58,652 nt of DNA, taken from IMG/VR virus record IMGVR_UViG_3300025586_000240, positions 1-58,652 of that record, one strand, 5' to 3'. Origin of the DNA: a virus. Shown one piece after another: positions 1 through 58,652 of this stretch. The translations under genes and the position numbers were made by a program. The notes under the pieces were generated by a model, which was not told where the DNA came from, made no database searches, and saw only the letters and a program-made list of their open reading frames with translations. How positions within the stretch are numbered: position 1 is the stretch's first letter; the number at the start of each line of letters is the position of its first letter.

Positions 1-2
1 AC

Positions 3-407
3 TTAGGTTTAACTATAGGTTCTGATGTACAAGCATATGATGCCGATTTAACAACAATAGCAGGATTAGCCAAGACTAATAGTAATTTCATAGTGGGTAA
101 TGGTTCTGCATGGGTAGCAGAAAGTGGAGCAACAGTAAGAACAAGTTTAGATGTATATTCAACAACGGAGGTAGATAATCTTATGTCAGGATCAGGAATA
201 AAATCAGTACAAAGAGGTATTGGAGGTTCGGGAACTCAACGTATTGATATATCAGAAGTAGATATGGATAAAACTTTTTGTAATTTGAATACCAGTACAG
301 GTGCCACAGACCATAACGTAGAAGTATACTTATCAGATTCTACTCATGTTACTGTTGAGTCAAGCGGGCAAGGGGGGACTAAATGGGAAGTTATAGAATT
401 TAACTAA
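3..407 (+). CDS. Tail fibre-like structural protein, C-terminal part (5' truncated)
   Basis: The frame is open from the left edge of the window, so only the C-terminal 134 residues are visible. The sequence is rich in Gly, Ser, Thr, Asp and Val. It contains the YDADLTTIAGLA and NFIVGNGSAWV type segments that recur in tail-fibre and tail-appendage proteins. The end is probably beta-rich (EVYLSDSTHVTVESSGQ). A GTG occurs at position 93, but the same frame continues upstream with matching repeat character, so I do not treat that as the start. The next gene follows after a strong ribosome binding site. A host-recognition or adhesin role is inferred from repeat style only. Confidence 0.6.
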   Translation, partial: LGLTIGSDVQAYDADLTTIAGLAKTNSNFIVGNGSAWVAESGATVRTSLDVYSTTEVDNLMSGSGIKSVQRGIGGSGTQRIDISEVDMDKTFCNLNTSTGATDHNVEVYLSDSTHVTVESSGQGGTKWEVIEFN

Positions 408-432
408 AATAAGGAGGTGAGAAGTAATTAAA

Positions 433-618
433 ATGGCTTATTATTGCGCACAAATAAATGAAGAAGATATAGTTTTTGCTATTGCAGCATTAACAAGTGA
501 AATAATTAATCCAAAGGTAATAGAAATAACAGAAGAAGATTTTGGATTAGGTATGGCGAATCAAGATTATTTAATGGGTAAAAAATATGTTAATGGTGAA
601 TTTATAAATGTTGGTTAA
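433..618 (+). CDS. Small phage protein, unknown function
   Basis: This 61-residue protein starts MAYYCAQINEED and ends with a KKYVNGEFINVG segment. The layout (short beta-rich start about an aqi-type strand, then a G-K-K-Y-x-N-G-x-F ending) resembles small proteins often encoded next to tail-fibre genes. GGAGGTGA lies 14 nt before the ATG, a long spacing. It sits between the tail-fibre end and a coiled-coil protein, so a tail-associated role is possible but not shown. Confidence 0.55.
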   Translation: MAYYCAQINEEDIVFAIAALTSEIINPKVIEITEEDFGLGMANQDYLMGKKYVNGEFINVG

Positions 619-667
619 AAATGATAAAGAGTATACTCTTTATCAAGCATTAGAGGAGGTATCTAAA

Positions 668-862
668 ATGTCAAAAAAGAAACAAGATGTAGATTACAAA
701 GAATTATACTTAAAGGAAAAACAAGCTCGTCTACAGGCCGAAATGGCTATATTACAAACAAGGTTTGCTGAAGCACAAACAAATCTTCAGCAAACAACTA
801 AAGAATTAGAAGAACACCTTGAAACTGAAGAAAAGATTACCAAAGAGAAATCAAAAAAATAA
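668..862 (+). CDS. Small coiled-coil protein
   Basis: This 64-residue, highly charged protein starts MSKKKQDVDYKELY. From about residue 8 to the end it reads as one continuous helix with heptad-like leucine and alanine spacing, so a coiled coil is likely. I chose ATG 668 because GAGGAGGT lies 7 nt upstream; an ATG at 608 in the same frame would add 20 residues but has no comparable site. It is followed by a promoter and the gp47-like gene, so it probably belongs with the upstream tail genes. Function unknown. Confidence 0.6.
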   Translation: MSKKKQDVDYKELYLKEKQARLQAEMAILQTRFAEAQTNLQQTTKELEEHLETEEKITKEKSKK

Positions 863-866
863 AGTA

Positions 867-895
867 TTTACAATTTAGTTGTTTTTTGATATAAT
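867..895 (+). promoter_or_regulatory. Sigma70-type promoter for the gp47-like gene
   Basis: TTTACA at 867-872 and TATAAT at 890-895 are separated by exactly 17 nt. The ATG of the gp47-like gene begins at 905, nine bases after the -10 box, and no ribosome binding site lies between. The expected transcription start is at or just before the ATG, so the message is likely leaderless. The same arrangement occurs at 6919-6947 and 39833-39861. Confidence 0.8.
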
Positions 896-904
896 TTGTT
901 TATT

Positions 905-1885
905 ATGAAGAAATTATTAATTAGTGATACTCACCTTGGACTACAGAAATCGTCAGATGTTTGGCATGATGTTACCTTAAACCTTTTCAGGGAAGTTACT
1001 GATCTGTGCTTATCTAAGGATATCAATACAATACTGCATCTTGGTGACTTTTTCCATGAAAAGAAATCGACTAACCAAAAAACCTTAGATGTAGCCTATG
1101 AGATAGCAAACATAACAAAACCGTTAGAAATGATTATCATAACGGGTAATCATGATATATATTACAAAGAGGTAATCAAGCCTTCGTCCCTAAAATGTTT
1201 TAAAGATACTCCAAATATAAATGTGATAGCAGAGCCTACCACCATAGATACATCCTCCCTAATCCCTTGGAAAGGTGAAATACCCTCTTTCAGGGGATCT
1301 TTTTGCTTTGGGCACTTTGAAATTAATGACTTTCATCAAAATGATGTTTCTGTTTGTCGTGGTAGTGATTTAGATGCTAAGAGTTTCAAAGGTTTCTATC
1401 ATGTATACTCAGGACACTTCCATATGCCTTCTTCTAAAGGTAACATTACATATCTTGGTTCAGCATTCCAACAAACATTCAATGATGTAGGTAGTTCCAG
1501 AGGATATTATATATTTGATAATGGAGACCTGGAATTCATAGAGTATAAGAGTGCTCCAAAATTTATTAAGATACATACGGAAGAAGAGATAAAGAATGTT
1601 GAAGGTAATATAGTCAAGTTAATATATGATAAAGATTACGGCACTAATGAGAATAATAAAATATTAGAAATGGTGGAAAGGATGGGTCCATTGAGGTTAG
1701 ATCCTAATTTCACCAATATCGTTAATGAGGATGATGGAGGGGAAGAATATAATGAAGAAGATATCAGTATTATAGAGCATGATGAAATAGTAAAGAAATG
1801 GGTAAAAGACAATAAGGTACCAGAGAACATAAACAAAAAGATACTATTGAGAATAATGCAGACGATGTTAAAGGAAGAGGAATGA
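905..1885 (+). CDS. SbcD/T4 gp47-like recombination nuclease subunit
   Basis: This 326-residue protein is a calcineurin-like metallophosphoesterase. The Mre11/SbcD motifs are visible in order: DTHLG (8-12), GDFFHE (47-52), GNHD (81-84), the metal-binding FGHFE (135-139) and SGHFHM (169-174). In T4, gp47 pairs with gp46 to process DNA ends for recombination-dependent replication. The partner gp46-like ATPase lies about 1.9 kb downstream on the same strand, separated by small genes. The acidic C-terminal third (many Glu/Asp) is the usual capping and partner-binding region and is poorly conserved. Start chosen at ATG 905, as no ribosome binding site supports an earlier one; see the leaderless promoter. 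Confidence 0.92.
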   Translation: MKKLLISDTHLGLQKSSDVWHDVTLNLFREVTDLCLSKDINTILHLGDFFHEKKSTNQKTLDVAYEIANITKPLEMIIITGNHDIYYKEVIKPSSLKCFKDTPNINVIAEPTTIDTSSLIPWKGEIPSFRGSFCFGHFEINDFHQNDVSVCRGSDLDAKSFKGFYHVYSGHFHMPSSKGNITYLGSAFQQTFNDVGSSRGYYIFDNGDLEFIEYKSAPKFIKIHTEEEIKNVEGNIVKLIYDKDYGTNENNKILEMVERMGPLRLDPNFTNIVNEDDGGEEYNEEDISIIEHDEIVKKWVKDNKVPENINKKILLRIMQTMLKEEE

Positions 1886-2136
1886 TGAAACCTATACTAC
1901 TTAATAGCCATGCTTGTGCTCTAATTATGATTTATAACAGGTATAGTGAAGTATTCGAAGCTATCCATAACGCTTATGAGGGTTTGGATCTTAAAGAGAC
2001 ATATGAAATAGCAGCAAAAGAATTTATAAGCCAACTGAATGGACATCAGACAAGAGGATTCCTAAAAGCATTAAAAAAGGAAATTGAACATAACTTAGAG
2101 AATTGGGGAGAAATGAATGATAGGAATAATAGTTGA
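1882..2136 (+). CDS. Hypothetical protein between gp47- and gp46-like genes
   Basis: This 84-residue, mostly helical protein (MMKPILLNSHACALIM) overlaps the gp47-like stop by 4 nt (ATGA), so it is translated from the same message. GGAAGAGGA just upstream can serve as ribosome binding site. I see no motif of known function. Position inside the recombination operon is the only clue. Confidence 0.6.
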   Translation: MMKPILLNSHACALIMIYNRYSEVFEAIHNAYEGLDLKETYEIAAKEFISQLNGHQTRGFLKALKKEIEHNLENWGEMNDRNNS

Positions 2137-2323
2137 TATGGAAAATAAAGAAGCAATTATGACTACACCTAATATGTCTGATACATCAGTAAAACTTTTA
2201 AAATATTTACCTTATGGATTGGATATAGGTGATAAACCTCGTTATGAAGTATTAATAGAAGGTACTGACGTAGTTTATTGGCCTTGGAAATCAAGAATAA
2301 AAGGAGGAGGGATAAATGAGTAG
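2117..2323 (+). CDS. Hypothetical small protein
   Basis: A 68-residue protein starting MIGIIVDMENKEA; it overlaps the preceding gene by 20 nt. GGGGAGA lies upstream of ATG 2117. A second in-frame ATG at 2138 is possible. The C-terminal half has a short beta-rich RYEVLIEGTDVVYWPW segment. The tail encodes GGGIN, and its GGAGGAGGG sequence is the ribosome binding site of the next gene. Function not recognised. Confidence 0.55.
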   Translation: MIGIIVDMENKEAIMTTPNMSDTSVKLLKYLPYGLDIGDKPRYEVLIEGTDVVYWPWKSRIKGGGINE

Positions 2324-2774
2324 ATTTGAAGATGCAAGTAAAGAAACAGTGGATTTTGTAAACGTGGTAAGGAAGGAAGTATTTCCAGAACTTGCGAGTG
2401 CTAACATAAAGGTACTATACGATATAAAAAAACGGATGTCTGGTGGTAAAATGGTCTTAGGTCGTATGCAAAAAACAAATGATTTGCTTAGGCACTTGAC
2501 GATTGAGGATGCTAAAGATGAGGAAGGATTCGATTATATCCTTTACATCGATAAGGCTGTATATGACAATGTAGATGAAGAAGATAAGGTAAGGTTGGTA
2601 CGACACGAACTCCAACACTGTGATGTAGATTTAGATTCTAATACAAACCCCTATAAGTTAAGAGGTCATGAGATTTCAGATTTTTATGATGAAATAGAAT
2701 TCAATAAAAATGATCCCAGATGGTTACAAAGGTGTGCTACTGTAGGATTATCAATATATGAGGAAGATGATTAA
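2316..2774 (+). CDS. Putative phage metallopeptidase (HExxH)
   Basis: A 152-residue protein. H97-E98-L99-Q100-H101 forms a zinc-peptidase HExxH signature, followed by RGHEISDFYDEIE (about 117-129), which supplies further acidic and His ligands. This combination matches the putative phage metallopeptidase family (small phage proteins with RHELxHC and a second HE...D motif). The substrate is unknown; host-protein cleavage or virion maturation are both possible. A very strong AGGAGGAGGG ribosome binding site precedes the ATG, suggesting high expression. It lies between gp47- and gp46-like genes. Confidence 0.75.
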   Translation: MSRFEDASKETVDFVNVVRKEVFPELASANIKVLYDIKKRMSGGKMVLGRMQKTNDLLRHLTIEDAKDEEGFDYILYIDKAVYDNVDEEDKVRLVRHELQHCDVDLDSNTNPYKLRGHEISDFYDEIEFNKNDPRWLQRCATVGLSIYEEDD

Positions 2775-2775
2775 T

Positions 2776-3054
2776 ATGTCTCTTAGTATTAATACCACTA
2801 ATCTTAATATAGGAGACTTAATAAACACATCAAATACTATTAGTTATGATAAAGCAGCATATTCATATTCTATACCTGGCTATTTAAAGGCTTTACATAT
2901 TATGGGTAAGATGTTAAAATATGTAAAGCCTATGGTGAATGATGAAAAGTTACTCAATATGATAGAAGAGTTTGAAGAGGAAATGTCATCCTATGATTTT
3001 GAAGAAGAAGAGCCAAAGAAAAAAGATGAAATAGAGGATTTATTTGTGCTATGA
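2776..3054 (+). CDS. Hypothetical protein with C-terminal DEIEDLFVL tail
   Basis: A 92-residue protein, start MSLSINTTNLN. I prefer ATG 2776, one base after the previous stop and with GAGGAA about 10 nt upstream, over ATG 2758. The body is unremarkable; the last 25 residues are very acidic and end DEIEDLFVL. This tail belongs to the EWxxIxxLF family of C-termini found on eight small proteins of this window. The stop overlaps the next start as ATGA. Confidence 0.6.
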   Translation: MSLSINTTNLNIGDLINTSNTISYDKAAYSYSIPGYLKALHIMGKMLKYVKPMVNDEKLLNMIEEFEEEMSSYDFEEEEPKKKDEIEDLFVL

Positions 3055-3518
3055 ATGAGTATATATGTACACAATCTGATGAAATTATTGAACTCCATGA
3101 TACTGAAAGAGACATATTAGATGTTTATATACCCCCTCCTATCAATTCTAACCTTTTTGATCATTCATATGATGAAGCTACATTAAACATTACCACTGTA
3201 AGATTTCATAAGGTACCTATATATTTTAGGAAATGGGTCGAAACAAGCCAAGGTATGAATGGGGATTCTTTTGGCTATTGGGTAAAAATAAAAACCCATA
3301 AATGGGAAACTGATGAAATGATGGAAGAAGATGGAAATACATACCTATTAACAGTTCTAAGAGAGAATGAGGATCTAAGAAGTAAAATAAGGAGTATGTT
3401 AGAAGGGGATGTAGACCCTTATAATATTTCACCAATGGCACCTAAACCACCATCTAATATACATAAAGGTAAAAGCCATGAAGATAAGGAATGGGGGGAG
3501 TTGTTTACAATAGAATGA
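3051..3518 (+). CDS. Hypothetical protein with C-terminal EWGELFTIE tail
   Basis: A 155-residue protein (MNEYICTQSDEIIELHD) that begins inside the previous stop codon. It has a probable alpha/beta core with many aromatic residues, a proline-rich stretch near 130-137 (SPMAPKPPS), and ends EWGELFTIE, a variant of the shared tail. No enzymatic motif recognised. It is co-transcribed with its neighbours in the gp47-gp46 interval. Confidence 0.6.
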   Translation: MNEYICTQSDEIIELHDTERDILDVYIPPPINSNLFDHSYDEATLNITTVRFHKVPIYFRKWVETSQGMNGDSFGYWVKIKTHKWETDEMMEEDGNTYLLTVLRENEDLRSKIRSMLEGDVDPYNISPMAPKPPSNIHKGKSHEDKEWGELFTIE

Positions 3519-3775
3519 AACTGAATGGAATGATAAAATGGCCTAATGGAGATAAAGCATGGTACCTGAATAATGAACTTCATAGGGAAGATGGTCCTGC
3601 TATAGAATGGGTAAATGGAGATAAAGCATGGTACTTGAATGGTGAACATCATAGAGGAGACGGACTTCCCGCTATAGAATATGCTAATGGTGATAAAAGA
3701 TGGTTCCTAAATGGTAAACCAGTAACGCAAAACGAAGTAGAATGGAATGCTATAAAGGACTTATTTGTGCTATGA
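3515..3775 (+). CDS. MORN-like repeat protein with DLFVL tail
   Basis: An 86-residue protein. I set the start at ATG 3515 (ATGA overlap with the previous stop); an upstream ATG at 3491 is also possible. It is almost entirely made of three repeats with the pattern NGDKxWYLNGxxHRxDGPAIE, at about residues 8-30, 31-54 and 55-70. This is the MORN-variant type seen in other phage and bacterial proteins, usually a beta-sheet platform of unclear role. It ends EWNAIKDLFVL, with the same terminal five residues and nearly the same DNA as the protein ending at 3054. The gp46-like start overlaps its stop. Confidence 0.65.
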   Translation: MKLNGMIKWPNGDKAWYLNNELHREDGPAIEWVNGDKAWYLNGEHHRGDGLPAIEYANGDKRWFLNGKPVTQNEVEWNAIKDLFVL

Positions 3776-5820
3776 AACTAATATTCGATAGTGTCAGGTT
3801 TAGAAACTTCCTTTCCTTCGGCTCTAAATGGAATGAAATATCCTTCCAAAAAGGTGTTAATGTAATACTTGGCTCTAATGGTTCAGGTAAGAGCTCTTGT
3901 ATGGAAACCGTGCCTTTTGCTCTATTCAGTAAAACACATAGAGATGTTAAGAAAGCTGATCTTGTCAATTGGAAGAACAGAAAGCAATTAGAGGTCCAAC
4001 TATCCTTTTTTAAAGGTAATGATAACTATAAGGTTCTTCGTGCAATCAAACCTGATAATTTTGAAATATACAAGAATGATATGCTTTTTGATAAACTCTC
4101 CCATGTTAAAGATTATCAATCCTTATTAGAAGATATCATAGGAACTAATTTCCAAACATTCATGAGCCTCATACATTCCAACATCAATTCAAGTAAACCT
4201 ATATTAGGAATGAGTAAACCTGATAAGAGGAAATTCATTGAAAAGGTATTCGGTCTAACTATCTATTCCAAACTTATTGATAAATGTAACAAGAAGATTG
4301 CATCTATTGACACCAAGATAAAGGAAGCAGAATTCACTATAAGTCATAATGAGAAGTCTATAAGGGAATCTATTGAATGGACTAAGGATATAAACAGAAA
4401 GCTGACCAACCTTAAATCTTCTGCCATAGAATTCAATGACACAGAAGAAGAATTGAATGATGCTCAGTCCAAAATTACAGAAGATGAAAGATATTTTGAA
4501 TTGATGGAAAGCATTGATGACATTGCTATAAAGATGGATAAGTTAGAAATTGTAGAAGGTAGATTTAGAACAAAGAAGGCTGTTGTGGGGACCAGGATTA
4601 AAGATATATTGAAACGTATACCAGAGAAGATAGAGTATGAGACACCCAAAATGGATTATCGTGTGTCCTATGAACTTATTAATGAGAAAATTGAGCAAGT
4701 TCAGAAGGAGGTTAGAAGGTATGATAGAAAAATATCCACCCTCAAAGGTGAATTGGAGGGTCTAAAGAAAAGGCAAAAGCAATTAGATATAGGTAAGTGT
4801 CCTACATGCGGGCAAGATGTGGATAAGAAATTGATAAAGAGTTTGGACACATATACATCCTCTATAGAAACATACATAACCAATACAACAAAGATATATG
4901 AAGAAAAAGATAAAGAATTAGGAACGTTGACATCAGATGGTATGGAACTATTAGAGAAAGCAGAAGAACTCAAATCCATTAAGGATAAAGAAAACAAGAG
5001 GAAGTTGTTGACCTTTGAGAAGAATAAGTGGAAGAGGGTGTTTATCAAGCTCCTAAATTATATGAAGAAGATGGAAACAAAAAGGATAGCTCTAAACAAC
5101 AAGTCCTCTATCATAACGGAGGAGTATGAAAAAGAAAATAAACTGAGAAAGAACGTCGGGTCTTTGAAATCTAAGGTGGAACTGCTAAAAGAAAGGGTAT
5201 CATTAGAAGAAACCACAAGAAAAGAATTAAAGGCTCTCATATCTACTGATAACAACAAGAGTAAAGAGCATAAAGAAGAAAACAAGAAGTTGGGGATTGC
5301 TATTAGGAAGTTTAATGATATAAAGGATTACATGGATGAAATTAAACGAATTTGTAAGGACGAGAACATTAAAAAATTCGCTATAAGTTCTATAATTCCT
5401 ATATTAGTAAGAAATACCAATAGTTATTTAAGTGATATTGGAACACATCCATTTTATATTCAAATAAATGGTTGGTTAGAACCTACTATTAAAGGTCCGG
5501 GCATAACATCTGGTTCATATAATAGTTTGAGTTCAGGGGAAAGCAAGTGTGTTGATATTTCTCTGCAAAGTGCATTTTTGGATATAGCAAGAATTCAAGC
5601 GGGAATTTGTCCTGATATACAAATTTTGGACGAGATTCTTGATAGTAGTATTGATTCTTCAAGTTTGGATATATTGTTAGAAATGATAAGTAGAAAGCAG
5701 AGAGAGGATGATTCTAAGGTTTATATAATAAGTCATAGAAAGGAAGTAGGTGATTTAGATGCTGTAAATACCTTACTATTAGAAAAGAAAGGAGGCTATT
5801 CTCAAATAATATATAAATAG
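3772..5820 (+). CDS. SbcC/T4 gp46-like recombination ATPase
   Basis: A 682-residue SMC/Rad50-type ATPase. Walker A GSNGSGKSS is at 34-42. Long charged coiled coils occupy about 170-340 and 355-550. The zinc hook CPTCG has its cysteines at 343 and 346. The LSSGES signature is near 585, and Walker B ILDEILD has D620 and E621. A D-loop follows. Together with the gp47-like nuclease it would resect DNA ends to feed UvsX, as in T4. ATG 3772 overlaps the preceding stop (ATGA), and Met-Lys-Leu-Ile-Phe is the natural N-terminus of this family. Its length is normal for phage gp46 (about 560) to bacterial SbcC (over 1,000). Confidence 0.93.
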   Translation: MKLIFDSVRFRNFLSFGSKWNEISFQKGVNVILGSNGSGKSSCMETVPFALFSKTHRDVKKADLVNWKNRKQLEVQLSFFKGNDNYKVLRAIKPDNFEIYKNDMLFDKLSHVKDYQSLLEDIIGTNFQTFMSLIHSNINSSKPILGMSKPDKRKFIEKVFGLTIYSKLIDKCNKKIASIDTKIKEAEFTISHNEKSIRESIEWTKDINRKLTNLKSSAIEFNDTEEELNDAQSKITEDERYFELMESIDDIAIKMDKLEIVEGRFRTKKAVVGTRIKDILKRIPEKIEYETPKMDYRVSYELINEKIEQVQKEVRRYDRKISTLKGELEGLKKRQKQLDIGKCPTCGQDVDKKLIKSLDTYTSSIETYITNTTKIYEEKDKELGTLTSDGMELLEKAEELKSIKDKENKRKLLTFEKNKWKRVFIKLLNYMKKMETKRIALNNKSSIITEEYEKENKLRKNVGSLKSKVELLKERVSLEETTRKELKALISTDNNKSKEHKEENKKLGIAIRKFNDIKDYMDEIKRICKDENIKKFAISSIIPILVRNTNSYLSDIGTHPFYIQINGWLEPTIKGPGITSGSYNSLSSGESKCVDISLQSAFLDIARIQAGICPDIQILDEILDSSIDSSSLDILLEMISRKQREDDSKVYIISHRKEVGDLDAVNTLLLEKKGGYSQIIYK

Positions 5821-5859
5821 GTATATGAAGGTAAGAGCAAATATTGAAAGTATTTGTCC

Positions 5860-5885
5860 GGTTCGGTGGAGCTATCTACCGAATT
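5860..5885 (+). promoter_or_regulatory. RNA hairpin in the leader of the GIY-YIG gene
   Basis: GGTTCGGT (5860-5867) pairs with ACCGAATT (5878-5885) through six Watson-Crick and two G-U pairs around a 10-nt loop. It lies between the gp46-like stop and the ribosome binding site of the homing endonuclease. There is no following T-run, so it is not a standard terminator. Hairpins in front of phage homing endonuclease genes commonly limit their expression; that role here is inferred. Confidence 0.4.
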
Positions 5886-5927
5886 GTCCCTCCATACAAA
5901 TCTATTTATATAAGGAGCTATATCATT

Positions 5928-6728
5928 ATGCATCATTTCGTGTATAAAATCACAAATTTAATCAATGGAAAGAAGTATATAGGTAAGCATTCTACTTGCA
6001 ATATTAAGGATGGATATTTAGGTTCTGGTATAGTATTGAAACGGGCTATTGGAAAATACGGCAAGGAGAACTTTAAGAAAGAAATATTATTTGAAAGTGG
6101 GGATGAAGCACAAGTATATAGAATGGAAAAAATATATGTAACACCTGAAATTGTTAATAATCCTATGTATTACAATATTATGGTTGGTGGTAATGGTGCA
6201 AGTAGTGGTAAAAATAATACTTTTTATGGTAAACATCATACAGAAGAGACTAAAACAAAAATAGGTGAAAGTAGTAAAAATAGAACAATATTAGAAAAAA
6301 CTAAACAAAAAATAAGTAATACTCTAAAGGGGAGAATATTTTCAAAAGAAACAAAAAAATTAATGAGTAAAGCTAAAAAAGGTCATATTGTATCTAAAGA
6401 AACTAGAAAAAAATTAAGTATCTCTCTTTCAGGTAAAAATCATCCTATGTGGGGTAAAACAGGTGAAGATTGTCCTAATTTTGGTAGAAAAGCATCTGAG
6501 GAAACGAAAGAAAAAATGAGAATTGCCAATAGTGGTAAAAATAATCCTATGTATGGTAAAACAGGTGAAGATTGTCCTAATTTTGGTAAAGAACATACAG
6601 AAGAATCTAAAAAGAAAATGAGTATAATAGCTAAAAATAGACCTAAAATAAAATGCCCATATTGTGGAAAAGAAATAGATAAAGGGAACTATACATTATG
6701 GCATGGAGAGAAATGCAAATTCAAATAA
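5928..6728 (+). CDS. GIY-YIG homing endonuclease with NUMOD3 repeats
   Basis: A 266-residue protein. The N-terminal GIY-YIG nuclease domain shows FVYKITNLINGKKYIGKHS (the Y and YIG motifs) and a catalytic-type Glu near residue 64. From about residue 95 there are repeated NUMOD3 DNA-binding modules (GKNNPMYGKTGED and ETKxKxS types), then a C-terminal CPYCGKE zinc-binding segment. I chose ATG 5928 with AAGGAG upstream; an earlier in-frame ATG at 5844 would add unrelated residues from the hairpin region. It is inserted between gp46- and UvsX-like genes, a typical site for free-standing phage homing endonucleases (Seg-like). It probably spreads itself into related phages. Confidence 0.88.
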   Translation: MHHFVYKITNLINGKKYIGKHSTCNIKDGYLGSGIVLKRAIGKYGKENFKKEILFESGDEAQVYRMEKIYVTPEIVNNPMYYNIMVGGNGASSGKNNTFYGKHHTEETKTKIGESSKNRTILEKTKQKISNTLKGRIFSKETKKLMSKAKKGHIVSKETRKKLSISLSGKNHPMWGKTGEDCPNFGRKASEETKEKMRIANSGKNNPMYGKTGEDCPNFGKEHTEESKKKMSIIAKNRPKIKCPYCGKEIDKGNYTLWHGEKCKFK

Positions 6729-6742
6729 GGAGTAAATAAAAT

Positions 6743-6898
6743 ATGTTTGACGACCTGATTAGAGACAAGCTGAAAGAGAAGGCTGAAGAAATCAAGAAAA
6801 AGTATGAAAAACTGGTGGAGAAGAGTAGTAAGGAAAATAAGGGATTCAGTAAGTTAGTGTTATTGTATGAATCATTATGTAAAAAGTGGGAAAAATGA
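6743..6898 (+). CDS. Small helical protein
   Basis: A 51-residue, Lys/Glu-rich protein starting MFDDLIRDKLKEKA, preceded by AAGGAG 10 nt upstream. It is predicted to be all-helical with a possible coiled coil over residues 8-30. It lies between the homing endonuclease and the promoter at 6919. No homology recognised. Confidence 0.5.
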   Translation: MFDDLIRDKLKEKAEEIKKKYEKLVEKSSKENKGFSKLVLLYESLCKKWEK

Positions 6899-6918
6899 AC
6901 TTAATTCAATTTAGTATG

Positions 6919-6947
6919 TTTACAATTTGTTTAGATGGTGTTAAAAT
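6919..6947 (+). promoter_or_regulatory. Sigma70-type promoter upstream of UvsX
   Basis: TTTACA (6919-6924) and TAAAAT (6942-6947) are separated by 17 nt. The next ATG is at 6957, nine bases after the -10 box and without a ribosome binding site, the same geometry as the promoter at 867-895. The first ten bases (TTTACAATTT) are identical to that promoter. It probably drives the short ORF at 6957 and the UvsX gene. Confidence 0.75.
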
Positions 6948-6956
6948 TAGAATATT

Positions 6957-7169
6957 ATGAATTATGAAGAGGAATTATTGAATGAATATTTTAATACGAA
7001 TAGGAAATTTTTTTATGATTTATATTCTAAAGAAAAATTAACCGAAATGTATATAGTAAATGATATGACACAAGAAGAAATTTCTAAAAAACGGGATTTA
7101 GTATAAGACAAATATACAGAATTTAGATTAAATAGAAAATGTGAATTATTAGAACACATAACAATATGA
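6957..7169 (+). pseudogene. Decayed HTH gene (possible homing-endonuclease remnant)
   Basis: From ATG 6957 the frame runs 49 residues and stops at TAA 7104. The text around residues 38-45 (MTQEEISKK) is the first half of a helix-turn-helix. The second half, GFSIRQIYRI, is encoded immediately after in a different frame (from 7094). Reading then fits again in the first frame (RLNRKCELLEH) up to TGA 7167. Two compensating indels would restore one HTH of the type found in HNH homing endonucleases and small phage regulators. It may still make a 49-residue peptide. It lies directly behind the 6919 promoter. Confidence 0.5.
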
Positions 7170-7180
7170 AGGAGAATTAA

Positions 7181-8341
7181 ATGTCATTAGAAGAATTGAA
7201 AGCTAATATACAAAAGAAAGCAAAAGGAACCCATGTATCAATACTTTCACAATCAGAAATAGCTACATCAACTGATAATATACCAACACCTGCTTATGAT
7301 TTGAATCGTATACTTTCAGGTTCCTTATTTAGAGGTATACCAAATAGAACATTTACATTATTTGTAGGGCCAGAAGCTAGTGGGAAGTCAAGTATTATTT
7401 GTCTTTGTCTTGCTGAAGCTCAAAGAAAGGGATACACACCTATAATTATAGATACTGAAGGTTCGTGGAATGAATTATTTGTAAAAAGATGGGGAATGGA
7501 CCCCGATAATATATTGTATATATACACCCCCTGGATAAGTGAAATTCAAGTTATACTCGGACAAATTATAGCCAGTGGTGATAAAAAAATAGCTTTAGCT
7601 TTAGATTCTATAGGTGCATTAGAAACATTAAAATTGGTTGATGATTCTTTAATTGGGGATGTAAAAGCAGATCAAGGTCAATTAGCTAAGAATATAAAGA
7701 GAGCAATGAAAATGCTTCAAAACATTGCTATAAATCAAGAATCTATAATTTTTGGTGCAGGTCATTATTATGGAAATCCTAGTCAGTATGGATCAGCAGA
7801 AAAAATAGGTGGTGGATTTTATATGAGATTAGCACCACATATAATACTTTCATTAAAGAAATCGAAATTATTTGAAAATGGTGATAAAAAGAAAATTATA
7901 GGTAATGATGTAAAGGTAATAACTTTAAAGAATAAATTATACCCACCATTTCAGGAAGCTACGTTAGAAATAGATTATCGTAATGGTATCAATTCATATG
8001 CTGGTATATTAGATTTAGCTATTAAAGCAGAATTAGCAGAGATAACCAGTCCAGGACGGTATATAATTAATGGTCAAAAATATCATGGTGGTGTGGCAGC
8101 ACAAGAAGGATTGAGAGAAGATAAAACAATATTAGATAAATTGGATAAATGGCTCGAAACAACGGGCTACTCAACAATAAACGAGAATATAGCCGAAGCT
8201 GAAAAAATATTAGTAAAAGAAATGGATAAAATAGAAGAAGAAATAGAGAAACCCGTTGTGGCTAAAGAAAAACCAGTTGAGGCTAAAAAGAAGAAACCAA
8301 AGATAACGAGTAAACCAACAAAAGGTAAAGGGAAGAAATGA
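7181..8341 (+). CDS. UvsX/RecA-like recombinase
   Basis: A 386-residue RecA-fold protein. Walker A GPEASGKS is at 63-70, a Walker B strand IALALD ends at D142, and an acidic DTEGSW follows at 91-96. The DNA-binding L2-type region is around HYYGNPSQYGSAEKIGGGF. The length and divergence fit phage UvsX rather than bacterial RecA. The C-terminus is a Lys/Pro/Ala-rich tail (about 350-386), probably disordered. It would catalyse strand exchange downstream of gp46/47-type resection. GAAGGAG lies 8 nt before the ATG. Confidence 0.92.
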   Translation: MSLEELKANIQKKAKGTHVSILSQSEIATSTDNIPTPAYDLNRILSGSLFRGIPNRTFTLFVGPEASGKSSIICLCLAEAQRKGYTPIIIDTEGSWNELFVKRWGMDPDNILYIYTPWISEIQVILGQIIASGDKKIALALDSIGALETLKLVDDSLIGDVKADQGQLAKNIKRAMKMLQNIAINQESIIFGAGHYYGNPSQYGSAEKIGGGFYMRLAPHIILSLKKSKLFENGDKKKIIGNDVKVITLKNKLYPPFQEATLEIDYRNGINSYAGILDLAIKAELAEITSPGRYIINGQKYHGGVAAQEGLREDKTILDKLDKWLETTGYSTINENIAEAEKILVKEMDKIEEEIEKPVVAKEKPVEAKKKKPKITSKPTKGKGKK

Positions 8342-8547
8342 GCATAAGATGGAGATTAAATGGAGATATGATTTGTGCTGCGATGAGTAAGGCTGAACCT
8401 GATGATTGTTATATTAATGATAGATTGCATTATCAACTTTCGGTCATATCCAAATCCATTATTGCAGATATAGATCATGAGAATAATGGTTTATGGCATT
8501 GGGTTCATAATGAGGGTAAGAGATTAAGAGCAATTATAGAGAAATAG
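8338..8547 (+). CDS. Hypothetical protein downstream of UvsX
   Basis: A 69-residue protein that overlaps the UvsX stop (ATGA). Its C-terminal half (NNGLWHWVHNEGKRLRAIIEK) is likely helical. It is translationally coupled to UvsX. No motif recognised. Confidence 0.55.
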   Translation: MSIRWRLNGDMICAAMSKAEPDDCYINDRLHYQLSVISKSIIADIDHENNGLWHWVHNEGKRLRAIIEK

Positions 8548-8567
8548 TAGGAGGTGACTAATGAAAA

Positions 8568-8909
8568 ATGGATTTTTGCGTAAAGAATTGTGATCAAATG
8601 GAATTCGGAGACAATAATTTTCGGTGTAAGTACTATGATAAGAATTTAGAATTCAACCATGGACTTGATAGTATAACCGTTTTAAGATGTAAGGAATGTA
8701 TGGATGATAATGTAATAGGTAGCAACACCGATCAAGAGAAAGGAAGAAAACTGAAAAAATTGTTAGGATACATGGCTGATAGTTTTTATAGCCACAAGGA
8801 TGAATTTGAAGATGCATTAACAGAAATGTATCGAATCATTCGGGACATGGAGAGCGAGGAGAAAGATGATGAAGAGGTCCGAATTCTCAAAACTAAAGAA
8901 GATAAATGA
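8568..8909 (+). CDS. Hypothetical Cys-rich protein
   Basis: A 113-residue protein. The first 45 residues contain Cys at 4, 8, 20, 41 and 44, suggesting a zinc site; the rest is helical and acidic. TAGGAGGTGA lies 12 nt before ATG 8568. A competing ATG at 8561, with better spacing, opens only a 10-codon ORF that ends inside this gene, so start selection may be regulated. Function unknown. Confidence 0.55.
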   Translation: MDFCVKNCDQMEFGDNNFRCKYYDKNLEFNHGLDSITVLRCKECMDDNVIGSNTDQEKGRKLKKLLGYMADSFYSHKDEFEDALTEMYRIIRDMESEEKDDEEVRILKTKEDK

Positions 8910-9090
8910 TGATGATGGATTTTTCTCAAATAAATTAAAACTGGGTGAAAAGTTTTTGTATGGTACTGCTATGAAATCTCAAATAGAGCAAAAGGATATA
9001 GGAGATGATATTTCTTATTATATAGTAAGTGATATAACACAATCAGGTAATGTACTATATTCACCTGTAATGGATAAATTGGAGAAATAA
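8866..9090 (+). CDS. Hypothetical protein
   Basis: A 74-residue protein that overlaps the previous gene by 44 nt. GAGGAG lies just upstream of ATG 8866. It has a short basic start, a GDDISYYIVSDITQ beta segment and ends MDKLEK. Nothing recognised. Confidence 0.5.
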   Translation: MMKRSEFSKLKKINDDDGFFSNKLKLGEKFLYGTAMKSQIEQKDIGDDISYYIVSDITQSGNVLYSPVMDKLEK

Positions 9091-9112
9091 TATAAAAGGG
9101 AGGTGGATTAAA

Positions 9113-9406
9113 ATGGCAAAAGAAGCGTTCGTGTATTCGTTCCAGTACGAAATGAAAGAATCATCTTGGAGTGCTTTTATAGCAGCTTTTTCACAAGAGG
9201 AAGCAGTAGCTCAATTATATAAAGATACTCCGGGTAGGATTGAAAGGATAACTAGTAACCAACAGCATTGTAAGTTAGATGCCGTATCGGATTCTTTAAG
9301 GAATGATATTACTATGCCGGAACAAACAAAGATTAATGAATTGTTGGCAGAAATATCAGTATTGAAGAAAGCAAAGGATCTTAGAACTTTACCTAAGGCA
9401 AAGTAA
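9113..9406 (+). CDS. Hypothetical protein
   Basis: A 97-residue protein with GGGAGGTGG upstream. The first 35 residues (FVYSFQYEMKESSWSAFIAAFSQEEAVAQLY) read as beta-alpha, the C-terminus as helix. This resembles small phage proteins of unknown role. It precedes a putative glycosyltransferase by 3 nt. Confidence 0.55.
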   Translation: MAKEAFVYSFQYEMKESSWSAFIAAFSQEEAVAQLYKDTPGRIERITSNQQHCKLDAVSDSLRNDITMPEQTKINELLAEISVLKKAKDLRTLPKAK

Positions 9407-9409
9407 AAT

Positions 9410-10204
9410 ATGACAATAGGATTATATAATGCGGATAAGAGACTGTTAAAGTCCTTATCCGCAAAAATCAACATTATAGATCTTGATACTTCATTTCCTA
9501 AACTGAAGGGTTTGTTCATCGATTGGATTGACACTACAAACAGAAAGAAACCATCCAAGAAATTTGCTCACCAAGCCGCTCTAATAAGTTACTATTCCAA
9601 AAAGAATATACCTATAATGATATATGATAGGCATATGTGTATAACCCAAAAGGAATTGAAGTGGCTGAAAAAGTTCTATGCTCACCTATTTGAACCTGCA
9701 TTGAATAATAGAAAGGATTTTGAGTACTTACCTTACTGTATAGAACTGGATGATAACAAACTATTGGATTATGAAGGTGGTAGAGAATATCATTTAGGTC
9801 ACATAGGACTACAAACTGATTCCTTTGAGAAGTATTATGTTGGTCATCGAGAAAAGTTTCCGGATTCCAACTTTCATTACAAGGTTGAGAATTGGGAAGA
9901 AATACAATATATGGTAGCTATTGATAGTAAACATAATTACAGTATAGGTTATTTGAATCAAAATGTTATTGATGCTTTGGAACATGGATGTATGGTGCTA
10001 TGTCCTATAGAGCATAAATATTACAGTAATATGTTTTATGGTAATGTTGTAGGTGATATTAATTTTATTGATTACTGGATGAATATGAACCATGATATGA
10101 GGATTGCTTCTATAATGGGTGTATATGAGAATGTAAAAGAGAGATATCCAGAGTTTACCATAGGGCATTGGACTAAGAAAATAATAGAGGTGTTTGATAA
10201 ATGA
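9410..10204 (+). CDS. Putative GT-B-type glycosyltransferase
   Basis: A 264-residue protein. The C-terminal segment GYLNQNVIDALEHGCMVLCPIEHKYY (about 185-210) resembles the nucleotide-sugar-binding part of CgeB-like/family 1 glycosyltransferases, where a conserved G-Y-x-x-x-x-x-x-x-A-x-x-x-G-C-x-x segment is typical. Family assignment is tentative because the N-terminal half shows no clear motif. It lies on the plus strand, apart from the large glycan island, next to a second putative glycosyltransferase at 10825. Donor and acceptor unknown. Confidence 0.45.
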   Translation: MTIGLYNADKRLLKSLSAKINIIDLDTSFPKLKGLFIDWIDTTNRKKPSKKFAHQAALISYYSKKNIPIMIYDRHMCITQKELKWLKKFYAHLFEPALNNRKDFEYLPYCIELDDNKLLDYEGGREYHLGHIGLQTDSFEKYYVGHREKFPDSNFHYKVENWEEIQYMVAIDSKHNYSIGYLNQNVIDALEHGCMVLCPIEHKYYSNMFYGNVVGDINFIDYWMNMNHDMRIASIMGVYENVKERYPEFTIGHWTKKIIEVFDK

Positions 10205-10524
10205 CCGATGTTGTAATGAGAAGACTTTTAGATACTGCTTCTGAGAGAATTGAAGTATTAAAAAGAATGACTGATGTACAATGTGAACATGGTAATTGGA
10301 ATCATGATCCATATATGCACGGCATGGCGAATGCGATGATCTATGCTGTGGCTATAATGTGTAATTCTGAACCCGAATATCTTAATGCTCCTGATGTATG
10401 GTTAAAGGATGTTGATAGTGATGATGTAGAACCTATTGAGTCTCGTGAGGAAGTAGTGAGAGAAAGGGATTATAGAGGAATAAGTAATGAATGGATAAAT
10501 ATTCTGTTTGGAGAAGAATTATGA
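10201..10524 (+). CDS. Hypothetical protein with EWINILFGEEL tail
   Basis: A 107-residue protein that overlaps the preceding stop (ATGA). Residues about 25-60 (QCEHGNWNHDPYMHGMANAMIYAVAIM) resemble a helical segment common in small phage proteins. It ends EWINILFGEEL, a member of the shared C-terminal tail family. The next start overlaps its stop. Confidence 0.6.
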   Translation: MTDVVMRRLLDTASERIEVLKRMTDVQCEHGNWNHDPYMHGMANAMIYAVAIMCNSEPEYLNAPDVWLKDVDSDDVEPIESREEVVRERDYRGISNEWINILFGEEL

Positions 10525-10694
10525 ATGATATATCCCGTTATGAAAGATTGACAAGGGATTTTTTAGCACCTTATCAAAAAGAATTATTAGAAGCTATGGC
10601 TCAAGGGATGATAATGACACCATCTTTCCTCGATATTCTTAAAAAATCGGATGAATGGGAAGAAGTTAGTAAGTTATTTAAGGAAGAGCTATGA
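10521..10694 (+). CDS. Small protein with DEWEEVSKLFKEEL tail
   Basis: A 57-residue protein. ATG 10521 overlaps the upstream stop, and GGAGAAG lies before it. It is mainly helical and ends DEWEEVSKLFKEEL, the best example of the shared tail. The KEE codons (AAGGAAGAG) also act as the ribosome binding site for the next gene, whose ATG overlaps this stop. Confidence 0.6.
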   Translation: MNDISRYERLTRDFLAPYQKELLEAMAQGMIMTPSFLDILKKSDEWEEVSKLFKEEL

Positions 10695-10828
10695 AGACAC
10701 TAAGAGGTAGAACCTATAAGGAGTATATATCTGATTGCTTTTATTGGAGTATTTGGTGGACAGCCTTTCCATTAAGAAGACTATTTGAAGAGATTGAGTA
10801 TTATGCTAAAGGAAAATTGAAGATATGA
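10691..10828 (+). CDS. Small aromatic-rich protein
   Basis: A 45-residue protein (MKTLRGRTYKEYISD) coupled by ATGA overlaps to both neighbours. The middle (CFYWSIWWTAFPLRRLFEEI) is very rich in Trp and Phe, which could be an amphipathic membrane-associated helix. Start AAGGAAGAG is well placed. Function unknown. Confidence 0.5.
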   Translation: MKTLRGRTYKEYISDCFYWSIWWTAFPLRRLFEEIEYYAKGKLKI

Positions 10829-11553
10829 AGATAATAAGACAAGATAAAGATTCAAAGGTGTTAGTGGTCACTCCTTTACTTCCAAATCATAAAATATCAA
10901 AGGATACCAAGAAAACTATTAAGAGGAATAAGATACCATTTACTTGGATTACCTCCGAAGGTCATAACAACATCCCTGTCAATGTAGAATTAGGTTTAAA
11001 TGACTATAGAAAGAAGTTCCCCAAGTACCTACCTTCCTATATACTACCTTTAGACCGTGATATCATCTTAGGTCGTAATATGATTGATAGAATGGTAGCT
11101 GTATTGGATATCTTGCCTGATGAAATTGCTTATACATATGCTAACTTTGAATTTAAGGGTGCTATTGATAAGAAGTTTCCAGCGAAACCCTTTGATATTA
11201 ATGCTCTTGTATTCAATAACTATATATCCTCTAATTCCCTTATAAAGATTAAGTACTTAGATGCTATAGGAGGATTTATAAAAGATAAAAAATATAAAAG
11301 GTTACTGGATTGGTGTTTGTGGCTAAAGTTCTATCAGCACGGTTACATAGGCATGCCAACTCCGAATGCCAATTTTATAGCATTATCAACATCTAATGAT
11401 ATAAGTGCAGGTACTCAGGAAGACTTTGAACTAAAAAGGAAAAGAGTTTTAGAGGATTTCGTTAAGCCTATAATGGAGCAAGCAAAAAAAGAGGACTCTT
11501 CTCATAGTATTGATGATGTAGAGCCCCCTTTAGATAATGTGCTTACTTTTTAG
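10825..11553 (+). CDS. Putative family 2-like glycosyltransferase
   Basis: A 242-residue protein. PFTWITSEGHNNIPVNVELG (about 36-55) corresponds to the donor-binding start of GT-A enzymes. YILPLDRDIILG (about 75-86) supplies a DxD-like D-R-D. GGFIKDKKYKRLLDWCLWLKF (about 150-170) resembles the acceptor-side ED/DW region of GT2 proteins. The N-terminus is shorter than in classical GT2. It is the last plus-strand gene and converges with the membrane protein gene at 11543, the two overlapping by 11 nt. Donor and acceptor unknown. Confidence 0.55.
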   Translation: MKIIRQDKDSKVLVVTPLLPNHKISKDTKKTIKRNKIPFTWITSEGHNNIPVNVELGLNDYRKKFPKYLPSYILPLDRDIILGRNMIDRMVAVLDILPDEIAYTYANFEFKGAIDKKFPAKPFDINALVFNNYISSNSLIKIKYLDAIGGFIKDKKYKRLLDWCLWLKFYQHGYIGMPTPNANFIALSTSNDISAGTQEDFELKRKRVLEDFVKPIMEQAKKEDSSHSIDDVEPPLDNVLTF

Positions 11554-11914
11554 ATTCTTTATCGTTAACCTTAGTAATAATATCTATAAGGTCTTTTTTT
11601 AAGACATCTTTCCATTCTTTACCTGTCTTAGATATTTGTTGTATAGTGTCATATGTTACATTATTAGCAACATACATACCGATCATGGTATCTCTTGATG
11701 GTATTAAAACAGCCACGAAAATAAATACAATACTTACTATCAATAGCAACCGTTTCTTTCCTTTTGACATTAATTCTTCTAATTCTAAAGATTTATATAG
11801 GAAGGAAAACCCATAAATAAAAATAGAAATTATACCTACCATCAAAAAAAGTGACATTATTGGATTTACTACTCCTAACAAATAAATCAACCAAGGGCTT
11901 ACAATCGGGTCCAT
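11543..11914 (-). CDS. Two-helix membrane protein
   Basis: A 123-residue protein. Hydrophobic helices lie at about 7-38 and 55-72, joined by a charged loop (LYKSLELEELMSKGKKR). The C-terminal 45 residues are soluble and charged. The PSRDTMIGMYVANNVTYDTI segment after the second helix is typical of a small membrane protein family found in many phages. GGGAGG lies 7 nt before the ATG. A holin-like role is conceivable given the topology, but no lysozyme is adjacent. Its stop overlaps the end of the convergent plus-strand gene. Confidence 0.6.
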   Translation of the reverse strand: MDPIVSPWLIYLLGVVNPIMSLFLMVGIISIFIYGFSFLYKSLELEELMSKGKKRLLLIVSIVFIFVAVLIPSRDTMIGMYVANNVTYDTIQQISKTGKEWKDVLKKDLIDIITKVNDKESKK

Positions 11915-11934
11915 AACATTTTACCTCCCTTTCT

Positions 11935-12072
11935 TTAATTAACAGTCCATACCTCCGCTGGCAATTCTCCAGTATCCCAAACCGCTTCAGTGTCCCAGAT
12001 TTCTTCCTCTCTTAATTCAGCTATCTGCTCTTCCGAATCACCATTAAAATCAAACAAATCATCAAATGACAT
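11935..12072 (-). CDS. Small acidic Trp-repeat protein
   Basis: A 45-residue protein with AGAAAGGAGGT 6 nt before its ATG. The N-terminus MSFDDLFDFNG has an acidic-hydrophobic DDLFDF motif. The C-terminal half carries three spaced Trp units (IWDTEAVWDTGELPAEVW). It is very acidic overall. No family recognised. Confidence 0.55.
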   Translation of the reverse strand: MSFDDLFDFNGDSEEQIAELREEEIWDTEAVWDTGELPAEVWTVN

Positions 12073-12076
12073 AACT

Positions 12077-12232
12077 CTACCTCCTTTCTACTTCGCCTTC
12101 GGTTATAAAATATACTTTGTTCCTATCATCCACATATATAGGAATCGGTATAGGTATGATACAACATCCACTATATGACAAACTAATCATTATCAAGATG
12201 ATACTCAATATTCTCTTTAGCTTTGAAATCAT
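12077..12232 (-). CDS. Small proline-rich lipoprotein (o-spanin candidate)
   Basis: A 51-residue protein with GAGGAG 5 nt before ATG 12232. It has a basic start (MISKLKR), a hydrophobic stretch (ILSIILIMISLSYS) and a lipobox-like SYSGC at 19-23. The Pro/Ile-rich IIPIPIPIY follows directly. A small lipoprotein with prolines after the lipidated Cys recalls Rz1-type outer-membrane spanins. It overlaps the 3' end of the SDR gene. The start could also be upstream at 12262, but the lipobox favours 12232. Confidence 0.5.
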   Translation of the reverse strand: MISKLKRILSIILIMISLSYSGCCIIPIPIPIYVDDRNKVYFITEGEVERR

Positions 12233-12977
12233 ATATCTCCTCTGCAAGTTTTGTATCCACACTAACTTCTTGTACCCCTATTGTAGCACTATTTTTATCA
12301 AATGTAAAGCTATTTTCTTTTCCAATCATAGTAGCAATTTCCAGAACACTTGTTAATCTACCACTTCCTATTGGAACAGGTTGATTGGTAACTCTATCAG
12401 AATTCAATGCTAACCAAATTGCTTCACATATATCGTTTACATGGATAAAATCTCTTTTCTGTTTACCATCACCATTAATCACTAACTTCTCTCCTTTAGC
12501 TTTAGCATTTATGAATAGTGGTATGACAGAAGGTTTTTCCTCCCAATACTTACCACCGTATACATTAGCAAATCTTAGTATGTGGTTTTTACCTTTGTAG
12601 AGGTTCAATCTTTTAGCTTCGATTTCACCCATGAATTTCGTCATTCCATAGAGTGATTCATATGGTGTTGGTGCAGCGCCAGAGGAAGCAAACACTAATG
12701 GTGTATCATATTTTTCTGCTTGCTGCATTATATAGAAAGTTGATGTTACATTAGTAGTTACAGCATCTTCTGGATCATCTCTACATTCACCTACACCAGC
12801 TACAGCAGCAAGATGTACCACAGCATCGTATCTCCATACATCATTTATGTCTAATACCCAATTATCATCCTTCTTGTCTATTATAGTATAGCCACAATCC
12901 TTTTCTTTTAAGTAATCAACCAGATTGCTACCTATATAACCCTTTCCACCTGTAATGAGAATTTCTTTTTTATACAT
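12183..12977 (-). CDS. NAD-dependent sugar epimerase/dehydratase (extended SDR)
   Basis: A 264-residue extended SDR enzyme. The Rossmann glycine motif GGKGYIG is at 10-16, the YGMTK catalytic YxxxK near 110, and RFANVYGG and KRDFIHVNDI segments mark the substrate side. It is shorter than typical 310-330-residue members, mainly in the C-terminal domain. The likely substrate is a nucleotide-activated sugar (UDP- or dTDP-); the exact one cannot be read. AAAAGGAGGA precedes the ATG. It is the promoter-distal end of the glycan island transcribed leftward. Confidence 0.85.
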   Translation of the reverse strand: MYKKEILITGGKGYIGSNLVDYLKEKDCGYTIIDKKDDNWVLDINDVWRYDAVVHLAAVAGVGECRDDPEDAVTTNVTSTFYIMQQAEKYDTPLVFASSGAAPTPYESLYGMTKFMGEIEAKRLNLYKGKNHILRFANVYGGKYWEEKPSVIPLFINAKAKGEKLVINGDGKQKRDFIHVNDICEAIWLALNSDRVTNQPVPIGSGRLTSVLEIATMIGKENSFTFDKNSATIGVQEVSVDTKLAEEIYDFKAKENIEYHLDND

Positions 12978-13122
12978 AACATATTCCTCCTTTTAATTTT
13001 TGTGTCCGGCTAGGGGGGGTAAAAACCATAAGAATTATCACTTACTTTCACAATTCTTTAATCTTTACAATACTTTCCTTCATTCTCACCCTTTCTATTA
13101 CTATCATTACTTTTCTTTGATT

Positions 13123-13221
13123 TTAGTACTTTTCAAAAGCGGCGGTATTCTCTCCTTCTAATGTTTTCAACGCTTGAGTACTGGTTCGACCCCTATAAAG
13201 CGTAACAATTTTTTCACACAC
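13123..13221 (-). CDS. Small ORF downstream of the APS kinase gene
   Basis: A 32-codon ORF starting at GTG 13221, which overlaps the APS kinase stop (TAGTG). GGAGGAAG lies 5 nt upstream. The product MCEKIVTLYRGRTSTQALK has a mixed composition that looks coding. The remaining 140 bases to the SDR gene hold only tiny ORFs and a seven-G run at 13013-13019, which is unusual in this AT-rich genome. No function recognised. Confidence 0.4.
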   Translation of the reverse strand: MCEKIVTLYRGRTSTQALKTLEGENTAAFEKY

Positions 13222-13595
13222 TACTTCCTCCAATTATAAATTATATCAACCTCATCTTCATCGGGTTCTTCATATGTAGTTCCTTTCCACAACTTACCAC
13301 CCTCTACATAAATTAAAATAGATTCTTCAAATAAACTTCTTGCCTCATTCCTCCATTCTCTTTTAGGGGAAATTAGAGATATAATGACAATGAAACCTTG
13401 TTTCTCTATTAATGATGCAAGTTTAGCAATAGTTAGAATATTTTTATGTCTTCCATCATCTGTAAAGCCAAAATCAATCATCCCTCTAAATTCATCACCA
13501 TCTAATATTACAGAAGGTACGGATAATTCTTTTTGTAATCTATAAGCTAAGGTAGTCTTACCAGCATTTGCTTTCCCTGTTATCCAAAATACCAT
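13221..13595 (-). CDS. APS kinase-like (adenylylsulfate kinase family)
   Basis: A 124-residue P-loop kinase of the CysC family. The P-loop GKANAGKTT is at 7-15, LDGDEFRG at 31-38, FTDDGRHKN (44-52) corresponds to the APS kinase FSREDRxEN element, ISLISPKREWRNEAR is at 72-86, and VEGGKLWKGTTYEEP near the C-terminus matches the family lid. It is shorter than the usual 170-200 residues. True CysC phosphorylates adenylylsulfate to PAPS, the donor for sulfotransferases; one is encoded at 17098-18117 on the same strand. Relatives with other substrates (such as the CysC-like capsule phosphoramidate kinase of Campylobacter) are an alternative. Start MVFWITGKANAG is typical. Confidence 0.85.
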   Translation of the reverse strand: MVFWITGKANAGKTTLAYRLQKELSVPSVILDGDEFRGMIDFGFTDDGRHKNILTIAKLASLIEKQGFIVIISLISPKREWRNEARSLFEESILIYVEGGKLWKGTTYEEPDEDEVDIIYNWRK

Positions 13596-13599
13596 ATCT

Positions 13600-14073
13600 T
13601 TAAAAACTCCCTCTATATAATTTTACTGGATTACCTACTACTCTTATACCATCAGGCACATCCTTAGTAACAACACTACCAGCCCCTATGAATGATTCTG
13701 CTCCTATAGTACATGGACTTATAATGGTAGCATTTGCTCCTATCATAGCACCCTTCTTGACCAATATCTTTTCTAATTTACTGTTACCATAAGGATTAGG
13801 ACTTCTGACATTAGTGAATACAGCACTCGGTCCTATAAAAACATAATCTTCTAATGTTACACCCTCAAAGAGATGAACATTATTTTGTATCCTACATCCC
13901 TTACCTATTATGACATTAGGGCCTATCACACAATTTTGACCTATGTTACATAAATCACCTATAATGGTTCCTTCCATTATGTGACAGAAATGCCAAATTT
14001 TAGTATCTTTACCAATTATGACCCCATCATCCACATAGGAGGATTCATGTACAAATGCTATTTTCTGATCCAA
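13600..14073 (-). CDS. wbpD: WbpD/WlbB-like sugar N-acetyltransferase (left-handed beta helix)
   Basis: A 157-residue hexapeptide-repeat acyltransferase. HESSYVDDGVIIGKDTKIWHFCHIM at the N-terminus, GQNCVIGPNV and VGNPVKLYRG at the C-terminus match the WbpD/WlbB type that acetylates the 3-amino group of UDP-GlcNAc(3NH2)A. The matching oxidase (WbpB-like, 14597) and aminotransferase (WbpE-like, 21145) are in the same island. The start overlaps the methyltransferase 3' end by 16 nt. Symbol assigned by similarity; the sugar made here could be a close relative. Confidence 0.82.
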   Translation of the reverse strand: MDQKIAFVHESSYVDDGVIIGKDTKIWHFCHIMEGTIIGDLCNIGQNCVIGPNVIIGKGCRIQNNVHLFEGVTLEDYVFIGPSAVFTNVRSPNPYGNSKLEKILVKKGAMIGANATIISPCTIGAESFIGAGSVVTKDVPDGIRVVGNPVKLYRGSF

Positions 14074-14519
14074 AATCTACTTCTCCATCCACTATTATGA
14101 AACACATCATGTTTTAATGGTGTAAAAACTTTCATGGTTTCTTCTATATCTTCATAATTGATTTCCAAACCCCAATCATGACACCCTATTATATCACCAC
14201 TATTTAAATAAGGGGCATAGATGTTCACCTCTCCCTTCTTATTTCCATTATCACAATATAGAAATTTCTTCCTTTTGTCCTTGCATAGTTTAATGATATC
14301 GGCATCAGGTTTACTCAAGATATCCATAACTTTAAACATAACTTTACCTTTCAATTGTTTCCTTACATTATGAAAATACCTATCATCTATATCATAAGCT
14401 CTTATTTCAGCATTAGGACAGGTATCATTTAAAAACAGAGTCAAACCTCCGTATTGGGAGCCAAACTCTATAATTAGTTCCGGGTTAAGATCTGTTAAAA
14501 TTTCAGCTATTGTATTCAT
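14058..14519 (-). CDS. SAM methyltransferase, N-terminus displaced by a tandem repeat
   Basis: From ATG 14519 this gives 153 residues with LIIEFGSQYGG (SAM motif I), RAYDID, and a C-terminal GCHDWGLEINYEDIEE resembling cephalosporin-hydroxylase/Methyltransf_24-type enzymes. The natural start appears to be ATG 14610: it begins MKKFKPVEMGGFDYKGIR, but three copies of an 8-bp unit (14546-14569) then force a stop. With one copy the frame would run DYKGIRLRHEWQAMNTIAEI directly into the 14519 ORF. The internal ATG may give a truncated product by reinitiation. Its role would be O- or N-methylation of a sugar; it sits between WbpD- and WbpB-like genes. Confidence 0.7.
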   Translation of the reverse strand: MNTIAEILTDLNPELIIEFGSQYGGLTLFLNDTCPNAEIRAYDIDDRYFHNVRKQLKGKVMFKVMDILSKPDADIIKLCKDKRKKFLYCDNGNKKGEVNIYAPYLNSGDIIGCHDWGLEINYEDIEETMKVFTPLKHDVFHNSGWRSRFWIRK

Positions 14520-14545
14520 TGCTTGCCATTCATGACGAAGCCTGA

Positions 14546-14571
14546 TACCCTTATACCCTTATACCCTTATA
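14546..14571. repeat. 8-bp tandem repeat, three copies, in a coding region
   Basis: TACCCTTA is repeated three times (14546-14553, 14554-14561, 14562-14569) plus two further bases. It lies in the 5' coding part of the methyltransferase gene read leftward. Removing two units restores a single uninterrupted frame from 14610 to 14058. This is the structure expected of a slipped-strand contingency locus. Confidence 0.85.
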
Positions 14572-14596
14572 ATCAAACCCACCCATTTCCACCGGT

Positions 14597-15478
14597 TTAA
14601 ATTTTTTCATATTTCTTTCTCATCCTCCATACCAATTCTATAGAAGGTTTAGCATCTTCTATACCATACCCTCCTCCATTTAGTATATCACGATACACCT
14701 CAGTATGTAAATCAGCAAAAACCTTATCCATACGAATAAGTTCCTCATTTACAGTAATTTCTCTAAATGCTCCTTCATGTCCTTCTGGTAGTAATCCACT
14801 ATCAGTTGACAATAAAAAGTTAGCCTTGGCTCTATCCAGATAAACTGTTCCTTCTACTGTATGCTTGTCCATAGTATTGATTGCAAAACTCAATTGCTTT
14901 CCAAATATCCATATAAGCATATCAAATAGATGTATACCTATGTTAGTAAGTATACCACCAGACTTTTTATTATTACCCTTCCAGGACCTATCATACCATG
15001 GACCTCTTGGAGTAATATAAGTGATGTTTACTCTACACATACCAGAGGGTAGGTTTTCCTTGAGTTTCAATAATTCCGGATGATACCTTAGTTGAAGTAT
15101 ATTGTATATCTTTTTACCTGTTTCTTTTTCTATCACCTGTAATTGTTCTATATTTTTAGAAAAAAGGACTAAAGGTTTCTCACATATAACATCGGCACCT
15201 ACCCTCATTCCTAATCTACAATGGGCATCATGTAAGTAATTAGGAGAACATATACTTAAATAGTCTATGCCCTTACCTTCCCTTTTCAGCAATTCTAAAT
15301 GACGGTCAAACCTTTCTATTTCAGTAAAAAACTCACATTCAGGAAAATAAGAATCAAGTATACCCACTGAATCATGTGTATCCACAGCAGCTACAAGATT
15401 ACCACCTATTTCTTTAATTGCTTTCATATGTCTTGGTGCTACATAACCGGCGGCACCCATCAATGCAAAATCAGTCAT
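14597..15478 (-). CDS. wbpB: WbpB/WlbA-like UDP-amino-sugar-uronate 3-dehydrogenase
   Basis: A 293-residue Gfo/Idh/MocA oxidoreductase. The N-terminal Rossmann segment GAAGYVAPRHMKAI (8-21), SICSPNYLHDAH, CEKPLVL, ILQLRYHPE, the SWKGNNKKSGGILTNIGIHLFDML block and a fairly short C-terminus match WlbA/WbpB enzymes, which oxidise UDP-GlcNAcA at C3 using NAD. The product is the substrate of the WbpE-type aminotransferase (21145). No UDP-GlcNAc 6-dehydrogenase (WbpA) is in the window, so UDP-GlcNAcA must come from the host or another phage region. The end overlaps the probable full-length methyltransferase start. Confidence 0.88.
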   Translation of the reverse strand: MTDFALMGAAGYVAPRHMKAIKEIGGNLVAAVDTHDSVGILDSYFPECEFFTEIERFDRHLELLKREGKGIDYLSICSPNYLHDAHCRLGMRVGADVICEKPLVLFSKNIEQLQVIEKETGKKIYNILQLRYHPELLKLKENLPSGMCRVNITYITPRGPWYDRSWKGNNKKSGGILTNIGIHLFDMLIWIFGKQLSFAINTMDKHTVEGTVYLDRAKANFLLSTDSGLLPEGHEGAFREITVNEELIRMDKVFADLHTEVYRDILNGGGYGIEDAKPSIELVWRMRKKYEKI

Positions 15479-16217
15479 TTTCTCTCCTTTCTAACAACCA
15501 TGCTTCAGTTGCTATTAATTGTAATTTCATTCTAATATCTTCTACAGTTTTTGGTTCAAAATCCTTATAATAGTCCCTAATTTCCTTTTCCCATAACTCC
15601 TTATAGCTTACAAAAGCCGGTGGAGAACTAACCAAAAAGTCAGGAATAATTTTATCATATGCATCTACTAACATCTTTTTCTTAGGTGGACTATAAAAAG
15701 GATAAGTTTCTTCAAAATCCAATCTCACAAAAGGAATTTCTAAATCCATTTCTAAATGATTATGAATGGTTTTATACGTGGATGTTACATACATTAATTG
15801 GATGGCCCATGCTTCTATATATCCTCTATTAGAGTATCCACCAAAATGTTCATCCGATCCTTCACCTATATAAACAGTTTCCCTTCCATCCTTTTTTGCT
15901 TGTTTTGCTAACCAATAGGGCCAAATATTATATCTTGGTTGATTAAAAAATTTCATTACTTTATAAAGTCCCTCTACAAAATTATCAATTTCAACCTCTT
16001 TATGAATTGTACCATAATATTCAGATACTTGCTTAGCTTTTTTATGTTCATCACCTTTAATTCCAAACTTAGCAGTATATGTATAGATAGGTTCTTTACA
16101 TTTTTCTGATAAATGATGTAATACTATTGTTGAATCTACACCACCACTTATATATACAGCAGGCTTTGGTTTTACAATTACCTTTTCTCCTATAAGCTCC
16201 CCAATTCTTTCCTTCAT
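15471..16217 (-). CDS. Asparagine-synthase-like amidotransferase without glutaminase domain
   Basis: A 248-residue protein of the asparagine synthase C-domain type. The PP-loop SGGVDST is at 24-30, and GEGSDEHFGGY near 118 is the second nucleotide-binding signature. The N-terminal Ntn glutaminase domain of AsnB is absent, so it would need ammonia or a partner. Such stand-alone domains occur in polysaccharide loci and amidate or ligate carboxylates after adenylylation. It overlaps both neighbours by a few bases. Substrate unknown; a uronic acid carboxylate from the WbpBED branch is an attractive guess. Confidence 0.75.
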   Translation of the reverse strand: MKERIGELIGEKVIVKPKPAVYISGGVDSTIVLHHLSEKCKEPIYTYTAKFGIKGDEHKKAKQVSEYYGTIHKEVEIDNFVEGLYKVMKFFNQPRYNIWPYWLAKQAKKDGRETVYIGEGSDEHFGGYSNRGYIEAWAIQLMYVTSTYKTIHNHLEMDLEIPFVRLDFEETYPFYSPPKKKMLVDAYDKIIPDFLVSSPPAFVSYKELWEKEIRDYYKDFEPKTVEDIRMKLQLIATEAWLLERREND

Positions 16218-17101
16218 ATTTTTCTACCTGATATAAACCATCCTGAATGCTCCCATCCTTCGGGTTGTAATACCTTAATATCATCTTTTATGTTATTATT
16301 CCCAAACCATGTAAGAATTTCCTCGAGTGTATGAAAAGTTACGATACTTGGATGATACCAATCAACATTTACTAATGTAGATCCATCCAATCCCATATTA
16401 TCATTATAGTAACACTTTAAGAAATGATTATAAATAAATTCTTGCATACCATATGTACCTTTCTTTATACCCAGCAAAGGGATATCTTCTTCTATAACAA
16501 TACCCTCTTTAATTTTTTGTAATGATTTACCTAACTTTGATATGGATTCTGAAAAATCTAGACATTCATCAAAAGAAAGAAGTGTAGTATTGTTTCTTAT
16601 ATGTTCATCAGCTAAACTTCTTATCAAAGGTTTTTTACAATATATATAAACACCAATCAATCCATTAGGTTTCAAGTGATAACAAAGTTTAGAAAAATAT
16701 TTCTCAGTGTTTCCTGTATGATGTAATACCCCATTAGAAAAAATTATATCAAAAAATTCCTTATCAAACGGTAAACTACCAAGGTCTGCTTTAAGAACTA
16801 TAACATTATTCATATGTTTAGTTCTTTCTTTAGCTATTTCTACACTATCAGAGATGTCTACGGCATATCTTGTAACATTTTCATTAATATTAAACAACTC
16901 CTCTGCCCATCCTACCCCACATCCAGCATCTAAACAATTCATTCCATCCTTAAAAATATCATATAAATCCTTCTCTTCATGAATACCAAATAAAGGAAGA
17001 AACTGTTCTAACACATCAGATTTAGAAGTTCCATAATTTTTACCTTCCTCAGTTAACCATTTCTCTCCGAAACTCTTACTTGTTTGTTCCTTATTTTTCA
17101 T
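16214..17101 (-). CDS. SAM-dependent methyltransferase
   Basis: A 295-residue class I methyltransferase. Motif I CLDAGCGVGWAEELF (about 51-65), RYAVDIS, the LPFDKEFFDIIFSNGVLHH motif IV region (about 107-125) and LKPNGLIGVYIY post-motif follow the Methyltransf_11/25 order. The C-terminal 150 residues contain a helical insert (DEHIRNNTTLLSF) and an aromatic-rich end. It sits between the AsnB-like and sulfotransferase genes with 4-nt overlaps, so it acts in the same pathway. Likely a sugar or small-molecule methylation enzyme. Confidence 0.85.
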   Translation of the reverse strand: MKNKEQTSKSFGEKWLTEEGKNYGTSKSDVLEQFLPLFGIHEEKDLYDIFKDGMNCLDAGCGVGWAEELFNINENVTRYAVDISDSVEIAKERTKHMNNVIVLKADLGSLPFDKEFFDIIFSNGVLHHTGNTEKYFSKLCYHLKPNGLIGVYIYCKKPLIRSLADEHIRNNTTLLSFDECLDFSESISKLGKSLQKIKEGIVIEEDIPLLGIKKGTYGMQEFIYNHFLKCYYNDNMGLDGSTLVNVDWYHPSIVTFHTLEEILTWFGNNNIKDDIKVLQPEGWEHSGWFISGRKI

Positions 17102-18117
17102 AATCCCCCTGATAGATATTTCAATGGAAGATTTTCCTTAATCAACTCATTGAAATCATTATTTACACTTCTAAAATATTCATCCAATTCTGGTCTATGT
17201 TCCTTTAGTATATCCCAGTCAATATATGAGATTTTATCTAAACATTCTTTAATAAGGTATCTCCAAGAAAATATCATCCTAATCTTTTCAAATAAAGTCA
17301 AATTAGGATATTTATTAGACCTGATTTCTTCGTTATCTCTTAAAAAATACTTATCATTCCAATACTTTTCTTTATTTAGACATGATAGGAGTTCATTACC
17401 AGCAGGTATACTCTTTGGACCAAAAAAGTTTATAGGCCTATGAGCAGACCAAGGAAACAATTTATATCTTATTAACGATAATTTGATACCTAAAGCTGAA
17501 TATCCTCTATTAGGCACCTTTTCTATCAATAACTCCCCAATCAAATCTTTATCAACACCAATCACTTTAAATATGTCATATAGGACCCTTTCCTTATCAT
17601 CCTTAAAGTTTTCAAAAAAGAAAATGAAAACATCTTCCTTATTATAATATTTATATGTGGATTTAAGTAAATTAGTATAGTTTAAGTTGGTATAGTTTAA
17701 ATCCTTCAAAAATTTATTAACAGTTTGATAATGATGTTCATGAATACACTCTCTATAACAGGATAGTAACCAATCTGTTTGATACCTAAAGAAAACGATA
17801 ATCTTGGCATTTGGAAACAATAAGTGTATTAAAGAAATGCTTACATCCCAATCTTCATATGCTTTGAATAAATTTCCTGAAAACATTTCCCTGGATATAA
17901 CTAAGGTTCCGTCTGAATGTAAGTTTTCAATTCTTTCCTGTTCCTTTGAAAATTTCTTAAATACATAAGGCTTATCAACATCATCAGCCTTCAAATAATC
18001 TACTGCATATTGTACTAACTTATCGGGATTATACACTATATCCAACTTAGGAAATATAAAATTCTGGAAATATTTTGTTCCAGTCTTATGTAATCCTATA
18101 TGTATAAATGTTTTCAT
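17098..18117 (-). CDS. Sulfotransferase (PAPS-dependent type)
   Basis: A 339-residue protein. The N-terminus FIHIGLHKTGTKYFQ carries the 5'-phosphosulfate-binding loop HKTGTKY at 10-16. The second phosphate-binding region is probably VISREMFSG (about 73-81), and IIVFFRYQTDWLLSCYRE near 105-122 gives the 3'-phosphate-binding R and S residues. It would move sulfate from PAPS to a glycan hydroxyl or amine. The APS kinase-like gene at 13221 could make the donor. An in-frame 15-bp near-duplication (17672-17701) produces the repeat NYTNLNYTNL at about 140-149. ATGA overlaps join it to both neighbours. Confidence 0.82.
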   Translation of the reverse strand: MKTFIHIGLHKTGTKYFQNFIFPKLDIVYNPDKLVQYAVDYLKADDVDKPYVFKKFSKEQERIENLHSDGTLVISREMFSGNLFKAYEDWDVSISLIHLLFPNAKIIVFFRYQTDWLLSCYRECIHEHHYQTVNKFLKDLNYTNLNYTNLLKSTYKYYNKEDVFIFFFENFKDDKERVLYDIFKVIGVDKDLIGELLIEKVPNRGYSALGIKLSLIRYKLFPWSAHRPINFFGPKSIPAGNELLSCLNKEKYWNDKYFLRDNEEIRSNKYPNLTLFEKIRMIFSWRYLIKECLDKISYIDWDILKEHRPELDEYFRSVNNDFNELIKENLPLKYLSGGL

Positions 18118-19289
18118 TCATTAACCTTCATTGGAAAACAATATTTCATATAAAAACTCATTGGTACAAGATTAGTCTTTGCTAAGAAATGAAACAATGG
18201 TTGTAAAATCTCAAATCTTCTTTTATACGTTGGAAAGTTTTGCCAAGGTATCGGAGGTTGATTCATCATAGTATTGTACAATTCATCGGATAAATTAAGA
18301 CGTTTTTTAAATGTTGATATAGTATTCTCATTTATCAAAGGTGGTGTGTTATACTCTTTCCATGCTTCTTCACGACTCATTTTACCATTTCTAACAAGAG
18401 CAGAAAGAGTGTTATTTCTTAAATCCATGTTACATTTTTGGGGTAGATAAACACTATGGCAAAATTCTGTTATCACATTTTCTAAATGATGCCCCCCATA
18501 ATCTTTCCATCCAAACTCTTTACTCAGAAAAACTTTTGCATCTTCTTTATTGTAATCTATATACCAATATGGTCGTATTTTTCTAATCCGTGAAACACAG
18601 GTCCACCACATAAATCTACTAAACGTCATTAGTGGAAATGTTTTCATTGGAAGTCTACCGAATCTTTTGTGAATTACCCTTACATACTTTCCATCAAAAT
18701 AATTGTTGTTGAGTGGAGTAACACCTTCTTCAATAAATGAATGACCATCAAGAATATATTTCACATTGTATTTATGGGCTGCTCGGTATTGTACTTCTGC
18801 TAAACCTATATCTGATGATGCTTCAATTTCCCCTACACCTGAAAGAAAGAATGCTCTGAAAATATCATTAATCTCATCAAGATCTGGAGTATAAGTATAT
18901 AAATCCACATCTAATGCTTTATTTATTTTGTTTAGATTACTATAAGCAATATCCGATCCCCATGAATTATCATATGTAGCTGCTAAAGGTCGTAACCCCC
19001 ATTGTTTAACAAGATATAATAAATAAGACGAATCTGTACCACCGCTTACACCTACAACACAATCATACTTTTTACCCTTTCCTGCAACTTTCATATCATT
19101 AATAATTTTATCAAGTTCCTCTTTCCCTTTACCTGTACCTGTTCCATATTGATCTTTTAATTTCTCCAATTGCTTACAACAACTACATACTCCTTCCTCA
19201 TCAAAAGTTATTCCAGGAACTCGTTCATCATATATACATTTAGTACATATCTTAACACCAGCTTTGTTTATATCTTGATTTAATAGCAT
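18114..19289 (-). CDS. WbpG/PseA-like N-acetyl sugar amidotransferase
   Basis: A 391-residue protein. The zinc-binding start CTKCIYDERVPGITFDEEG with C15, C18, C35 and C38 and the PP-loop SGGTDSS (82-88) match the N-acetyl sugar amidotransferase family (WbpG, PseA, LfnA). These adenylylate an N-acetyl group and turn it into an acetamidino group, normally using ammonia from HisH/HisF-like partners. No such partners are seen here. The DGHSFIEEGV and FGWKDYGGHHLEN segments are family hallmarks. It lies between the sulfotransferase and an SDR gene. It fits modification of a diacetamido uronic acid. Confidence 0.87.
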   Translation of the reverse strand: MLLNQDINKAGVKICTKCIYDERVPGITFDEEGVCSCCKQLEKLKDQYGTGTGKGKEELDKIINDMKVAGKGKKYDCVVGVSGGTDSSYLLYLVKQWGLRPLAATYDNSWGSDIAYSNLNKINKALDVDLYTYTPDLDEINDIFRAFFLSGVGEIEASSDIGLAEVQYRAAHKYNVKYILDGHSFIEEGVTPLNNNYFDGKYVRVIHKRFGRLPMKTFPLMTFSRFMWWTCVSRIRKIRPYWYIDYNKEDAKVFLSKEFGWKDYGGHHLENVITEFCHSVYLPQKCNMDLRNNTLSALVRNGKMSREEAWKEYNTPPLINENTISTFKKRLNLSDELYNTMMNQPPIPWQNFPTYKRRFEILQPLFHFLAKTNLVPMSFYMKYCFPMKVNE

Positions 19290-19300
19290 CAGTCCTCCTT

Positions 19301-20299
19301 CTAATGATCTGATTGTGCAACTTCTTTAACTGTGGAGTTTTTTCCCAAATTCATTCTCCAATCTACTAATGTTCTAAGACCTTCTCTCAAAGAAGTCAGG
19401 TACTCAAAATTTAAATCTTTTTTAGCCAAAGAAGTATCACAAACTCTATTAGTAACAAATTCTTGTCCTACTTCTCTATATTCTATATCAAGATTAGAAT
19501 TAGTTAGGTCTAACAACAATTCCACTACCTCTTTAATAGAAGTTTTTATTCCACTACCTACGTTATAAAAACCAAATGGAATATCAGATTTTAAAGCATA
19601 TATATTGGCTCTCGCTACATCCCTAACATCAATGAAATCAAATGATTGACATCCATTTCCAAATACAATTGGACTTTTATCTGCAAGTATATTATCTATA
19701 GCTTTCATTATTACGGATGTATAGGCACCTTTGAAATCTTGTCTTGGTCCATATACATTCATATACCTTAGACCTACACCTTCAAGACCATATCTTCTAT
19801 GAAATGCCTTAAACATATGTTCACCAGCTATTTTAGTTGCACCGTAAAAGGTCCAATTATTATAAGGGTGATCTTCTGTCATAGGTATCTCAACAGCATC
19901 CCCATAAACTGATGCCGAAGATGAATAAATTAGTCGTTCTATATTCTGATCAACACAAGATTCTAACACATTAAAAGTTCCTCTGATATTAACATCAAAA
20001 GCCGACCTTGGATAATCCTGACATTGTAAAAGCCATAAAGCCGCTAAATGAATTACTCCATCAGAATAATATATTGCTTTGTTTAATATGTCTGTTTGTA
20101 TTATGTCCCCACCAATATCAAAAATAGAGCATCTATTTTTATCTTCAAGTGCTTCCTTTAAGTTTTCCTTAGTTCCTCTACAAAAATTATCATAGATTGT
20201 AACTTCCGATACATTCTCTTCTAATAGTAGATCAACCACATGAGAACCTATAAATCCAGCCCCACCAATTACTAATATTTTTTTATTCTTTAAATCCAA
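19301..20299 (-). CDS. NAD-dependent sugar epimerase (GalE/WbpP-like SDR)
   Basis: A 332-residue extended SDR. GGAGFIG is at 12-18, SSSASVYGD in the active-site region, YGATKIAGE supplies YxxxK, and LRYMNVYGPRQ, NGCQSFDFIDVRDVARA and a NVGSG motif follow in the usual order. I chose TTG 20299 (MDLKNKKILVIGG), because GAGGAG lies 7-8 nt upstream and the Rossmann fold starts directly; the frame is open farther upstream without sense. It overlaps the formyltransferase end. UDP-hexose 4-epimerase is the closest general type; substrate uncertain. Confidence 0.85.
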   Translation of the reverse strand: MDLKNKKILVIGGAGFIGSHVVDLLLEENVSEVTIYDNFCRGTKENLKEALEDKNRCSIFDIGGDIIQTDILNKAIYYSDGVIHLAALWLLQCQDYPRSAFDVNIRGTFNVLESCVDQNIERLIYSSSASVYGDAVEIPMTEDHPYNNWTFYGATKIAGEHMFKAFHRRYGLEGVGLRYMNVYGPRQDFKGAYTSVIMKAIDNILADKSPIVFGNGCQSFDFIDVRDVARANIYALKSDIPFGFYNVGSGIKTSIKEVVELLLDLTNSNLDIEYREVGQEFVTNRVCDTSLAKKDLNFEYLTSLREGLRTLVDWRMNLGKNSTVKEVAQSDH

Positions 20300-21137
20300 T
20301 TTCTGACTCCTCAATTTCAATAAAACTATTATTCCCACATATGATAATATTATTGTTTACTACTCTACCTGGAATTCCATAATATTTGATATCAGATAGC
20401 ATTTTTGCTCTCCATATCATAACTTTCTCACCATTATGATAAAAATATGCTCCAGGATAAGGATGTGATTGTGCTCTTATGAAATTATAAACCTCTAAAG
20501 CTGATTTATTCCAATCTATAAGTCCATCATTAGGTGTTCTTTGTGTACAATAAGAAGCTTTACTATGGTCTTGTTCATATCCTGATATTTTATTATATAA
20601 AATACCTTTTATATTCTCTTTAATTTTAAGCATGGATTGTTCTTCTATAAAGGTAAGAATTTCTCCTATATAAATATCTGGAGATATATAAATTGTTCTT
20701 TGAGCATAGATAGGACCATCATCCATTCCTTCTGTAAATTGAAATAATGAAAACCCAACATATTTTTCATTATTAATTATAGACCAAACTAATGGAGCAC
20801 CCCCTCTATACTTCGGAAGTAAAGAATTATGAATACCTAATATTTTATAAGTACTAACAATTTCAGCACTTATAAGCCAATACCATCCAACCACTAAACA
20901 TAAATCGGGTTCTATATCTTTAATTATTTGTTCAGAAACTTGTCTATTCTCACAAATCTCTATAGGTATATCATTCTCTTTACAATATGATTTTATATCC
21001 TTTAGTTTATTTCTACCATCGGATGAATCATCAATTGTTAGTACCTTAACAAGCTTTTCCGGTAAGGTTTCATGCAAAGCTTTGAGACATTTATAACCTA
21101 TGTTTTTACTACCTAAAAATACGATTTTCTTCTTCAT
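20283..21137 (-). CDS. Sugar N-formyltransferase (Fmt/ArnA fold)
   Basis: A 284-residue protein of the methionyl-tRNA/UDP-sugar formyltransferase fold. HNSLLPKYRGGAP (103-115) and TEGMDDGPI (136-144) carry the catalytic His103 and Asp140; the Asn two residues before the His in Fmt and ArnA is Gly here. The C-terminus (DWNKSALEVYNFIRAQSHPYPGAYF) is the second formyltransferase domain. Formyl-THF-dependent formylation of a 4- or 3-amino sugar is expected, and the WbpE-like gene directly upstream makes an amino sugar. Start ATG 21137; TTG 21140 also possible. Confidence 0.85.
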   Translation of the reverse strand: MKKKIVFLGSKNIGYKCLKALHETLPEKLVKVLTIDDSSDGRNKLKDIKSYCKENDIPIEICENRQVSEQIIKDIEPDLCLVVGWYWLISAEIVSTYKILGIHNSLLPKYRGGAPLVWSIINNEKYVGFSLFQFTEGMDDGPIYAQRTIYISPDIYIGEILTFIEEQSMLKIKENIKGILYNKISGYEQDHSKASYCTQRTPNDGLIDWNKSALEVYNFIRAQSHPYPGAYFYHNGEKVMIWRAKMLSDIKYYGIPGRVVNNNIIICGNNSFIEIEESEIGFKE

Positions 21138-21144
21138 CAATATC

Positions 21145-22203
21145 TTATATACTCCTTAAACACATATAAACCTCATCAATTTCCCTTTCTGTTAATTCAT
21201 AGTATAATGGTAAAGCCAATGACCTGTTATACAAATAATATGAAATAGGACAATTATTAGATGAATTATATACTGGTTGCGTATGAGAAGCGTATGTTCC
21301 TATTTGACAACCTATATCTTCCCCTCTTAATTTATTCATTAACTTATTTCTATCAATACACTCATCAACTGTGGTTACATAACTTTGATATACATGATTA
21401 CTATTTAAATATGGCTGTTCTATATAAGATATCTCTTTTAGTCTTTCATCCCATAAGTTTGCTAAGTACCTTTTTTTAGAAGTAACCTTATCTATACTTT
21501 TTAGTTGAGTGACACCTACAGATGCAGTGATATCACTCATTTTATAATTATATCCTAAATCATCAAAGATTAGACGACCATCTATTGAGGTGGTTCCAAA
21601 GGTTGATAATTTTCTTATTTTATCTGATATGGGATCACTATCAGTAATTGCCATACCTCCTTCACCTGTGACTAAATTCTTTCTAGCATGAAATGAAAAA
21701 CAAGCAATGTCACCTGATAATCTAAATTCAGAACTAAATGCACAAGCAGCATCTTCAATAACAAATAAATTATATTTCCTAGCTATCTCACATATACTCT
21801 CCATATCGGCTAATTGACCAAATAAATGTACTGGAATAATAGCCTTTGTTTTATCAGTAATTCTCTCCTCAATTAAATTAGGATTCATATTGTAGGTTTG
21901 AGGATCGACATCTATAAATACAGGTTTTGCTCCACAATATAATACTGAATGTCCTGTAGCTGGAAATGTATAATCAGCAACTAAAACCTCATCTCCTTTA
22001 CCAACCCCTAAAGATAGTAACGCTAAATGTAATGCAGCAGTACAATTTGAAAGGGCTACTGCATTATTAACATTAAGAAGGTTGGAAACTTTATTCTCAA
22101 ATTCTCTAACCTTTGGTCCATTAGAGACCCAGCCTGATTCTAATACTTTTGAAATTTCATCTATTTCTGTGCAATCAAAGTACGGTTTTGCTAAAGGAAT
22201 CAT
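21145..22203 (-). CDS. WbpE-like PLP sugar aminotransferase (DegT/DnrJ/EryC1)
   Basis: A 352-residue PLP enzyme. MIPLAKPYFD is the standard DegT start, and GWVSNGPKVREFE, NCTAALHLAL, IEDAACAF with D151, and SFHARKNLVTGEGG with Schiff-base Lys175 follow. It would add an amino group to a keto sugar, in WbpE the C3 keto group made by WbpB. ATG 22203 is 15 nt after GGAGG; an ATG at 22230 in the same frame is less likely. The product could feed the WbpD-like acetyltransferase and/or the N-formyltransferase next to it. Confidence 0.88.
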   Translation of the reverse strand: MIPLAKPYFDCTEIDEISKVLESGWVSNGPKVREFENKVSNLLNVNNAVALSNCTAALHLALLSLGVGKGDEVLVADYTFPATGHSVLYCGAKPVFIDVDPQTYNMNPNLIEERITDKTKAIIPVHLFGQLADMESICEIARKYNLFVIEDAACAFSSEFRLSGDIACFSFHARKNLVTGEGGMAITDSDPISDKIRKLSTFGTTSIDGRLIFDDLGYNYKMSDITASVGVTQLKSIDKVTSKKRYLANLWDERLKEISYIEQPYLNSNHVYQSYVTTVDECIDRNKLMNKLRGEDIGCQIGTYASHTQPVYNSSNNCPISYYLYNRSLALPLYYELTEREIDEVYMCLRSI

Positions 22204-23203
22204 TTTTTTGTTTTTTATCCTCCAATACATTTTCTATGACTTCTATCATTAGTTCTAACTTATTATTAATACTGAAATTTTCCCTTGAGAATATCATTCC
22301 GTTTCTTCTAATATCATTGTAGTCATTAGGATTTTTAAGTACCATATTCACTTGTTTAAAAACATTTGCCTCAGTAATAGGTATATAATGAACATTGGGT
22401 TTAAATCCTAAATTAGTTAAATCTTTCGTGGTATCTGTGAGTAGTAATGAACCAGCTGCGGTAATTTCAAACATCTTGGTGAGTGTGCTATTGAAAAATG
22501 GTGAAGGACCTAAACAACAAAAATATTTATTAAGCATTTTAGCATAACCATCAAACCATGCACTTTCTTTTACAATATTACCTTCAGCTTGTTCCATATT
22601 ACGATATATATGTAATCTTAATGGGTATGCTTCCCCTACAGCTCCAGTAAAAAGACATTTCATTACAGGATTTTCATTAAACGGTAAATTAACATATCGT
22701 TCATGTGGTCCAAAAAAACTTGGTGACCATATCATTTGATCTTTATATTCAGGATATATTTCACCAAGTGCATCATACATACTTGTTATTGTTACATCTG
22801 ACCTATTAAGAGCTTTACGAAACCATTCCTTTTTTTTATTTTCTACTGTTATTTGATGTTCCCAATTACAATAATCATCACTATGTATATCCGATGATAC
22901 ACCCACAATCTTAATATTTTTAGGTGTATTTATTACACTTTCCCATAGTAATTTTATAATATTACGTTTTGGAAATCCTTGTATTATGATAACATCAAAG
23001 TCTTTTAATTCGTCTACATTTATATCAAATCTAAAATCTATATCAAATCCAAAATAATCTGATAATTGTTTATATAACAAACTACGACCATCAACAGCTC
23101 CTTCACCACTAGATTTTATATGTTCACCTTCATTTTTTTCATATGGGGATATTCCATGTCCCGCTAAAATTATTCCTTTGGCATTACCTTTATATCTTTC
23201 CAT
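22175..23203 (-). CDS. CgeB-like family 1 glycosyltransferase
   Basis: A 342-residue GT-B-type protein. It begins with an acceptor-side Rossmann half (GIILAGHGISPYEKNEGE; VIIIQGFPKRNIIKLL; VGVSSDIHSDDY). The C-terminal half has FTGAVGEAYPLR, FFNSTLTKMFEITAAGSLLLTDTTKDL and a typical FSRENFSINNKLELMI helix, the CgeB/Glyco_trans_1_2 pattern. It transfers a sugar from a nucleotide donor; donor and acceptor are unknown. ATG 23203 overlaps the stop of the upstream fragment (TAATG). Three further CgeB-like proteins are in this island. Confidence 0.78.
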   Translation of the reverse strand: MERYKGNAKGIILAGHGISPYEKNEGEHIKSSGEGAVDGRSLLYKQLSDYFGFDIDFRFDINVDELKDFDVIIIQGFPKRNIIKLLWESVINTPKNIKIVGVSSDIHSDDYCNWEHQITVENKKKEWFRKALNRSDVTITSMYDALGEIYPEYKDQMIWSPSFFGPHERYVNLPFNENPVMKCLFTGAVGEAYPLRLHIYRNMEQAEGNIVKESAWFDGYAKMLNKYFCCLGPSPFFNSTLTKMFEITAAGSLLLTDTTKDLTNLGFKPNVHYIPITEANVFKQVNMVLKNPNDYNDIRRNGMIFSRENFSINNKLELMIEVIENVLEDKKQKNDSFSKTVL

Positions 23204-23394
23204 TATTTTATAATCTCCTTGTATAATTCCATATCCAATTTGTTAATATGTTCTATTTCTTTTCTTATATCATTACTTACAAGTTTCTTTTTGCCTCTCC
23301 TTAGAATTTTATAGGTTTCTGGTAAACCCAATTCAAATAATTTATTGAATTCCAAAAAACATTTATGGTAATTTTCTAATGTAATAAAAATTTC
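23203..23394 (-). pseudogene. C-terminal gene fragment (sulfotransferase-like tail)
   Basis: An open frame of 63 codons without an ATG start, running EIFITLENYHKC to NKLDMELYKEIIK and stopping at 23203. The ending (ExIxxLNxxDxELYxxI) resembles the final helix of sulfotransferase and some glycosyltransferase or TylF-type enzymes. It probably is the remnant of a truncated gene; an ATT start cannot be excluded. The 23220-23400 interval holds nothing else. Confidence 0.4.
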
Positions 23395-23412
23395 TCATTT
23401 TCTTTTATCTTC

Positions 23413-23440
23413 TTTCTCCTATTTTCTTTCTCCTATTTTC
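23413..23440. repeat. 14-bp tandem duplication at the acetyltransferase 3' end
   Basis: TTTCTCCTATTTTC occurs twice in direct tandem (23413-23426 and 23427-23440). It overlaps the final codons and stop of the acetyltransferase gene on the minus strand, duplicating an AGGAG motif there. Confidence 0.75.
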
Positions 23441-23814
23441 TTTGCTGGATTACCCGCCCATATTTCAAATGCTGGGATATTTTTAGTTATTACACTACAA
23501 GCACCTATGATAGCACCTGCACCTATTGTTTCTACACCTATAATTAGAGACCTTACACCTATAAATACATCTCTTTCTATATGGAGTTCAACAGGTATAA
23601 TTTTTTGAATTTTCCCTCTTCTACCCCTTGAATGGTTCCATTTATGTTGATGGGTAAGTATCATAGTTTCAGCACCTACTTCAGCGTATTCAGCTATATA
23701 AACATTACTTGCAAGGTCTATTCTAACATCTCTATGTATATGACATTTCTCATCAGCAAATAATTCACCTTTAAATAATTTTTTGTGTGCATATGTAAGT
23801 GTAGGTATACCCAT
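23419..23814 (-). CDS. Hexapeptide-repeat acyltransferase (MaaT-like)
   Basis: A 131-residue left-handed beta-helix protein. HIHRDVRIDLASNVYIAEYAEVGAET, HQHKWNHSRG with the probable catalytic His, GVRSLIIGVETIGAGAIIGA and the closing WAGNPAKKIGER are typical of maltose/galactoside O-acetyltransferase-like enzymes. Acyl-CoA-dependent O- or N-acetylation of a sugar is expected. It begins inside the stop region of the PIG-L deacetylase gene, so acetylation and deacetylation steps are coupled. The C-terminus lies in the 14-bp duplication. Confidence 0.82.
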   Translation of the reverse strand: MGIPTLTYAHKKLFKGELFADEKCHIHRDVRIDLASNVYIAEYAEVGAETMILTHQHKWNHSRGRRGKIQKIIPVELHIERDVFIGVRSLIIGVETIGAGAIIGACSVITKNIPAFEIWAGNPAKKIGERK

Positions 23815-24449
23815 TATACTATACTCCTAATTGTTTGAAATACCTCAGCATACTTCACTCCTATTTCACTACCCCTTATACTTGCTATAAGTTTAACAGT
23901 ATTAGTTAAATCAGGTCTTTTAGCTAATTGACTCTTATAACATTCTATGGCTTCTATCTTCTTCTCTATATGTTCCTTTGTTAATGGTATATATGTGGTC
24001 ATATTTGATTTACCCATACTATTCCATATATTCTCATATCCAAGTATAGTAGAGTGACGAAAGGCTCTTATACCTTCCTCACGTATAACCTTATGGTCTT
24101 GGTGTATATCATTACTATTAGGGAGTAATACTATATCAGGTTGTACACTTAATTTAGATATTATCATAGCATCTAATATTTCTTGTCTATGAGAAGGAAA
24201 GGTTCTAACCTGAAACATTACTTTATATTGTATAGTACATGTACCAAGTTTTTCTTCTGCTTGTCTTTCTTCTATTCTGGTAGAAGTTATATCAAACTCC
24301 TCTGGTATTGATTCCTCTGCAAAAGAGAATATCATATTAAATACTTCATGGCCTTCATCTATAAACCTTGCTACAGTTTCACCACAACTTATCTCCATAT
24401 CATCAGAATGTGGGGATAGAACTAATATTCTTTTAGAATTTTCCGTCAT
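23814..24449 (-). CDS. PIG-L family N-deacetylase
   Basis: A 211-residue PIG-L/LmbE protein. ILVLSPHSDDMEISCG (8-23) provides the zinc ligands and catalytic Asp (PHxDD at 13-17), and PNSNDIHQDHKV near 120-131 the third zinc ligand His and neighbours. Such enzymes remove acetyl groups from GlcNAc-type sugars. It is coupled with an acetyltransferase downstream and a GT-D-like glycosyltransferase upstream. Substrate may be a lipid- or nucleotide-linked sugar. Confidence 0.85.
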   Translation of the reverse strand: MTENSKRILVLSPHSDDMEISCGETVARFIDEGHEVFNMIFSFAEESIPEEFDITSTRIEERQAEEKLGTCTIQYKVMFQVRTFPSHRQEILDAMIISKLSVQPDIVLLPNSNDIHQDHKVIREEGIRAFRHSTILGYENIWNSMGKSNMTTYIPLTKEHIEKKIEAIECYKSQLAKRPDLTNTVKLIASIRGSEIGVKYAEVFQTIRSIV

Positions 24450-25272
24450 ATTGTTTTCCTTTTTCTGTTAATTGTAAACTGAGAGGGTCATTGGGGCTTA
24501 CTTCCATAAAATTTGACATACGACCCATACCTTGAGGACCAATACCTTTACCGGCCCATGTATTAACAATTCTTCCTATATCTAATCCTATACCACCACA
24601 ATCTTTCGTCCATATAGAATATCCTTTAGCTAAAAATCCACCGGCTATTAAGAATATATCTATATCATCAATCATCAATTTTATCTGATTTTTTACATCC
24701 TGATAAAGGTTATAGTGCCATATACCGCATGGTGGTATATTAAGTTTATCATCTCTTGGGGATTCTTCTGGTATACTTATAACTTCACATCCTATTATAT
24801 CACCTAATTCAGGAAAAGAAGTAATTAAGCATATCTTTTTATCCCTAATGATGTTCCATAAGTTATATTCTCCTTCTATGAACAACAAATAACCTATATC
24901 AGGATTGACGAAATTGGTATTGGTTATACCTATCTCTTTATGCACTCTTTCCCATTCTCTGAATACACTTGTTGGTTTTATATTCTTATCAAAAAACTGT
25001 CCATCAGTAAACCAAGCACCAAGACAAGCAACATAATCAGACCTATTACAAGAATCTATCAACATCTTAACAACTTCCTTACCCTTTTCCGGTGGTATAC
25101 CTTGCTCTATATTTTTTCGTTTAGACACGGTACCTATCATCATAGAGGAAAATTCAGCATTACCCATCCTCATAATTGAAAAGGATTTATTATCATCTAA
25201 ACATTCTTTAATATGAGTGTATATATGTGAAACTTTACATACTGTTGTACCTTCCATGTAATTATCTTCCAT
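24433..25272 (-). CDS. GT-D-type (DUF1792-like) glycosyltransferase
   Basis: A 279-residue protein. SFSIMRMGNAEFSSMM (about 30-45) matches the R-x-G-D/N-x-E motif of the GT-D fold glycosyltransferases. IDIFLIAGGFLAKGYSIWTKDCGGIGLDIGRIVNTW (about 205-240) is the conserved C-terminal block with the D-x-G element. Such enzymes transfer the third sugar in streptococcal adhesin glycans, and homologues occur in many polysaccharide loci. GGAGGTAATAA precedes ATG 25272. Confidence 0.72.
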   Translation of the reverse strand: MEDNYMEGTTVCKVSHIYTHIKECLDDNKSFSIMRMGNAEFSSMMIGTVSKRKNIEQGIPPEKGKEVVKMLIDSCNRSDYVACLGAWFTDGQFFDKNIKPTSVFREWERVHKEIGITNTNFVNPDIGYLLFIEGEYNLWNIIRDKKICLITSFPELGDIIGCEVISIPEESPRDDKLNIPPCGIWHYNLYQDVKNQIKLMIDDIDIFLIAGGFLAKGYSIWTKDCGGIGLDIGRIVNTWAGKGIGPQGMGRMSNFMEVSPNDPLSLQLTEKGKQYDGKF

Positions 25273-25275
25273 TTA

Positions 25276-26415
25276 TTACCTCCATTTTATATCTGGCATT
25301 ATAACTTTAGGATTTATGTTACTCCTATAAGGTTCAAGGTCCTTTAACATCCCTTCTATTTCTCTTTCCATATCAGTTGTAGGTTCATAGCCGAGATCGA
25401 ATAGTTTTTGATGGTCTGGTTTATAGTAGTGGTTCTCCACTTCTGTCCTTGGATTTGGTATATTGATGATTTCAGTACTATATCCAAGTTCCTGTGCTTT
25501 GCTCCATACCATATAAGCCAAGTCTTTCAATGTGTACACTTCCTCGAATTGATTTAGAACTCTATATTCTCCTTCTTCTGGTGGATTATCTATAGCTAAG
25601 TTAAGACATTGCATTGAATCCTTTAGAGGTAGAAATCCTCTCTTTTGCCCACCTGTACCATAGAGAGTAATAGGTTCTCTCGCTATTGCTTGGGAACAGA
25701 ATCTATTGATGACAGTACCGAAGCATTGGTCATAATCAAAACGAGTATGTAGTCTTTCATCATTTTCCATTTCAGGTATTTTTGTTCCATATACTACACC
25801 TTGCATTATATCAGTTGATTTTAAATTCCATGTCTTACAGGCGAATTGAATATTAGTGCTATCATGGACTTTAGTAGCATGATAAAAACTTCCTGGTTGT
25901 TTAGGAAATGGTAACATGGACTTCCTACCTTTATATTCTACTTCTATGGGGCCTTCAGGTATAGCAATGTTTGGAGTGCCATATTCTCCAAGAGTTCCGA
26001 GTTTTACCAAATGAGCATTCGGACAATGTTCTTTCATAGCATAGAGTATATTCAAAGTCCCTATTACATTATTATTGTGAGTATATACAGCCTTGGCATT
26101 ATTCATCATGGAATAAGGTGCAGAAGGCATTTCAGCTAAATGGACTATAGTATCTGGTTGGAAGTTTTTGATATCTCTAGAAATACTAGAATAATTCATA
26201 ACATTTCCAAAAGTAAAGGTGCCACCAAATTTTCTAATAAGACCTTCTCTATCTATCATACTTTTAATGGGTAATAAAGATTCTCCACCCACCTCTCTTA
26301 CCCATCTCCTACGATCACCAGTATCAATACAGAATACTTCATATCCCTTAGACAAAAGATAAAGTGATAGAGACCATCCTAAATATCCATCAGCACCTAA
26401 AATACATACACGCAT
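25276..26415 (-). CDS. sqdB: UDP-sulfoquinovose synthase-like (SqdB/SQD1)
   Basis: A 379-residue extended SDR that matches SqdB/SQD1 along its full length. The N-terminal GADGYLGWS is at 7-15, HLAEMPSAPYSMM near 92-104, LGTLGEYGTPNIAIPEG at 139-155 with T141, the FPKQPGSFYHATKVHDS block with catalytic Y178 and K182, GVVYGTKIPE, TRFDYDQCFGTVINRF and a PNPRTEVENHYY C-terminus. SqdB makes UDP-sulfoquinovose from UDP-glucose and sulfite. The segment PSAPYSM is unusually specific for the family. In a phage this is striking. It lies in an island that also has an APS kinase and a sulfotransferase. Confidence 0.88.
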   Translation of the reverse strand: MRVCILGADGYLGWSLSLYLLSKGYEVFCIDTGDRRRWVREVGGESLLPIKSMIDREGLIRKFGGTFTFGNVMNYSSISRDIKNFQPDTIVHLAEMPSAPYSMMNNAKAVYTHNNNVIGTLNILYAMKEHCPNAHLVKLGTLGEYGTPNIAIPEGPIEVEYKGRKSMLPFPKQPGSFYHATKVHDSTNIQFACKTWNLKSTDIMQGVVYGTKIPEMENDERLHTRFDYDQCFGTVINRFCSQAIAREPITLYGTGGQKRGFLPLKDSMQCLNLAIDNPPEEGEYRVLNQFEEVYTLKDLAYMVWSKAQELGYSTEIINIPNPRTEVENHYYKPDHQKLFDLGYEPTTDMEREIEGMLKDLEPYRSNINPKVIMPDIKWR

Positions 26416-26606
26416 TACAACTCCTCCTTAAACAATTTATCTATATCATCCCAATCGGATTTTTTCCTATACCACATTTCAAATTCTGGTTTATTCTGCT
26501 CTTCCATCCACCAATCACATAAATATTCTTGTTTCCATTTATCTCCAAATACAGGTACCATTTCTGATAAATCAACTTCTCTAATATAAACCCCCGGTGC
26601 TTTCAT
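26415..26606 (-). CDS. Small protein: sheath-like N-terminus plus LFKEEL tail
   Basis: A 63-residue protein. I set ATG 26606 (MKAPGVYIREVDLSE), overlapping the upstream stop as TGATG. The first 15 residues recall the N-termini of contractile tail sheath proteins (APGVYxxExDLS). The C-terminus SDWDDIDKLFKEEL belongs to the shared tail family, and its AAGGAGGAG codons are the ribosome binding site of the sqdB-like gene. No sheath body is present. A role in docking or assembly is speculative. Confidence 0.55.
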   Translation of the reverse strand: MKAPGVYIREVDLSEMVPVFGDKWKQEYLCDWWMEEQNKPEFEMWYRKKSDWDDIDKLFKEEL

Positions 26607-26767
26607 CACAACTCCCCTTTTTGTACTGGCATAGTTATACCAGTCGCTAAGATTTCATGTACTTCTGTAGGCTCAACCCAGAAAGTGGTATTATCACTGA
26701 ATGTTATACTGACCTTCAGGGGGGAAATGGAATATTCTTTTATAGTCTTCCCTTTTAGATCATTCAT
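26606..26767 (-). CDS. Small beta-rich protein
   Basis: A 53-residue protein (MNDLKGKTIKEYSIS) coupled by ATGA and TGATG overlaps to its neighbours. The sequence VSITFSDNTTFWVEPTEV is probably an antiparallel beta pair. It ends GEL, with GGGGAG as ribosome binding site of the next gene. Not recognised. Confidence 0.5.
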   Translation of the reverse strand: MNDLKGKTIKEYSISPLKVSITFSDNTTFWVEPTEVHEILATGITMPVQKGEL

Positions 26768-27000
26768 AATTTCTCCTTGAACATTTTATCCACTTCATCC
26801 CAATCTGAATTCCTCTTTTTTAGAGTTTTTTGACCCCATATAATAGCTCCAGGTTCTATAGATATTTCATTATTAGATGCTGGCTGAACCCACGTTATAT
26901 CACCAGTATCACCAGTACCATCAGCATTTGTTATTGTCCAAGTAGTTGCTGCCGTTCCAGTATCATTTCCTGTCACGTATGCCGTTCCATCATATTCCAT
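26764..27000 (-). CDS. Small structural-like protein with LFxEEL-type tail
   Basis: A 78-residue protein. ATG 27000 overlaps the preceding stop (TAATG) with GGAGAG 7 nt upstream. The first 60 residues are Gly/Thr/Asp/Ala-rich (YDGTAYVTGNDTGTAATTW) and end with EPGAIIWGQK, looking like a virion decoration or fibre-type beta domain. The last 14 residues SDWDEVDKMFKEKL are the shared tail. Function unknown; structural role suspected. Confidence 0.5.
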   Translation of the reverse strand: MEYDGTAYVTGNDTGTAATTWTITNADGTGDTGDITWVQPASNNEISIEPGAIIWGQKTLKKRNSDWDEVDKMFKEKL

Positions 27001-27818
27001 TAAGTAACTCTCCACATATCAATCATAAAATCATCATTCCTTGGAGGGTTCCAATATACTTTTCCTGGTTTATATCCATTTAACCTCACAGATCCCCCTT
27101 CACCATGTTTTTGCCTTCCTAAATGCTTCATATAGTAACCATTATTTAATTGCATATATTCTTCCCTGGTTTTATTTCCACCAAATTCCTTTAAACAGCA
27201 TAATCCATATCCAAGAAAGTAAGTTCCTGTATTCTCCATTACCCATTCAGGTCCTCTAACAAGGTCACCTTTCAGTATATCATTCATTCTCCAGTGTATA
27301 TTCTTATCAAAGCTCTTCCAAAAAGGTTTAATATAGGATGCTCTCCATAAGGCGGGTGTAAATGCCCAATGAGGGTCAGTAACTAAAGGTACACCATCCC
27401 TTACTACTTGCTTCTTAGTAAAATAATTCCCTCTCTTCCATGATATGCGTCTCTTATGAAAAGCTATCTGGTTGATTCCAGGATGTTTGTCCATCAAGTC
27501 TACTAATGGGTTCAAATCTAAAGGTTTTATTAGTTCATAATCATCCTCAACATTCAGTATATAAGGAGTATTGGTTTGTTCTAATAACCAAGTTAGTGAT
27601 GGTCCTTGTCCTATAGGTGTTTGGTTAACTTTGGATACATCATATATACCAACTTCATTTATATAATCAGTACATTGTTTTGACCATTCTTCATGTAAAG
27701 AATCTTCATGTATCAGCCATCGAAATCCTCCATCATATTTCAAGTTCTTCTGTAGTGCTTCTGTAGTAGTTTTAAGATAATCAGGTCTGGAAGCACTTGT
27801 CCTCATTATATCAATCAT
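27000..27818 (-). CDS. GT-A-type glycosyltransferase-like protein (paralogue 1)
   Basis: A 272-residue protein starting MIDIMRTSASRPDYL at ATG 27818 (AGGTG upstream). It has a GT2-like layout: RTSASRPDYLKTTTEAL near the start, GQGPSLTWLLEQTNTPYILNVEDDYE with an acidic D-D pair around 80-100, then KQVVRDGVPLVTDPHWAFTP (about 145-164) and a C-terminal MNDILKG/NTGTYFLG region. It is about half identical to the protein at 32896-33648, except that 20 residues are identical and encoded by 56 identical bases. Probably transfers a sugar to a glycan; acceptor unknown. Confidence 0.65.
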   Translation of the reverse strand: MIDIMRTSASRPDYLKTTTEALQKNLKYDGGFRWLIHEDSLHEEWSKQCTDYINEVGIYDVSKVNQTPIGQGPSLTWLLEQTNTPYILNVEDDYELIKPLDLNPLVDLMDKHPGINQIAFHKRRISWKRGNYFTKKQVVRDGVPLVTDPHWAFTPALWRASYIKPFWKSFDKNIHWRMNDILKGDLVRGPEWVMENTGTYFLGYGLCCLKEFGGNKTREEYMQLNNGYYMKHLGRQKHGEGGSVRLNGYKPGKVYWNPPRNDDFMIDMWRVT

Positions 27819-28542
27819 TATAGAACACCTGATCACTTGTTCTCATAAACCTTCTTCCTATAGGTATCTTATCCTGATAGGCCCTTACCTCATCATCGGT
27901 TATCTCATCAAGCATCATTTGAATAGCTAAATAAGGCTCACAAAAACCTTTATCATATATGTAAGTACTTAGTCTTGGATTAACTTCTATCACTTTATCC
28001 CCTATGAACTGAACACCGTTACAATACTTCAATCCTAATTCCTTTGTTATCTTCTTACACATCTCAACATGGTAGGGAGAATCTACCAATACACCTTTAG
28101 AGCTTAGACCGTACTTGGATTCCTCTCTTATCTTTACTGTAACTAATAGAGCATCACTATCTTCATTTGCTAATACCATGCAGTCGTATTCGGTCCCTTC
28201 TACAAATTCACACAGAAGTAGATCGGGTAATTGATTTTCGTTCTCAAATAGTTTTATGAAGGTATCCATACTTATATATGGCTTGAATGGCCTCTCTTTA
28301 AACAATATATCAATGTCATTCCTATTTTTATCTATTATACGAAACCCTCTTGAACCCTTACCTATATATGGTTTAAAGCATATCTTTTTACTTGGATATC
28401 CTAAATGGAAGGCTCCAGCTTCAAAATCATCAAGGTCATAAGGTGTAAAATATTTGGGTATAGGTATATCAGCTTTCTTTAATTTTTCATACAACAAAAG
28501 TTTATCTTCAACATCTTTGATAACCTTGTAATCATTAACCAT
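27811..28542 (-). CDS. ATP-grasp ligase, C-terminal part of a split gene
   Basis: A 243-residue ATP-grasp domain. YPSKKICFKPYIGKGSRGFRII (about 49-70) is the glycine-rich ATP-binding segment, LLLCEFVEGTEYDCMVLAN the hinge region, and KVIEVNPRLSTYIYD the metal-binding end (E-x-N-x-R). The N-terminal domain is encoded just upstream in another frame (28535-28834); a triplicated 7-bp unit at 28533-28553 causes the split. With two units the frames fuse as NGCKLMVNDYKVIKD. Carboxylate-amine ligation in glycan assembly is likely. The piece could still be translated from its own GTTAATG-derived ATG at 28542. Confidence 0.75.
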   Translation of the reverse strand: MVNDYKVIKDVEDKLLLYEKLKKADIPIPKYFTPYDLDDFEAGAFHLGYPSKKICFKPYIGKGSRGFRIIDKNRNDIDILFKERPFKPYISMDTFIKLFENENQLPDLLLCEFVEGTEYDCMVLANEDSDALLVTVKIREESKYGLSSKGVLVDSPYHVEMCKKITKELGLKYCNGVQFIGDKVIEVNPRLSTYIYDKGFCEPYLAIQMMLDEITDDEVRAYQDKIPIGRRFMRTSDQVFYND

Positions 28543-28553
28543 TAACCATTAAC
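28533..28553. repeat. 7-bp tandem repeat, three copies, splitting the ATP-grasp gene
   Basis: CATTAAC is present three times without interruption (28533-28539, 28540-28546, 28547-28553). On the coding strand this is GTTAATG x3. Deleting one copy joins the two flanking open frames into one ATP-grasp reading frame. Confidence 0.85.
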
Positions 28554-28834
28554 TTACATCCATTTACAGATTTTATTTGTGGTTTCATAGCTGCTATCTT
28601 TGCTATTTCTAAACTTGATTCAGGTATTACAATATCAGGTTTCTCATTAAATATCACATCAAACAATTCTAATTTAAAATAACCATCTGATGCAGGAGGA
28701 ACTTGATGGAACTTATCAACCATAAATCTACCACTTGCATTTTCATCCATATCTGTACCTATAATTTCAATATCACGCTCTTTAAAATAGCCTTGAGTTG
28801 TTTGAATAGAGGTATAAAACCTGGTGTTCCACAT
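28535..28834 (-). CDS. ATP-grasp ligase, N-terminal (pre-ATP-grasp) part
   Basis: The open frame gives IEIIGTDMDENASGRFMVDKF, VPPASDGYF and KPDIVIPESSLEI, the pre-ATP-grasp domain of carbamoyl-phosphate-synthase-like ligases. Its true start is probably ATG 28863 in another frame: that frame reads MKNLKILITACGTPGFIPLF, the expected first strand and glycine loop. A one-base shift near 28780-28800 separates the two. So the gene 28863-27811 carries two frame breaks and may be inactive. It overlaps the DUF5662-like gene by 14 nt at its probable start. Confidence 0.65.
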   Translation of the reverse strand: MWNTRFYTSIQTTQGYFKERDIEIIGTDMDENASGRFMVDKFHQVPPASDGYFKLELFDVIFNEKPDIVIPESSLEIAKIAAMKPQIKSVNGCKLMVNG

Positions 28835-28849
28835 GCAGTTATTAGTATT

Positions 28850-29344
28850 TTAAGATTCTTCATTGTTAATTAATTCCTCGATTCTTTTCCTTGATTCAGG
28901 ATGCATTTTCATTTTACTACCATTCTTGTCATACCATTTTTTAACATTCGGAGTTCCTTGTGCTCTACCCGCACCACACCAATCACAATACATTTCTTTT
29001 ATATATATCTCCGGTATCTTGAATATCTTAGTGCCACCTCCATCTTCTGGAAGTATCCACCACTGCCAATGATGCTTATTTCTTTTCTGATGAAGTAACC
29101 AAGCGTAGTCGAATTTACTATCACCTGTATCGGTTGGTTTATAATAACCCGTTTCATCTCTACCTTTATTGATATCGCTTTTCATTGTACCATAGAAGTA
29201 GTTCGCATAAGGGAACAACTCACTTGGGAGAAATTTACTCCAATCATGTATGATACCTCTCCATACTATACCTTGTTTACAGCAGGCAAGGAAAACAAAC
29301 CACTTATGCCTCAATAAGTAAGATAAATATTTAAGATGCTTCAT
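28850..29344 (-). CDS. DUF5662-like phage protein
   Basis: A 164-residue protein. HKWFVFLACCKQGIVWRGIIHDWSKFLPSE (about 13-42) is the hallmark of the DUF5662 family, with a helical N-terminus and an HD-like pair. HQKRNKHHWQWW and a CDWCGAGRAQG segment follow. The HxxD/HD arrangement suggests a metal-dependent hydrolase, but function is unknown. Found in many phages. The start overlaps the small gene upstream by 14 nt. Confidence 0.75.
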   Translation of the reverse strand: MKHLKYLSYLLRHKWFVFLACCKQGIVWRGIIHDWSKFLPSELFPYANYFYGTMKSDINKGRDETGYYKPTDTGDSKFDYAWLLHQKRNKHHWQWWILPEDGGGTKIFKIPEIYIKEMYCDWCGAGRAQGTPNVKKWYDKNGSKMKMHPESRKRIEELINNEES

Positions 29345-29498
29345 TGCCCTCTCTTACTAGCTTTATACCGATATAATCAGCAGGCGTTAGTCCATTTTTA
29401 TGAAACACATGGCTAATTTTATATGATTGAAGCCATTGTTTTTCAAATTCCGTTTCTGGTAATATCATTAAGCTATTGTTTATAATTTCAGTTTTCAT
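29331..29498 (-). CDS. Small conserved-looking phage protein
   Basis: A 55-residue protein (MKTEIINNSLMILPETEFEK) coupled by an ATGA overlap to the upstream gene. The C-terminal HVFHKNGLTPADYIGIKLVRE segment resembles short phage proteins seen next to glycosyltransferase or tail genes. Function unknown. Confidence 0.5.
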   Translation of the reverse strand: MKTEIINNSLMILPETEFEKQWLQSYKISHVFHKNGLTPADYIGIKLVREGNEAS

Positions 29499-29671
29499 AG
29501 CTCTTCCTCAAATAATTTATTAATATCTCCCCACTCATCTTTTGGAGACCATACTATAACTCTATGAAGATAATCCAATAATATTTTTACATTCTTCCTA
29601 TCTAATCGAGGATTCCAAATATCTTGTAATATTCTTCTTCTTACATCTGTTAAAGGAACCGTATCCTCCAT
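29495..29671 (-). CDS. Small protein with DEWGDINKLFEEEL tail
   Basis: A 58-residue protein starting MEDTVPLTDVRRRIL directly after the upstream stop. It is helical with several Arg residues and ends DEWGDINKLFEEEL. This is the shared C-terminal tail also found near 3054, 3518, 3775, 10524, 10694, 26415 and 26764. The GAGGAAGAG codons of the tail serve as ribosome binding site for the next gene. Confidence 0.55.
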   Translation of the reverse strand: MEDTVPLTDVRRRILQDIWNPRLDRKNVKILLDYLHRVIVWSPKDEWGDINKLFEEEL

Positions 29672-30595
29672 TCATATACCCCACTTCCTCACTATCTCTT
29701 TACCTTCTGACATATTACTTATATGATTATACAATTCTTTTATCCTTATCGTGTCTGTATGGCTTTTTAAGAACTCATTATAACCATTTTTACTTATTAT
29801 ATCACATTCATCCTTATTGTCAAGTATCCATTTTCCCTTTTCTGCTATATTACTACAATCATCTCTATATTTAACCATACAATCTTCTGATAGAAAGTTA
29901 TGATCAAAACCAGGACTTAGTAATGTAGAACCGGACGCCATAATTTCAAACATTTTGGCATGCGGACTTCTTATACCAGAGTTACCTAACATTGTGTCTG
30001 TGAGCATTGCTCTATGTAGCCTTAAAAATGGAGCATATTTGATACCCCCAATCTTACCACCATTGTTTATAAGGTTTTCTTGTTCTAATAATTCTATTGC
30101 TTTACTTCTTTGGGTATAAGAAGAGGAAGAAGTAGTTCCGGTGAACCCTACTTTAGGTATTTTCCATTTGGTGGGATAGAATTCTTTCTCGTCAGCTGAA
30201 TAGGGAACCCACACAGAAGGAATGCCTATATGTTTTTGAAAGGACTCAATATCGTATACCCCTCTTTGTATAACGATGTCAAACTGATTATTCTTATACC
30301 AATAGAATTTATTCCTTTCTACAATTTTCCTATAATCCACTGCTATCATTACCTTCAGACAAGGAATATCCTTCAAGTAACCATCCAATACATCGCTATG
30401 AGCTAAGAGTAACATAGCATCAGGTTTGTAATCAGAGTATAATTCTTCAGCTGAATATATGATACCATCTTTGCTATAGGCTTTGACACCATAATAATCA
30501 CATAAAGTATTGAGTTTATTGACAAATCCTATATTGATACGATAATTTATTTTAGTATCTGGATCATGTTCTGGTAATATGGATACTATTCTCAT
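29672..30595 (-). CDS. CgeB-like glycosyltransferase
   Basis: A 307-residue GT-B-type protein. The N-terminal half has MRIVSILPEHDP, KPDAMLLLAHSDVLDGY and VIQRGVYDIESFQKHIG; the C-terminal half has VGFTGTTSSSSYTQRSKAI, SPHAKMFEIMASGSTLLSPGFDHNF and KGKWILDNKDECDIISKNGYNEF. This is the CgeB/GT1 donor-binding pattern with an E at the MFEIMASG segment. Overlaps the upstream methyltransferase by 4 nt. Substrates unknown. Confidence 0.75.
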   Translation of the reverse strand: MRIVSILPEHDPDTKINYRINIGFVNKLNTLCDYYGVKAYSKDGIIYSAEELYSDYKPDAMLLLAHSDVLDGYLKDIPCLKVMIAVDYRKIVERNKFYWYKNNQFDIVIQRGVYDIESFQKHIGIPSVWVPYSADEKEFYPTKWKIPKVGFTGTTSSSSYTQRSKAIELLEQENLINNGGKIGGIKYAPFLRLHRAMLTDTMLGNSGIRSPHAKMFEIMASGSTLLSPGFDHNFLSEDCMVKYRDDCSNIAEKGKWILDNKDECDIISKNGYNEFLKSHTDTIRIKELYNHISNMSEGKEIVRKWGI

Positions 30596-31905
30596 TTCTT
30601 AGTAATTTTCCATATACATCTTGGTGAACGTGTGCTATCTATACCTTGAAGGTTGTGCTTCCATCCTCTCTTTTCTATTTGAGCTATAATCTCTTTAACA
30701 TGAGGGGTTTCTTCTCCTTGTGGGGCATTATTTGATTCAATATAGCATTCATGCCATTTTAACCTTTCTAATACTTCAAACATCTTTTCCTTAATGTGTT
30801 TATAAAGACTAAGGGCAAATATAATATTGATAGGTCTTTTTGTTTGCTTGAAAAATGAATTAATGTATATAACCACATCATCAACCTTAGTTAAGTCCTT
30901 ACACATATAGTTGATATTATACCCGTTATGTCTTGCCAAATCCCTTGCACAATCTATATAATCAGCTTCATTATCAAGACCCATAACATGGCGAGCACCT
31001 CTTTTCCAACACTCACAAGCTACTGAACCAAGGTTACATCCTAAATCCAGTATTGAATAATCATTTATCTCTTCCGGTATACCCATTACTTTCATTCTCT
31101 CATTAGTATTTCTTGCACCCACTACTTCTTCCCCATCAAGATAATATGACTGATAATTTTCCTTCCTTTCCTTGTGAGGAAATTGCGTAAGTTTAGCAAT
31201 CTTCTCCTTTAATTCTTCCATATCATTCTCCTTATATTCAATTTGCTTCCATGAATCCTTCGGTAAATCCTTTAGTGTCATCATATCATAAAGTGAGCGT
31301 CGAATATCTATAATATACCCATCTATAACATTATCTTCCTTTCGCATATCTCCTTTAGCACTATCACTTATATTCAATAATGGTAATATGTGATTTGTAA
31401 ACCTATCAGGTAATGGTATATCGGAACTATAATAACCATAATTACTGGGCTTTTCTGTAAAGGTGTAATGCCCAGTTTCATTTATCCCATAAGCATTTCT
31501 CATATAATAGCCAAAAACTCCTTTAGAATCACATACAGTTGTTCCAGGATAAAAATCTGACACCATATTCTTTACATAGAACATTCCCTTTATAGGTGGT
31601 GCAAGTACTAATTCAGCTAAACCCTTAAATATAAGATACTCATTCATAATGGACTGCAATGATCTCTTATCCCAATATCTATTATTATCATTGAATGTTT
31701 TATCTTGTATTTCTTTTGCTTGTTCGCCCTTATCCCAATCACGAAATGATGTTATCTTACCATTATAGCTCCACGGTATTTTCATTTCGGGCTTTGGAAT
31801 CCATATACTATGCTTACCTTTCACTATACTAAAAAACTCCCCGTCTATAGTTATACCGTTTCCTTCTATTATCACCTCATTGTAGATCTTCTTGATTAAC
31901 TTCAA
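30592..31905 (-). CDS. Two-part protein with C-terminal methyltransferase
   Basis: A 437-residue protein. The first 230 residues are an unrecognised domain with many aromatics and conserved-looking motifs (FRDWDKGEQAKEIQDKTF; YWDKRSLQSIMNEYL), perhaps kinase-like. From about 280 a class I methyltransferase follows: SILDLGCNLGSVACECW, HVMGLDNEADYI, NIIFALSLYKHIKE. It may modify a glycan at the reducing end or an aglycone, as fused kinase-methyltransferases do; that is inference. It lies between two CgeB-like glycosyltransferases. Confidence 0.65.
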   Translation of the reverse strand: MKLIKKIYNEVIIEGNGITIDGEFFSIVKGKHSIWIPKPEMKIPWSYNGKITSFRDWDKGEQAKEIQDKTFNDNNRYWDKRSLQSIMNEYLIFKGLAELVLAPPIKGMFYVKNMVSDFYPGTTVCDSKGVFGYYMRNAYGINETGHYTFTEKPSNYGYYSSDIPLPDRFTNHILPLLNISDSAKGDMRKEDNVIDGYIIDIRRSLYDMMTLKDLPKDSWKQIEYKENDMEELKEKIAKLTQFPHKERKENYQSYYLDGEEVVGARNTNERMKVMGIPEEINDYSILDLGCNLGSVACECWKRGARHVMGLDNEADYIDCARDLARHNGYNINYMCKDLTKVDDVVIYINSFFKQTKRPINIIFALSLYKHIKEKMFEVLERLKWHECYIESNNAPQGEETPHVKEIIAQIEKRGWKHNLQGIDSTRSPRCIWKITKK

Positions 31906-31906
31906 T

Positions 31907-32878
31907 TTATATAGTCTCCTTTATATCCTTTTTGTATATAGGTAAAGTTTCTCCACCTTCAAAGTAATTCAATACACTCTGTACCCTTTCCTTTGTTGAA
32001 TGATACTTCTGACAAAAATCAAATCCTTGTCTCCGTATCTTATCACCTTCTTTAGGTTCCTTTATAACATACTTATCATATTGCTCTTTTAAATGCTGAG
32101 CATTATCTCTCTTATAAGGAATATAATGCATTTCAGGTTCAAAAAATGTATCCATTGCTTCACATTGATCATGAAAATAAAGAGCACCTGCTCCACAATA
32201 TTGAAAAGGTCTAACGTCCTGATAAAGAGGAATGTTTACACCCATCTGCATACCAAGTACGGATTTAGCAGAAGATGAAAGTTCTGCTGTCTGAAAACGA
32301 GTATTACCTGTTTGTGGTGTTGGATAAACCTTTATATTGATAAGTCTTTTGAGTTGTTGTATAAACATTCTCCTTGGTCCATGATGAGTAGAAGAATCAA
32401 GATCACCTGTAAATGCCATATCACAATTATAACGTGGATCAGAATCAGCTATATCTTTTTGATAAAATGCCATATAAGGCCAATGTATAGTAGGTATCCT
32501 CCATATGTTAGAGAACTTTTGATAGTCACCGTGATTAACAAGCCCAAGGTCAACCCACTGATCAATTGGTTTTGGATAACGGGGTATTTCTCGAGAGTCC
32601 CCCATGTGATACAATACCTTTGTTCCCATTCTTCTACGCATTTCACTAAGCATTTGTAACACATCATGTCTCAATGGTCCAAAAATCATATGACAAAAAA
32701 TAAAATCGGGCTTGAACCAATCTAATTCCAGTTTGATGTCATGCGTAGACCTATTAACAAGTTGAACAGTTTTAGCCCAACATCCACAACGTATAGCTCC
32801 TTCGAGTGTGCCATATAGAAAGGCACTATAATAATTCTGTATATTACCAAGTATAACAATTCTTTTCGGACGTAACAT
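31907..32878 (-). CDS. CgeB-like glycosyltransferase
   Basis: A 323-residue GT-B-type protein. RPKRIVILGNIQNYYSAFLYGTLEGA at the start, KPDFIFCHMIFGPLRHDVL, VLYHMGDSRE, then MAFTGDLDSSTHHGPRRMFI and a C-terminal VRPFQYCGAGALYFHDQCEAMDTFFEPEMHYIPY segment fit the CgeB family. No signal peptide. Donor unknown. One base separates it from the methyltransferase downstream. Confidence 0.72.
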   Translation of the reverse strand: MLRPKRIVILGNIQNYYSAFLYGTLEGAIRCGCWAKTVQLVNRSTHDIKLELDWFKPDFIFCHMIFGPLRHDVLQMLSEMRRRMGTKVLYHMGDSREIPRYPKPIDQWVDLGLVNHGDYQKFSNIWRIPTIHWPYMAFYQKDIADSDPRYNCDMAFTGDLDSSTHHGPRRMFIQQLKRLINIKVYPTPQTGNTRFQTAELSSSAKSVLGMQMGVNIPLYQDVRPFQYCGAGALYFHDQCEAMDTFFEPEMHYIPYKRDNAQHLKEQYDKYVIKEPKEGDKIRRQGFDFCQKYHSTKERVQSVLNYFEGGETLPIYKKDIKETI

Positions 32879-32895
32879 AATCCCTCCTCTTTATA

Positions 32896-33648
32896 TTACC
32901 CTTTATACCTTCCATGCCTGATAGAACCATCCCCAGTTCCTAAATGGAAGTGATACCGTCCATCATCACAATTTAAAGCTTCTTCTTTTGTGAATCCATG
33001 ATCTTTCATAAGCATATCAATATGTCTTATGCAACCTAACCAATAGGTCCCTGTGTTAGCAATTACCCAATCAGCATCTCTCATGCCTCTACCACCTTTT
33101 AATACCTCATTCATTTTCCAATGCACATTATCAGCAAAACTTACCCATTTAGGCTTCAAATAGCTTAACCTAAATAAAGAAGGTGTAAATGCCCAATGAG
33201 GGTCAGTAACTAAAGGTACACCATCCCTTACTACTTGTTTTTTAACGAAGCCTGGTTTCTCATGCATTATGGTTCTCTTATGAAATCCTATTTGGTTGAT
33301 ATCGGGATTATTATCCATCAAGTTACATAATGATTCTATATCAATTTCTTTTATAGGGTCTTGGTCATCCTCCCAATTTAATACATAAGGTGTTTTGCAT
33401 TTACCTAATAACCATCCGAGTGAAGCTCCTTGCCCTATAGGTGGATTATGTCTTTCTATTACACTGTATACACCACTCTCCTTAGCATATCTAATACATT
33501 CATCTGACCTTCCACCATCTATTTGATCTTCATGAACCATCCAACGAAAATTCACCGTTGGTTTTAAGAACTTTACCATTGACTCTGTTGATATCCTTAG
33601 ATAATCAGGTCTAGATGCTGAAGTTCTCATTATATCTACATCTCTCAT
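32896..33648 (-). CDS. GT-A-type glycosyltransferase-like protein (paralogue 2)
   Basis: A 250-residue paralogue of the protein at 27000-27818. Shared landmarks are IMRTSASRPDYL, the acidic NWEDDQD segment near 100, and HWKMNEVLKG. The 20-residue KQVVRDGVPLVTDPHWAFTP is identical and encoded by 56 identical bases. It has GGAG 9 nt before ATG 33648. Both paralogues probably transfer sugars in the same glycan. Confidence 0.65.
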   Translation of the reverse strand: MRDVDIMRTSASRPDYLRISTESMVKFLKPTVNFRWMVHEDQIDGGRSDECIRYAKESGVYSVIERHNPPIGQGASLGWLLGKCKTPYVLNWEDDQDPIKEIDIESLCNLMDNNPDINQIGFHKRTIMHEKPGFVKKQVVRDGVPLVTDPHWAFTPSLFRLSYLKPKWVSFADNVHWKMNEVLKGGRGMRDADWVIANTGTYWLGCIRHIDMLMKDHGFTKEEALNCDDGRYHFHLGTGDGSIRHGRYKG

Positions 33649-33666
33649 AATTTTTTTCTCCTTTTA

Positions 33667-34716
33667 TTATTTCTTATATCTTATTGAATCTGGCATAGGA
33701 GGATTATTAGGATCGAAATTCTTAATTAATGGGTTAGTACAAGGTTTGGGACCGGGTTCATAATCCATTTCTCCACCAAGACTTTTAGAAATAATTTTAT
33801 GTATTACAGATTTTCTTTGGTCATATGGAAATCCATCATATTCTACTTTTAAGAAATTGAATAATTCTTCTGTAGTTAGACCAACACTAAAATATCCACC
33901 ATACCAATCATTTATACTACCATCACTACCTCTTAAACTACCATATTTTGTGCAATTCTTAACAAATCCTAATGTTGCCGTAAAGTTTTCTCTTGTAACT
34001 CTAACAGTACTATAACCAAGGTGTAATGCATAACCATCCTTAAATACATTATAATTACAGGTTTTAAATCCTTCTTTAAATAAACTATAACAATAAGGAG
34101 CTGATGCCCATCCAGCGTTACCGAATGTTGATATACCATGTTCTGTCCAACTTTTCATATCACATAAAATAAGACAAGAATTTGGAAATCCACCTGTAGT
34201 CTCAGCATTATATTTGTCCTTATAATATTCAAATCTACCTGTATGATTTATCACTATACCATCTATTCTACCTGATGATTGTCCTACAGCAAGTATCTTT
34301 TCATCAAGGTCAAAACACGGTAACATATTAGGTATAAGGTTTACACCCTTTGGTAGTATATTGGTATCGGAATCCAGTATTAAAACATATCTGGTTTTAA
34401 CATATTCAAGACCGGCACTTATAGCTATACCATGACCCAGACTTGTATTTTGTTCTGGATTTTTACCTCTTGATGTTTTATTATAATATCCTAATGATTT
34501 AGGTTTACCCCCTCTTACAACTGTTACATTTAAAGATTTGTCATTTTCGAGACTATTTAAGTAATTTAATATATTTTCTTCATCAGAGCAATCATCTACT
34601 ATTACTATATTAGCATACTGTTCCTTTGGTATATAAGCAATAGCTGATTCTAATGCCAACCTAAAAATATTATAATTATTTCTCACTGTGTAAAGTAATG
34701 TTACATTTCCTGCCAT
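33667..34716 (-). CDS. Family 2 glycosyltransferase
   Basis: A 349-residue GT2 protein. TLLYTVRNNYNIFRLALESA and NIVIVDDCSDEENIL are the standard GT-A start, YVLILDSDTNILP carries the DxD motif, and GGFPNSCLILCDMKSW, GNAGWASAPYCYSLF and FKDGYALHLGYS are in the acceptor region. ATG 34716 follows the preceding stop by one base, with GGGGGAG upstream. Inverting GT2 enzyme; acceptor unknown. Confidence 0.82.
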   Translation of the reverse strand: MAGNVTLLYTVRNNYNIFRLALESAIAYIPKEQYANIVIVDDCSDEENILNYLNSLENDKSLNVTVVRGGKPKSLGYYNKTSRGKNPEQNTSLGHGIAISAGLEYVKTRYVLILDSDTNILPKGVNLIPNMLPCFDLDEKILAVGQSSGRIDGIVINHTGRFEYYKDKYNAETTGGFPNSCLILCDMKSWTEHGISTFGNAGWASAPYCYSLFKEGFKTCNYNVFKDGYALHLGYSTVRVTRENFTATLGFVKNCTKYGSLRGSDGSINDWYGGYFSVGLTTEELFNFLKVEYDGFPYDQRKSVIHKIISKSLGGEMDYEPGPKPCTNPLIKNFDPNNPPMPDSIRYKK

Positions 34717-34717
34717 T

Positions 34718-35638
34718 TTATTCTCCCCCAATCATTTCCTTTATTTCTTCTTCTGTCATTTTTTGAGTATTGAGTGTACCATAAGGTTCGGTCAATCTGT
34801 TATTTTCCCTTTCTATATTAGATACTATAAAAAAATCCCAATCCAGTATAGTAGTAAAGGGTAGTTCTCTCTCAGATATTAGATCTTCTTCGAATTTTTC
34901 CACATGAGATCTAACACCTATAAGTTCCACATCATCGGATATACTTTTAGCTAACTCATATATATTAACAGTTTTCATGTCTCCTTTAACACCCGTCCAT
35001 CCACCACCATGTAGATCACACATACCAATAGATTTATATATGAATTTTGCAGCATCCTCTAAAGAAAACATCATTCTATTCATCCTTTTATCAGTAACCC
35101 TCAAAGGTATACCACCCTCTTTCATTTTTTTCCATCTCGGTATTATAGAACTACTACTATTGGCAACATTGGCAAATCTACAAGAGATGAATTTATTTCT
35201 ATCAGTGTTTGCTTCCATAAAACATTTTTCTATTAAGAATTTTGTATTGCCATAAACACTTTTAGACTTACATGCTTTGTCAGTGCTTATATTTATAGTT
35301 ATAGGAACGTGAAACCATCTACTTGCTGAAATCACATTCAAGCTACCCAATATGTTTATCTTACAGCCTTGTATAGGATGTTGTTCTATTACTTCTATAT
35401 GCTTCATTGCAGCGGTATGAATTACTATATCTGGTTTCACTTTATCATAAACACTATATAAAGCACATTCATCTTCAATGGAGGCTGTGTAATTAGTAAC
35501 TAAAGGAAATTCATCTTTTAATTCTGCTTGTAGTTTCTCCCCCCTACTGATATTATAGAACTCATATAGGTCATAATATTTTTTAATGAAAGCCTTACCT
35601 ATTGAACCAGAACCACCTGTTATCAACACTTTTTTCAT
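34718..35638 (-). CDS. FlaA1/PseB-like UDP-GlcNAc 4,6-dehydratase
   Basis: A 306-residue extended SDR of the polysaccharide-biosynthesis CapD/FlaA1 family. GGSGSIG is at 8-14, HTAAMKHIEVIEQHP near 74-88, and STDKACKSKSVYGNTK at 118-133. This gives D120, K121 and Y129 in the spacing of the FlaA1 catalytic triad. RFANVANSSSSIIPRW and a RMMFSLEDAA segment follow. Dehydration of UDP-GlcNAc would start a second amino-sugar branch (pseudaminic- or bacillosamine-like), supplying the keto sugar for an aminotransferase. The stop overlaps the upstream TG coding by 4 nt. Confidence 0.85.
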   Translation of the reverse strand: MKKVLITGGSGSIGKAFIKKYYDLYEFYNISRGEKLQAELKDEFPLVTNYTASIEDECALYSVYDKVKPDIVIHTAAMKHIEVIEQHPIQGCKINILGSLNVISASRWFHVPITINISTDKACKSKSVYGNTKFLIEKCFMEANTDRNKFISCRFANVANSSSSIIPRWKKMKEGGIPLRVTDKRMNRMMFSLEDAAKFIYKSIGMCDLHGGGWTGVKGDMKTVNIYELAKSISDDVELIGVRSHVEKFEEDLISERELPFTTILDWDFFIVSNIERENNRLTEPYGTLNTQKMTEEEIKEMIGGE

Positions 35639-37881
35639 TTACCCAATACCTCCTTGAACATTTTTCTATAGTTTTCTGCTTGTATCTTCCATGTCCATTT
35701 TTCTTCTACTGTTTGTCTTGCTTTCCTTCCCATCTCCTGTACTACTTCTCTATTGTTCTTCATCCAATTTAACCGTTCTATATATGATTTAACATTCCTT
35801 TCAACCATATACCCATTAATACCCTCATTTATGAATTCTGGTACATTACCTATCTTATTACCCACAAAACATCTACCTGTTGATGTCGCTTCCAGTAATT
35901 GATTAGGAGTACCATCCATATCAGAAGCAATCATTATCATATCAACATCATGATAGAAAGGTGGTATTTTCCCTGGTTTTATCACATTAGGGGAGTTAAA
36001 TCTACATACTTGGGATTTCAATTTTACTTCCGCTTGTCTACAAGATTCTATAACAAATTGTACATAACCCTTCCTCGTAGTATTTTTACCCACATAACCC
36101 ACTGTAAATGGTTTAGTTATGTCTCTTTCTTTAAATGCAAAAAGGGTTTCATCAACACCATTAGGTAAGTAATATACTTCACTATAATACTTTTCTAATT
36201 CCTTTTGTAGCAATACACTATTAGCATGATGAAATTTAGAACCATCCAACATCTGTTTCCAATTACCCCTATAACTGGTATATGTATGTGATGTTACACC
36301 TGTCAATTTTTGCTCAGCTGGTATATGAGAAAGGAAATGTGAAGCACCACAATCAAATGTAAAATACAAGTCAAACTTTTCTTTCCTATCGAACTTATCT
36401 GTTGGGGATGATTGAAAATATCTTATAAATATATTGAAATCGTCACTTAACCATTTCTTTATATTCTTAGCTTTAACATCCCATGCCCAGCCCCTTACAT
36501 CTGAAAGTATTAGTATATCAGGTTTTCCATTTTTAGATCTTTCTCTTTTTATTATTTTTGTTGGTTCTTCCTTCTGCTTTGGTTCTTCCTTCTTCTTCTT
36601 TTGCTTTTCCCTTCTTATTACTTCTAAATCTCTTAATGTGCCTTCATCTGGACCATATTTTATTTTCCATTCTTCTGGAGACATATCCCTTTTCATATTA
36701 TTCATATCCTTTTTAAGTAGTTCAGATTTAACTTTTAGAGATTCCCTTTTCTTTATAAGGTCCCTTTCCTCATCATCAATCTTTTCTAATTCTTTAGATA
36801 TATCAATTATTCTCTTTTCAATTTCACCTTTATTTGAATATTCCGTTGATTTTCTATTATTTACTATATCCCACAACATTTTTCTATAGTTTTCTGCTTG
36901 TATCTTCCATGTCCAGCTTTCTAATACAGTTTTTCTTGCAATATTACCCATTTTTATCAGTTCATTTCTATGATCACGAAAGTATAGTATTTTTTCAGCA
37001 TATTTATCAACATTCTTTTCAACGAGAAATCCATTAATACCATCTTGAATAAACTCTGGCATATTACCAACTCTATTGGATATTATAGGTCTTCCACAAG
37101 CGGCAGCCTCTAATGCTGTATTGGGTGTCCCGTCTTCTTGACTTGCTACAATGAAACAATCAAAACCATTATATATTGACGGCATTGTTTCATGTGTTAA
37201 AGCTTCAGTATGATCTTTATAATTAGGATGATATAAACATTTAGCTTTCTTTACAGCCGGTTCTATAAATTCTAACTGACCCTTTAATGGAGATAATTTA
37301 CCAACATGACCAACTATAATGTTTTCTCTTTCATTAGGTATGGGAGTGGTGGGTCTAAATAGTGTTTCGTCTACTCCGTTAGGTAGGTAATATATGTTAT
37401 CATGAATATTTCTTAATTGACTAAGCAACAATTTACTGTTAGCATGAACAGCTCCAGCAAGATTCATCTTAGGTTCTATTACACTTATAGGTCTATGTGA
37501 TGTAATACCAGTAACCTTTTTATTTTTAGGTATCCCTTTCAAAGGTTCAATATCTATATAGCTATAACCGAATGTGAAATATACATCATATTTTTTGGGA
37601 TCTATCTTACCCCCAGCAAGGATACAGGTAATATCAAACTCATTAGATAAATATTTTTTCAATTGAACGGATTTAAAATACCATGCCCAATTCTTTACAT
37701 CACATATAAACAATACCTTCGGCTTAATCACCTTTTTAATTTCTGATGTTATATACAGATGAGATTTTTCCTCGGGCTTGACAACCTCGGGCTTGACAAC
37801 CTCGGGCTTGATCACCTTTTTAACTTCCTTGGGTTTATTACTTTGCCCTGGACTGTTTACAATCATACCTATTTTTGACAT
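35635..37881 (-). CDS. Tandem two-domain family 4 glycosyltransferase
   Basis: A 748-residue protein with two homologous GT4 (GT-B) domains, at about 52-345 and 465-748. Each has a VLFICDVKNWAWYFK/ILILSDVRGWAWDVK start, a YYLPNGVDETLF middle and a DGTPNxxLEAxxxGR donor-binding motif followed by GNxPEFI. They are joined by a highly charged coiled-coil linker (about 355-455, Glu/Lys/Asp). The N-terminal 45 residues contain the repeat KPEVVKPEVVKPEE encoded by a 15-bp tandem repeat (37771-37810). Two sugars may be added in sequence. It is the largest island protein. Confidence 0.83.
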   Translation of the reverse strand: MSKIGMIVNSPGQSNKPKEVKKVIKPEVVKPEVVKPEEKSHLYITSEIKKVIKPKVLFICDVKNWAWYFKSVQLKKYLSNEFDITCILAGGKIDPKKYDVYFTFGYSYIDIEPLKGIPKNKKVTGITSHRPISVIEPKMNLAGAVHANSKLLLSQLRNIHDNIYYLPNGVDETLFRPTTPIPNERENIIVGHVGKLSPLKGQLEFIEPAVKKAKCLYHPNYKDHTEALTHETMPSIYNGFDCFIVASQEDGTPNTALEAAACGRPIISNRVGNMPEFIQDGINGFLVEKNVDKYAEKILYFRDHRNELIKMGNIARKTVLESWTWKIQAENYRKMLWDIVNNRKSTEYSNKGEIEKRIIDISKELEKIDDEERDLIKKRESLKVKSELLKKDMNNMKRDMSPEEWKIKYGPDEGTLRDLEVIRREKQKKKKEEPKQKEEPTKIIKRERSKNGKPDILILSDVRGWAWDVKAKNIKKWLSDDFNIFIRYFQSSPTDKFDRKEKFDLYFTFDCGASHFLSHIPAEQKLTGVTSHTYTSYRGNWKQMLDGSKFHHANSVLLQKELEKYYSEVYYLPNGVDETLFAFKERDITKPFTVGYVGKNTTRKGYVQFVIESCRQAEVKLKSQVCRFNSPNVIKPGKIPPFYHDVDMIMIASDMDGTPNQLLEATSTGRCFVGNKIGNVPEFINEGINGYMVERNVKSYIERLNWMKNNREVVQEMGRKARQTVEEKWTWKIQAENYRKMFKEVLGK
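37771..37810. repeat. 15-bp in-frame tandem repeat (KPEVV)
   Basis: CTCGGGCTTGACAAC at 37771-37785 and 37786-37800, then a partial third copy (CTCGGGCTTG, 37801-37810). The period is 15 bp, so changes in copy number keep the frame. It encodes Lys-Pro-Glu-Val-Val units in the N-terminal extension of the tandem glycosyltransferase. Confidence 0.85.
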
Positions 37882-37884
37882 TTA

Positions 37885-38970
37885 TTACAATTTCCTTTTT
37901 AAATATTTTTCTTTAGTTTCCTTCCATGATAACTTAATTAAATCATCATAAAATAGCATTTCTGTATTGTATTTATCATTTTCAATCATGTTTTTTAGCC
38001 TTTTTGAGGCATATTTTTCTTTCCATAGATCAGTTAATGCTTTTATAGAATTATCAAATAAAGGCTGTCCATAATCTTCAGTTTCACCTCTTAAATATTC
38101 ATTAGTATTAGTGTATAACCTGCACCAATAAGAACCTCTTGGAGCATGATTAGCAGGAGGTCTTATACCATAATTACTATATATCATGGTTAGTATCCTA
38201 CCTTTAGGTCTGGAACCTTCATATATTCCTCTAATTTTTTCAGGATATTTTTTCTTTAATTCTTTTACTGCTTCCTTATATACATTATCAGATGGTTCCA
38301 ATGATATCTTACCTTCAGATGTGCCGCATTTCCTCCAATACTTCAAACGGGTGTACTGACTAAATCCACCATAAAGACTTGTAGTTGTTATGCCTATTAG
38401 TTTTTCCTTATTATAATAGGCATTCCATGTATCAACCACAGGCTTAGAACAAACCATTAGAGCAATAAGTTTACCACCTACATAATTATATCCTAATGGT
38501 TGAGTTGGAGAGATTGAGGAACCCATAGCTGTATATCTGAGGAATTTCTTTAAACGATCATCTCTTGACCAGCCTATATATTCGTCTCTAGGTTTTAGTG
38601 ATATGAAATCGGAACCTAATGATATGATTCCAATGTAGGTAAGGTCAGGTTTATTCATTACAATAAACCTTTTAATGCGACCTTTGTTAGCATTCCAATG
38701 TGCCGAATGTGTAAATATGCGGAGAGTATTCCAGGTAAGGCTTTGATCCTTAGTTATTACAGGAATAATTATTGGTTGGATTTTTAGGTAATCTTCTGGT
38801 TGGCTTGGTTTCCAAATACATTGCTTGACTTCCCACATTTTTTGCTTTTCAGCTATGGACCATTCTCTATTGTGTATTTGATGCCAACCACGATATAGAG
38901 TATATTCCTTTATATTCATACTGGACAACATATTAAAATTTTCTTCAAACAATTTTTTTATATTACTCAT
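37885..38970 (-). CDS. DUF4338/DruA-like protein
   Basis: A 361-residue protein. KPRDEYIGWSRDDRLKKFLRYTAMGSSISP (about 121-150) and YVGGKLIALMVCSKPVVDTWNAYYN resemble the DUF4338 proteins, which include DruA of the Druantia anti-phage system. TTTSLYGGFSQYTRLKYWRKCGTSEGKI follows. The N-terminus starts MSNIKKLFEENFN, an N-terminal version of the LFEE element. It is directly downstream of a DNA methyltransferase. Family assignment rests on motif similarity only. The role in phages is not known. Confidence 0.55.
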   Translation of the reverse strand: MSNIKKLFEENFNMLSSMNIKEYTLYRGWHQIHNREWSIAEKQKMWEVKQCIWKPSQPEDYLKIQPIIIPVITKDQSLTWNTLRIFTHSAHWNANKGRIKRFIVMNKPDLTYIGIISLGSDFISLKPRDEYIGWSRDDRLKKFLRYTAMGSSISPTQPLGYNYVGGKLIALMVCSKPVVDTWNAYYNKEKLIGITTTSLYGGFSQYTRLKYWRKCGTSEGKISLEPSDNVYKEAVKELKKKYPEKIRGIYEGSRPKGRILTMIYSNYGIRPPANHAPRGSYWCRLYTNTNEYLRGETEDYGQPLFDNSIKALTDLWKEKYASKRLKNMIENDKYNTEMLFYDDLIKLSWKETKEKYLKRKL

Positions 38971-38987
38971 ACGTACATATTAACTCC

Positions 38988-39824
38988 CTAATTAAAAAAA
39001 CTATTTATTACGGTCTTCTTCTTTAAATCCCTTTCTTTCTTCTTCTTTTGTCTATCTTTATATGAATTTTTTACTACATGAATTAGAAGTTCTTGTTTTA
39101 ACACATCTATATGATCTTTAAAGTTAGAAATTCTATCTATTGCCGATTTTATATAGTTAGATGATATGTCTATGCCCATATAATCATGACCCAATAACCT
39201 ACAAGCTATACCCGTTGTTCCACTACCCATATAAGGATCTATAATCAAGCCTTTTCTATCACTCATAAACGATAGTATGCATCTCAGTGGTAGAATAACT
39301 GGAAATGGTGCTGGATGTGGATTATCCATATCTGGTGTAAAGTTCCATATAGAAGAGCATACAGCATGTTTACCTTCCAATTTCACACCTATTACTTTAC
39401 CACCTATAGGTTTGTATAACCAATAAATTCTCTCGTCCTTTTGATGGAACCTGTAACCACCCCATTCAGTACAAGTATGTTTATCCCATATGATTTCTTG
39501 TCTTATGTGCCATTTAGATTTAACTAACCATTCTAATGGAAATGTGGCTATACCTTTAAGATGTCTTACCTTATGATTGTAAAAAAATGAACCCCCAGGT
39601 TTTATAGTTCTGTAAAGCTCATCGAGTACATTTATTTGGTTTTGTTGGTATTCATCTTCAGGTAGATCGTCCTGTACTTTATCATATTTGATGGATCTGA
39701 ATATTGAACCATCTGTATTTATCTTCTTGTTGTATGGTGGGGAGGTCACACCCATATCTATGAAAGCATCGGGTAATTTTTTGAGAACCTTTAATGTATC
39801 ACCTTGTAAGATTTTATTTTTCAT
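38988..39824 (-). CDS. DNA methyltransferase (beta-class, N4-C or N6-A)
   Basis: A 278-residue methyltransferase with motif IV TSPPYN at 27-32 near the N-terminus and motif I DPYMGSGTTG (196-205) near the C-terminus, the beta-class order. TSPPY is more common in N4-cytosine enzymes, but N6-adenine enzymes are possible. I set ATG 39824 (MKNKILQGDTLK), eight bases after a perfect-spacing promoter and lacking a ribosome binding site. The modification may protect phage DNA from restriction. It is next to the DruA-like gene and the unknown protein at 39864. Confidence 0.85.
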   Translation of the reverse strand: MKNKILQGDTLKVLKKLPDAFIDMGVTSPPYNKKINTDGSIFRSIKYDKVQDDLPEDEYQQNQINVLDELYRTIKPGGSFFYNHKVRHLKGIATFPLEWLVKSKWHIRQEIIWDKHTCTEWGGYRFHQKDERIYWLYKPIGGKVIGVKLEGKHAVCSSIWNFTPDMDNPHPAPFPVILPLRCILSFMSDRKGLIIDPYMGSGTTGIACRLLGHDYMGIDISSNYIKSAIDRISNFKDHIDVLKQELLIHVVKNSYKDRQKKKKERDLKKKTVINSFFN

Positions 39825-39832
39825 AATACCAT

Positions 39833-39861
39833 ATTCTAACACATTTAAAATTATTTGTAAA
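39833..39861 (-). promoter_or_regulatory. Sigma70-type promoter for the DNA methyltransferase gene
   Basis: On the minus strand TTTACA (39861-39856) and TAGAAT (39838-39833) are separated by 17 nt. The ATG at 39824 follows the -10 box after 8 nt with no ribosome binding site. The geometry equals the promoters at 867 and 6919, suggesting a leaderless transcript. Confidence 0.72.
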
Positions 39862-39863
39862 GA

Positions 39864-41183
39864 CTATTTTATGATATACGTTAATCTTCCTTGTTGGGTT
39901 TTTACTGATGACATTGAGCCCTTTCCAGATACCATTTTAAGATTTCCTTTATTTGTCTTTGTCATATTGAATTTAACATCACCAGTTGAAACAAATTTTT
40001 TCAAATCTAAATTAGCCTGCCAGTATGTAAGTAGTTTTGTAAGTAGTTGAATAGCTTTAGGATCCGAATTCAATAAAAAGGCTATATTTTGACATATAAA
40101 ATAAGTAAAAGAATCGGGTAACTTATCATTAATAGTCTTTTGATTTTTTGTAACAGGCCATGAATTATTTCTAACCACATCCATCAAATATTCCTCAATG
40201 GGTGTTAGAATTCCTTTAGCCAAATTCTGATATATTTTATATGAATTATTTTTTATATATTTACCTTTACTACCTTTTAAATATCTAGACATCAAAACAT
40301 CCATACCAACATCATAAATGAATTCCATATTTTTAATATCTCTCTTCATGTTAATTTTAGTCATATATTTCAATAATGGATTGTTAATTCTACCACCGTT
40401 ATCAACATAAGAGATCAATTTAGGAATAAGGTTAGCATGAAATGATGCCGATGCACCTACACCTGATTTGCTTGATATAGGTATAAAAGTACCATCTTTC
40501 ATTTCAAATATACTATCTATACCTGCAAACGATGAACTAGTAGGGACTATAAACATCAATACATCATTAGGAGATTTGATGGGGCTCTTATTAAAAACCT
40601 TTAATTCCCCATTCAATACACATAACCCTATCAATATTTCACCATAATACTTGGATATTTCTTGTTTTAACTTTCTATCATCGAATGTCCCCCAATCAAA
40701 TTTAGAATATTTATTAGAATTAAGGTTTTTGATTATTATAGTTTTAAGATTTTCGGGTATAGTGCTTATATTATATATACCATTAATAACACTATTAGCT
40801 ATATCTTTAGCACTGTAAAATACTTTAGCATCAAATTCTTTGCCATCAACACTCATCATTTCAGATTTGGCTGTTTGTGTAAGCTTATTAGTGGTTATCC
40901 TAAGTTTTTCACCACCAGTTTTTGCTCCTTTATCGAGTAAATTGAATGAAATATTGTAAGGAATATTTTTATATACTACTATTACCTTTCCATTATCGTA
41001 TTTGGAGGATTTAGGAACCACTACTTTGCTTCCTTGTGGTATTATTTCATCAGTGTTCTTACCTTGTTTATCATATACAGGGGTATCCTTTTTTAAAAAT
41101 GTTTCAACATCTCTGTCTTTAAAATATTTGTTAAATGCTGTTATACCTGTAGTAGATTCCTCTAAAAAATTTTCAAATCTCAT
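39864..41183 (-). CDS. Unknown protein, possible nuclease-like core
   Basis: A 439-residue protein starting MRFENFLEESTT at ATG 41183 (GGGGAGG 13 nt upstream). I do not recognise a family. The segment AGIDSIFEMKDGTFIPISSKSG (about 220-241) resembles the D...SxK core of PD-(D/E)XK nucleases, with a preceding Glu near 182 (GEILIGL). It lies just upstream of the DNA methyltransferase, so a restriction-type pair is conceivable. This is a guess; a structural or DNA-packaging role is equally possible. Confidence 0.5.
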   Translation of the reverse strand: MRFENFLEESTTGITAFNKYFKDRDVETFLKKDTPVYDKQGKNTDEIIPQGSKVVVPKSSKYDNGKVIVVYKNIPYNISFNLLDKGAKTGGEKLRITTNKLTQTAKSEMMSVDGKEFDAKVFYSAKDIANSVINGIYNISTIPENLKTIIIKNLNSNKYSKFDWGTFDDRKLKQEISKYYGEILIGLCVLNGELKVFNKSPIKSPNDVLMFIVPTSSSFAGIDSIFEMKDGTFIPISSKSGVGASASFHANLIPKLISYVDNGGRINNPLLKYMTKINMKRDIKNMEFIYDVGMDVLMSRYLKGSKGKYIKNNSYKIYQNLAKGILTPIEEYLMDVVRNNSWPVTKNQKTINDKLPDSFTYFICQNIAFLLNSDPKAIQLLTKLLTYWQANLDLKKFVSTGDVKFNMTKTNKGNLKMVSGKGSMSSVKTQQGRLTYIIK

Positions 41184-41191
41184 CTTTAATT

Positions 41192-41296
41192 TCAATCCTC
41201 CCCAGCGGGTTTTACATCCTCTCCTCTTGCTCTTGCTGCTCTATATGCATCCCAATAATGACTCGAAGAATAACCCTCATTTCCCCATGAGCACAT
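41192..41296 (-). pseudogene. Displaced 3' fragment of the FmdB-like zinc-ribbon gene
   Basis: A 34-codon open frame, MCSWGNEGYSSSHYWDAYRAARARGEDVKPAGED. Its SSHYWDAY...AR...VKPxGxD pattern matches the C-terminus of the protein at 42060-42320 (MCDWKGNSSHYWDAY...VKPTGSD). The GIY-YIG gene lies between them. It looks like the original 3' end of the target gene, displaced when the endonuclease cassette arrived with its own copy. It may or may not be translated. Confidence 0.65.
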
Positions 41297-41302
41297 ATTA
41301 TA

Positions 41303-42058
41303 TTATATTGTAACATGTAACCAACTTTTACCATTTTTTATCCTTCTAATAGTTGAAGTTGATACATTAAATATAATTGATATATTTTTGGTGGTTTCAT
41401 TATTTTTTACTAACTCTTTAATTTTTCTCACTTTTTCATTATTTAATTTAGAATTAGGATGATTTTCTCCTGTAAGTTTTTCAGAAATTTTATTTAAAGT
41501 TTCTTTAGTATGTTTTTTACCATAAAAAGGATTCTTCTTACCAATTCTTTGTTCTCTCAATTTTTGTTTAGTTTCTTCTGAAAGTTTTGTACCAATTTTC
41601 ACTTCAGACCATTTCTTTAATTGATTTTCTGTAAGCTTTCTCCCTTTATTAGCTTTACTTACTATATCTTTTACTCTTTGACTTCTTTTTCTACCATACA
41701 TACCATTATTTTTACCTTTAGATTTCAATCCTATTTTTCTTTTAGATTCTTCGGAATGTTTAAATCCATGATTTCCTTCTCCACCCCAAGTTAAATTATA
41801 TCCATTAGGTTTGAAAGAATTATACTGTTTGATATAATGGTATTCCATCTCATCCATTTCTTCTTTAGATGAACATTCCTCTATAATTTCCCATTTAAAA
41901 TTATCAAAACCATATTTACGAATAGCTCTATAAAAATAAAAATCTGTACCTGCATTTGCTCGTTGTAAATGTGATTTTTTTCTTTCAGATAAAGGTTTGA
42001 TAGTTTGACCTATATAACATTTACCATTAATCTCATTTATAGTTTTATAGATAATCAT
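41303..42058 (-). CDS. GIY-YIG homing endonuclease
   Basis: A 251-residue protein starting MIIYKTINEINGKCYIGQT at ATG 42058, one base after the FmdB-like stop. The N-terminal GIY-YIG domain is followed by NUMOD3 modules (GKNNGMYGRKRS, GKKNPFYGKKHTKET) and a C-terminal helix-turn-helix (ETTKNISIIFNVSTSTIRRIKNGK), the NUMOD1/IENR1 type. It is a free-standing homing endonuclease. A duplicated end of the host gene on the far side documents its insertion. Confidence 0.88.
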   Translation of the reverse strand: MIIYKTINEINGKCYIGQTIKPLSERKKSHLQRANAGTDFYFYRAIRKYGFDNFKWEIIEECSSKEEMDEMEYHYIKQYNSFKPNGYNLTWGGEGNHGFKHSEESKRKIGLKSKGKNNGMYGRKRSQRVKDIVSKANKGRKLTENQLKKWSEVKIGTKLSEETKQKLREQRIGKKNPFYGKKHTKETLNKISEKLTGENHPNSKLNNEKVRKIKELVKNNETTKNISIIFNVSTSTIRRIKNGKSWLHVTI

Positions 42059-42059
42059 T

Positions 42060-42320
42060 TCAATCCGATCCAGTTGGTTTGACATTTTGACCATTAGCTC
42101 TTGCTTGTTTATAAGCATCCCAATAGTGACTGCTATTACCCTTCCAGTCGCACATATCTGTGCGATTATTATACTTCAATTCAAAACGTGACTTTGATAT
42201 CAATCTATCCATTGCTTTCTTACATTTTGGACAGGTATGCTTCTCATCCATTTCTTTTCCAAACTCTAACTTTTCTTCATAACAACCACAATCATTACAT
42301 AAATACTCGAAAATAGGCAT
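42060..42320 (-). CDS. FmdB-like zinc-ribbon protein
   Basis: An 86-residue protein. MPIFEYLCNDCGCYEEKLEF and HTCPKCKKAMDRLISKS give the CxxC...CxxC zinc ribbon of the FmdB regulatory type, with cysteines near 8, 11, 30 and 33. The C-terminal half carries MCDWKGNSSHYWDAYKQAR. The function is unknown, possibly transcription-related. The gene end abuts a homing endonuclease and a second copy of the C-terminus is found at 41192-41296. Confidence 0.72.
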   Translation of the reverse strand: MPIFEYLCNDCGCYEEKLEFGKEMDEKHTCPKCKKAMDRLISKSRFELKYNNRTDMCDWKGNSSHYWDAYKQARANGQNVKPTGSD

Positions 42321-42340
42321 TTCTTTCTTCTCCTTACAGT

Positions 42341-42859
42341 TTATATATCTCTAATTTCTAAAACCTTGTTAAATTTCTTCTTAAAACTATCCTTAGCTTT
42401 ACCTTCCAATTTCTTACCCTTATAGCATTTTGTACCCTCATCAAATAAATATAAGTATACATCACCACCATATAAGTAAGAAAACCCCATTGGCATTCCT
42501 TTGTAAACCAAAAATACAGCAACGGGAATCTTACAAGGACTTTTAGGATTTTTATAATACAATTCAAATGCAGAAGGTCCAACCAGAATAATATACTTAT
42601 CTAACACTATCCAGTTTCTTGTTATTGTTTGTGGATCAATATACCCCTGATATGAATACTCCCCAAAAGAAGACTTAAAACTATCTTTTGGGGCTATGTA
42701 TATCTGCTTTTCTCTTATTTTTTGTTTTTCCTTTTCATTTTTTCCAGATGGTACCTCAATAATATTACCATCTTTTTGAAATACATAATCAGTCGATGTT
42801 TTGATACAACCAAACATTACTATTAACAACCCAACCAATAATATTTTACTTATTCTCAT
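42341..42859 (-). CDS. Putative lipoprotein
   Basis: A 172-residue protein with a short basic start, a hydrophobic core (ILLVGLLIVMFG) and a lipobox-like VMFGC with Cys at 18. The mature part is soluble and mostly beta. The start codon overlaps the 3' end of a single-helix coiled-coil protein (42846-43148) in another frame, an Rz/Rz1-like layout, but this lipoprotein is longer than usual o-spanins. Function unproven. Confidence 0.55.
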   Translation of the reverse strand: MRISKILLVGLLIVMFGCIKTSTDYVFQKDGNIIEVPSGKNEKEKQKIREKQIYIAPKDSFKSSFGEYSYQGYIDPQTITRNWIVLDKYIILVGPSAFELYYKNPKSPCKIPVAVFLVYKGMPMGFSYLYGGDVYLYLFDEGTKCYKGKKLEGKAKDSFKKKFNKVLEIRDI

Positions 42860-43148
42860 TTCTTTTCATCCTCTCATCAATTCTTATAAGGATATCATTC
42901 ATTACATCTTGTTTCAATTTTATTTTCTCCACATCTGTTTGAACTTTCCCTATTTCTTTTTGAACTTGCTGGTTTCTATCATCTCTTTCTTCCTGTATAT
43001 CTTGTTTGTTTTCAATAACATCAGCAGCTAAACTTGTAACACTATAAGAACTATGTGTAACCCATGTACCCCAACCAAGTATAGACATAAATAATGCAAT
43101 GACTATAGCCACCATTATCTTTTTTAGTATTCCGTTTTCGGCTTTCAT
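42846..43148 (-). CDS. Single-helix membrane coiled-coil protein (i-spanin candidate)
   Basis: A 100-residue protein. One N-terminal transmembrane helix (IMVAIVIALFMSILGWGTWV, about 11-30) is followed by a long charged coiled coil with heptads (ENKQDIQEERDDRNQQV... KIKLKQDVMNDILIRIDER). The topology is that of Rz-type i-spanins. The 3' end overlaps the start of a lipoprotein gene. No holin or endolysin is evident nearby, so a lysis role is only plausible. Confidence 0.55.
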   Translation of the reverse strand: MKAENGILKKIMVAIVIALFMSILGWGTWVTHSSYSVTSLAADVIENKQDIQEERDDRNQQVQKEIGKVQTDVEKIKLKQDVMNDILIRIDERMKRNENK

Positions 43149-43151
43149 TTC

Positions 43152-43601
43152 TCATAACCTCTCAAATGTGTAATATATCATGAAGGTGTTTTCAATATAT
43201 TTATCGGTAAGTCTGTAATGTAATTCCTTTTCAATCCTATCTGAAAATTTATCATATAATTTCTCTCTTTTAATGAAACCACAGTATTGCCATTCTTTTG
43301 GCTTCACTTTACTGATAAATTGTTTTAATGCACTTAGTGCTCCTGCAAAGGCTTTTAATGGATGTCCTGTATGTGTGTCACCGGTAACAATAGTACCATC
43401 CATATCAGCACCAAATGTGAAATGATATATACCACTTATCTTTGCTACCTTTGCTCTGTATTTCAGACCATCAAATTGCCATACCCATTTATTCTTTCCA
43501 TCAGACATTGCATTTATAGATTCTAATGATTCATCAAATTCATTACACAATTCTTCAACATATAGATCATATAATTCATCTATATGTTGTTTAAATTTCA
43601 T
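43152..43601 (-). CDS. Conserved-looking phage protein, unknown
   Basis: A 149-residue protein. The middle (THTGHPLKAFAGALSALKQFISKVKPKEW, about 75-105) resembles a domain found in various phage proteins with a beta-sheet followed by a K-x-x-x-LYD-x-x-x helix (EKLYDKFSDRIEKEL). It overlaps the next gene by one base. No enzymatic motif. Confidence 0.6.
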   Translation of the reverse strand: MKFKQHIDELYDLYVEELCNEFDESLESINAMSDGKNKWVWQFDGLKYRAKVAKISGIYHFTFGADMDGTIVTGDTHTGHPLKAFAGALSALKQFISKVKPKEWQYCGFIKREKLYDKFSDRIEKELHYRLTDKYIENTFMIYYTFERL

Positions 43602-43855
43602 TATTCCTCATCTTCTATAGGTAAATCAATAACTATTTGTCTAATTTTCTTTAAATTGGTAAGTATGGCTTTTGCTTCCTTCTTAGTTATTGTTATGTTA
43701 TCTTTGTCAGCTGATTTTTCAATTTTACCTAATATTTTAGCTGCATATGGGTCCATAAGTATATTCAATATAACATGCGATAAATTTTCTTTCTGCTTCC
43801 GTGTATACTTAGGATCTTCCGTTATCTTTTCCATTAAATATTCTCTTAGTTTCAT
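43601..43855 (-). CDS. Small helical protein
   Basis: An 84-residue, Lys/Glu/Ile-rich protein (MKLREYLMEKITEDPKYTRKQ). It is all-helical and lacks Cys. It is co-translated with the 43152 protein, whose ATG overlaps this stop codon. No recognised family. Confidence 0.55.
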   Translation of the reverse strand: MKLREYLMEKITEDPKYTRKQKENLSHVILNILMDPYAAKILGKIEKSADKDNITITKKEAKAILTNLKKIRQIVIDLPIEDEE

Positions 43856-43860
43856 AATTG

Positions 43861-44670
43861 TTACCTTTCTAAACCACCATTTATAAAATTGTTTAAATAA
43901 CCAGTAATATTGCCAATGTTAGGAAGTATCATCGCTTCCTTGTTATTAAAATGGTACATGCCACCTTCTCTATACTGACCAGGATTATTACCCCAAGAGA
44001 ATACGGGCACCTTCTGTAGATTGCATATAGTTGTCCAATAACTTAAAGGACACACCACTACTTTAGCATATGATATGGCACCTATTATATATTTCCAACC
44101 ATTTTCAAAATAATCTATATATTTAAATATTTCATTCTCATTTACTAAGGGTGTATTCATATCACCTATAACAACGAACCCCTTATCTTTTATAGAATTG
44201 TAAAAAATGCTCATTTCATCTTCGTCACCATAAGGTATGAAAATGCGTAAATTTTTTAGTTCTTCAGGAGTATTTATGTTTTTTAAATCTATATGTTCAA
44301 ATGTTTTATTATATATGGGGTATTGTATTACCGACTTTGTGTAATTTATACCCATCACATCTATATTTTTTTTAGAACAACCCTCTCTTTCTGATATGGA
44401 TATCTTTAGATCTTTAACGAGAATATTATAATTTTTTAAAGATAATAACCTATGTATATAACCTTCCTGTCCTAATTCATCTCTAGATAATTGTTTATAT
44501 ACAGGTAGTTGTTCGTTATCAAAGGTCTTATATAAAAAGGAGCGATTAAAATGTGTGCTAATGTATGTTTTATCTGGCTGTAGAACTTTATGTATCCATG
44601 TTATGTATGGTCTAAAGGTAAGTATTTCTTGTTTAAAAGATCCAACATAAGGCCCTAAAATCAATGTCAT
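43861..44670 (-). CDS. Putative glycosyltransferase-like protein
   Basis: A 269-residue protein. KNLRIFIPYGDEDEMSIFYNSIKDKGFVVIGD (about 148-179), ISYAKVVVCPLSYWTTICNLQKVPVFSWGNN (about 208-238) and GGMYHFNN recall the donor-binding half of GT9/heptosyltransferase-type proteins. The N-terminal half is unrecognised. It is separated from the glycan island by 5 kb. The call is tentative. Confidence 0.35.
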   Translation of the reverse strand: MTLILGPYVGSFKQEILTFRPYITWIHKVLQPDKTYISTHFNRSFLYKTFDNEQLPVYKQLSRDELGQEGYIHRLLSLKNYNILVKDLKISISEREGCSKKNIDVMGINYTKSVIQYPIYNKTFEHIDLKNINTPEELKNLRIFIPYGDEDEMSIFYNSIKDKGFVVIGDMNTPLVNENEIFKYIDYFENGWKYIIGAISYAKVVVCPLSYWTTICNLQKVPVFSWGNNPGQYREGGMYHFNNKEAMILPNIGNITGYLNNFINGGLER

Positions 44671-45143
44671 TATATAACATATCCCTCTTCACATATGATA
44701 ACATTACCATTCCAAAGGTTCAGTATTTCTTCTTTGTCACAGAAGATATCGTCATTTATGGATATAACCTCCAAATTCTTCAACACATCTTCAAAACAAT
44801 AATTCAATATAAAGTGCAGTTCGTAAGTACTTAAATTTGAAAAATCTAATAGTACCTTGTTATTCTTTCTGAAAAAGGATATAATACCAACACCTTTCTG
44901 GTTCTGTATATAATACTTTTTAGACGTGTACTTCAGAATATAATTATAGATTCTTATGTTATCTCCTATAATGAACCTATTCGTTTTAGGGTAAAAGGAC
45001 AAAACTTTCTTTACCTTTTCCTCTGTTGGATTAAAGAATGCTAATTTGATCAAATGAACCCTTGATATACCTCTCAAATCCTCATCGTATAGATTATCCT
45101 CCGTGATTGTAATAAAATCTGTTCCTATACTGGTAATTCTCAT
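44670..45143 (-). CDS. Hypothetical protein upstream of primase-coupled block
   Basis: A 157-residue protein (MRITSIGTDFITITEDNLYDED) overlapping the primase stop by 4 nt and sharing one base with the next gene. It is predicted alpha/beta with one Cys pair. Its coupling to primase suggests a replication role, without further support. Confidence 0.55.
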   Translation of the reverse strand: MRITSIGTDFITITEDNLYDEDLRGISRVHLIKLAFFNPTEEKVKKVLSFYPKTNRFIIGDNIRIYNYILKYTSKKYYIQNQKGVGIISFFRKNNKVLLDFSNLSTYELHFILNYCFEDVLKNLEVISINDDIFCDKEEILNLWNGNVIICEEGYVI

Positions 45144-46177
45144 TTACATTTTCCTCCTAATAATTTCAGTCTCCATGGGGAAATCTTAATTTTGGTATAA
45201 GCTTTAGTGCTTGAGTATGAATTGTCTATAACAAACTTATATATATTATTTATACCAGAACCAACATAAAATTCATTTATATCCTTATATTTATCATTAG
45301 AAAACAAAAAGAATTTGGTATTAGGAGGGGTATTGTTAGAATCTATAAGTTTAAGTATGGATTTTAGACCAGCTTCATCGTTATCAAGGCATACTATCAA
45401 ACCCTTATTTGTTAATTGTGATATTTCATTCAGAAAGTCTTTGGATATTTCACTACCCAAGCAGGATGTTCCTTGACTTCCAATAGTAGCAGCATCAATC
45501 AGACCTTCACATATAATTATATATTTGGAACTATCAAATTCATGCTTGTTATATATAATACTGCCTTTAGCCAATGTGGGGTTCTTATATTTGGGTAGAA
45601 TACTATCAATCATTGCTCTTGCTTGGAAGTAAACAATATGATTATCTTTATCGTATATGGGTATTATAAATCTCCCTTGATAATCACCTTTGTAAGCAAC
45701 ATGTACATTAAGATGGGATATTTTCCTATCTCTTATGAATTTTCTTAGAGCTTTCTGATAGATTAGTTTCATATAACCATCAACTCTTTCATCAACAGAT
45801 ATACAGTCATTCAGTATATAATCGTGATATTCATATTCATATTCTATTTCCTTAATTATTTTTTCTTTCTTGCGATTGGAAAGTTTTTGGATTAGATAGT
45901 CTGGGTCGTATGATTGGAGATCTTTAAGGGATTGGGCTATGGATATTCCTTTAAGAGTGGAATAAAGAGTAAGAAATGAACCAGATTCATTACAGTTAAA
46001 ACAATGCCATAAAATTTGCCCCCCATTAAAATCCATATTAAATCGTTTCTTTGATTTAGATTTCTTTGAATCTCCGCAAAGTGGGCATCTCGATAACACA
46101 TGGGTACCATTTTTAGAGAGTTTCACACCTTCCATATATTGATAACAAAATTCAATCATAACATCTAAAGCTATCAT
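45140..46177 (-). CDS. DnaG-type DNA primase (T4 gp61-like)
   Basis: A 345-residue primase. The N-terminal zinc-binding site is RCPLCGD (C31, C34) with HCFNC (H58, C59, C62). An RFIIPIYD element near 169-176 and the TOPRIM motifs follow: ICEGLIDAA with E224 and CLDNDEAG with D265/D267. The C-terminal part is short, as in phage gp61. ATG 46177 overlaps the HNH stop (TAATG); the ORF continues upstream only through a TTG. It would make RNA primers with a phage helicase encoded elsewhere. Confidence 0.9.
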   Translation of the reverse strand: MIALDVMIEFCYQYMEGVKLSKNGTHVLSRCPLCGDSKKSKSKKRFNMDFNGGQILWHCFNCNESGSFLTLYSTLKGISIAQSLKDLQSYDPDYLIQKLSNRKKEKIIKEIEYEYEYHDYILNDCISVDERVDGYMKLIYQKALRKFIRDRKISHLNVHVAYKGDYQGRFIIPIYDKDNHIVYFQARAMIDSILPKYKNPTLAKGSIIYNKHEFDSSKYIIICEGLIDAATIGSQGTSCLGSEISKDFLNEISQLTNKGLIVCLDNDEAGLKSILKLIDSNNTPPNTKFFLFSNDKYKDINEFYVGSGINNIYKFVIDNSYSSTKAYTKIKISPWRLKLLGGKCK

Positions 46178-46977
46178 TAACAAACCTCTATTCTTAATTG
46201 TTCATACCTGCATCCATCTTTTTGATGCACTTTCTTATGGCAAGTATAACATAAAGTAATGCAATTGTCAATATCAGCAGACTCTAATGGATTGGTACTT
46301 ACTGGATAGATATGGTGGCAATGGAGAGTACCGGTAGAACCACACTTAACACATTGATATCCATCCCTTTTCAATACTAATTTTTTTAATTCTGGTTGAA
46401 CTTCTCTATCCAATTTCAACCATTCTAATCTTCCTGCTCTTATTGCATCTTCTCTCATTAATTGTTCAGGTGATTTACCATATATAGAACAGGAATATCT
46501 ACATTCATCAGAACAATAAAAACGAGATTCATAATTATAATTACCTTTGAGATATTGAGACCTATTATTGGCATTATAATCTTTTGGTATAAACCATTTA
46601 TTACATTTAAAACACCTTACTTCTAATATATTCTTATCTTTTGGACTTCTTCTTACCTCTTCACACCATTCTATCTGAGAGGCATAAGTATCATAAAGAG
46701 GTATATGTTTTTTCCATAATTCACCTTTCCAATTACTATTTTTTTCACCTTTTTGGTTCTTTGATTTTTTTAATTTTCTTTCTTTTGTATTATATCCTTT
46801 ACCAGCACAAATTTTAGAACAATAATAACCTACTTTATTACTTACTTGTGCTAAAAATGGTTCCCCACAAATTTCACATTTCTCTTTGTAAATATAATAT
46901 ACATATCTCTTATCATGCCATTTACCGGTCTTTTTATTATATTTTAACCCTTCTAAATTATCCCAGCATATTTTCAT
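46177..46977 (-). CDS. HNH homing endonuclease (paralogue 1)
   Basis: A 266-residue protein. N-terminal zinc-binding CEICGEPF and CSKICAG give treble-clef modules, the middle has CFKCNKWFIP and CSDECRYSC, and the C-terminal HNH domain has CVKCG, HCHHIYPVSTNP, DIDNCITLCYTCHKKVHQ. The C-terminal 100 residues are very similar to the endonuclease at 51464, including 65 identical bases (46259-46323). It is inserted just upstream of the primase. An RNA hairpin seems to hide its ribosome binding site. Confidence 0.87.
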   Translation of the reverse strand: MKICWDNLEGLKYNKKTGKWHDKRYVYYIYKEKCEICGEPFLAQVSNKVGYYCSKICAGKGYNTKERKLKKSKNQKGEKNSNWKGELWKKHIPLYDTYASQIEWCEEVRRSPKDKNILEVRCFKCNKWFIPKDYNANNRSQYLKGNYNYESRFYCSDECRYSCSIYGKSPEQLMREDAIRAGRLEWLKLDREVQPELKKLVLKRDGYQCVKCGSTGTLHCHHIYPVSTNPLESADIDNCITLCYTCHKKVHQKDGCRYEQLRIEVC

Positions 46978-46986
46978 AATTAAACT

Positions 46987-47039
46987 CCTTACTAAGTTAA
47001 ATTGTTGTGGAGTAAGGCTTAGTGAGTAAGCACTAAGCC
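46987..47039 (-). promoter_or_regulatory. RNA structure hiding the HNH gene ribosome binding site
   Basis: On the minus strand, a 9-bp hairpin GGCTTAGTG/CACTAAGCC (47016-47024 with 47031-47039, loop 6 nt) is followed by CCTTACT (47017-47011). That segment can pair with AGTAAGG (46993-46987), which overlaps the AAGGAG ribosome binding site of the HNH gene. The two stems share bases, so they could switch. Ribosome-site sequestration is known for phage homing endonuclease genes. Confidence 0.6.
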
Positions 47040-47061
47040 AAGGTGATCAAACCCTGTCCTC

Positions 47062-47241
47062 CTATTCCTCGAAAAAAATCCCTTTCCAGCATTCATAATC
47101 AAAAGGGGTTAATAAGGCTGCCTCTTCATACGTTAAGTCCTTGAATTTCTTATACTTACAGAATATCTTACCATTCTTTATTTTACAATGGAAACAGTTT
47201 ATACAAAGAGGTGTTGTGTTTTGTTCTTTTCCATCTTCCAT
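47062..47241 (-). CDS. Small Cys-rich protein
   Basis: A 59-residue protein (MEDGKEQNTTPLCINCFHC) with Cys at 13, 16, 19, 28 and 51, so probably zinc-binding. It starts right after the stop of the sigma-like HTH gene and lies upstream of the structured leader at 46987. Function unknown. Confidence 0.55.
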   Translation of the reverse strand: MEDGKEQNTTPLCINCFHCKIKNGKIFCKYKKFKDLTYEEAALLTPFDYECWKGIFFEE

Positions 47242-47577
47242 TTACTTGTTCTTTAGGTGTACCATACGTTTCTTTCCATCATTCTCTATTTCTTTTCGTA
47301 TATCTTTAGGAAATAATCGGATAAATTTACTCATATCGTCATCATCTACTTTGAATATTTGTGACATAACGACTGCTGTTTCAAAAGCATCCCATTCCTT
47401 ATCTAACTTTCTTGTTTCTTTATACACCTTCTTCAATGCCCTTTTCAATGTTTGGGATACCGCTTGTCTGCTAATACCCAATTCCTTAGCAATCTCAGCA
47501 CCGGTCTTTTGTTCTGTAAGTGCTTGAATATTATACTCTCTTTGCTCTTCTTCCTTTATAAATGTTCTAATTCCCAT
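47242..47577 (-). CDS. Sigma-region-4-like HTH regulator
   Basis: A 111-residue protein. EQKTGAEIAKELGISRQAVSQTLKRALKKVYKE (about 23-55) is a sigma70 region-4 type helix-turn-helix with G-I-S-R-Q-A-V-S in the recognition helix. The rest is acidic and helical (DKEWDAFETAVVMSQIF; DDDDMSKFIRLFPKD). It could be a phage-encoded sigma-like factor or regulator of late transcription. The stop abuts a small zinc protein gene. Confidence 0.7.
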   Translation of the reverse strand: MGIRTFIKEEEQREYNIQALTEQKTGAEIAKELGISRQAVSQTLKRALKKVYKETRKLDKEWDAFETAVVMSQIFKVDDDDMSKFIRLFPKDIRKEIENDGKKRMVHLKNK

Positions 47578-47764
47578 TGTTTTTCTCCTCCAATAAATGT
47601 TTTCTTATGTATCCAGTGTTTTTCACAGGTGTTTTATTCTTCCATACATATTTTATTTTCTCTTTATTGTATTTATATCCTTGGGTATCTGTTAGAGTAT
47701 TTTCATTTATATTTACAATTCTTACAATTTTATCTTTACCGCATTCATCAACCATTACATACAT
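47567..47764 (-). CDS. Hypothetical small protein
   Basis: A 65-residue basic protein (MYVMVDECGKDKIVRIV). It overlaps the HTH gene by 11 nt. The beginning IVRIVNINENTLTDTQGYKYNK looks beta-rich. No motif recognised. The ribosome binding site AAGAGGTTG is in the duplicated region 47766-47805. Confidence 0.5.
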   Translation of the reverse strand: MYVMVDECGKDKIVRIVNINENTLTDTQGYKYNKEKIKYVWKNKTPVKNTGYIRKHLLEEKNNGN

Positions 47765-47768
47765 TATA

Positions 47769-47978
47769 TTACAACCTCTTCATATATATTACAACCTTTT
47801 CATCTTCTGGATGAACAACACCTCTATCATCAACATAATTAGACACTCCATTTATAACGGAATATGGCTCATCTGGTTTTCCTTCATTTTTAGATTTATC
47901 GATTTTGAAGGAAAACTTTGTGTATAAATCATGTAAATCACCACTTATATTATTACCTTTCCTATAATAGCAAAGCAA
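47769..47978 (-). CDS. GNAT-like protein, C-terminal part of a split gene
   Basis: The 69-residue frame contains SGDLHDLYTKFSFKIDKSKNEGKPDEPYSV, which reads as the continuation of the acetyltransferase-like protein at 47945-48274. Normal GNAT-type phage proteins have GAxxLDCF...LxxLYxKFGFKI...GKPD in one frame. One missing base near 47960 (between ATAG and GAAAGG) would explain the split. Downstream residues DDRGVVHPEDEKVVIYMKRL are extra. It has no good independent ribosome binding site. Confidence 0.55.
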   Translation of the reverse strand: MLCYYRKGNNISGDLHDLYTKFSFKIDKSKNEGKPDEPYSVINGVSNYVDDRGVVHPEDEKVVIYMKRL

Positions 47979-48274
47979 TCAAGTCTTTTAGCACCATTTG
48001 ATACTGCTGATCTCATTAAGGCATTCGCAGAAGACTTTTGTGATGAAAATAATGATACAAGTTCATTACTATGTGCTATACAGTATCCTGATGAATTGTT
48101 CTTACCAAGATAACACTGCATCTTCTTATATTCAGATACACTGTATATTGTCAATGTATCAAGACCTTTTGCATTATCCCCTCTTGATATATCATTACCC
48201 CTTATTTTTGATACAGCTTGATGAAATACTCTGCCAGTTACCTGTTTGAAATTGTCCTCATCCTCTGGATTCAA
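47945..48274 (-). CDS. GNAT-like acetyltransferase, N-terminal part
   Basis: A 109-residue frame from TTG 48274, with GAGGGGGT 7 nt upstream. TLTIYSVSEYKKMQCYLGKNNSSGYCIAHSNELVSLFSS and ANALMRSAVSNGAKRLDCFAI correspond to the core of phage GNAT proteins. Its stop comes too early; the continuation is in the frame of 47769-47978. Substrate unknown. Overlap of the two frames is 34 nt. Confidence 0.55.
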   Translation of the reverse strand: MNPEDEDNFKQVTGRVFHQAVSKIRGNDISRGDNAKGLDTLTIYSVSEYKKMQCYLGKNNSSGYCIAHSNELVSLFSSQKSSANALMRSAVSNGAKRLDCFAIIGKVII

Positions 48275-48368
48275 CCGTTGACCCCCTCATCAATTGCTTG
48301 GATGATAATTTTCCAATATCCTTAAAAGCTTCTAATATCTCATTAATTCTACGCAATACTCCATTCAT
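48258..48368 (-). CDS. Short helical ORF
   Basis: A 36-codon ORF (MNGVLRRINEILEAFKDIG) starting inside the 3' end of the amidohydrolase gene and ending inside the GNAT-like 5' end. GGAGG lies 11 nt upstream. It is possibly a coupling peptide; no function recognised. Confidence 0.4.
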   Translation of the reverse strand: MNGVLRRINEILEAFKDIGKLSSKQLMRGSTVESRG

Positions 48369-49008
48369 AATCTCTTATTTCCTCCAATAATGTATCAATG
48401 ATATTTTCGAGATCCTTAGTGTATATATTTCTATTTATCTCAATCATCATGGATTTCACATTATTGTTTTCATGATGTATAGATGGAATTATAGTACCTT
48501 CATATGGATAGTTGATATCAATGGTCAATCCATTCTTTTGGAAATGTTTCTCAGCCATTTCTATTAATATATCTGGGGTATGTGTCTCATTCATTCCTAT
48601 ACATACATGAGGGTCGGATGGATCATTGGGAGCAAATGTATGACAATCAATTATTATAACATATTCATAGTAACATAACTGTCTATTAGTGGTTACGTTA
48701 AATTTTGTATGATAGTCACGATACATTTCCATTATATCTTCATCGGGTGTTATTCGCTTGATATCATTACCAAAGGTATCCTTTCTATAAATTATACCCT
48801 GATCCTTTGCTTCCATTGGATCATTATGTTCTAATCTTTCTACATCACAAACGAACCTACTGAGAGGGAAACTGATAATATCACATCCCCAATAATTGAA
48901 CAATTCATTTACATAAGTGTCAGTAAGATTATCAAGATTATCTTGCTCGTTATCAAGCTCTATATGACCACCAAGCTCTCTTGATGAATGGGGTATATGT
49001 AGTATCAT
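48349..49008 (-). CDS. N-formylglutamate amidohydrolase-family protein
   Basis: A 219-residue protein. ILHIPHSSRELG at the start, TDTYVNELF, CDVERLEHNDPME and YVIIIDCHTFAP with a metal-binding DCH, plus IEINRNIYT near the end, match the N-formylglutamate amidohydrolase family (zinc hydrolases related to carboxypeptidases). In phages the substrate is unknown; peptidoglycan or a small amide could be cleaved. It sits between the GNAT-like gene and the ribonucleotide reductase. Confidence 0.82.
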   Translation of the reverse strand: MILHIPHSSRELGGHIELDNEQDNLDNLTDTYVNELFNYWGCDIISFPLSRFVCDVERLEHNDPMEAKDQGIIYRKDTFGNDIKRITPDEDIMEMYRDYHTKFNVTTNRQLCYYEYVIIIDCHTFAPNDPSDPHVCIGMNETHTPDILIEMAEKHFQKNGLTIDINYPYEGTIIPSIHHENNNVKSMMIEINRNIYTKDLENIIDTLLEEIRDYEWSIA

Positions 49009-49022
49009 ATTTTACCTCCTTT

Positions 49023-51242
49023 CTATCCACACCTGCTATAACCACAATTACAGGAAGCACATCCTTCTATCATCATTATAGGCATTCCACACTCTGGACA
49101 TTTTTCAGTATCCGATGAAAAACCATTGTACTTGTTATCACTATAATACCTGTCTAACAACTGTGCTAATCCGTCTGGTATGCTTAGTATTTGAGTAGGT
49201 TTGAGGTCAGTTTCATCTAATCTCGACCATACGGGCTTATCACTATTTATGCCTATAAGTGTTTTGACTATATTTTTTACAGATACCCCACCTTGTAATG
49301 CTATAGATACTACCCTTCCCACAGCCTCAGATAAAGTATTCATTACTTGTCCTGACTTACCAATTTGAAGGAAAAGCTCCACAGGTTTTCCATTTGAAGA
49401 GCTTACTGTGGTGTATAGTGTTCCATTGCCTGTATCAATCTTAAATACATCAGCAGATAGCTTAGCCGGTCTAACAAATTCTTCATGCTCATTCGTTGTG
49501 GGGGAGAATGTAACTGGTTGATTCTTCTTACTTCCATCCCTATATACGGTAATACCCTTTAATCCCTTCTCGTAAGCATATTTATATAATTCTGAAATGT
49601 CCTCCTTAGTAGTTGATTCAGGGAGATTTATAGTACTACTTATTGCTGTACTACAATACTTTTGTAATGCTGATTGAACATCTATCCTATCCTTTGGTTT
49701 TATATCATGTGCCGTTACAAACACTTCTCTTACTTCTTTAGGTATACCTCTAATACCTTTTAGAGAACCACCATTATTGAATATTTTTTCAAGCAAATCA
49801 TCAGTGTACCATGGTTCATTTTGAAATCTCTCCTCAAATACCTTGTTAACAAACATCATAGTGGAACCGTCAATGAGATTTTTTTGAAATACTAAACCAA
49901 AACAAGGTTCTATGCCATATGAAGCATCACAGGAAATTGCAGTTGTTCCAGTAGGTGCGCATGTAGTGTGTTGAGAATTTCTAACACCAAACTTTTTAAC
50001 TTTTCTCATTATTAATTCATCGTCATCACAAAAGGTTGATAGTATTTCTTCTACATCTTCTTTAAAATCATTATAATTGTGAAATGGTTCTTTTTCATCT
50101 GCCAGTTCAGCACTTTTATCAATAGAAGCACTTGTTATTGTTTTCATAATTTTGGATGCAAATTCTTTACCTTTAAGACTATCATACTTAATATCAAGAG
50201 TGAACATAGCATCGGCTAAACCCATTATACCTATACCTATTTGTCTATACTTTTTAGATACATCTTCAAATCTTTCATCAGGATAATCCATTACATCAAT
50301 AGAATTATCCATTAGTACTGTTATATCCCTTGATACATTATATAGATCCGTCCAATGCATTTTATTAGATACTGTAAACTTATTTACATCAATAGCTGAT
50401 AGGTTACAACATCCGAAAGGGATTAAAGGCTCCTCACCGCAGGGATTAGTACATTCAATAAGGAACTTACTTTTCAAAGTATTGAATTTATTTATAATAT
50501 CTATGAACATCATTCCTGGGTCAGCGGATTTCCAGCTCATATAAGCAAGTCTATCCCACAATTCTTCTGCATTTATTTCACTTACTTTAATACCATTAGA
50601 CGGTGAATGTAATGGAAATGATATACTGTCATCTAATGCTTCCATAAATTTATCAGTAATTGCAACTGATATATTCATATTGGACAACCTACCATCCTCT
50701 TCTTTACAGTTTATAAACTCCATTATATCAGGATGCCATACAGGCATATTACAAAGTATAGCGGCTCTTCTTACTCTACCACCAGACTTAGTTGTTTCAC
50801 CTACAGCATCGTAAAGACGCATAAATGTTATAGGTCCCGAACTTTTACCTTCAGGTGGTTTTTCTTTTTCACCTTCATATATATAAGCATTTCTTTCTCT
50901 AAGGTTACCTATGGGAATACCTATTCCTGACCCAAATTGAAATACCTTTCGCGACACATTTACAGTATTATAGATACTCTCCATACTATCTTCCAATGAT
51001 ACAACATAACACGCGCTGAATACTTTATGTTTTGTTCCTGCATTTAAGAAAACTGGGGTATTCGGTCGCCATACATTGTTGGCTAATAAACCATAGGCTA
51101 TTTCTTCTTCCTCTTTATTTGTGGCGAACTCTTTTGCTACCCTTCTAAATGTATCCTTCATTGTCTCATTTTGAAATGAATACAAATTATTAAAAATTCG
51201 TATTGCATTATCACTTAGTCCAAATTCGTTTTCATCATTCAC
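49023..51242 (-). CDS. nrdJ: Adenosylcobalamin-dependent ribonucleotide reductase (class II)
   Basis: A 739-residue reductase. Active-site cysteines are near C78 (FSACYVV) and in CTNPCGEEPL (264-273), with NLSAID close behind. QHTTCAPTGTTAIS is the phosphate-binding segment around 425-440. GRVVSIALQGGVSVKNIVKTL near the end is a class II hallmark, and the final CPECGMP...CASCNCGYSRCG is a zinc-ribbon. It makes dNTPs without oxygen or a small subunit, so the host must supply B12 and the phage can replicate anaerobically. A thymidylate synthase gene lies near. Confidence 0.93.
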   Translation of the reverse strand: MNDENEFGLSDNAIRIFNNLYSFQNETMKDTFRRVAKEFATNKEEEEIAYGLLANNVWRPNTPVFLNAGTKHKVFSACYVVSLEDSMESIYNTVNVSRKVFQFGSGIGIPIGNLRERNAYIYEGEKEKPPEGKSSGPITFMRLYDAVGETTKSGGRVRRAAILCNMPVWHPDIMEFINCKEEDGRLSNMNISVAITDKFMEALDDSISFPLHSPSNGIKVSEINAEELWDRLAYMSWKSADPGMMFIDIINKFNTLKSKFLIECTNPCGEEPLIPFGCCNLSAIDVNKFTVSNKMHWTDLYNVSRDITVLMDNSIDVMDYPDERFEDVSKKYRQIGIGIMGLADAMFTLDIKYDSLKGKEFASKIMKTITSASIDKSAELADEKEPFHNYNDFKEDVEEILSTFCDDDELIMRKVKKFGVRNSQHTTCAPTGTTAISCDASYGIEPCFGLVFQKNLIDGSTMMFVNKVFEERFQNEPWYTDDLLEKIFNNGGSLKGIRGIPKEVREVFVTAHDIKPKDRIDVQSALQKYCSTAISSTINLPESTTKEDISELYKYAYEKGLKGITVYRDGSKKNQPVTFSPTTNEHEEFVRPAKLSADVFKIDTGNGTLYTTVSSSNGKPVELFLQIGKSGQVMNTLSEAVGRVVSIALQGGVSVKNIVKTLIGINSDKPVWSRLDETDLKPTQILSIPDGLAQLLDRYYSDNKYNGFSSDTEKCPECGMPIMMIEGCASCNCGYSRCG

Positions 51243-51461
51243 TTATGTTCTCATCCCCCTATCAAAATATTCTTCTATTGATTCATCCATATCTTCTGCA
51301 CTCTTTGCTGCGTTCAATAGTTTATAAGCTAAAGCCTTTGCTTCTTTGGATGTCAAGTCATACCATTCAAAGGAATCACCATTCCTTTCTTGATATAATA
51401 AAACATCAGGTCCCTCACCCCATGTACAAACAGCTTTCCAACTATATGGTTTCTCTTTCAT
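51243..51461 (-). CDS. Small protein between HNH and reductase genes
   Basis: A 72-residue protein. I chose ATG 51461 (MKEKPYSWKAVCTWGEGPD); upstream residues lie in the HNH 3' end. GDSFEWYDLTSKEAKALAYKLLNAAKSAEDMDESIEEY reads like a short regulatory or accessory domain and is acidic. It abuts the reductase start. Not recognised. Confidence 0.55.
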   Translation of the reverse strand: MKEKPYSWKAVCTWGEGPDVLLYQERNGDSFEWYDLTSKEAKALAYKLLNAAKSAEDMDESIEEYFDRGMRT

Positions 51462-51463
51462 TA

Positions 51464-52462
51464 TTAACATACCTCTATTTTTAATTGTCCATACCTGCAT
51501 CCATCCTTTTGATGAACTAACTTATGGCAAGTATAACATAAAATTATGCAATTGTCAATATCAGCAGACTCTAATGGATTGGTACTTACTGGATAGATAT
51601 GGTGGCAATGAAGATTATTTTTAGAACCACACTTAACACATTTATATCCGTCCCTTTCAAGTACTAACTTTCGGAGTTCTGGTTGAACTTCTCTATCAAG
51701 TTTCAACCAACCTAATCTACCGGCACGAATAGCATCTTCTTTCATAAGTATTTCAGGTGCCTTACCATATACAGAACAAGAATGCTTGCATTTATCTGAA
51801 CAATAAAAATTATGTTCACCTCTTACATTTTTGCTACCTTTTAATGATTGTATTCTACTATTAATAATTTTTAAACCTGGTATAAACCATTCATTACACT
51901 TAAAACACCTTACCTCCAATAAATCTATATTTTTCATATTCCTTCTAACTTCTTCACACCATTCTAATTGAGGAGCATAAGTATCAAAGGTAGGTAAGTT
52001 ATTTTTACAATAAAATTTTGCATTTTTAAGAATTGTTTTCCTACCTTTTCTTAATGATTCTAACCTTTCATCAGATTCGTTATAACAAATAGGGCATCTT
52101 TGTCCTTGCTGAAAACTATTCCATATCATATTAAATATATGACCTTTAAAACATTTAAATTCCAATTTTGTAACATTATTTATATAATTTAAGGAAAGGC
52201 ATTCATATTGTCCTTTGGTCATTCTTTTAACTTCCTCTTTAATATATAAAAGACCTAATTTTGACCTATTGGAGGCATTTATACCTTTACAAATAGGACA
52301 TCTAACCCCTTGTTGGAAATCATTCCAACTAACCTTGTATTTATGACTTTTTGGACATTTTAATTTTATTTTATTATGTGAATCAATATATGATTTACTT
52401 AATAATTTATACCCTTCTTTCTCTATTTGCCCCTTTACATAATCATATGTCAATTTCTTCAT
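51464..52462 (-). CDS. HNH homing endonuclease (paralogue 2)
   Basis: A 332-residue protein. The first 130 residues contain two CPICKG/CPICYN-type zinc modules preceded by KCPKSHKYKVSWNDFQQG and KCFKGHIFNMIWNSFQQG repeats. The rest mirrors the endonuclease at 46177: CFKCNEWFIP, CSDKCKHSC, then the HNH with HCHHIYPVSTNPLESADIDNC and CYTCHKLVHQ. Sixty-five bases (51546-51610) are identical to 46259-46323. It is inserted between thymidylate synthase and ribonucleotide reductase, both DNA precursor genes. Confidence 0.87.
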   Translation of the reverse strand: MKKLTYDYVKGQIEKEGYKLLSKSYIDSHNKIKLKCPKSHKYKVSWNDFQQGVRCPICKGINASNRSKLGLLYIKEEVKRMTKGQYECLSLNYINNVTKLEFKCFKGHIFNMIWNSFQQGQRCPICYNESDERLESLRKGRKTILKNAKFYCKNNLPTFDTYAPQLEWCEEVRRNMKNIDLLEVRCFKCNEWFIPGLKIINSRIQSLKGSKNVRGEHNFYCSDKCKHSCSVYGKAPEILMKEDAIRAGRLGWLKLDREVQPELRKLVLERDGYKCVKCGSKNNLHCHHIYPVSTNPLESADIDNCIILCYTCHKLVHQKDGCRYGQLKIEVC

Positions 52463-52465
52463 AAT

Positions 52466-53239
52466 TTATTTTCCTAAGCGATCACGAACTACATCTAACT
52501 GAAAATCATAGCAATGCAATTTTAATGAGGAAAAGGCTAATATACCCACTTTTACTCCTAATTCATTAGCCATATATTCTTGTAGCATTACAATTCCTCC
52601 TATATTAACAGGGAAAGCTCCCCATAGGTCCCAGGAACGGAAATAGATATGAAAATTAAGATAGTATTCATCTTTATCTTTAACAATATGTGTATCAATT
52701 CCACGTAAGCACGGACTTGTTCCTCGTTCTGTCTCCTCCTTGTAAGGTATATCATATGCCATGTTGCTCTCAGGATAACCCACCTGAATATAGCAATGAT
52801 TATTACCAAATCCTTTCTCTTTATAGTGATCGATACACCATTGAATTTGATTAGGAACTACGACCCACTGTCCATCTCCTCTTTCACCTTCTTCATTAAC
52901 CATCCTCAAAGATGGTACCTTATAACCACCACCTGTAATCCATGTTGCGTATTTATAATGCTCTCCAAGGGAAAGACTACCATCCATAAGATAATTGACG
53001 AAGTAATTCTCAATGTCAACATCAGTAGTTACAGGTGGTATACCTTCAGGTAAAATAGGTGATAAAGGTCTTGTAGTTGGATATTGTATAACACCGGAAA
53101 CATAATTAAATTCAAGCCTTTTGGAACCTTGATAACTTCCTGAATCTATCTTATTTATATTTCCAAATTGATTTATTTTTTCCAATAAACTATACCAGGT
53201 GGAATCTATCGTTTTTTCTTCTACAAATACTGCTTTCAT
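52466..53239 (-). CDS. Thymidylate synthase (archaeal-type ThyA-like)
   Basis: A 257-residue protein of the thymidylate synthase/dCMP hydroxymethylase fold. SPCLRGIDTHIV has catalytic Cys177, and FRSWDLWGAFPVNIGG (200-215) matches RSxDxxxAxPxN with D204 and N212. The Asn at that position favours dUMP as substrate. The C-terminal LKLHCYDFQL is the LHxY element. The compact length and the CLRxID segment fit methanogen-type ThyA. ATG 53239 overlaps the preceding stop with GGAGG upstream; the start at 53257 is less likely. Confidence 0.82.
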   Translation of the reverse strand: MKAVFVEEKTIDSTWYSLLEKINQFGNINKIDSGSYQGSKRLEFNYVSGVIQYPTTRPLSPILPEGIPPVTTDVDIENYFVNYLMDGSLSLGEHYKYATWITGGGYKVPSLRMVNEEGERGDGQWVVVPNQIQWCIDHYKEKGFGNNHCYIQVGYPESNMAYDIPYKEETERGTSPCLRGIDTHIVKDKDEYYLNFHIYFRSWDLWGAFPVNIGGIVMLQEYMANELGVKVGILAFSSLKLHCYDFQLDVVRDRLGK

Positions 53240-53634
53240 ACTACCTCCTTCTCCCATTTATCTAAAATTTTATTTAAACTTCTCTCTGATATAAATTTAA
53301 ACCATTCGACCCCATATTCATTATAATTCTGTAACTCCTTTTCTAAATCTTCAAAAATGGCCTTAATAATCTTTTGTATTAAATCATTTCTATAACGATA
53401 TGATAATACTTCCTTAATTAAAAGAGGGCCTTTTATAACCAAATCATTAAGTATATCTTCAGGGTCGTCAATACAAGAAGATTCTAAAATTTCCAGTAAC
53501 TCTTCAAGCTTTTTAATTGTATAGTGTTCCTTCATCCTATTTCTTTCCCTTTCCCTTTCTATACGATATGCAGCAGTATCTCTCGCTGCGATAATTCTCA
53601 CCTTAGTAATTGGTCCATCCTCAAATTCCTTCAT
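53236..53634 (-). CDS. Hypothetical charged helical protein
   Basis: A 132-residue protein, very rich in Glu, Lys and Arg (RIERERERNRMKEHYTIKKLEELLEILE). It is probably all-helical with a coiled coil around 22-50. It ends KILDKWEKEVV, with AAGGAGG in the last codons as ribosome binding site of the thymidylate synthase gene. Function unknown. Confidence 0.55.
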   Translation of the reverse strand: MKEFEDGPITKVRIIAARDTAAYRIERERERNRMKEHYTIKKLEELLEILESSCIDDPEDILNDLVIKGPLLIKEVLSYRYRNDLIQKIIKAIFEDLEKELQNYNEYGVEWFKFISERSLNKILDKWEKEVV

Positions 53635-53879
53635 CCTATTTCCTTCTCCCAGTAATCAGATTTATATTTTCTGATAATTTCTTTAGTGCCTTCTTTAATA
53701 TCTCTTAAAGAGTATAGAGTGTTACAATCGATACATCTATATTCTTCTATATCAACCTCATCATACATCAATTCATCAGAAAAATTGACCTCTTGAAAGG
53801 TTACACCAAATTGATTAATCTTTATGAAATGCTTACCACCACAATTTTTACATATAAAGAACTTGTAATATATACTCAT
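53631..53879 (-). CDS. Small zinc-ribbon protein
   Basis: An 82-residue protein with CKNCGG near 10-15 and CIDCNTLY near 49-56, an evident four-Cys zinc ribbon. It ends YWEKEIG. The stop overlaps the next start (ATGA). One of four zinc-ribbon small proteins in this 2-kb stretch. Confidence 0.6.
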   Translation of the reverse strand: MSIYYKFFICKNCGGKHFIKINQFGVTFQEVNFSDELMYDEVDIEEYRCIDCNTLYSLRDIKEGTKEIIRKYKSDYWEKEIG

Positions 53880-53880
53880 G

Positions 53881-54081
53881 TCATTCCTCCCATCCTATAG
53901 ATTTTGATATTGACGGTGTAGAACCTCCAAGTTCATTAAATCTTTTCTCAAATATCTTAAAAAATGGTTTAGTTGAATCGAACCATGGATGCCCCGCTGG
54001 AGTAAACCTCCACAGACGGGCCATTTCCGTTTGGGGTATCTTATTTATTTCTTCTACTTCCTCCTTTTCAAACATACTCAT
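53881..54081 (-). CDS. Conserved small phage protein (MARLWRF type)
   Basis: A 66-residue protein. TEMARLWRFTPAGHPWFDSTKPFFKIFEKRFNELGGSTPSISKSIGWEE reads as the compact motif seen in small proteins of many phages (MARLWRFxPxGHPYF...GGxTPxISKxIGW). The function is not known. ATGAGTATG start with overlap to the upstream gene. Confidence 0.62.
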   Translation of the reverse strand: MSMFEKEEVEEINKIPQTEMARLWRFTPAGHPWFDSTKPFFKIFEKRFNELGGSTPSISKSIGWEE

Positions 54082-54290
54082 ATTGGCATTACCTCCTTTA
54101 CACCATTCTCATATTTTTCAATTATATAGTTTGAATTGCCTATAAGTTCTGAAGGTATAAATTTAAACCCATTTATAGCTTCATCTAAGTTACTAAATAT
54201 ACGACAACCATTGTAACCATAGGGTAATTGCCATTCTCTTTCAAATTTATCTCTTTTAGCTTGATCTATAATGATATAACGAGGTTCCAT
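54078..54290 (-). CDS. Hypothetical small protein
   Basis: A 70-residue protein (MEPRYIIIDQAKRDKFERE). YNGCRIFSNLDEAINGFKFIPSELIGNSNYIIEKYENG suggests a small beta-alpha-beta domain. The stop overlaps the next ATG. Not recognised. Confidence 0.5.
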   Translation of the reverse strand: MEPRYIIIDQAKRDKFEREWQLPYGYNGCRIFSNLDEAINGFKFIPSELIGNSNYIIEKYENGVKEVMPI

Positions 54291-54294
54291 GATT

Positions 54295-54534
54295 TTATTC
54301 CCCCTCCTTTTCTGAACATTTTACATAGTTAGCTACCTTTACTTCTGTCATCATTACCTTTCTCCATTGATCACTTACATAATTTTTTCTACCTATATAA
54401 CAGGCATCTAAAAACACATAACCATCCCAGTAAGGACACCCCTTTACCTGGCACGCTAAAGGATAAAGATAACCTAATGGACAATTCTCCAATTCATACA
54501 TACCTTTAGGCTTGATAATATTAACTTTTCCCAT
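54295..54534 (-). CDS. Small Cys-containing protein
   Basis: A 79-residue protein with five Cys (LENCPLGYLYPLACQVKGCPYWDG; DACYIGRKNY; KCSEKEGE). A metal site is likely. The C-terminal GAAAAGGAGGGG encodes KEG and serves as a ribosome binding site. Function unknown. Confidence 0.5.
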   Translation of the reverse strand: MGKVNIIKPKGMYELENCPLGYLYPLACQVKGCPYWDGYVFLDACYIGRKNYVSDQWRKVMMTEVKVANYVKCSEKEGE

Positions 54535-54536
54535 AA

Positions 54537-54803
54537 TTATACCCTTTCGTATATAGTAACTACTGTTTTAACGGGTTTTACTTCTGAACATTCTATCTCA
54601 TCGTCATCATATTCATATGGTTGTTGGTCTTGCATTTCTGTTGCACCACTTTCATAAAATGTTTCAAACAATCCCCCATCTTCAGTTTTAAAAATCATCC
54701 TATAATTGACTGTCCATCTACTTATTTCAATGATTTTATTTTCTATAATCTCCCCTACATCATCATACAATACCTCTTTTAAGTAATCTTTAGCAAATTT
54801 CAT
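54537..54803 (-). CDS. Hypothetical acidic protein
   Basis: An 88-residue protein (MKFAKDYLKEVLYDDVGEI). ISRWTVNYRMIFKTEDGGLFETFYESGATEMQDQQPYEYDDDEIECSEV is acidic and beta-rich, a pattern seen in small phage proteins. It overlaps the zinc-ribbon gene by 4 nt. Confidence 0.55.
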   Translation of the reverse strand: MKFAKDYLKEVLYDDVGEIIENKIIEISRWTVNYRMIFKTEDGGLFETFYESGATEMQDQQPYEYDDDEIECSEVKPVKTVVTIYERV

Positions 54804-54994
54804 ATCTTAAACCCCTCCTTCTTCAATTCATCCATGTTTTCATAAAGCCCTACAATCCATTCTTCCATAATTTTTTGTTGGTCTTGACGCTTTCCACAAG
54901 AAGGACATTTTTGACCACCATCTAATAAATCCTCTCTTGGGGTGGGTTTAGGTAATCCTTCGTCACAATTCCAACAATAATGATAATATCCCAT
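54800..54994 (-). CDS. Small zinc-ribbon protein
   Basis: A 64-residue protein with CWNCDEG (C7, C10) and KCPSCGKR (C30, C33) around a short loop (LPKPTPREDLLDGGQ), then a helix. A compact zinc ribbon, function unknown. Coupled to both neighbours. Confidence 0.6.
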   Translation of the reverse strand: MGYYHYCWNCDEGLPKPTPREDLLDGGQKCPSCGKRQDQQKIMEEWIVGLYENMDELKKEGFKI

Positions 54995-54996
54995 TA

Positions 54997-55335
54997 TTAA
55001 TCCTCTTCTATTATAAACCCAGCCTGTTTTTTAAAGGGTTCTAAAATAACAGCAATATCCTTCATTTCCCATAAGGTCATTGAACCCCTTTTCTTATAGC
55101 TGGAGCAGTGGATTATGGGATCTAAACTGCTTAAAGACACTTCAAGTTCAAAACATCTGGCATGAATTTTTCCGTATTCTGTAATTGCTGCCTTTAAATG
55201 CTGACAATCATAGCATACACCAAACTTATCTTTAGAAAATTTACTTGGTGGGTCTTCAGTATTGGCACCTATACTTCTAGCTCCAATATCAACTTCCTTA
55301 TCCATCAATTCTCTTAATTCATTTTTTTTAAACAC
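54997..55335 (-). CDS. Cys-rich phage protein
   Basis: A 112-residue protein. VCYDCQHLKAAITEYGKIHARCFELEVSLSSLDPIIHCSSYKKR (about 40-84) holds four cysteines in a zinc-binding pattern typical of small phage proteins. The N-terminus starts MFKKNELRELMDKE. It is 18 nt downstream of the RNase H gene. Function unknown. Confidence 0.58.
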   Translation of the reverse strand: MFKKNELRELMDKEVDIGARSIGANTEDPPSKFSKDKFGVCYDCQHLKAAITEYGKIHARCFELEVSLSSLDPIIHCSSYKKRGSMTLWEMKDIAVILEPFKKQAGFIIEED

Positions 55336-55353
55336 TTAGGATATCCTTTAGTT

Positions 55354-56241
55354 TCAATACAATTCCATTAGTTTTCGTTCCACATTAGTAAAGTCATCCA
55401 AGAAACTTCTGAATCTATTCATTTTAAAGAACTTATAGATGTTTTCTGGTTCTGGTAATACATATTCCTCGTATGCTTTCCTTATACTATTTTTGATGAC
55501 ATTTGGTATATAATTGAAATCCATTAGAACCCTATTCCTCTTAAAGTTCTCCTCCCATCCATTTTCCTTTAACCATTTTTCCCATCCATATATCATAGTT
55601 TTTTTCAAAGCAGCTGGACCATAACCAGGCTTTCTCTTATCTTCAGTTTCTTTTGTTTGACCCCAATCAGATGGAGTTATAACATTGAATATATCATCCT
55701 TTTTCTGTCCTAAAAGACTTTTGCTTATGATAAACTTTTCAGTATCCTCACAGTCTACATACTTTTGTTTAGAAGGATTGTAAAGTTTCACACCTTCAGA
55801 GCATAACTGTAGGAAGTCCTCATCATTGGAAATTATATATCTATCATTTTCTATAATATCCATACAAAGGACGGCTATAACGTCATCCGCTTCTGATCTT
55901 GATAATTGTATTGTTTTGAATGGTAGGTATTCCCTAAGTTCGATAGAATAATCGTTTAAGGTTTTGAATAGTTGGTTCCAGTCAACATCCGATTGCTTAT
56001 CTCTTTGTTTCTTTCTAGACTCCTTATACCTTGAAAAATATAAGGATCGCCAACTTTTTCTGTCATCTACTGCTAATATAACTTCGGTGGGATTTTCAAC
56101 TTTATATAATGATTCGTATATAGAATTAATCATCATATACTTCCATAGTTGAAAATCTGGTTGTGGGGTTGTGATTCCAACATCCTTTGAAAAATAATTT
56201 CGGAACGCTAAATTATGAAAATCAAACAATATTGTAGACAT
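55354..56241 (-). CDS. RNase H/5'-3' exonuclease (T4 Rnh-like, FEN family)
   Basis: A 295-residue PIN/FEN-type nuclease. Metal-binding acidic residues appear in FDFHN (D7), VDD near 59, SEADDVIA (117-120) and SNDEDF (138-143), followed by an arch-type region and an H3TH-like segment. In T4, Rnh removes RNA primers from Okazaki fragments, working with the gp61-type primase found here. A perfect promoter and GAAAGGAGA ribosome binding site precede ATG 56241. Confidence 0.87.
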   Translation of the reverse strand: MSTILFDFHNLAFRNYFSKDVGITTPQPDFQLWKYMMINSIYESLYKVENPTEVILAVDDRKSWRSLYFSRYKESRKKQRDKQSDVDWNQLFKTLNDYSIELREYLPFKTIQLSRSEADDVIAVLCMDIIENDRYIISNDEDFLQLCSEGVKLYNPSKQKYVDCEDTEKFIISKSLLGQKKDDIFNVITPSDWGQTKETEDKRKPGYGPAALKKTMIYGWEKWLKENGWEENFKRNRVLMDFNYIPNVIKNSIRKAYEEYVLPEPENIYKFFKMNRFRSFLDDFTNVERKLMELY

Positions 56242-56271
56242 TTTAGATATCTCCTTTCTTTAGATACCTGT

Positions 56272-56300
56272 ATTATAACTTATTTATGGTAAATTGTAAA
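56272..56300 (-). promoter_or_regulatory. Sigma70-type promoter for the RNase H gene
   Basis: On the minus strand TTTACA (56300-56295) and TATAAT (56277-56272) are separated by 17 nt. A leader of about 25 nt with a GAAAGGAGA ribosome binding site leads to ATG 56241. The TTTACAATTT start equals that of the promoters at 867 and 6919, but here the message has a normal leader. Confidence 0.8.
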
Positions 56301-56321
56301 CATTATCCTATTCATCAAACA

Positions 56322-56642
56322 TTATCTGACTTTCCTCGTCCACATTTCCCCATTTTCCGGATTTTCGTAAGATAGCCAAAATGGTTGGTTGTTTTTAGAT
56401 TGGCTCATAAATGCTTGTCCTGCTGTACCACTCTTTAAACGCAACCTCTTACGGCCATGCGTCATATTTTGATAAAAAGAATGTTTATCAACATTAAATA
56501 CCGGCAATCCACCCTTTTCACCATCAGCAAACACACCATCCAAACTGGTCTTTACTTTACCTGGTTCCCCTGTTATTGCTACATCTGCTTGTGCTTGTGC
56601 TTGATGAACATCTATATTATCTACTCCACTTATTTCACCCAT
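56322..56642 (-). CDS. Hypothetical phage protein
   Basis: A 106-residue protein. The first 50 residues are low-complexity (HQAQAQADVAITGEPGKVKTS); the C-terminal NVDKHSFYQNMTHGRKRLRLKSGTAGQAFMSQSKNNQPFWLSYENPENGEMWTRKVR resembles a small fold found in virion-associated proteins of other phages. Function unknown. Confidence 0.5.
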   Translation of the reverse strand: MGEISGVDNIDVHQAQAQADVAITGEPGKVKTSLDGVFADGEKGGLPVFNVDKHSFYQNMTHGRKRLRLKSGTAGQAFMSQSKNNQPFWLSYENPENGEMWTRKVR

Positions 56643-56647
56643 TCTTG

Positions 56648-57049
56648 TTATTCCTCCTCATCTTTATATTCCTCCGTTAGTATTCCTCTTTCTTCTTCTG
56701 TTATATCATCCTTCATTAGTAATTTGTTAATGGCCCTTTTCAATATATTATCTTTCTTAGCTGATTTTTCCTTATCCTTCTTTGACGGCCAAATCTGTAT
56801 AACTGCCGATTGGTTCTGGTCATATTCGAATACCTTCTTTATACGTTTATAGTATACTCTCAAGTTAGCATTCAGATTCAAATAGTAGTTCAATGATACT
56901 GACTTCATACCTTTACCGGTTAGTTTATCAGCATATTTGTTGAAGTCCTTATTCAATGGTATAACTTCATCCGGGTGAAGCATTTTGTCCAATAAAAAAC
57001 AAACAACTATATCAGCATATTCCCCTGGTGTGACATTAATCTTAGACAT
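56648..57049 (-). CDS. Hypothetical protein
   Basis: A 133-residue protein (MSKINVTPGEYADIVVCFLLDK). It is predicted alpha-helical with a very charged C-terminus (KKDKEKSAKKDNIL; ITEEERGILTEEYKDEEE). One base of overlap with the next gene. Not recognised; DNA-binding or virion role possible. Confidence 0.52.
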   Translation of the reverse strand: MSKINVTPGEYADIVVCFLLDKMLHPDEVIPLNKDFNKYADKLTGKGMKSVSLNYYLNLNANLRVYYKRIKKVFEYDQNQSAVIQIWPSKKDKEKSAKKDNILKRAINKLLMKDDITEEERGILTEEYKDEEE

Positions 57050-57270
57050 TATCCTAATCCAATATCATTTAAACACTTTTTTAAATTTAATTTTAATCTA
57101 CCAATGGTTTTTAAATCATTACTTTCTAAATCTTTTAAATTTCTTTTCATAGATTCAGCAAAACCCATTGCAAGTTTTGAATATCTTATAATTTCTTTTA
57201 ATTGTGTGTGTGTTAAACCTTTACCCATTTTTTCATTCAAGTGTTTATCAATTTTTTCATCAATTTTCAT
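57049..57270 (-). CDS. Small helical basic protein
   Basis: A 73-residue protein (MKIDEKIDKHLNEKMGKGLTH) rich in Lys, Leu and Asn. Entirely helical. It overlaps the previous start by one base. No recognised family. Confidence 0.52.
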   Translation of the reverse strand: MKIDEKIDKHLNEKMGKGLTHTQLKEIIRYSKLAMGFAESMKRNLKDLESNDLKTIGRLKLNLKKCLNDIGLG

Positions 57271-57272
57271 CT

Positions 57273-57794
57273 TTATGTTCCCTCCATTATTTCCTTTGGT
57301 GTGACTATATTAAAAAATTCCTTCATATTATAAAAAACTAAAGGTGGTAAACCCTTCTCCTTTTTGAATATTAATCGTATGCTGGGTAAATCTAAACCTT
57401 TCCAATAACGGTCCAAACCAATAATAGGGTTGTTACCTTTCTTTCTATATATAAGCATAGGAAGTTTATTAGCTTTCTTAGCATCACCAATGCATTGTCT
57501 CCAAAACAATTCAAGATTGAAACCTTTGATACCTTTAAAGTGTTGCCAGAAGGAAGTATGAGGGTATCCATTTTTACATTCCACACTATAAAATTGTGTT
57601 AAAGCTTCTTCACCTTCCGGTGTTAATGCTCTTATATCACCAGAAAGATCTGCATTTTCTTCACTTATAGTTGCCAATCCCCCGGATGCAGGCATTCTCC
57701 AATACTGGTAAGGTTTCTCCTTTCCTGTTAGCCATACACTCAAAAACTTACAGACATCACGCTCCCAGGCTGAACCTTTAGATTTACTACTCAT
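57273..57794 (-). CDS. PD-(D/E)XK nuclease-like protein (Hjc-like)
   Basis: A 173-residue protein. KGSAWERDVCKFLSVWLTG at the start has the conserved Glu of Holliday-junction-resolvase-type nucleases. ADLSGDIRALTPEGEEALTQFYSVECKNG (about 49-76) gives the D...E-C-K core: GDI with D53, and VECK with E72 and K74. Restriction-like nuclease folds of this type resolve junctions or trim DNA during packaging. Context with UvsX and gp46/47 makes a recombination role likely. Confidence 0.68.
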   Translation of the reverse strand: MSSKSKGSAWERDVCKFLSVWLTGKEKPYQYWRMPASGGLATISEENADLSGDIRALTPEGEEALTQFYSVECKNGYPHTSFWQHFKGIKGFNLELFWRQCIGDAKKANKLPMLIYRKKGNNPIIGLDRYWKGLDLPSIRLIFKKEKGLPPLVFYNMKEFFNIVTPKEIMEGT

Positions 57795-57795
57795 A

Positions 57796-58629
57796 TCAAT
57801 TTATCCTGAGCCATTCGGGTTTTCTACCACCCATACGCCCATACGCCCATACATGTGTTTTTTCTTCTAATCGTATTTTATTAAAAACAAACTTCTTGTT
57901 TTTGTGTGAACCTTTTAATAGTCTTGAAAAGAAGTCCATTATAATTTTCTTATTTAAACTAATATTATTACTATTTGTTGATTTTAAAAATTTTGATGTT
58001 ATACTATTATTCACAGGGTCTATTTCTACAAAAGCCTTACTATCTTTATATAATATACCTTCCTGTTTAAAATATTTACCTAACTCAACAGCTTCCTTTT
58101 TAGTTATTGATGCTATAAATAACAATTTTTCATTTACAAACCCCCCATCTTCTCTATATCCACCTTTCATTTCAATAAAACCATATCCAATTTCTCTTAC
58201 CATTTTTTTCAATTCAACATGATTTTTTTCATTTTCTTTATTACTATAAGTTCCTTTATAAGCAGATATAACGGCAAATGGCTTTTTCTCCTCTTCCACA
58301 AACTGCCATATCCTACTCAATGAAGATTCTGATAAATCCTCTATCCTCTTTTCTATCAACATTTCCCTTTTGTGTGTAACAGATTCATTATATAGAACAT
58401 CATTTGATATCTTATCTACTGTGAGTTTTCCATGATAAGTATAAAATTTTGAAAGTGTGTCTATTTTTACAGGCATAAACTTATCATCCTCTCGGAATCC
58501 CTGTGTACCTTTAAGTATTCTATTCGCCCAATCATGTAAGTAATCTTTGGTCTTATTATTTAGTTTTGATAATTGTACTGACCAAAACTTATTAGGGTAT
58601 CTCCTTATACGAATCCACCCACTTTTCAT
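57796..58629 (-). CDS. Hypothetical protein, possibly frame-shifted at its 3' end
   Basis: A 277-residue protein. KPFAVISAYKGTYSNKENEKNHVELKKMVREIGYGFIEMKGGYREDGGFVNEKLLFIASITKKEAVELGKYFKQEGILYKDSKAFVEID (about 115-203) is a conserved-looking phage domain with a K-G-G-Y-R-E motif. The end lies in an 8-bp tandem repeat at 57831-57852. With two units fewer the C-terminus would be KTHVWVVENPNGSG rather than the present AYGRMGGRKPEWLRIN. Starts 23 bases from the window edge. Confidence 0.62.
   Translation of the reverse strand: MKSGWIRIRRYPNKFWSVQLSKLNNKTKDYLHDWANRILKGTQGFREDDKFMPVKIDTLSKFYTYHGKLTVDKISNDVLYNESVTHKREMLIEKRIEDLSESSLSRIWQFVEEEKKPFAVISAYKGTYSNKENEKNHVELKKMVREIGYGFIEMKGGYREDGGFVNEKLLFIASITKKEAVELGKYFKQEGILYKDSKAFVEIDPVNNSITSKFLKSTNSNNISLNKKIIMDFFSRLLKGSHKNKKFVFNKIRLEEKTHVWAYGRMGGRKPEWLRIN
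57831..57852. repeat. 8-bp tandem repeat, nearly three copies, at the 3' end of a gene
   Basis: CCATACGC at 57831-57838 and 57839-57846, then CCATAC at 57847-57852. On the coding strand this is GTATGGGC with an 8-bp period. It falls in the last codons of the 57796-58629 gene. Two fewer units would change the C-terminal reading frame to one ending NPNGSG with a TAA stop just before the next gene. Confidence 0.85.
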
Positions 58630-58652
58630 AAGTTTTTTATGATTACTCTTCT

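Follow-up and report, generated by a model that had tools for sequence, protein, structure and literature searches.

Among the closest described counterparts of the locus analyzed here is neuO of prophage CUS-3, a phase-variable polysialic acid O-acetyltransferase gene with a heptanucleotide repeat, of which 2 to 93 copies follow just past the start codon and twelve copies correspond to four translated heptads (PMC3046976). In Mycobacterium tuberculosis, reversible gene silencing by frameshift indels, which leaves frameshift scars, has been described across thousands of isolates (PMC8339072). We compared with these systems a methyltransferase gene in a 58.7-kb virus record (the window, that is, the whole stretch of DNA analyzed). 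Like neuO, it appears to be carried by a phage and to serve glycan modification, and its coding region has a short non-triplet tandem repeat close to the 5′ end; unlike neuO, where 2 to 93 copies are translated and switching has been demonstrated, it has three copies and a stop in every longer state, and it is known from the sequence of one contig (PMC3046976). With the M. tuberculosis cases it shares the principle that small indels inactivate genes and that a later indel could reverse this, but here we deal with a single contig and units of 7 to 8 bp rather than thousands of isolates (PMC8339072). The first-pass annotation had considered phase variation little described in phages, a statement that has to be qualified, since in neuO a phase-variable gene of a phage is already known (PMC3046976). 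The features that the analysis relies on are the following.

14058 to 14519, minus strand: main piece of the methyltransferase gene, 153 aa, RMNT_CmcI-type SAM-dependent (PF04989), from the restart ATG (ORF, Pfam, homologue fold)
14545 to 14571, minus strand: 8-bp tandem array, 3.4 copies of TATAAGGG on the coding strand, then the imperfect copy TATCAGG (sequence, TRF)
14552 to 14610, minus strand: 5′ part of the methyltransferase gene, opened by ATG 14610 and closed after 19 codons by a TAA within the array (frames, homologous N-terminal element, codon usage)
27811 to 28542, minus strand: part of the ATP-grasp gene that encodes the ATP-grasp domain (PF02655; domain match)
28533 to 28553, minus strand: 7-bp tandem array in three copies, splitting the ATP-grasp gene (sequence, TRF)
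28535 to 28834, minus strand: piece of the ATP-grasp gene with a PylC-like N-terminal domain (PF21360), the true N-terminus lying further upstream in another frame
57830 to 57852, minus strand: third array, 2.88 (about 2.9) copies of an 8-bp unit, where ORF 57796-58629 has its 3′ end (sequence)

On the minus strand, positions 14545-14571 hold 3.38 perfect copies of TATAAGGG, and TRF calls a period-8 array of 3.9 copies with 95% matches at 14541-14571; across it, the coding strand reads GAT TATAAGGG TATAAGGG TATAAGGG TATCAGG. This confirms the three 8-bp copies inside a gene that had been reported from the first reading, whose unit TACCCTTA is a rotation of TATAAGGG. The frame opened by ATG 14610 reads MKKFKPVEMGGFDYKGIRV and then meets TAA inside the array, so that the early stop stands as claimed, with a peptide of 19 codons that is one residue longer than originally written, and the main open frame begins anew at ATG 14519, again as reported. 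With three units, TAA occurs in every frame because 8 is coprime to 3. When copy numbers from 0 to 9 were enumerated, a continuous methyltransferase frame (178 aa) appeared at n=1 only, in line with the earlier claim that the gene can be read with one unit only; two copies lead to a stop after 28 aa, and three to nine copies always to one after 19 aa. Contingency loci are expected to carry a non-triplet coding repeat that sets the frame, which the 8-bp unit does (one copy ON, the others OFF), but also to be ON at several copy numbers, every third one, with a stop-free unit, where this gene is ON at n=1 only, and to combine a high copy number with a high switching rate, where the methyltransferase array has about three copies. 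As in a pseudogene, the methyltransferase carries one frame-disrupting lesion at a site where its homologues are intact.

In the collections searched, megablast and tblastn against phages revealed no near relatives of the window, and none were found through RecA-like and ATP-grasp protein scans, by searching viral and genome contigs with the methyltransferase as the single query protein, or among 20 phage records compared with the gp46-like protein; a PDB sequence search returned nothing useful. Homologues of the methyltransferase in viral contigs were reached only by a degenerate pattern for CDNGNKxxE, which gave mostly chance matches in genome contigs. They are distant, the best identity to the window protein being 44%. 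A profile built from 30 homologous frames, nearly all from phages and with the window sequence left out, scores the one-copy read-through at 176.5 bits versus 161.3 for the restart ORF. Most homologues carry F..G(I/V)...(Q/H) just ahead of the first helix, and this element straddles the window repeat, with GFDYKGI before it, RLRH after it and no gap in the one-copy reading; the homologue L072 has GFEYKGIPVSQQ at the matching position, and the homologues are without any repeat at the array site. Since the homologues hold the same element in register, the pre-repeat peptide is, by sequence comparison, real coding sequence. The match to PF04989 rises from 26.9 bits for the restart ORF to 30.7 for the read-through (curated cut-off 23.2), and its start moves from profile position 23 to 7. 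Independently, codon usage changes frame at the array: 14552-14602 is placed in the upstream frame, although this stretch is short and its score low, and 14069-14551 in the downstream one.

The predicted structure of L072 (pLDDT 93.3) has a hairpin at residues 13-20 and a helix at 24-36, and it matches the CmcI structures 2bm8 and 2br5 with a TM-score of about 0.6-0.7, all these values being those of the homologue's model. On it, the Met of the restart ATG 14519 maps inside this first helix; therefore, the restarted protein would be without the hairpin and the Q/H position, while keeping the Rossmann core and an intact CDNGNKxxE motif. No clear ribosome-binding site lies upstream of ATG 14519. 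The gene thus resembles RMNT_CmcI methyltransferases (PF04989; 2bm8, 2br5) in its Pfam match over the cut-off and in the CmcI-like fold of the homologue model; it differs from CmcI, with which the structural alignment shows about 14% identity, in belonging to a phage subfamily that carries CDNGNKxxE and has no PHROG family. This CDNGNKxxE family is widespread in phages, with about 30 divergent members (viral loci L036-L085), 23 of them without a PHROG family match.

The methyltransferase is part of a minus-strand block of sugar-biosynthesis genes that covers roughly 12-39 kb of the window and includes an N-acetyl sugar amidotransferase (WbuX), a DegT aminotransferase, epimerases, a formyltransferase, a PIG-L deacetylase, hexapeptide acetyltransferases, a sulfotransferase-like protein and several glycosyltransferases. 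These neighboring genes suggest a glycan as its substrate. Its neighbors, both of which it overlaps, encode a Gfo/Idh/MocA oxidoreductase on one side and a hexapeptide acetyltransferase on the other. In many other phage loci the same two neighbors adjoin with no methyltransferase between them (aligned gap 5-74 bp), and because of this the gene looks like an accessory insertion. A protein with a DruA match (37885-38970, minus strand; PF14236, Druantia protein) adjoins the cassette, and an in-frame 15-bp repeat (PEVVK) occupies 37770-37811, where a 748-aa protein that has two glycosyltransferase domains begins at its N-terminus.

The methyltransferase array exceeds chance. Arrays with a unit of 7-14 bp and at least 2.8 perfect copies number three in the window versus 0.017 expected in order-3 Markov sequence. 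Counting units whose length is no multiple of three, 751 kb of other phage contigs yielded a single such array. One contig accounted for all five arrays in another 707 kb of viral loci, and the bacterial loci (329 kb) had none. Heptanucleotide arrays also occur in L016, a phage contig that shares the oxidoreductase gene (2798-2946, 3957-3985 and 8626-8657, one lying directly ahead of the shared gene); we considered them as a parallel and set them aside, as those beside the homologous gene fall outside the main genes.

A similar break was found in the ATP-grasp gene (27811-28860, minus strand), which sits 14 kb from the methyltransferase in the same glycan cassette. Its phage homologue L134 has one open frame that aligned across the junction without a gap, and haloarchaeal ATP-grasp homologues each match the greater part of the query at a single location. 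The repeat is ON only at n=2 among copy numbers 0-9. A second lesion in this gene, a one-base shift near 28785, falls within a short T run. The first 26 residues of the gene product are encoded in another frame; they match L134 with a score of 56, reached by 0 of 2000 shuffles, and with them the PylC-like match reaches back to where the profile begins. As in a pseudogene, the frame of the ATP-grasp gene is disrupted, here by two lesions, and its homologue is intact. We also considered whether the 7-bp unit compensates the one-base shift, leaving the same frame on both sides, and rejected this, as the intervening stretch has a stop in that frame and the protein is not restored. A homology scan for frame breaks returned the ATP-grasp gene only; it covers genes with homologues among the loci compared, and the upstream piece of the methyltransferase is too short for it.

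The reading that we consider probable, with some reservation, is that a glycan (sugar) methyltransferase gene carried by a phage is present in the window as an allele inactivated through replication slippage. The ancestral gene would have had one TATAAGGG beside the imperfect copy TATCAGGC, and slippage would have expanded the unit to three, so that 19 codons are followed by an in-frame TAA. Translation from ATG 14610 would then end at the array, and the only later in-frame start would yield a protein that is missing both the Q/H position and the conserved hairpin at the N-terminus; because of this early stop and the shortened restart, the gene is most likely OFF, presumably with loss of activity. 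A like event, from two 7-bp units to three, would have broken the ATP-grasp gene. Both sites may have been natural seeds for slippage, the methyltransferase because TATCAGGC is an imperfect second copy of its unit, the ATP-grasp gene because its array already has two units in the open state, and we infer slippage as the cause of both expansions. Loss of units could reopen the methyltransferase, whose lesion is in principle reversible, probably at a low rate, whereas the one-base shift would still disrupt the ATP-grasp gene. This independent second lesion points to decay and not to a tuned switch. Because expansion adds a stop and the ATP-grasp gene is irreparable by contraction, we favor slippage-generated inactivation over a tuned switch, which we retain as a live minority reading. 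Three observations speak against inactivation: we have one contig, and the ancestral state would have to be deduced from distant homologues (best 44% identity); the restart ORF has the methyltransferase core, and a product with residual activity could arise from it; and three arrays in this window, with almost none in other phages, might reflect selection for repeats instead of accident.

The first-pass annotation had gone further and proposed slipped-strand phase variation. What holds of this is a slippage-type 8-bp expansion that broke the gene; the switch itself found no support, as at least three copies always lead to a stop, homologues have no repeat, and a variable-gap pattern search for alleles with other copy numbers found none in the collections searched. 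A true contingency locus, whose repeat expands and contracts during replication and produces mixed ON and OFF phages varying a surface glycan, is therefore unlikely in our view, with only three copies, a single ON copy number per gene and a second ATP-grasp lesion beyond repair by its repeat; it nevertheless draws weight from the finding that 7-8 bp arrays break two genes of one glycan cassette, far above chance, from glycan-modifying genes being the usual targets of such switches, and from neuO as a phage precedent (PMC3046976). The wider proposition, that this is a glycan cassette with several genes switched by low-copy 7-8 bp repeats to diversify surface sugars of the host or of the phage itself, we regard as quite improbable. 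About equally doubtful is an assembly or sequencing artefact, with the extra units and the one-base shift absent from the phage: the record is a virus contig whose copy counts come from assembled sequence, and the short T run of the one-base shift is a typical site of sequencing error, but the arrays are just 21-27 bases long, short enough for single reads, and the frame-break scan, with its single hit, argues against widespread errors among the genes it covered.

Could the methyltransferase be expressed in spite of the repeat? Reinitiation after the early stop might translate the 153-aa ORF from ATG 14519 into a working shorter enzyme; the intact Rossmann core and CDNGNKxxE motif would allow this, and coupled translation is plausible since genes of the block overlap, but homologues carry the N-terminal element, the start has no clear ribosome-binding site before it and, in the model, falls inside a helix, so we consider it very improbable. 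Programmed recoding, in the form of a ribosome hop over the extra units (bypassing) or of a +1 shift near the UAA, strikes us as barely credible. Tandem units do supply identical take-off and landing codons, and a +1 shift beside UAA could read both repeat lesions, yet the matched codons follow trivially from a tandem repeat, repeats are not conserved in homologues, and, unlike in bypassing of the T4 gene 60 type, there is no RNA structure beyond that of shuffles (z-scores -0.83 and 0.31). The codons before the stops (GUA and GGU) are not known to be slippery sites.

If copy numbers vary in the population, the phage would have contingency loci of its own for glycan chemistry, which have so far come mainly from bacteria and neuO. 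If instead they are fixed, the window shows short tandem expansions disabling accessory genes in phage sugar cassettes, which would caution against calling each such repeat phase variation.

Further repeats were observed beside these. The ORF at 57796-58629, of which the third array touches the frame end only, has a weak S-AdoMet lyase/DUF3293 match. At 23410-23443, a 14-bp unit in 2.4 copies spans the stop codon of the hexapeptide transferase gene 23419-23814. The phage contig that holds L072, the closest N-terminal match to the methyltransferase, contains a 10-bp unit in 8.3 copies (L141, 2889-2971).
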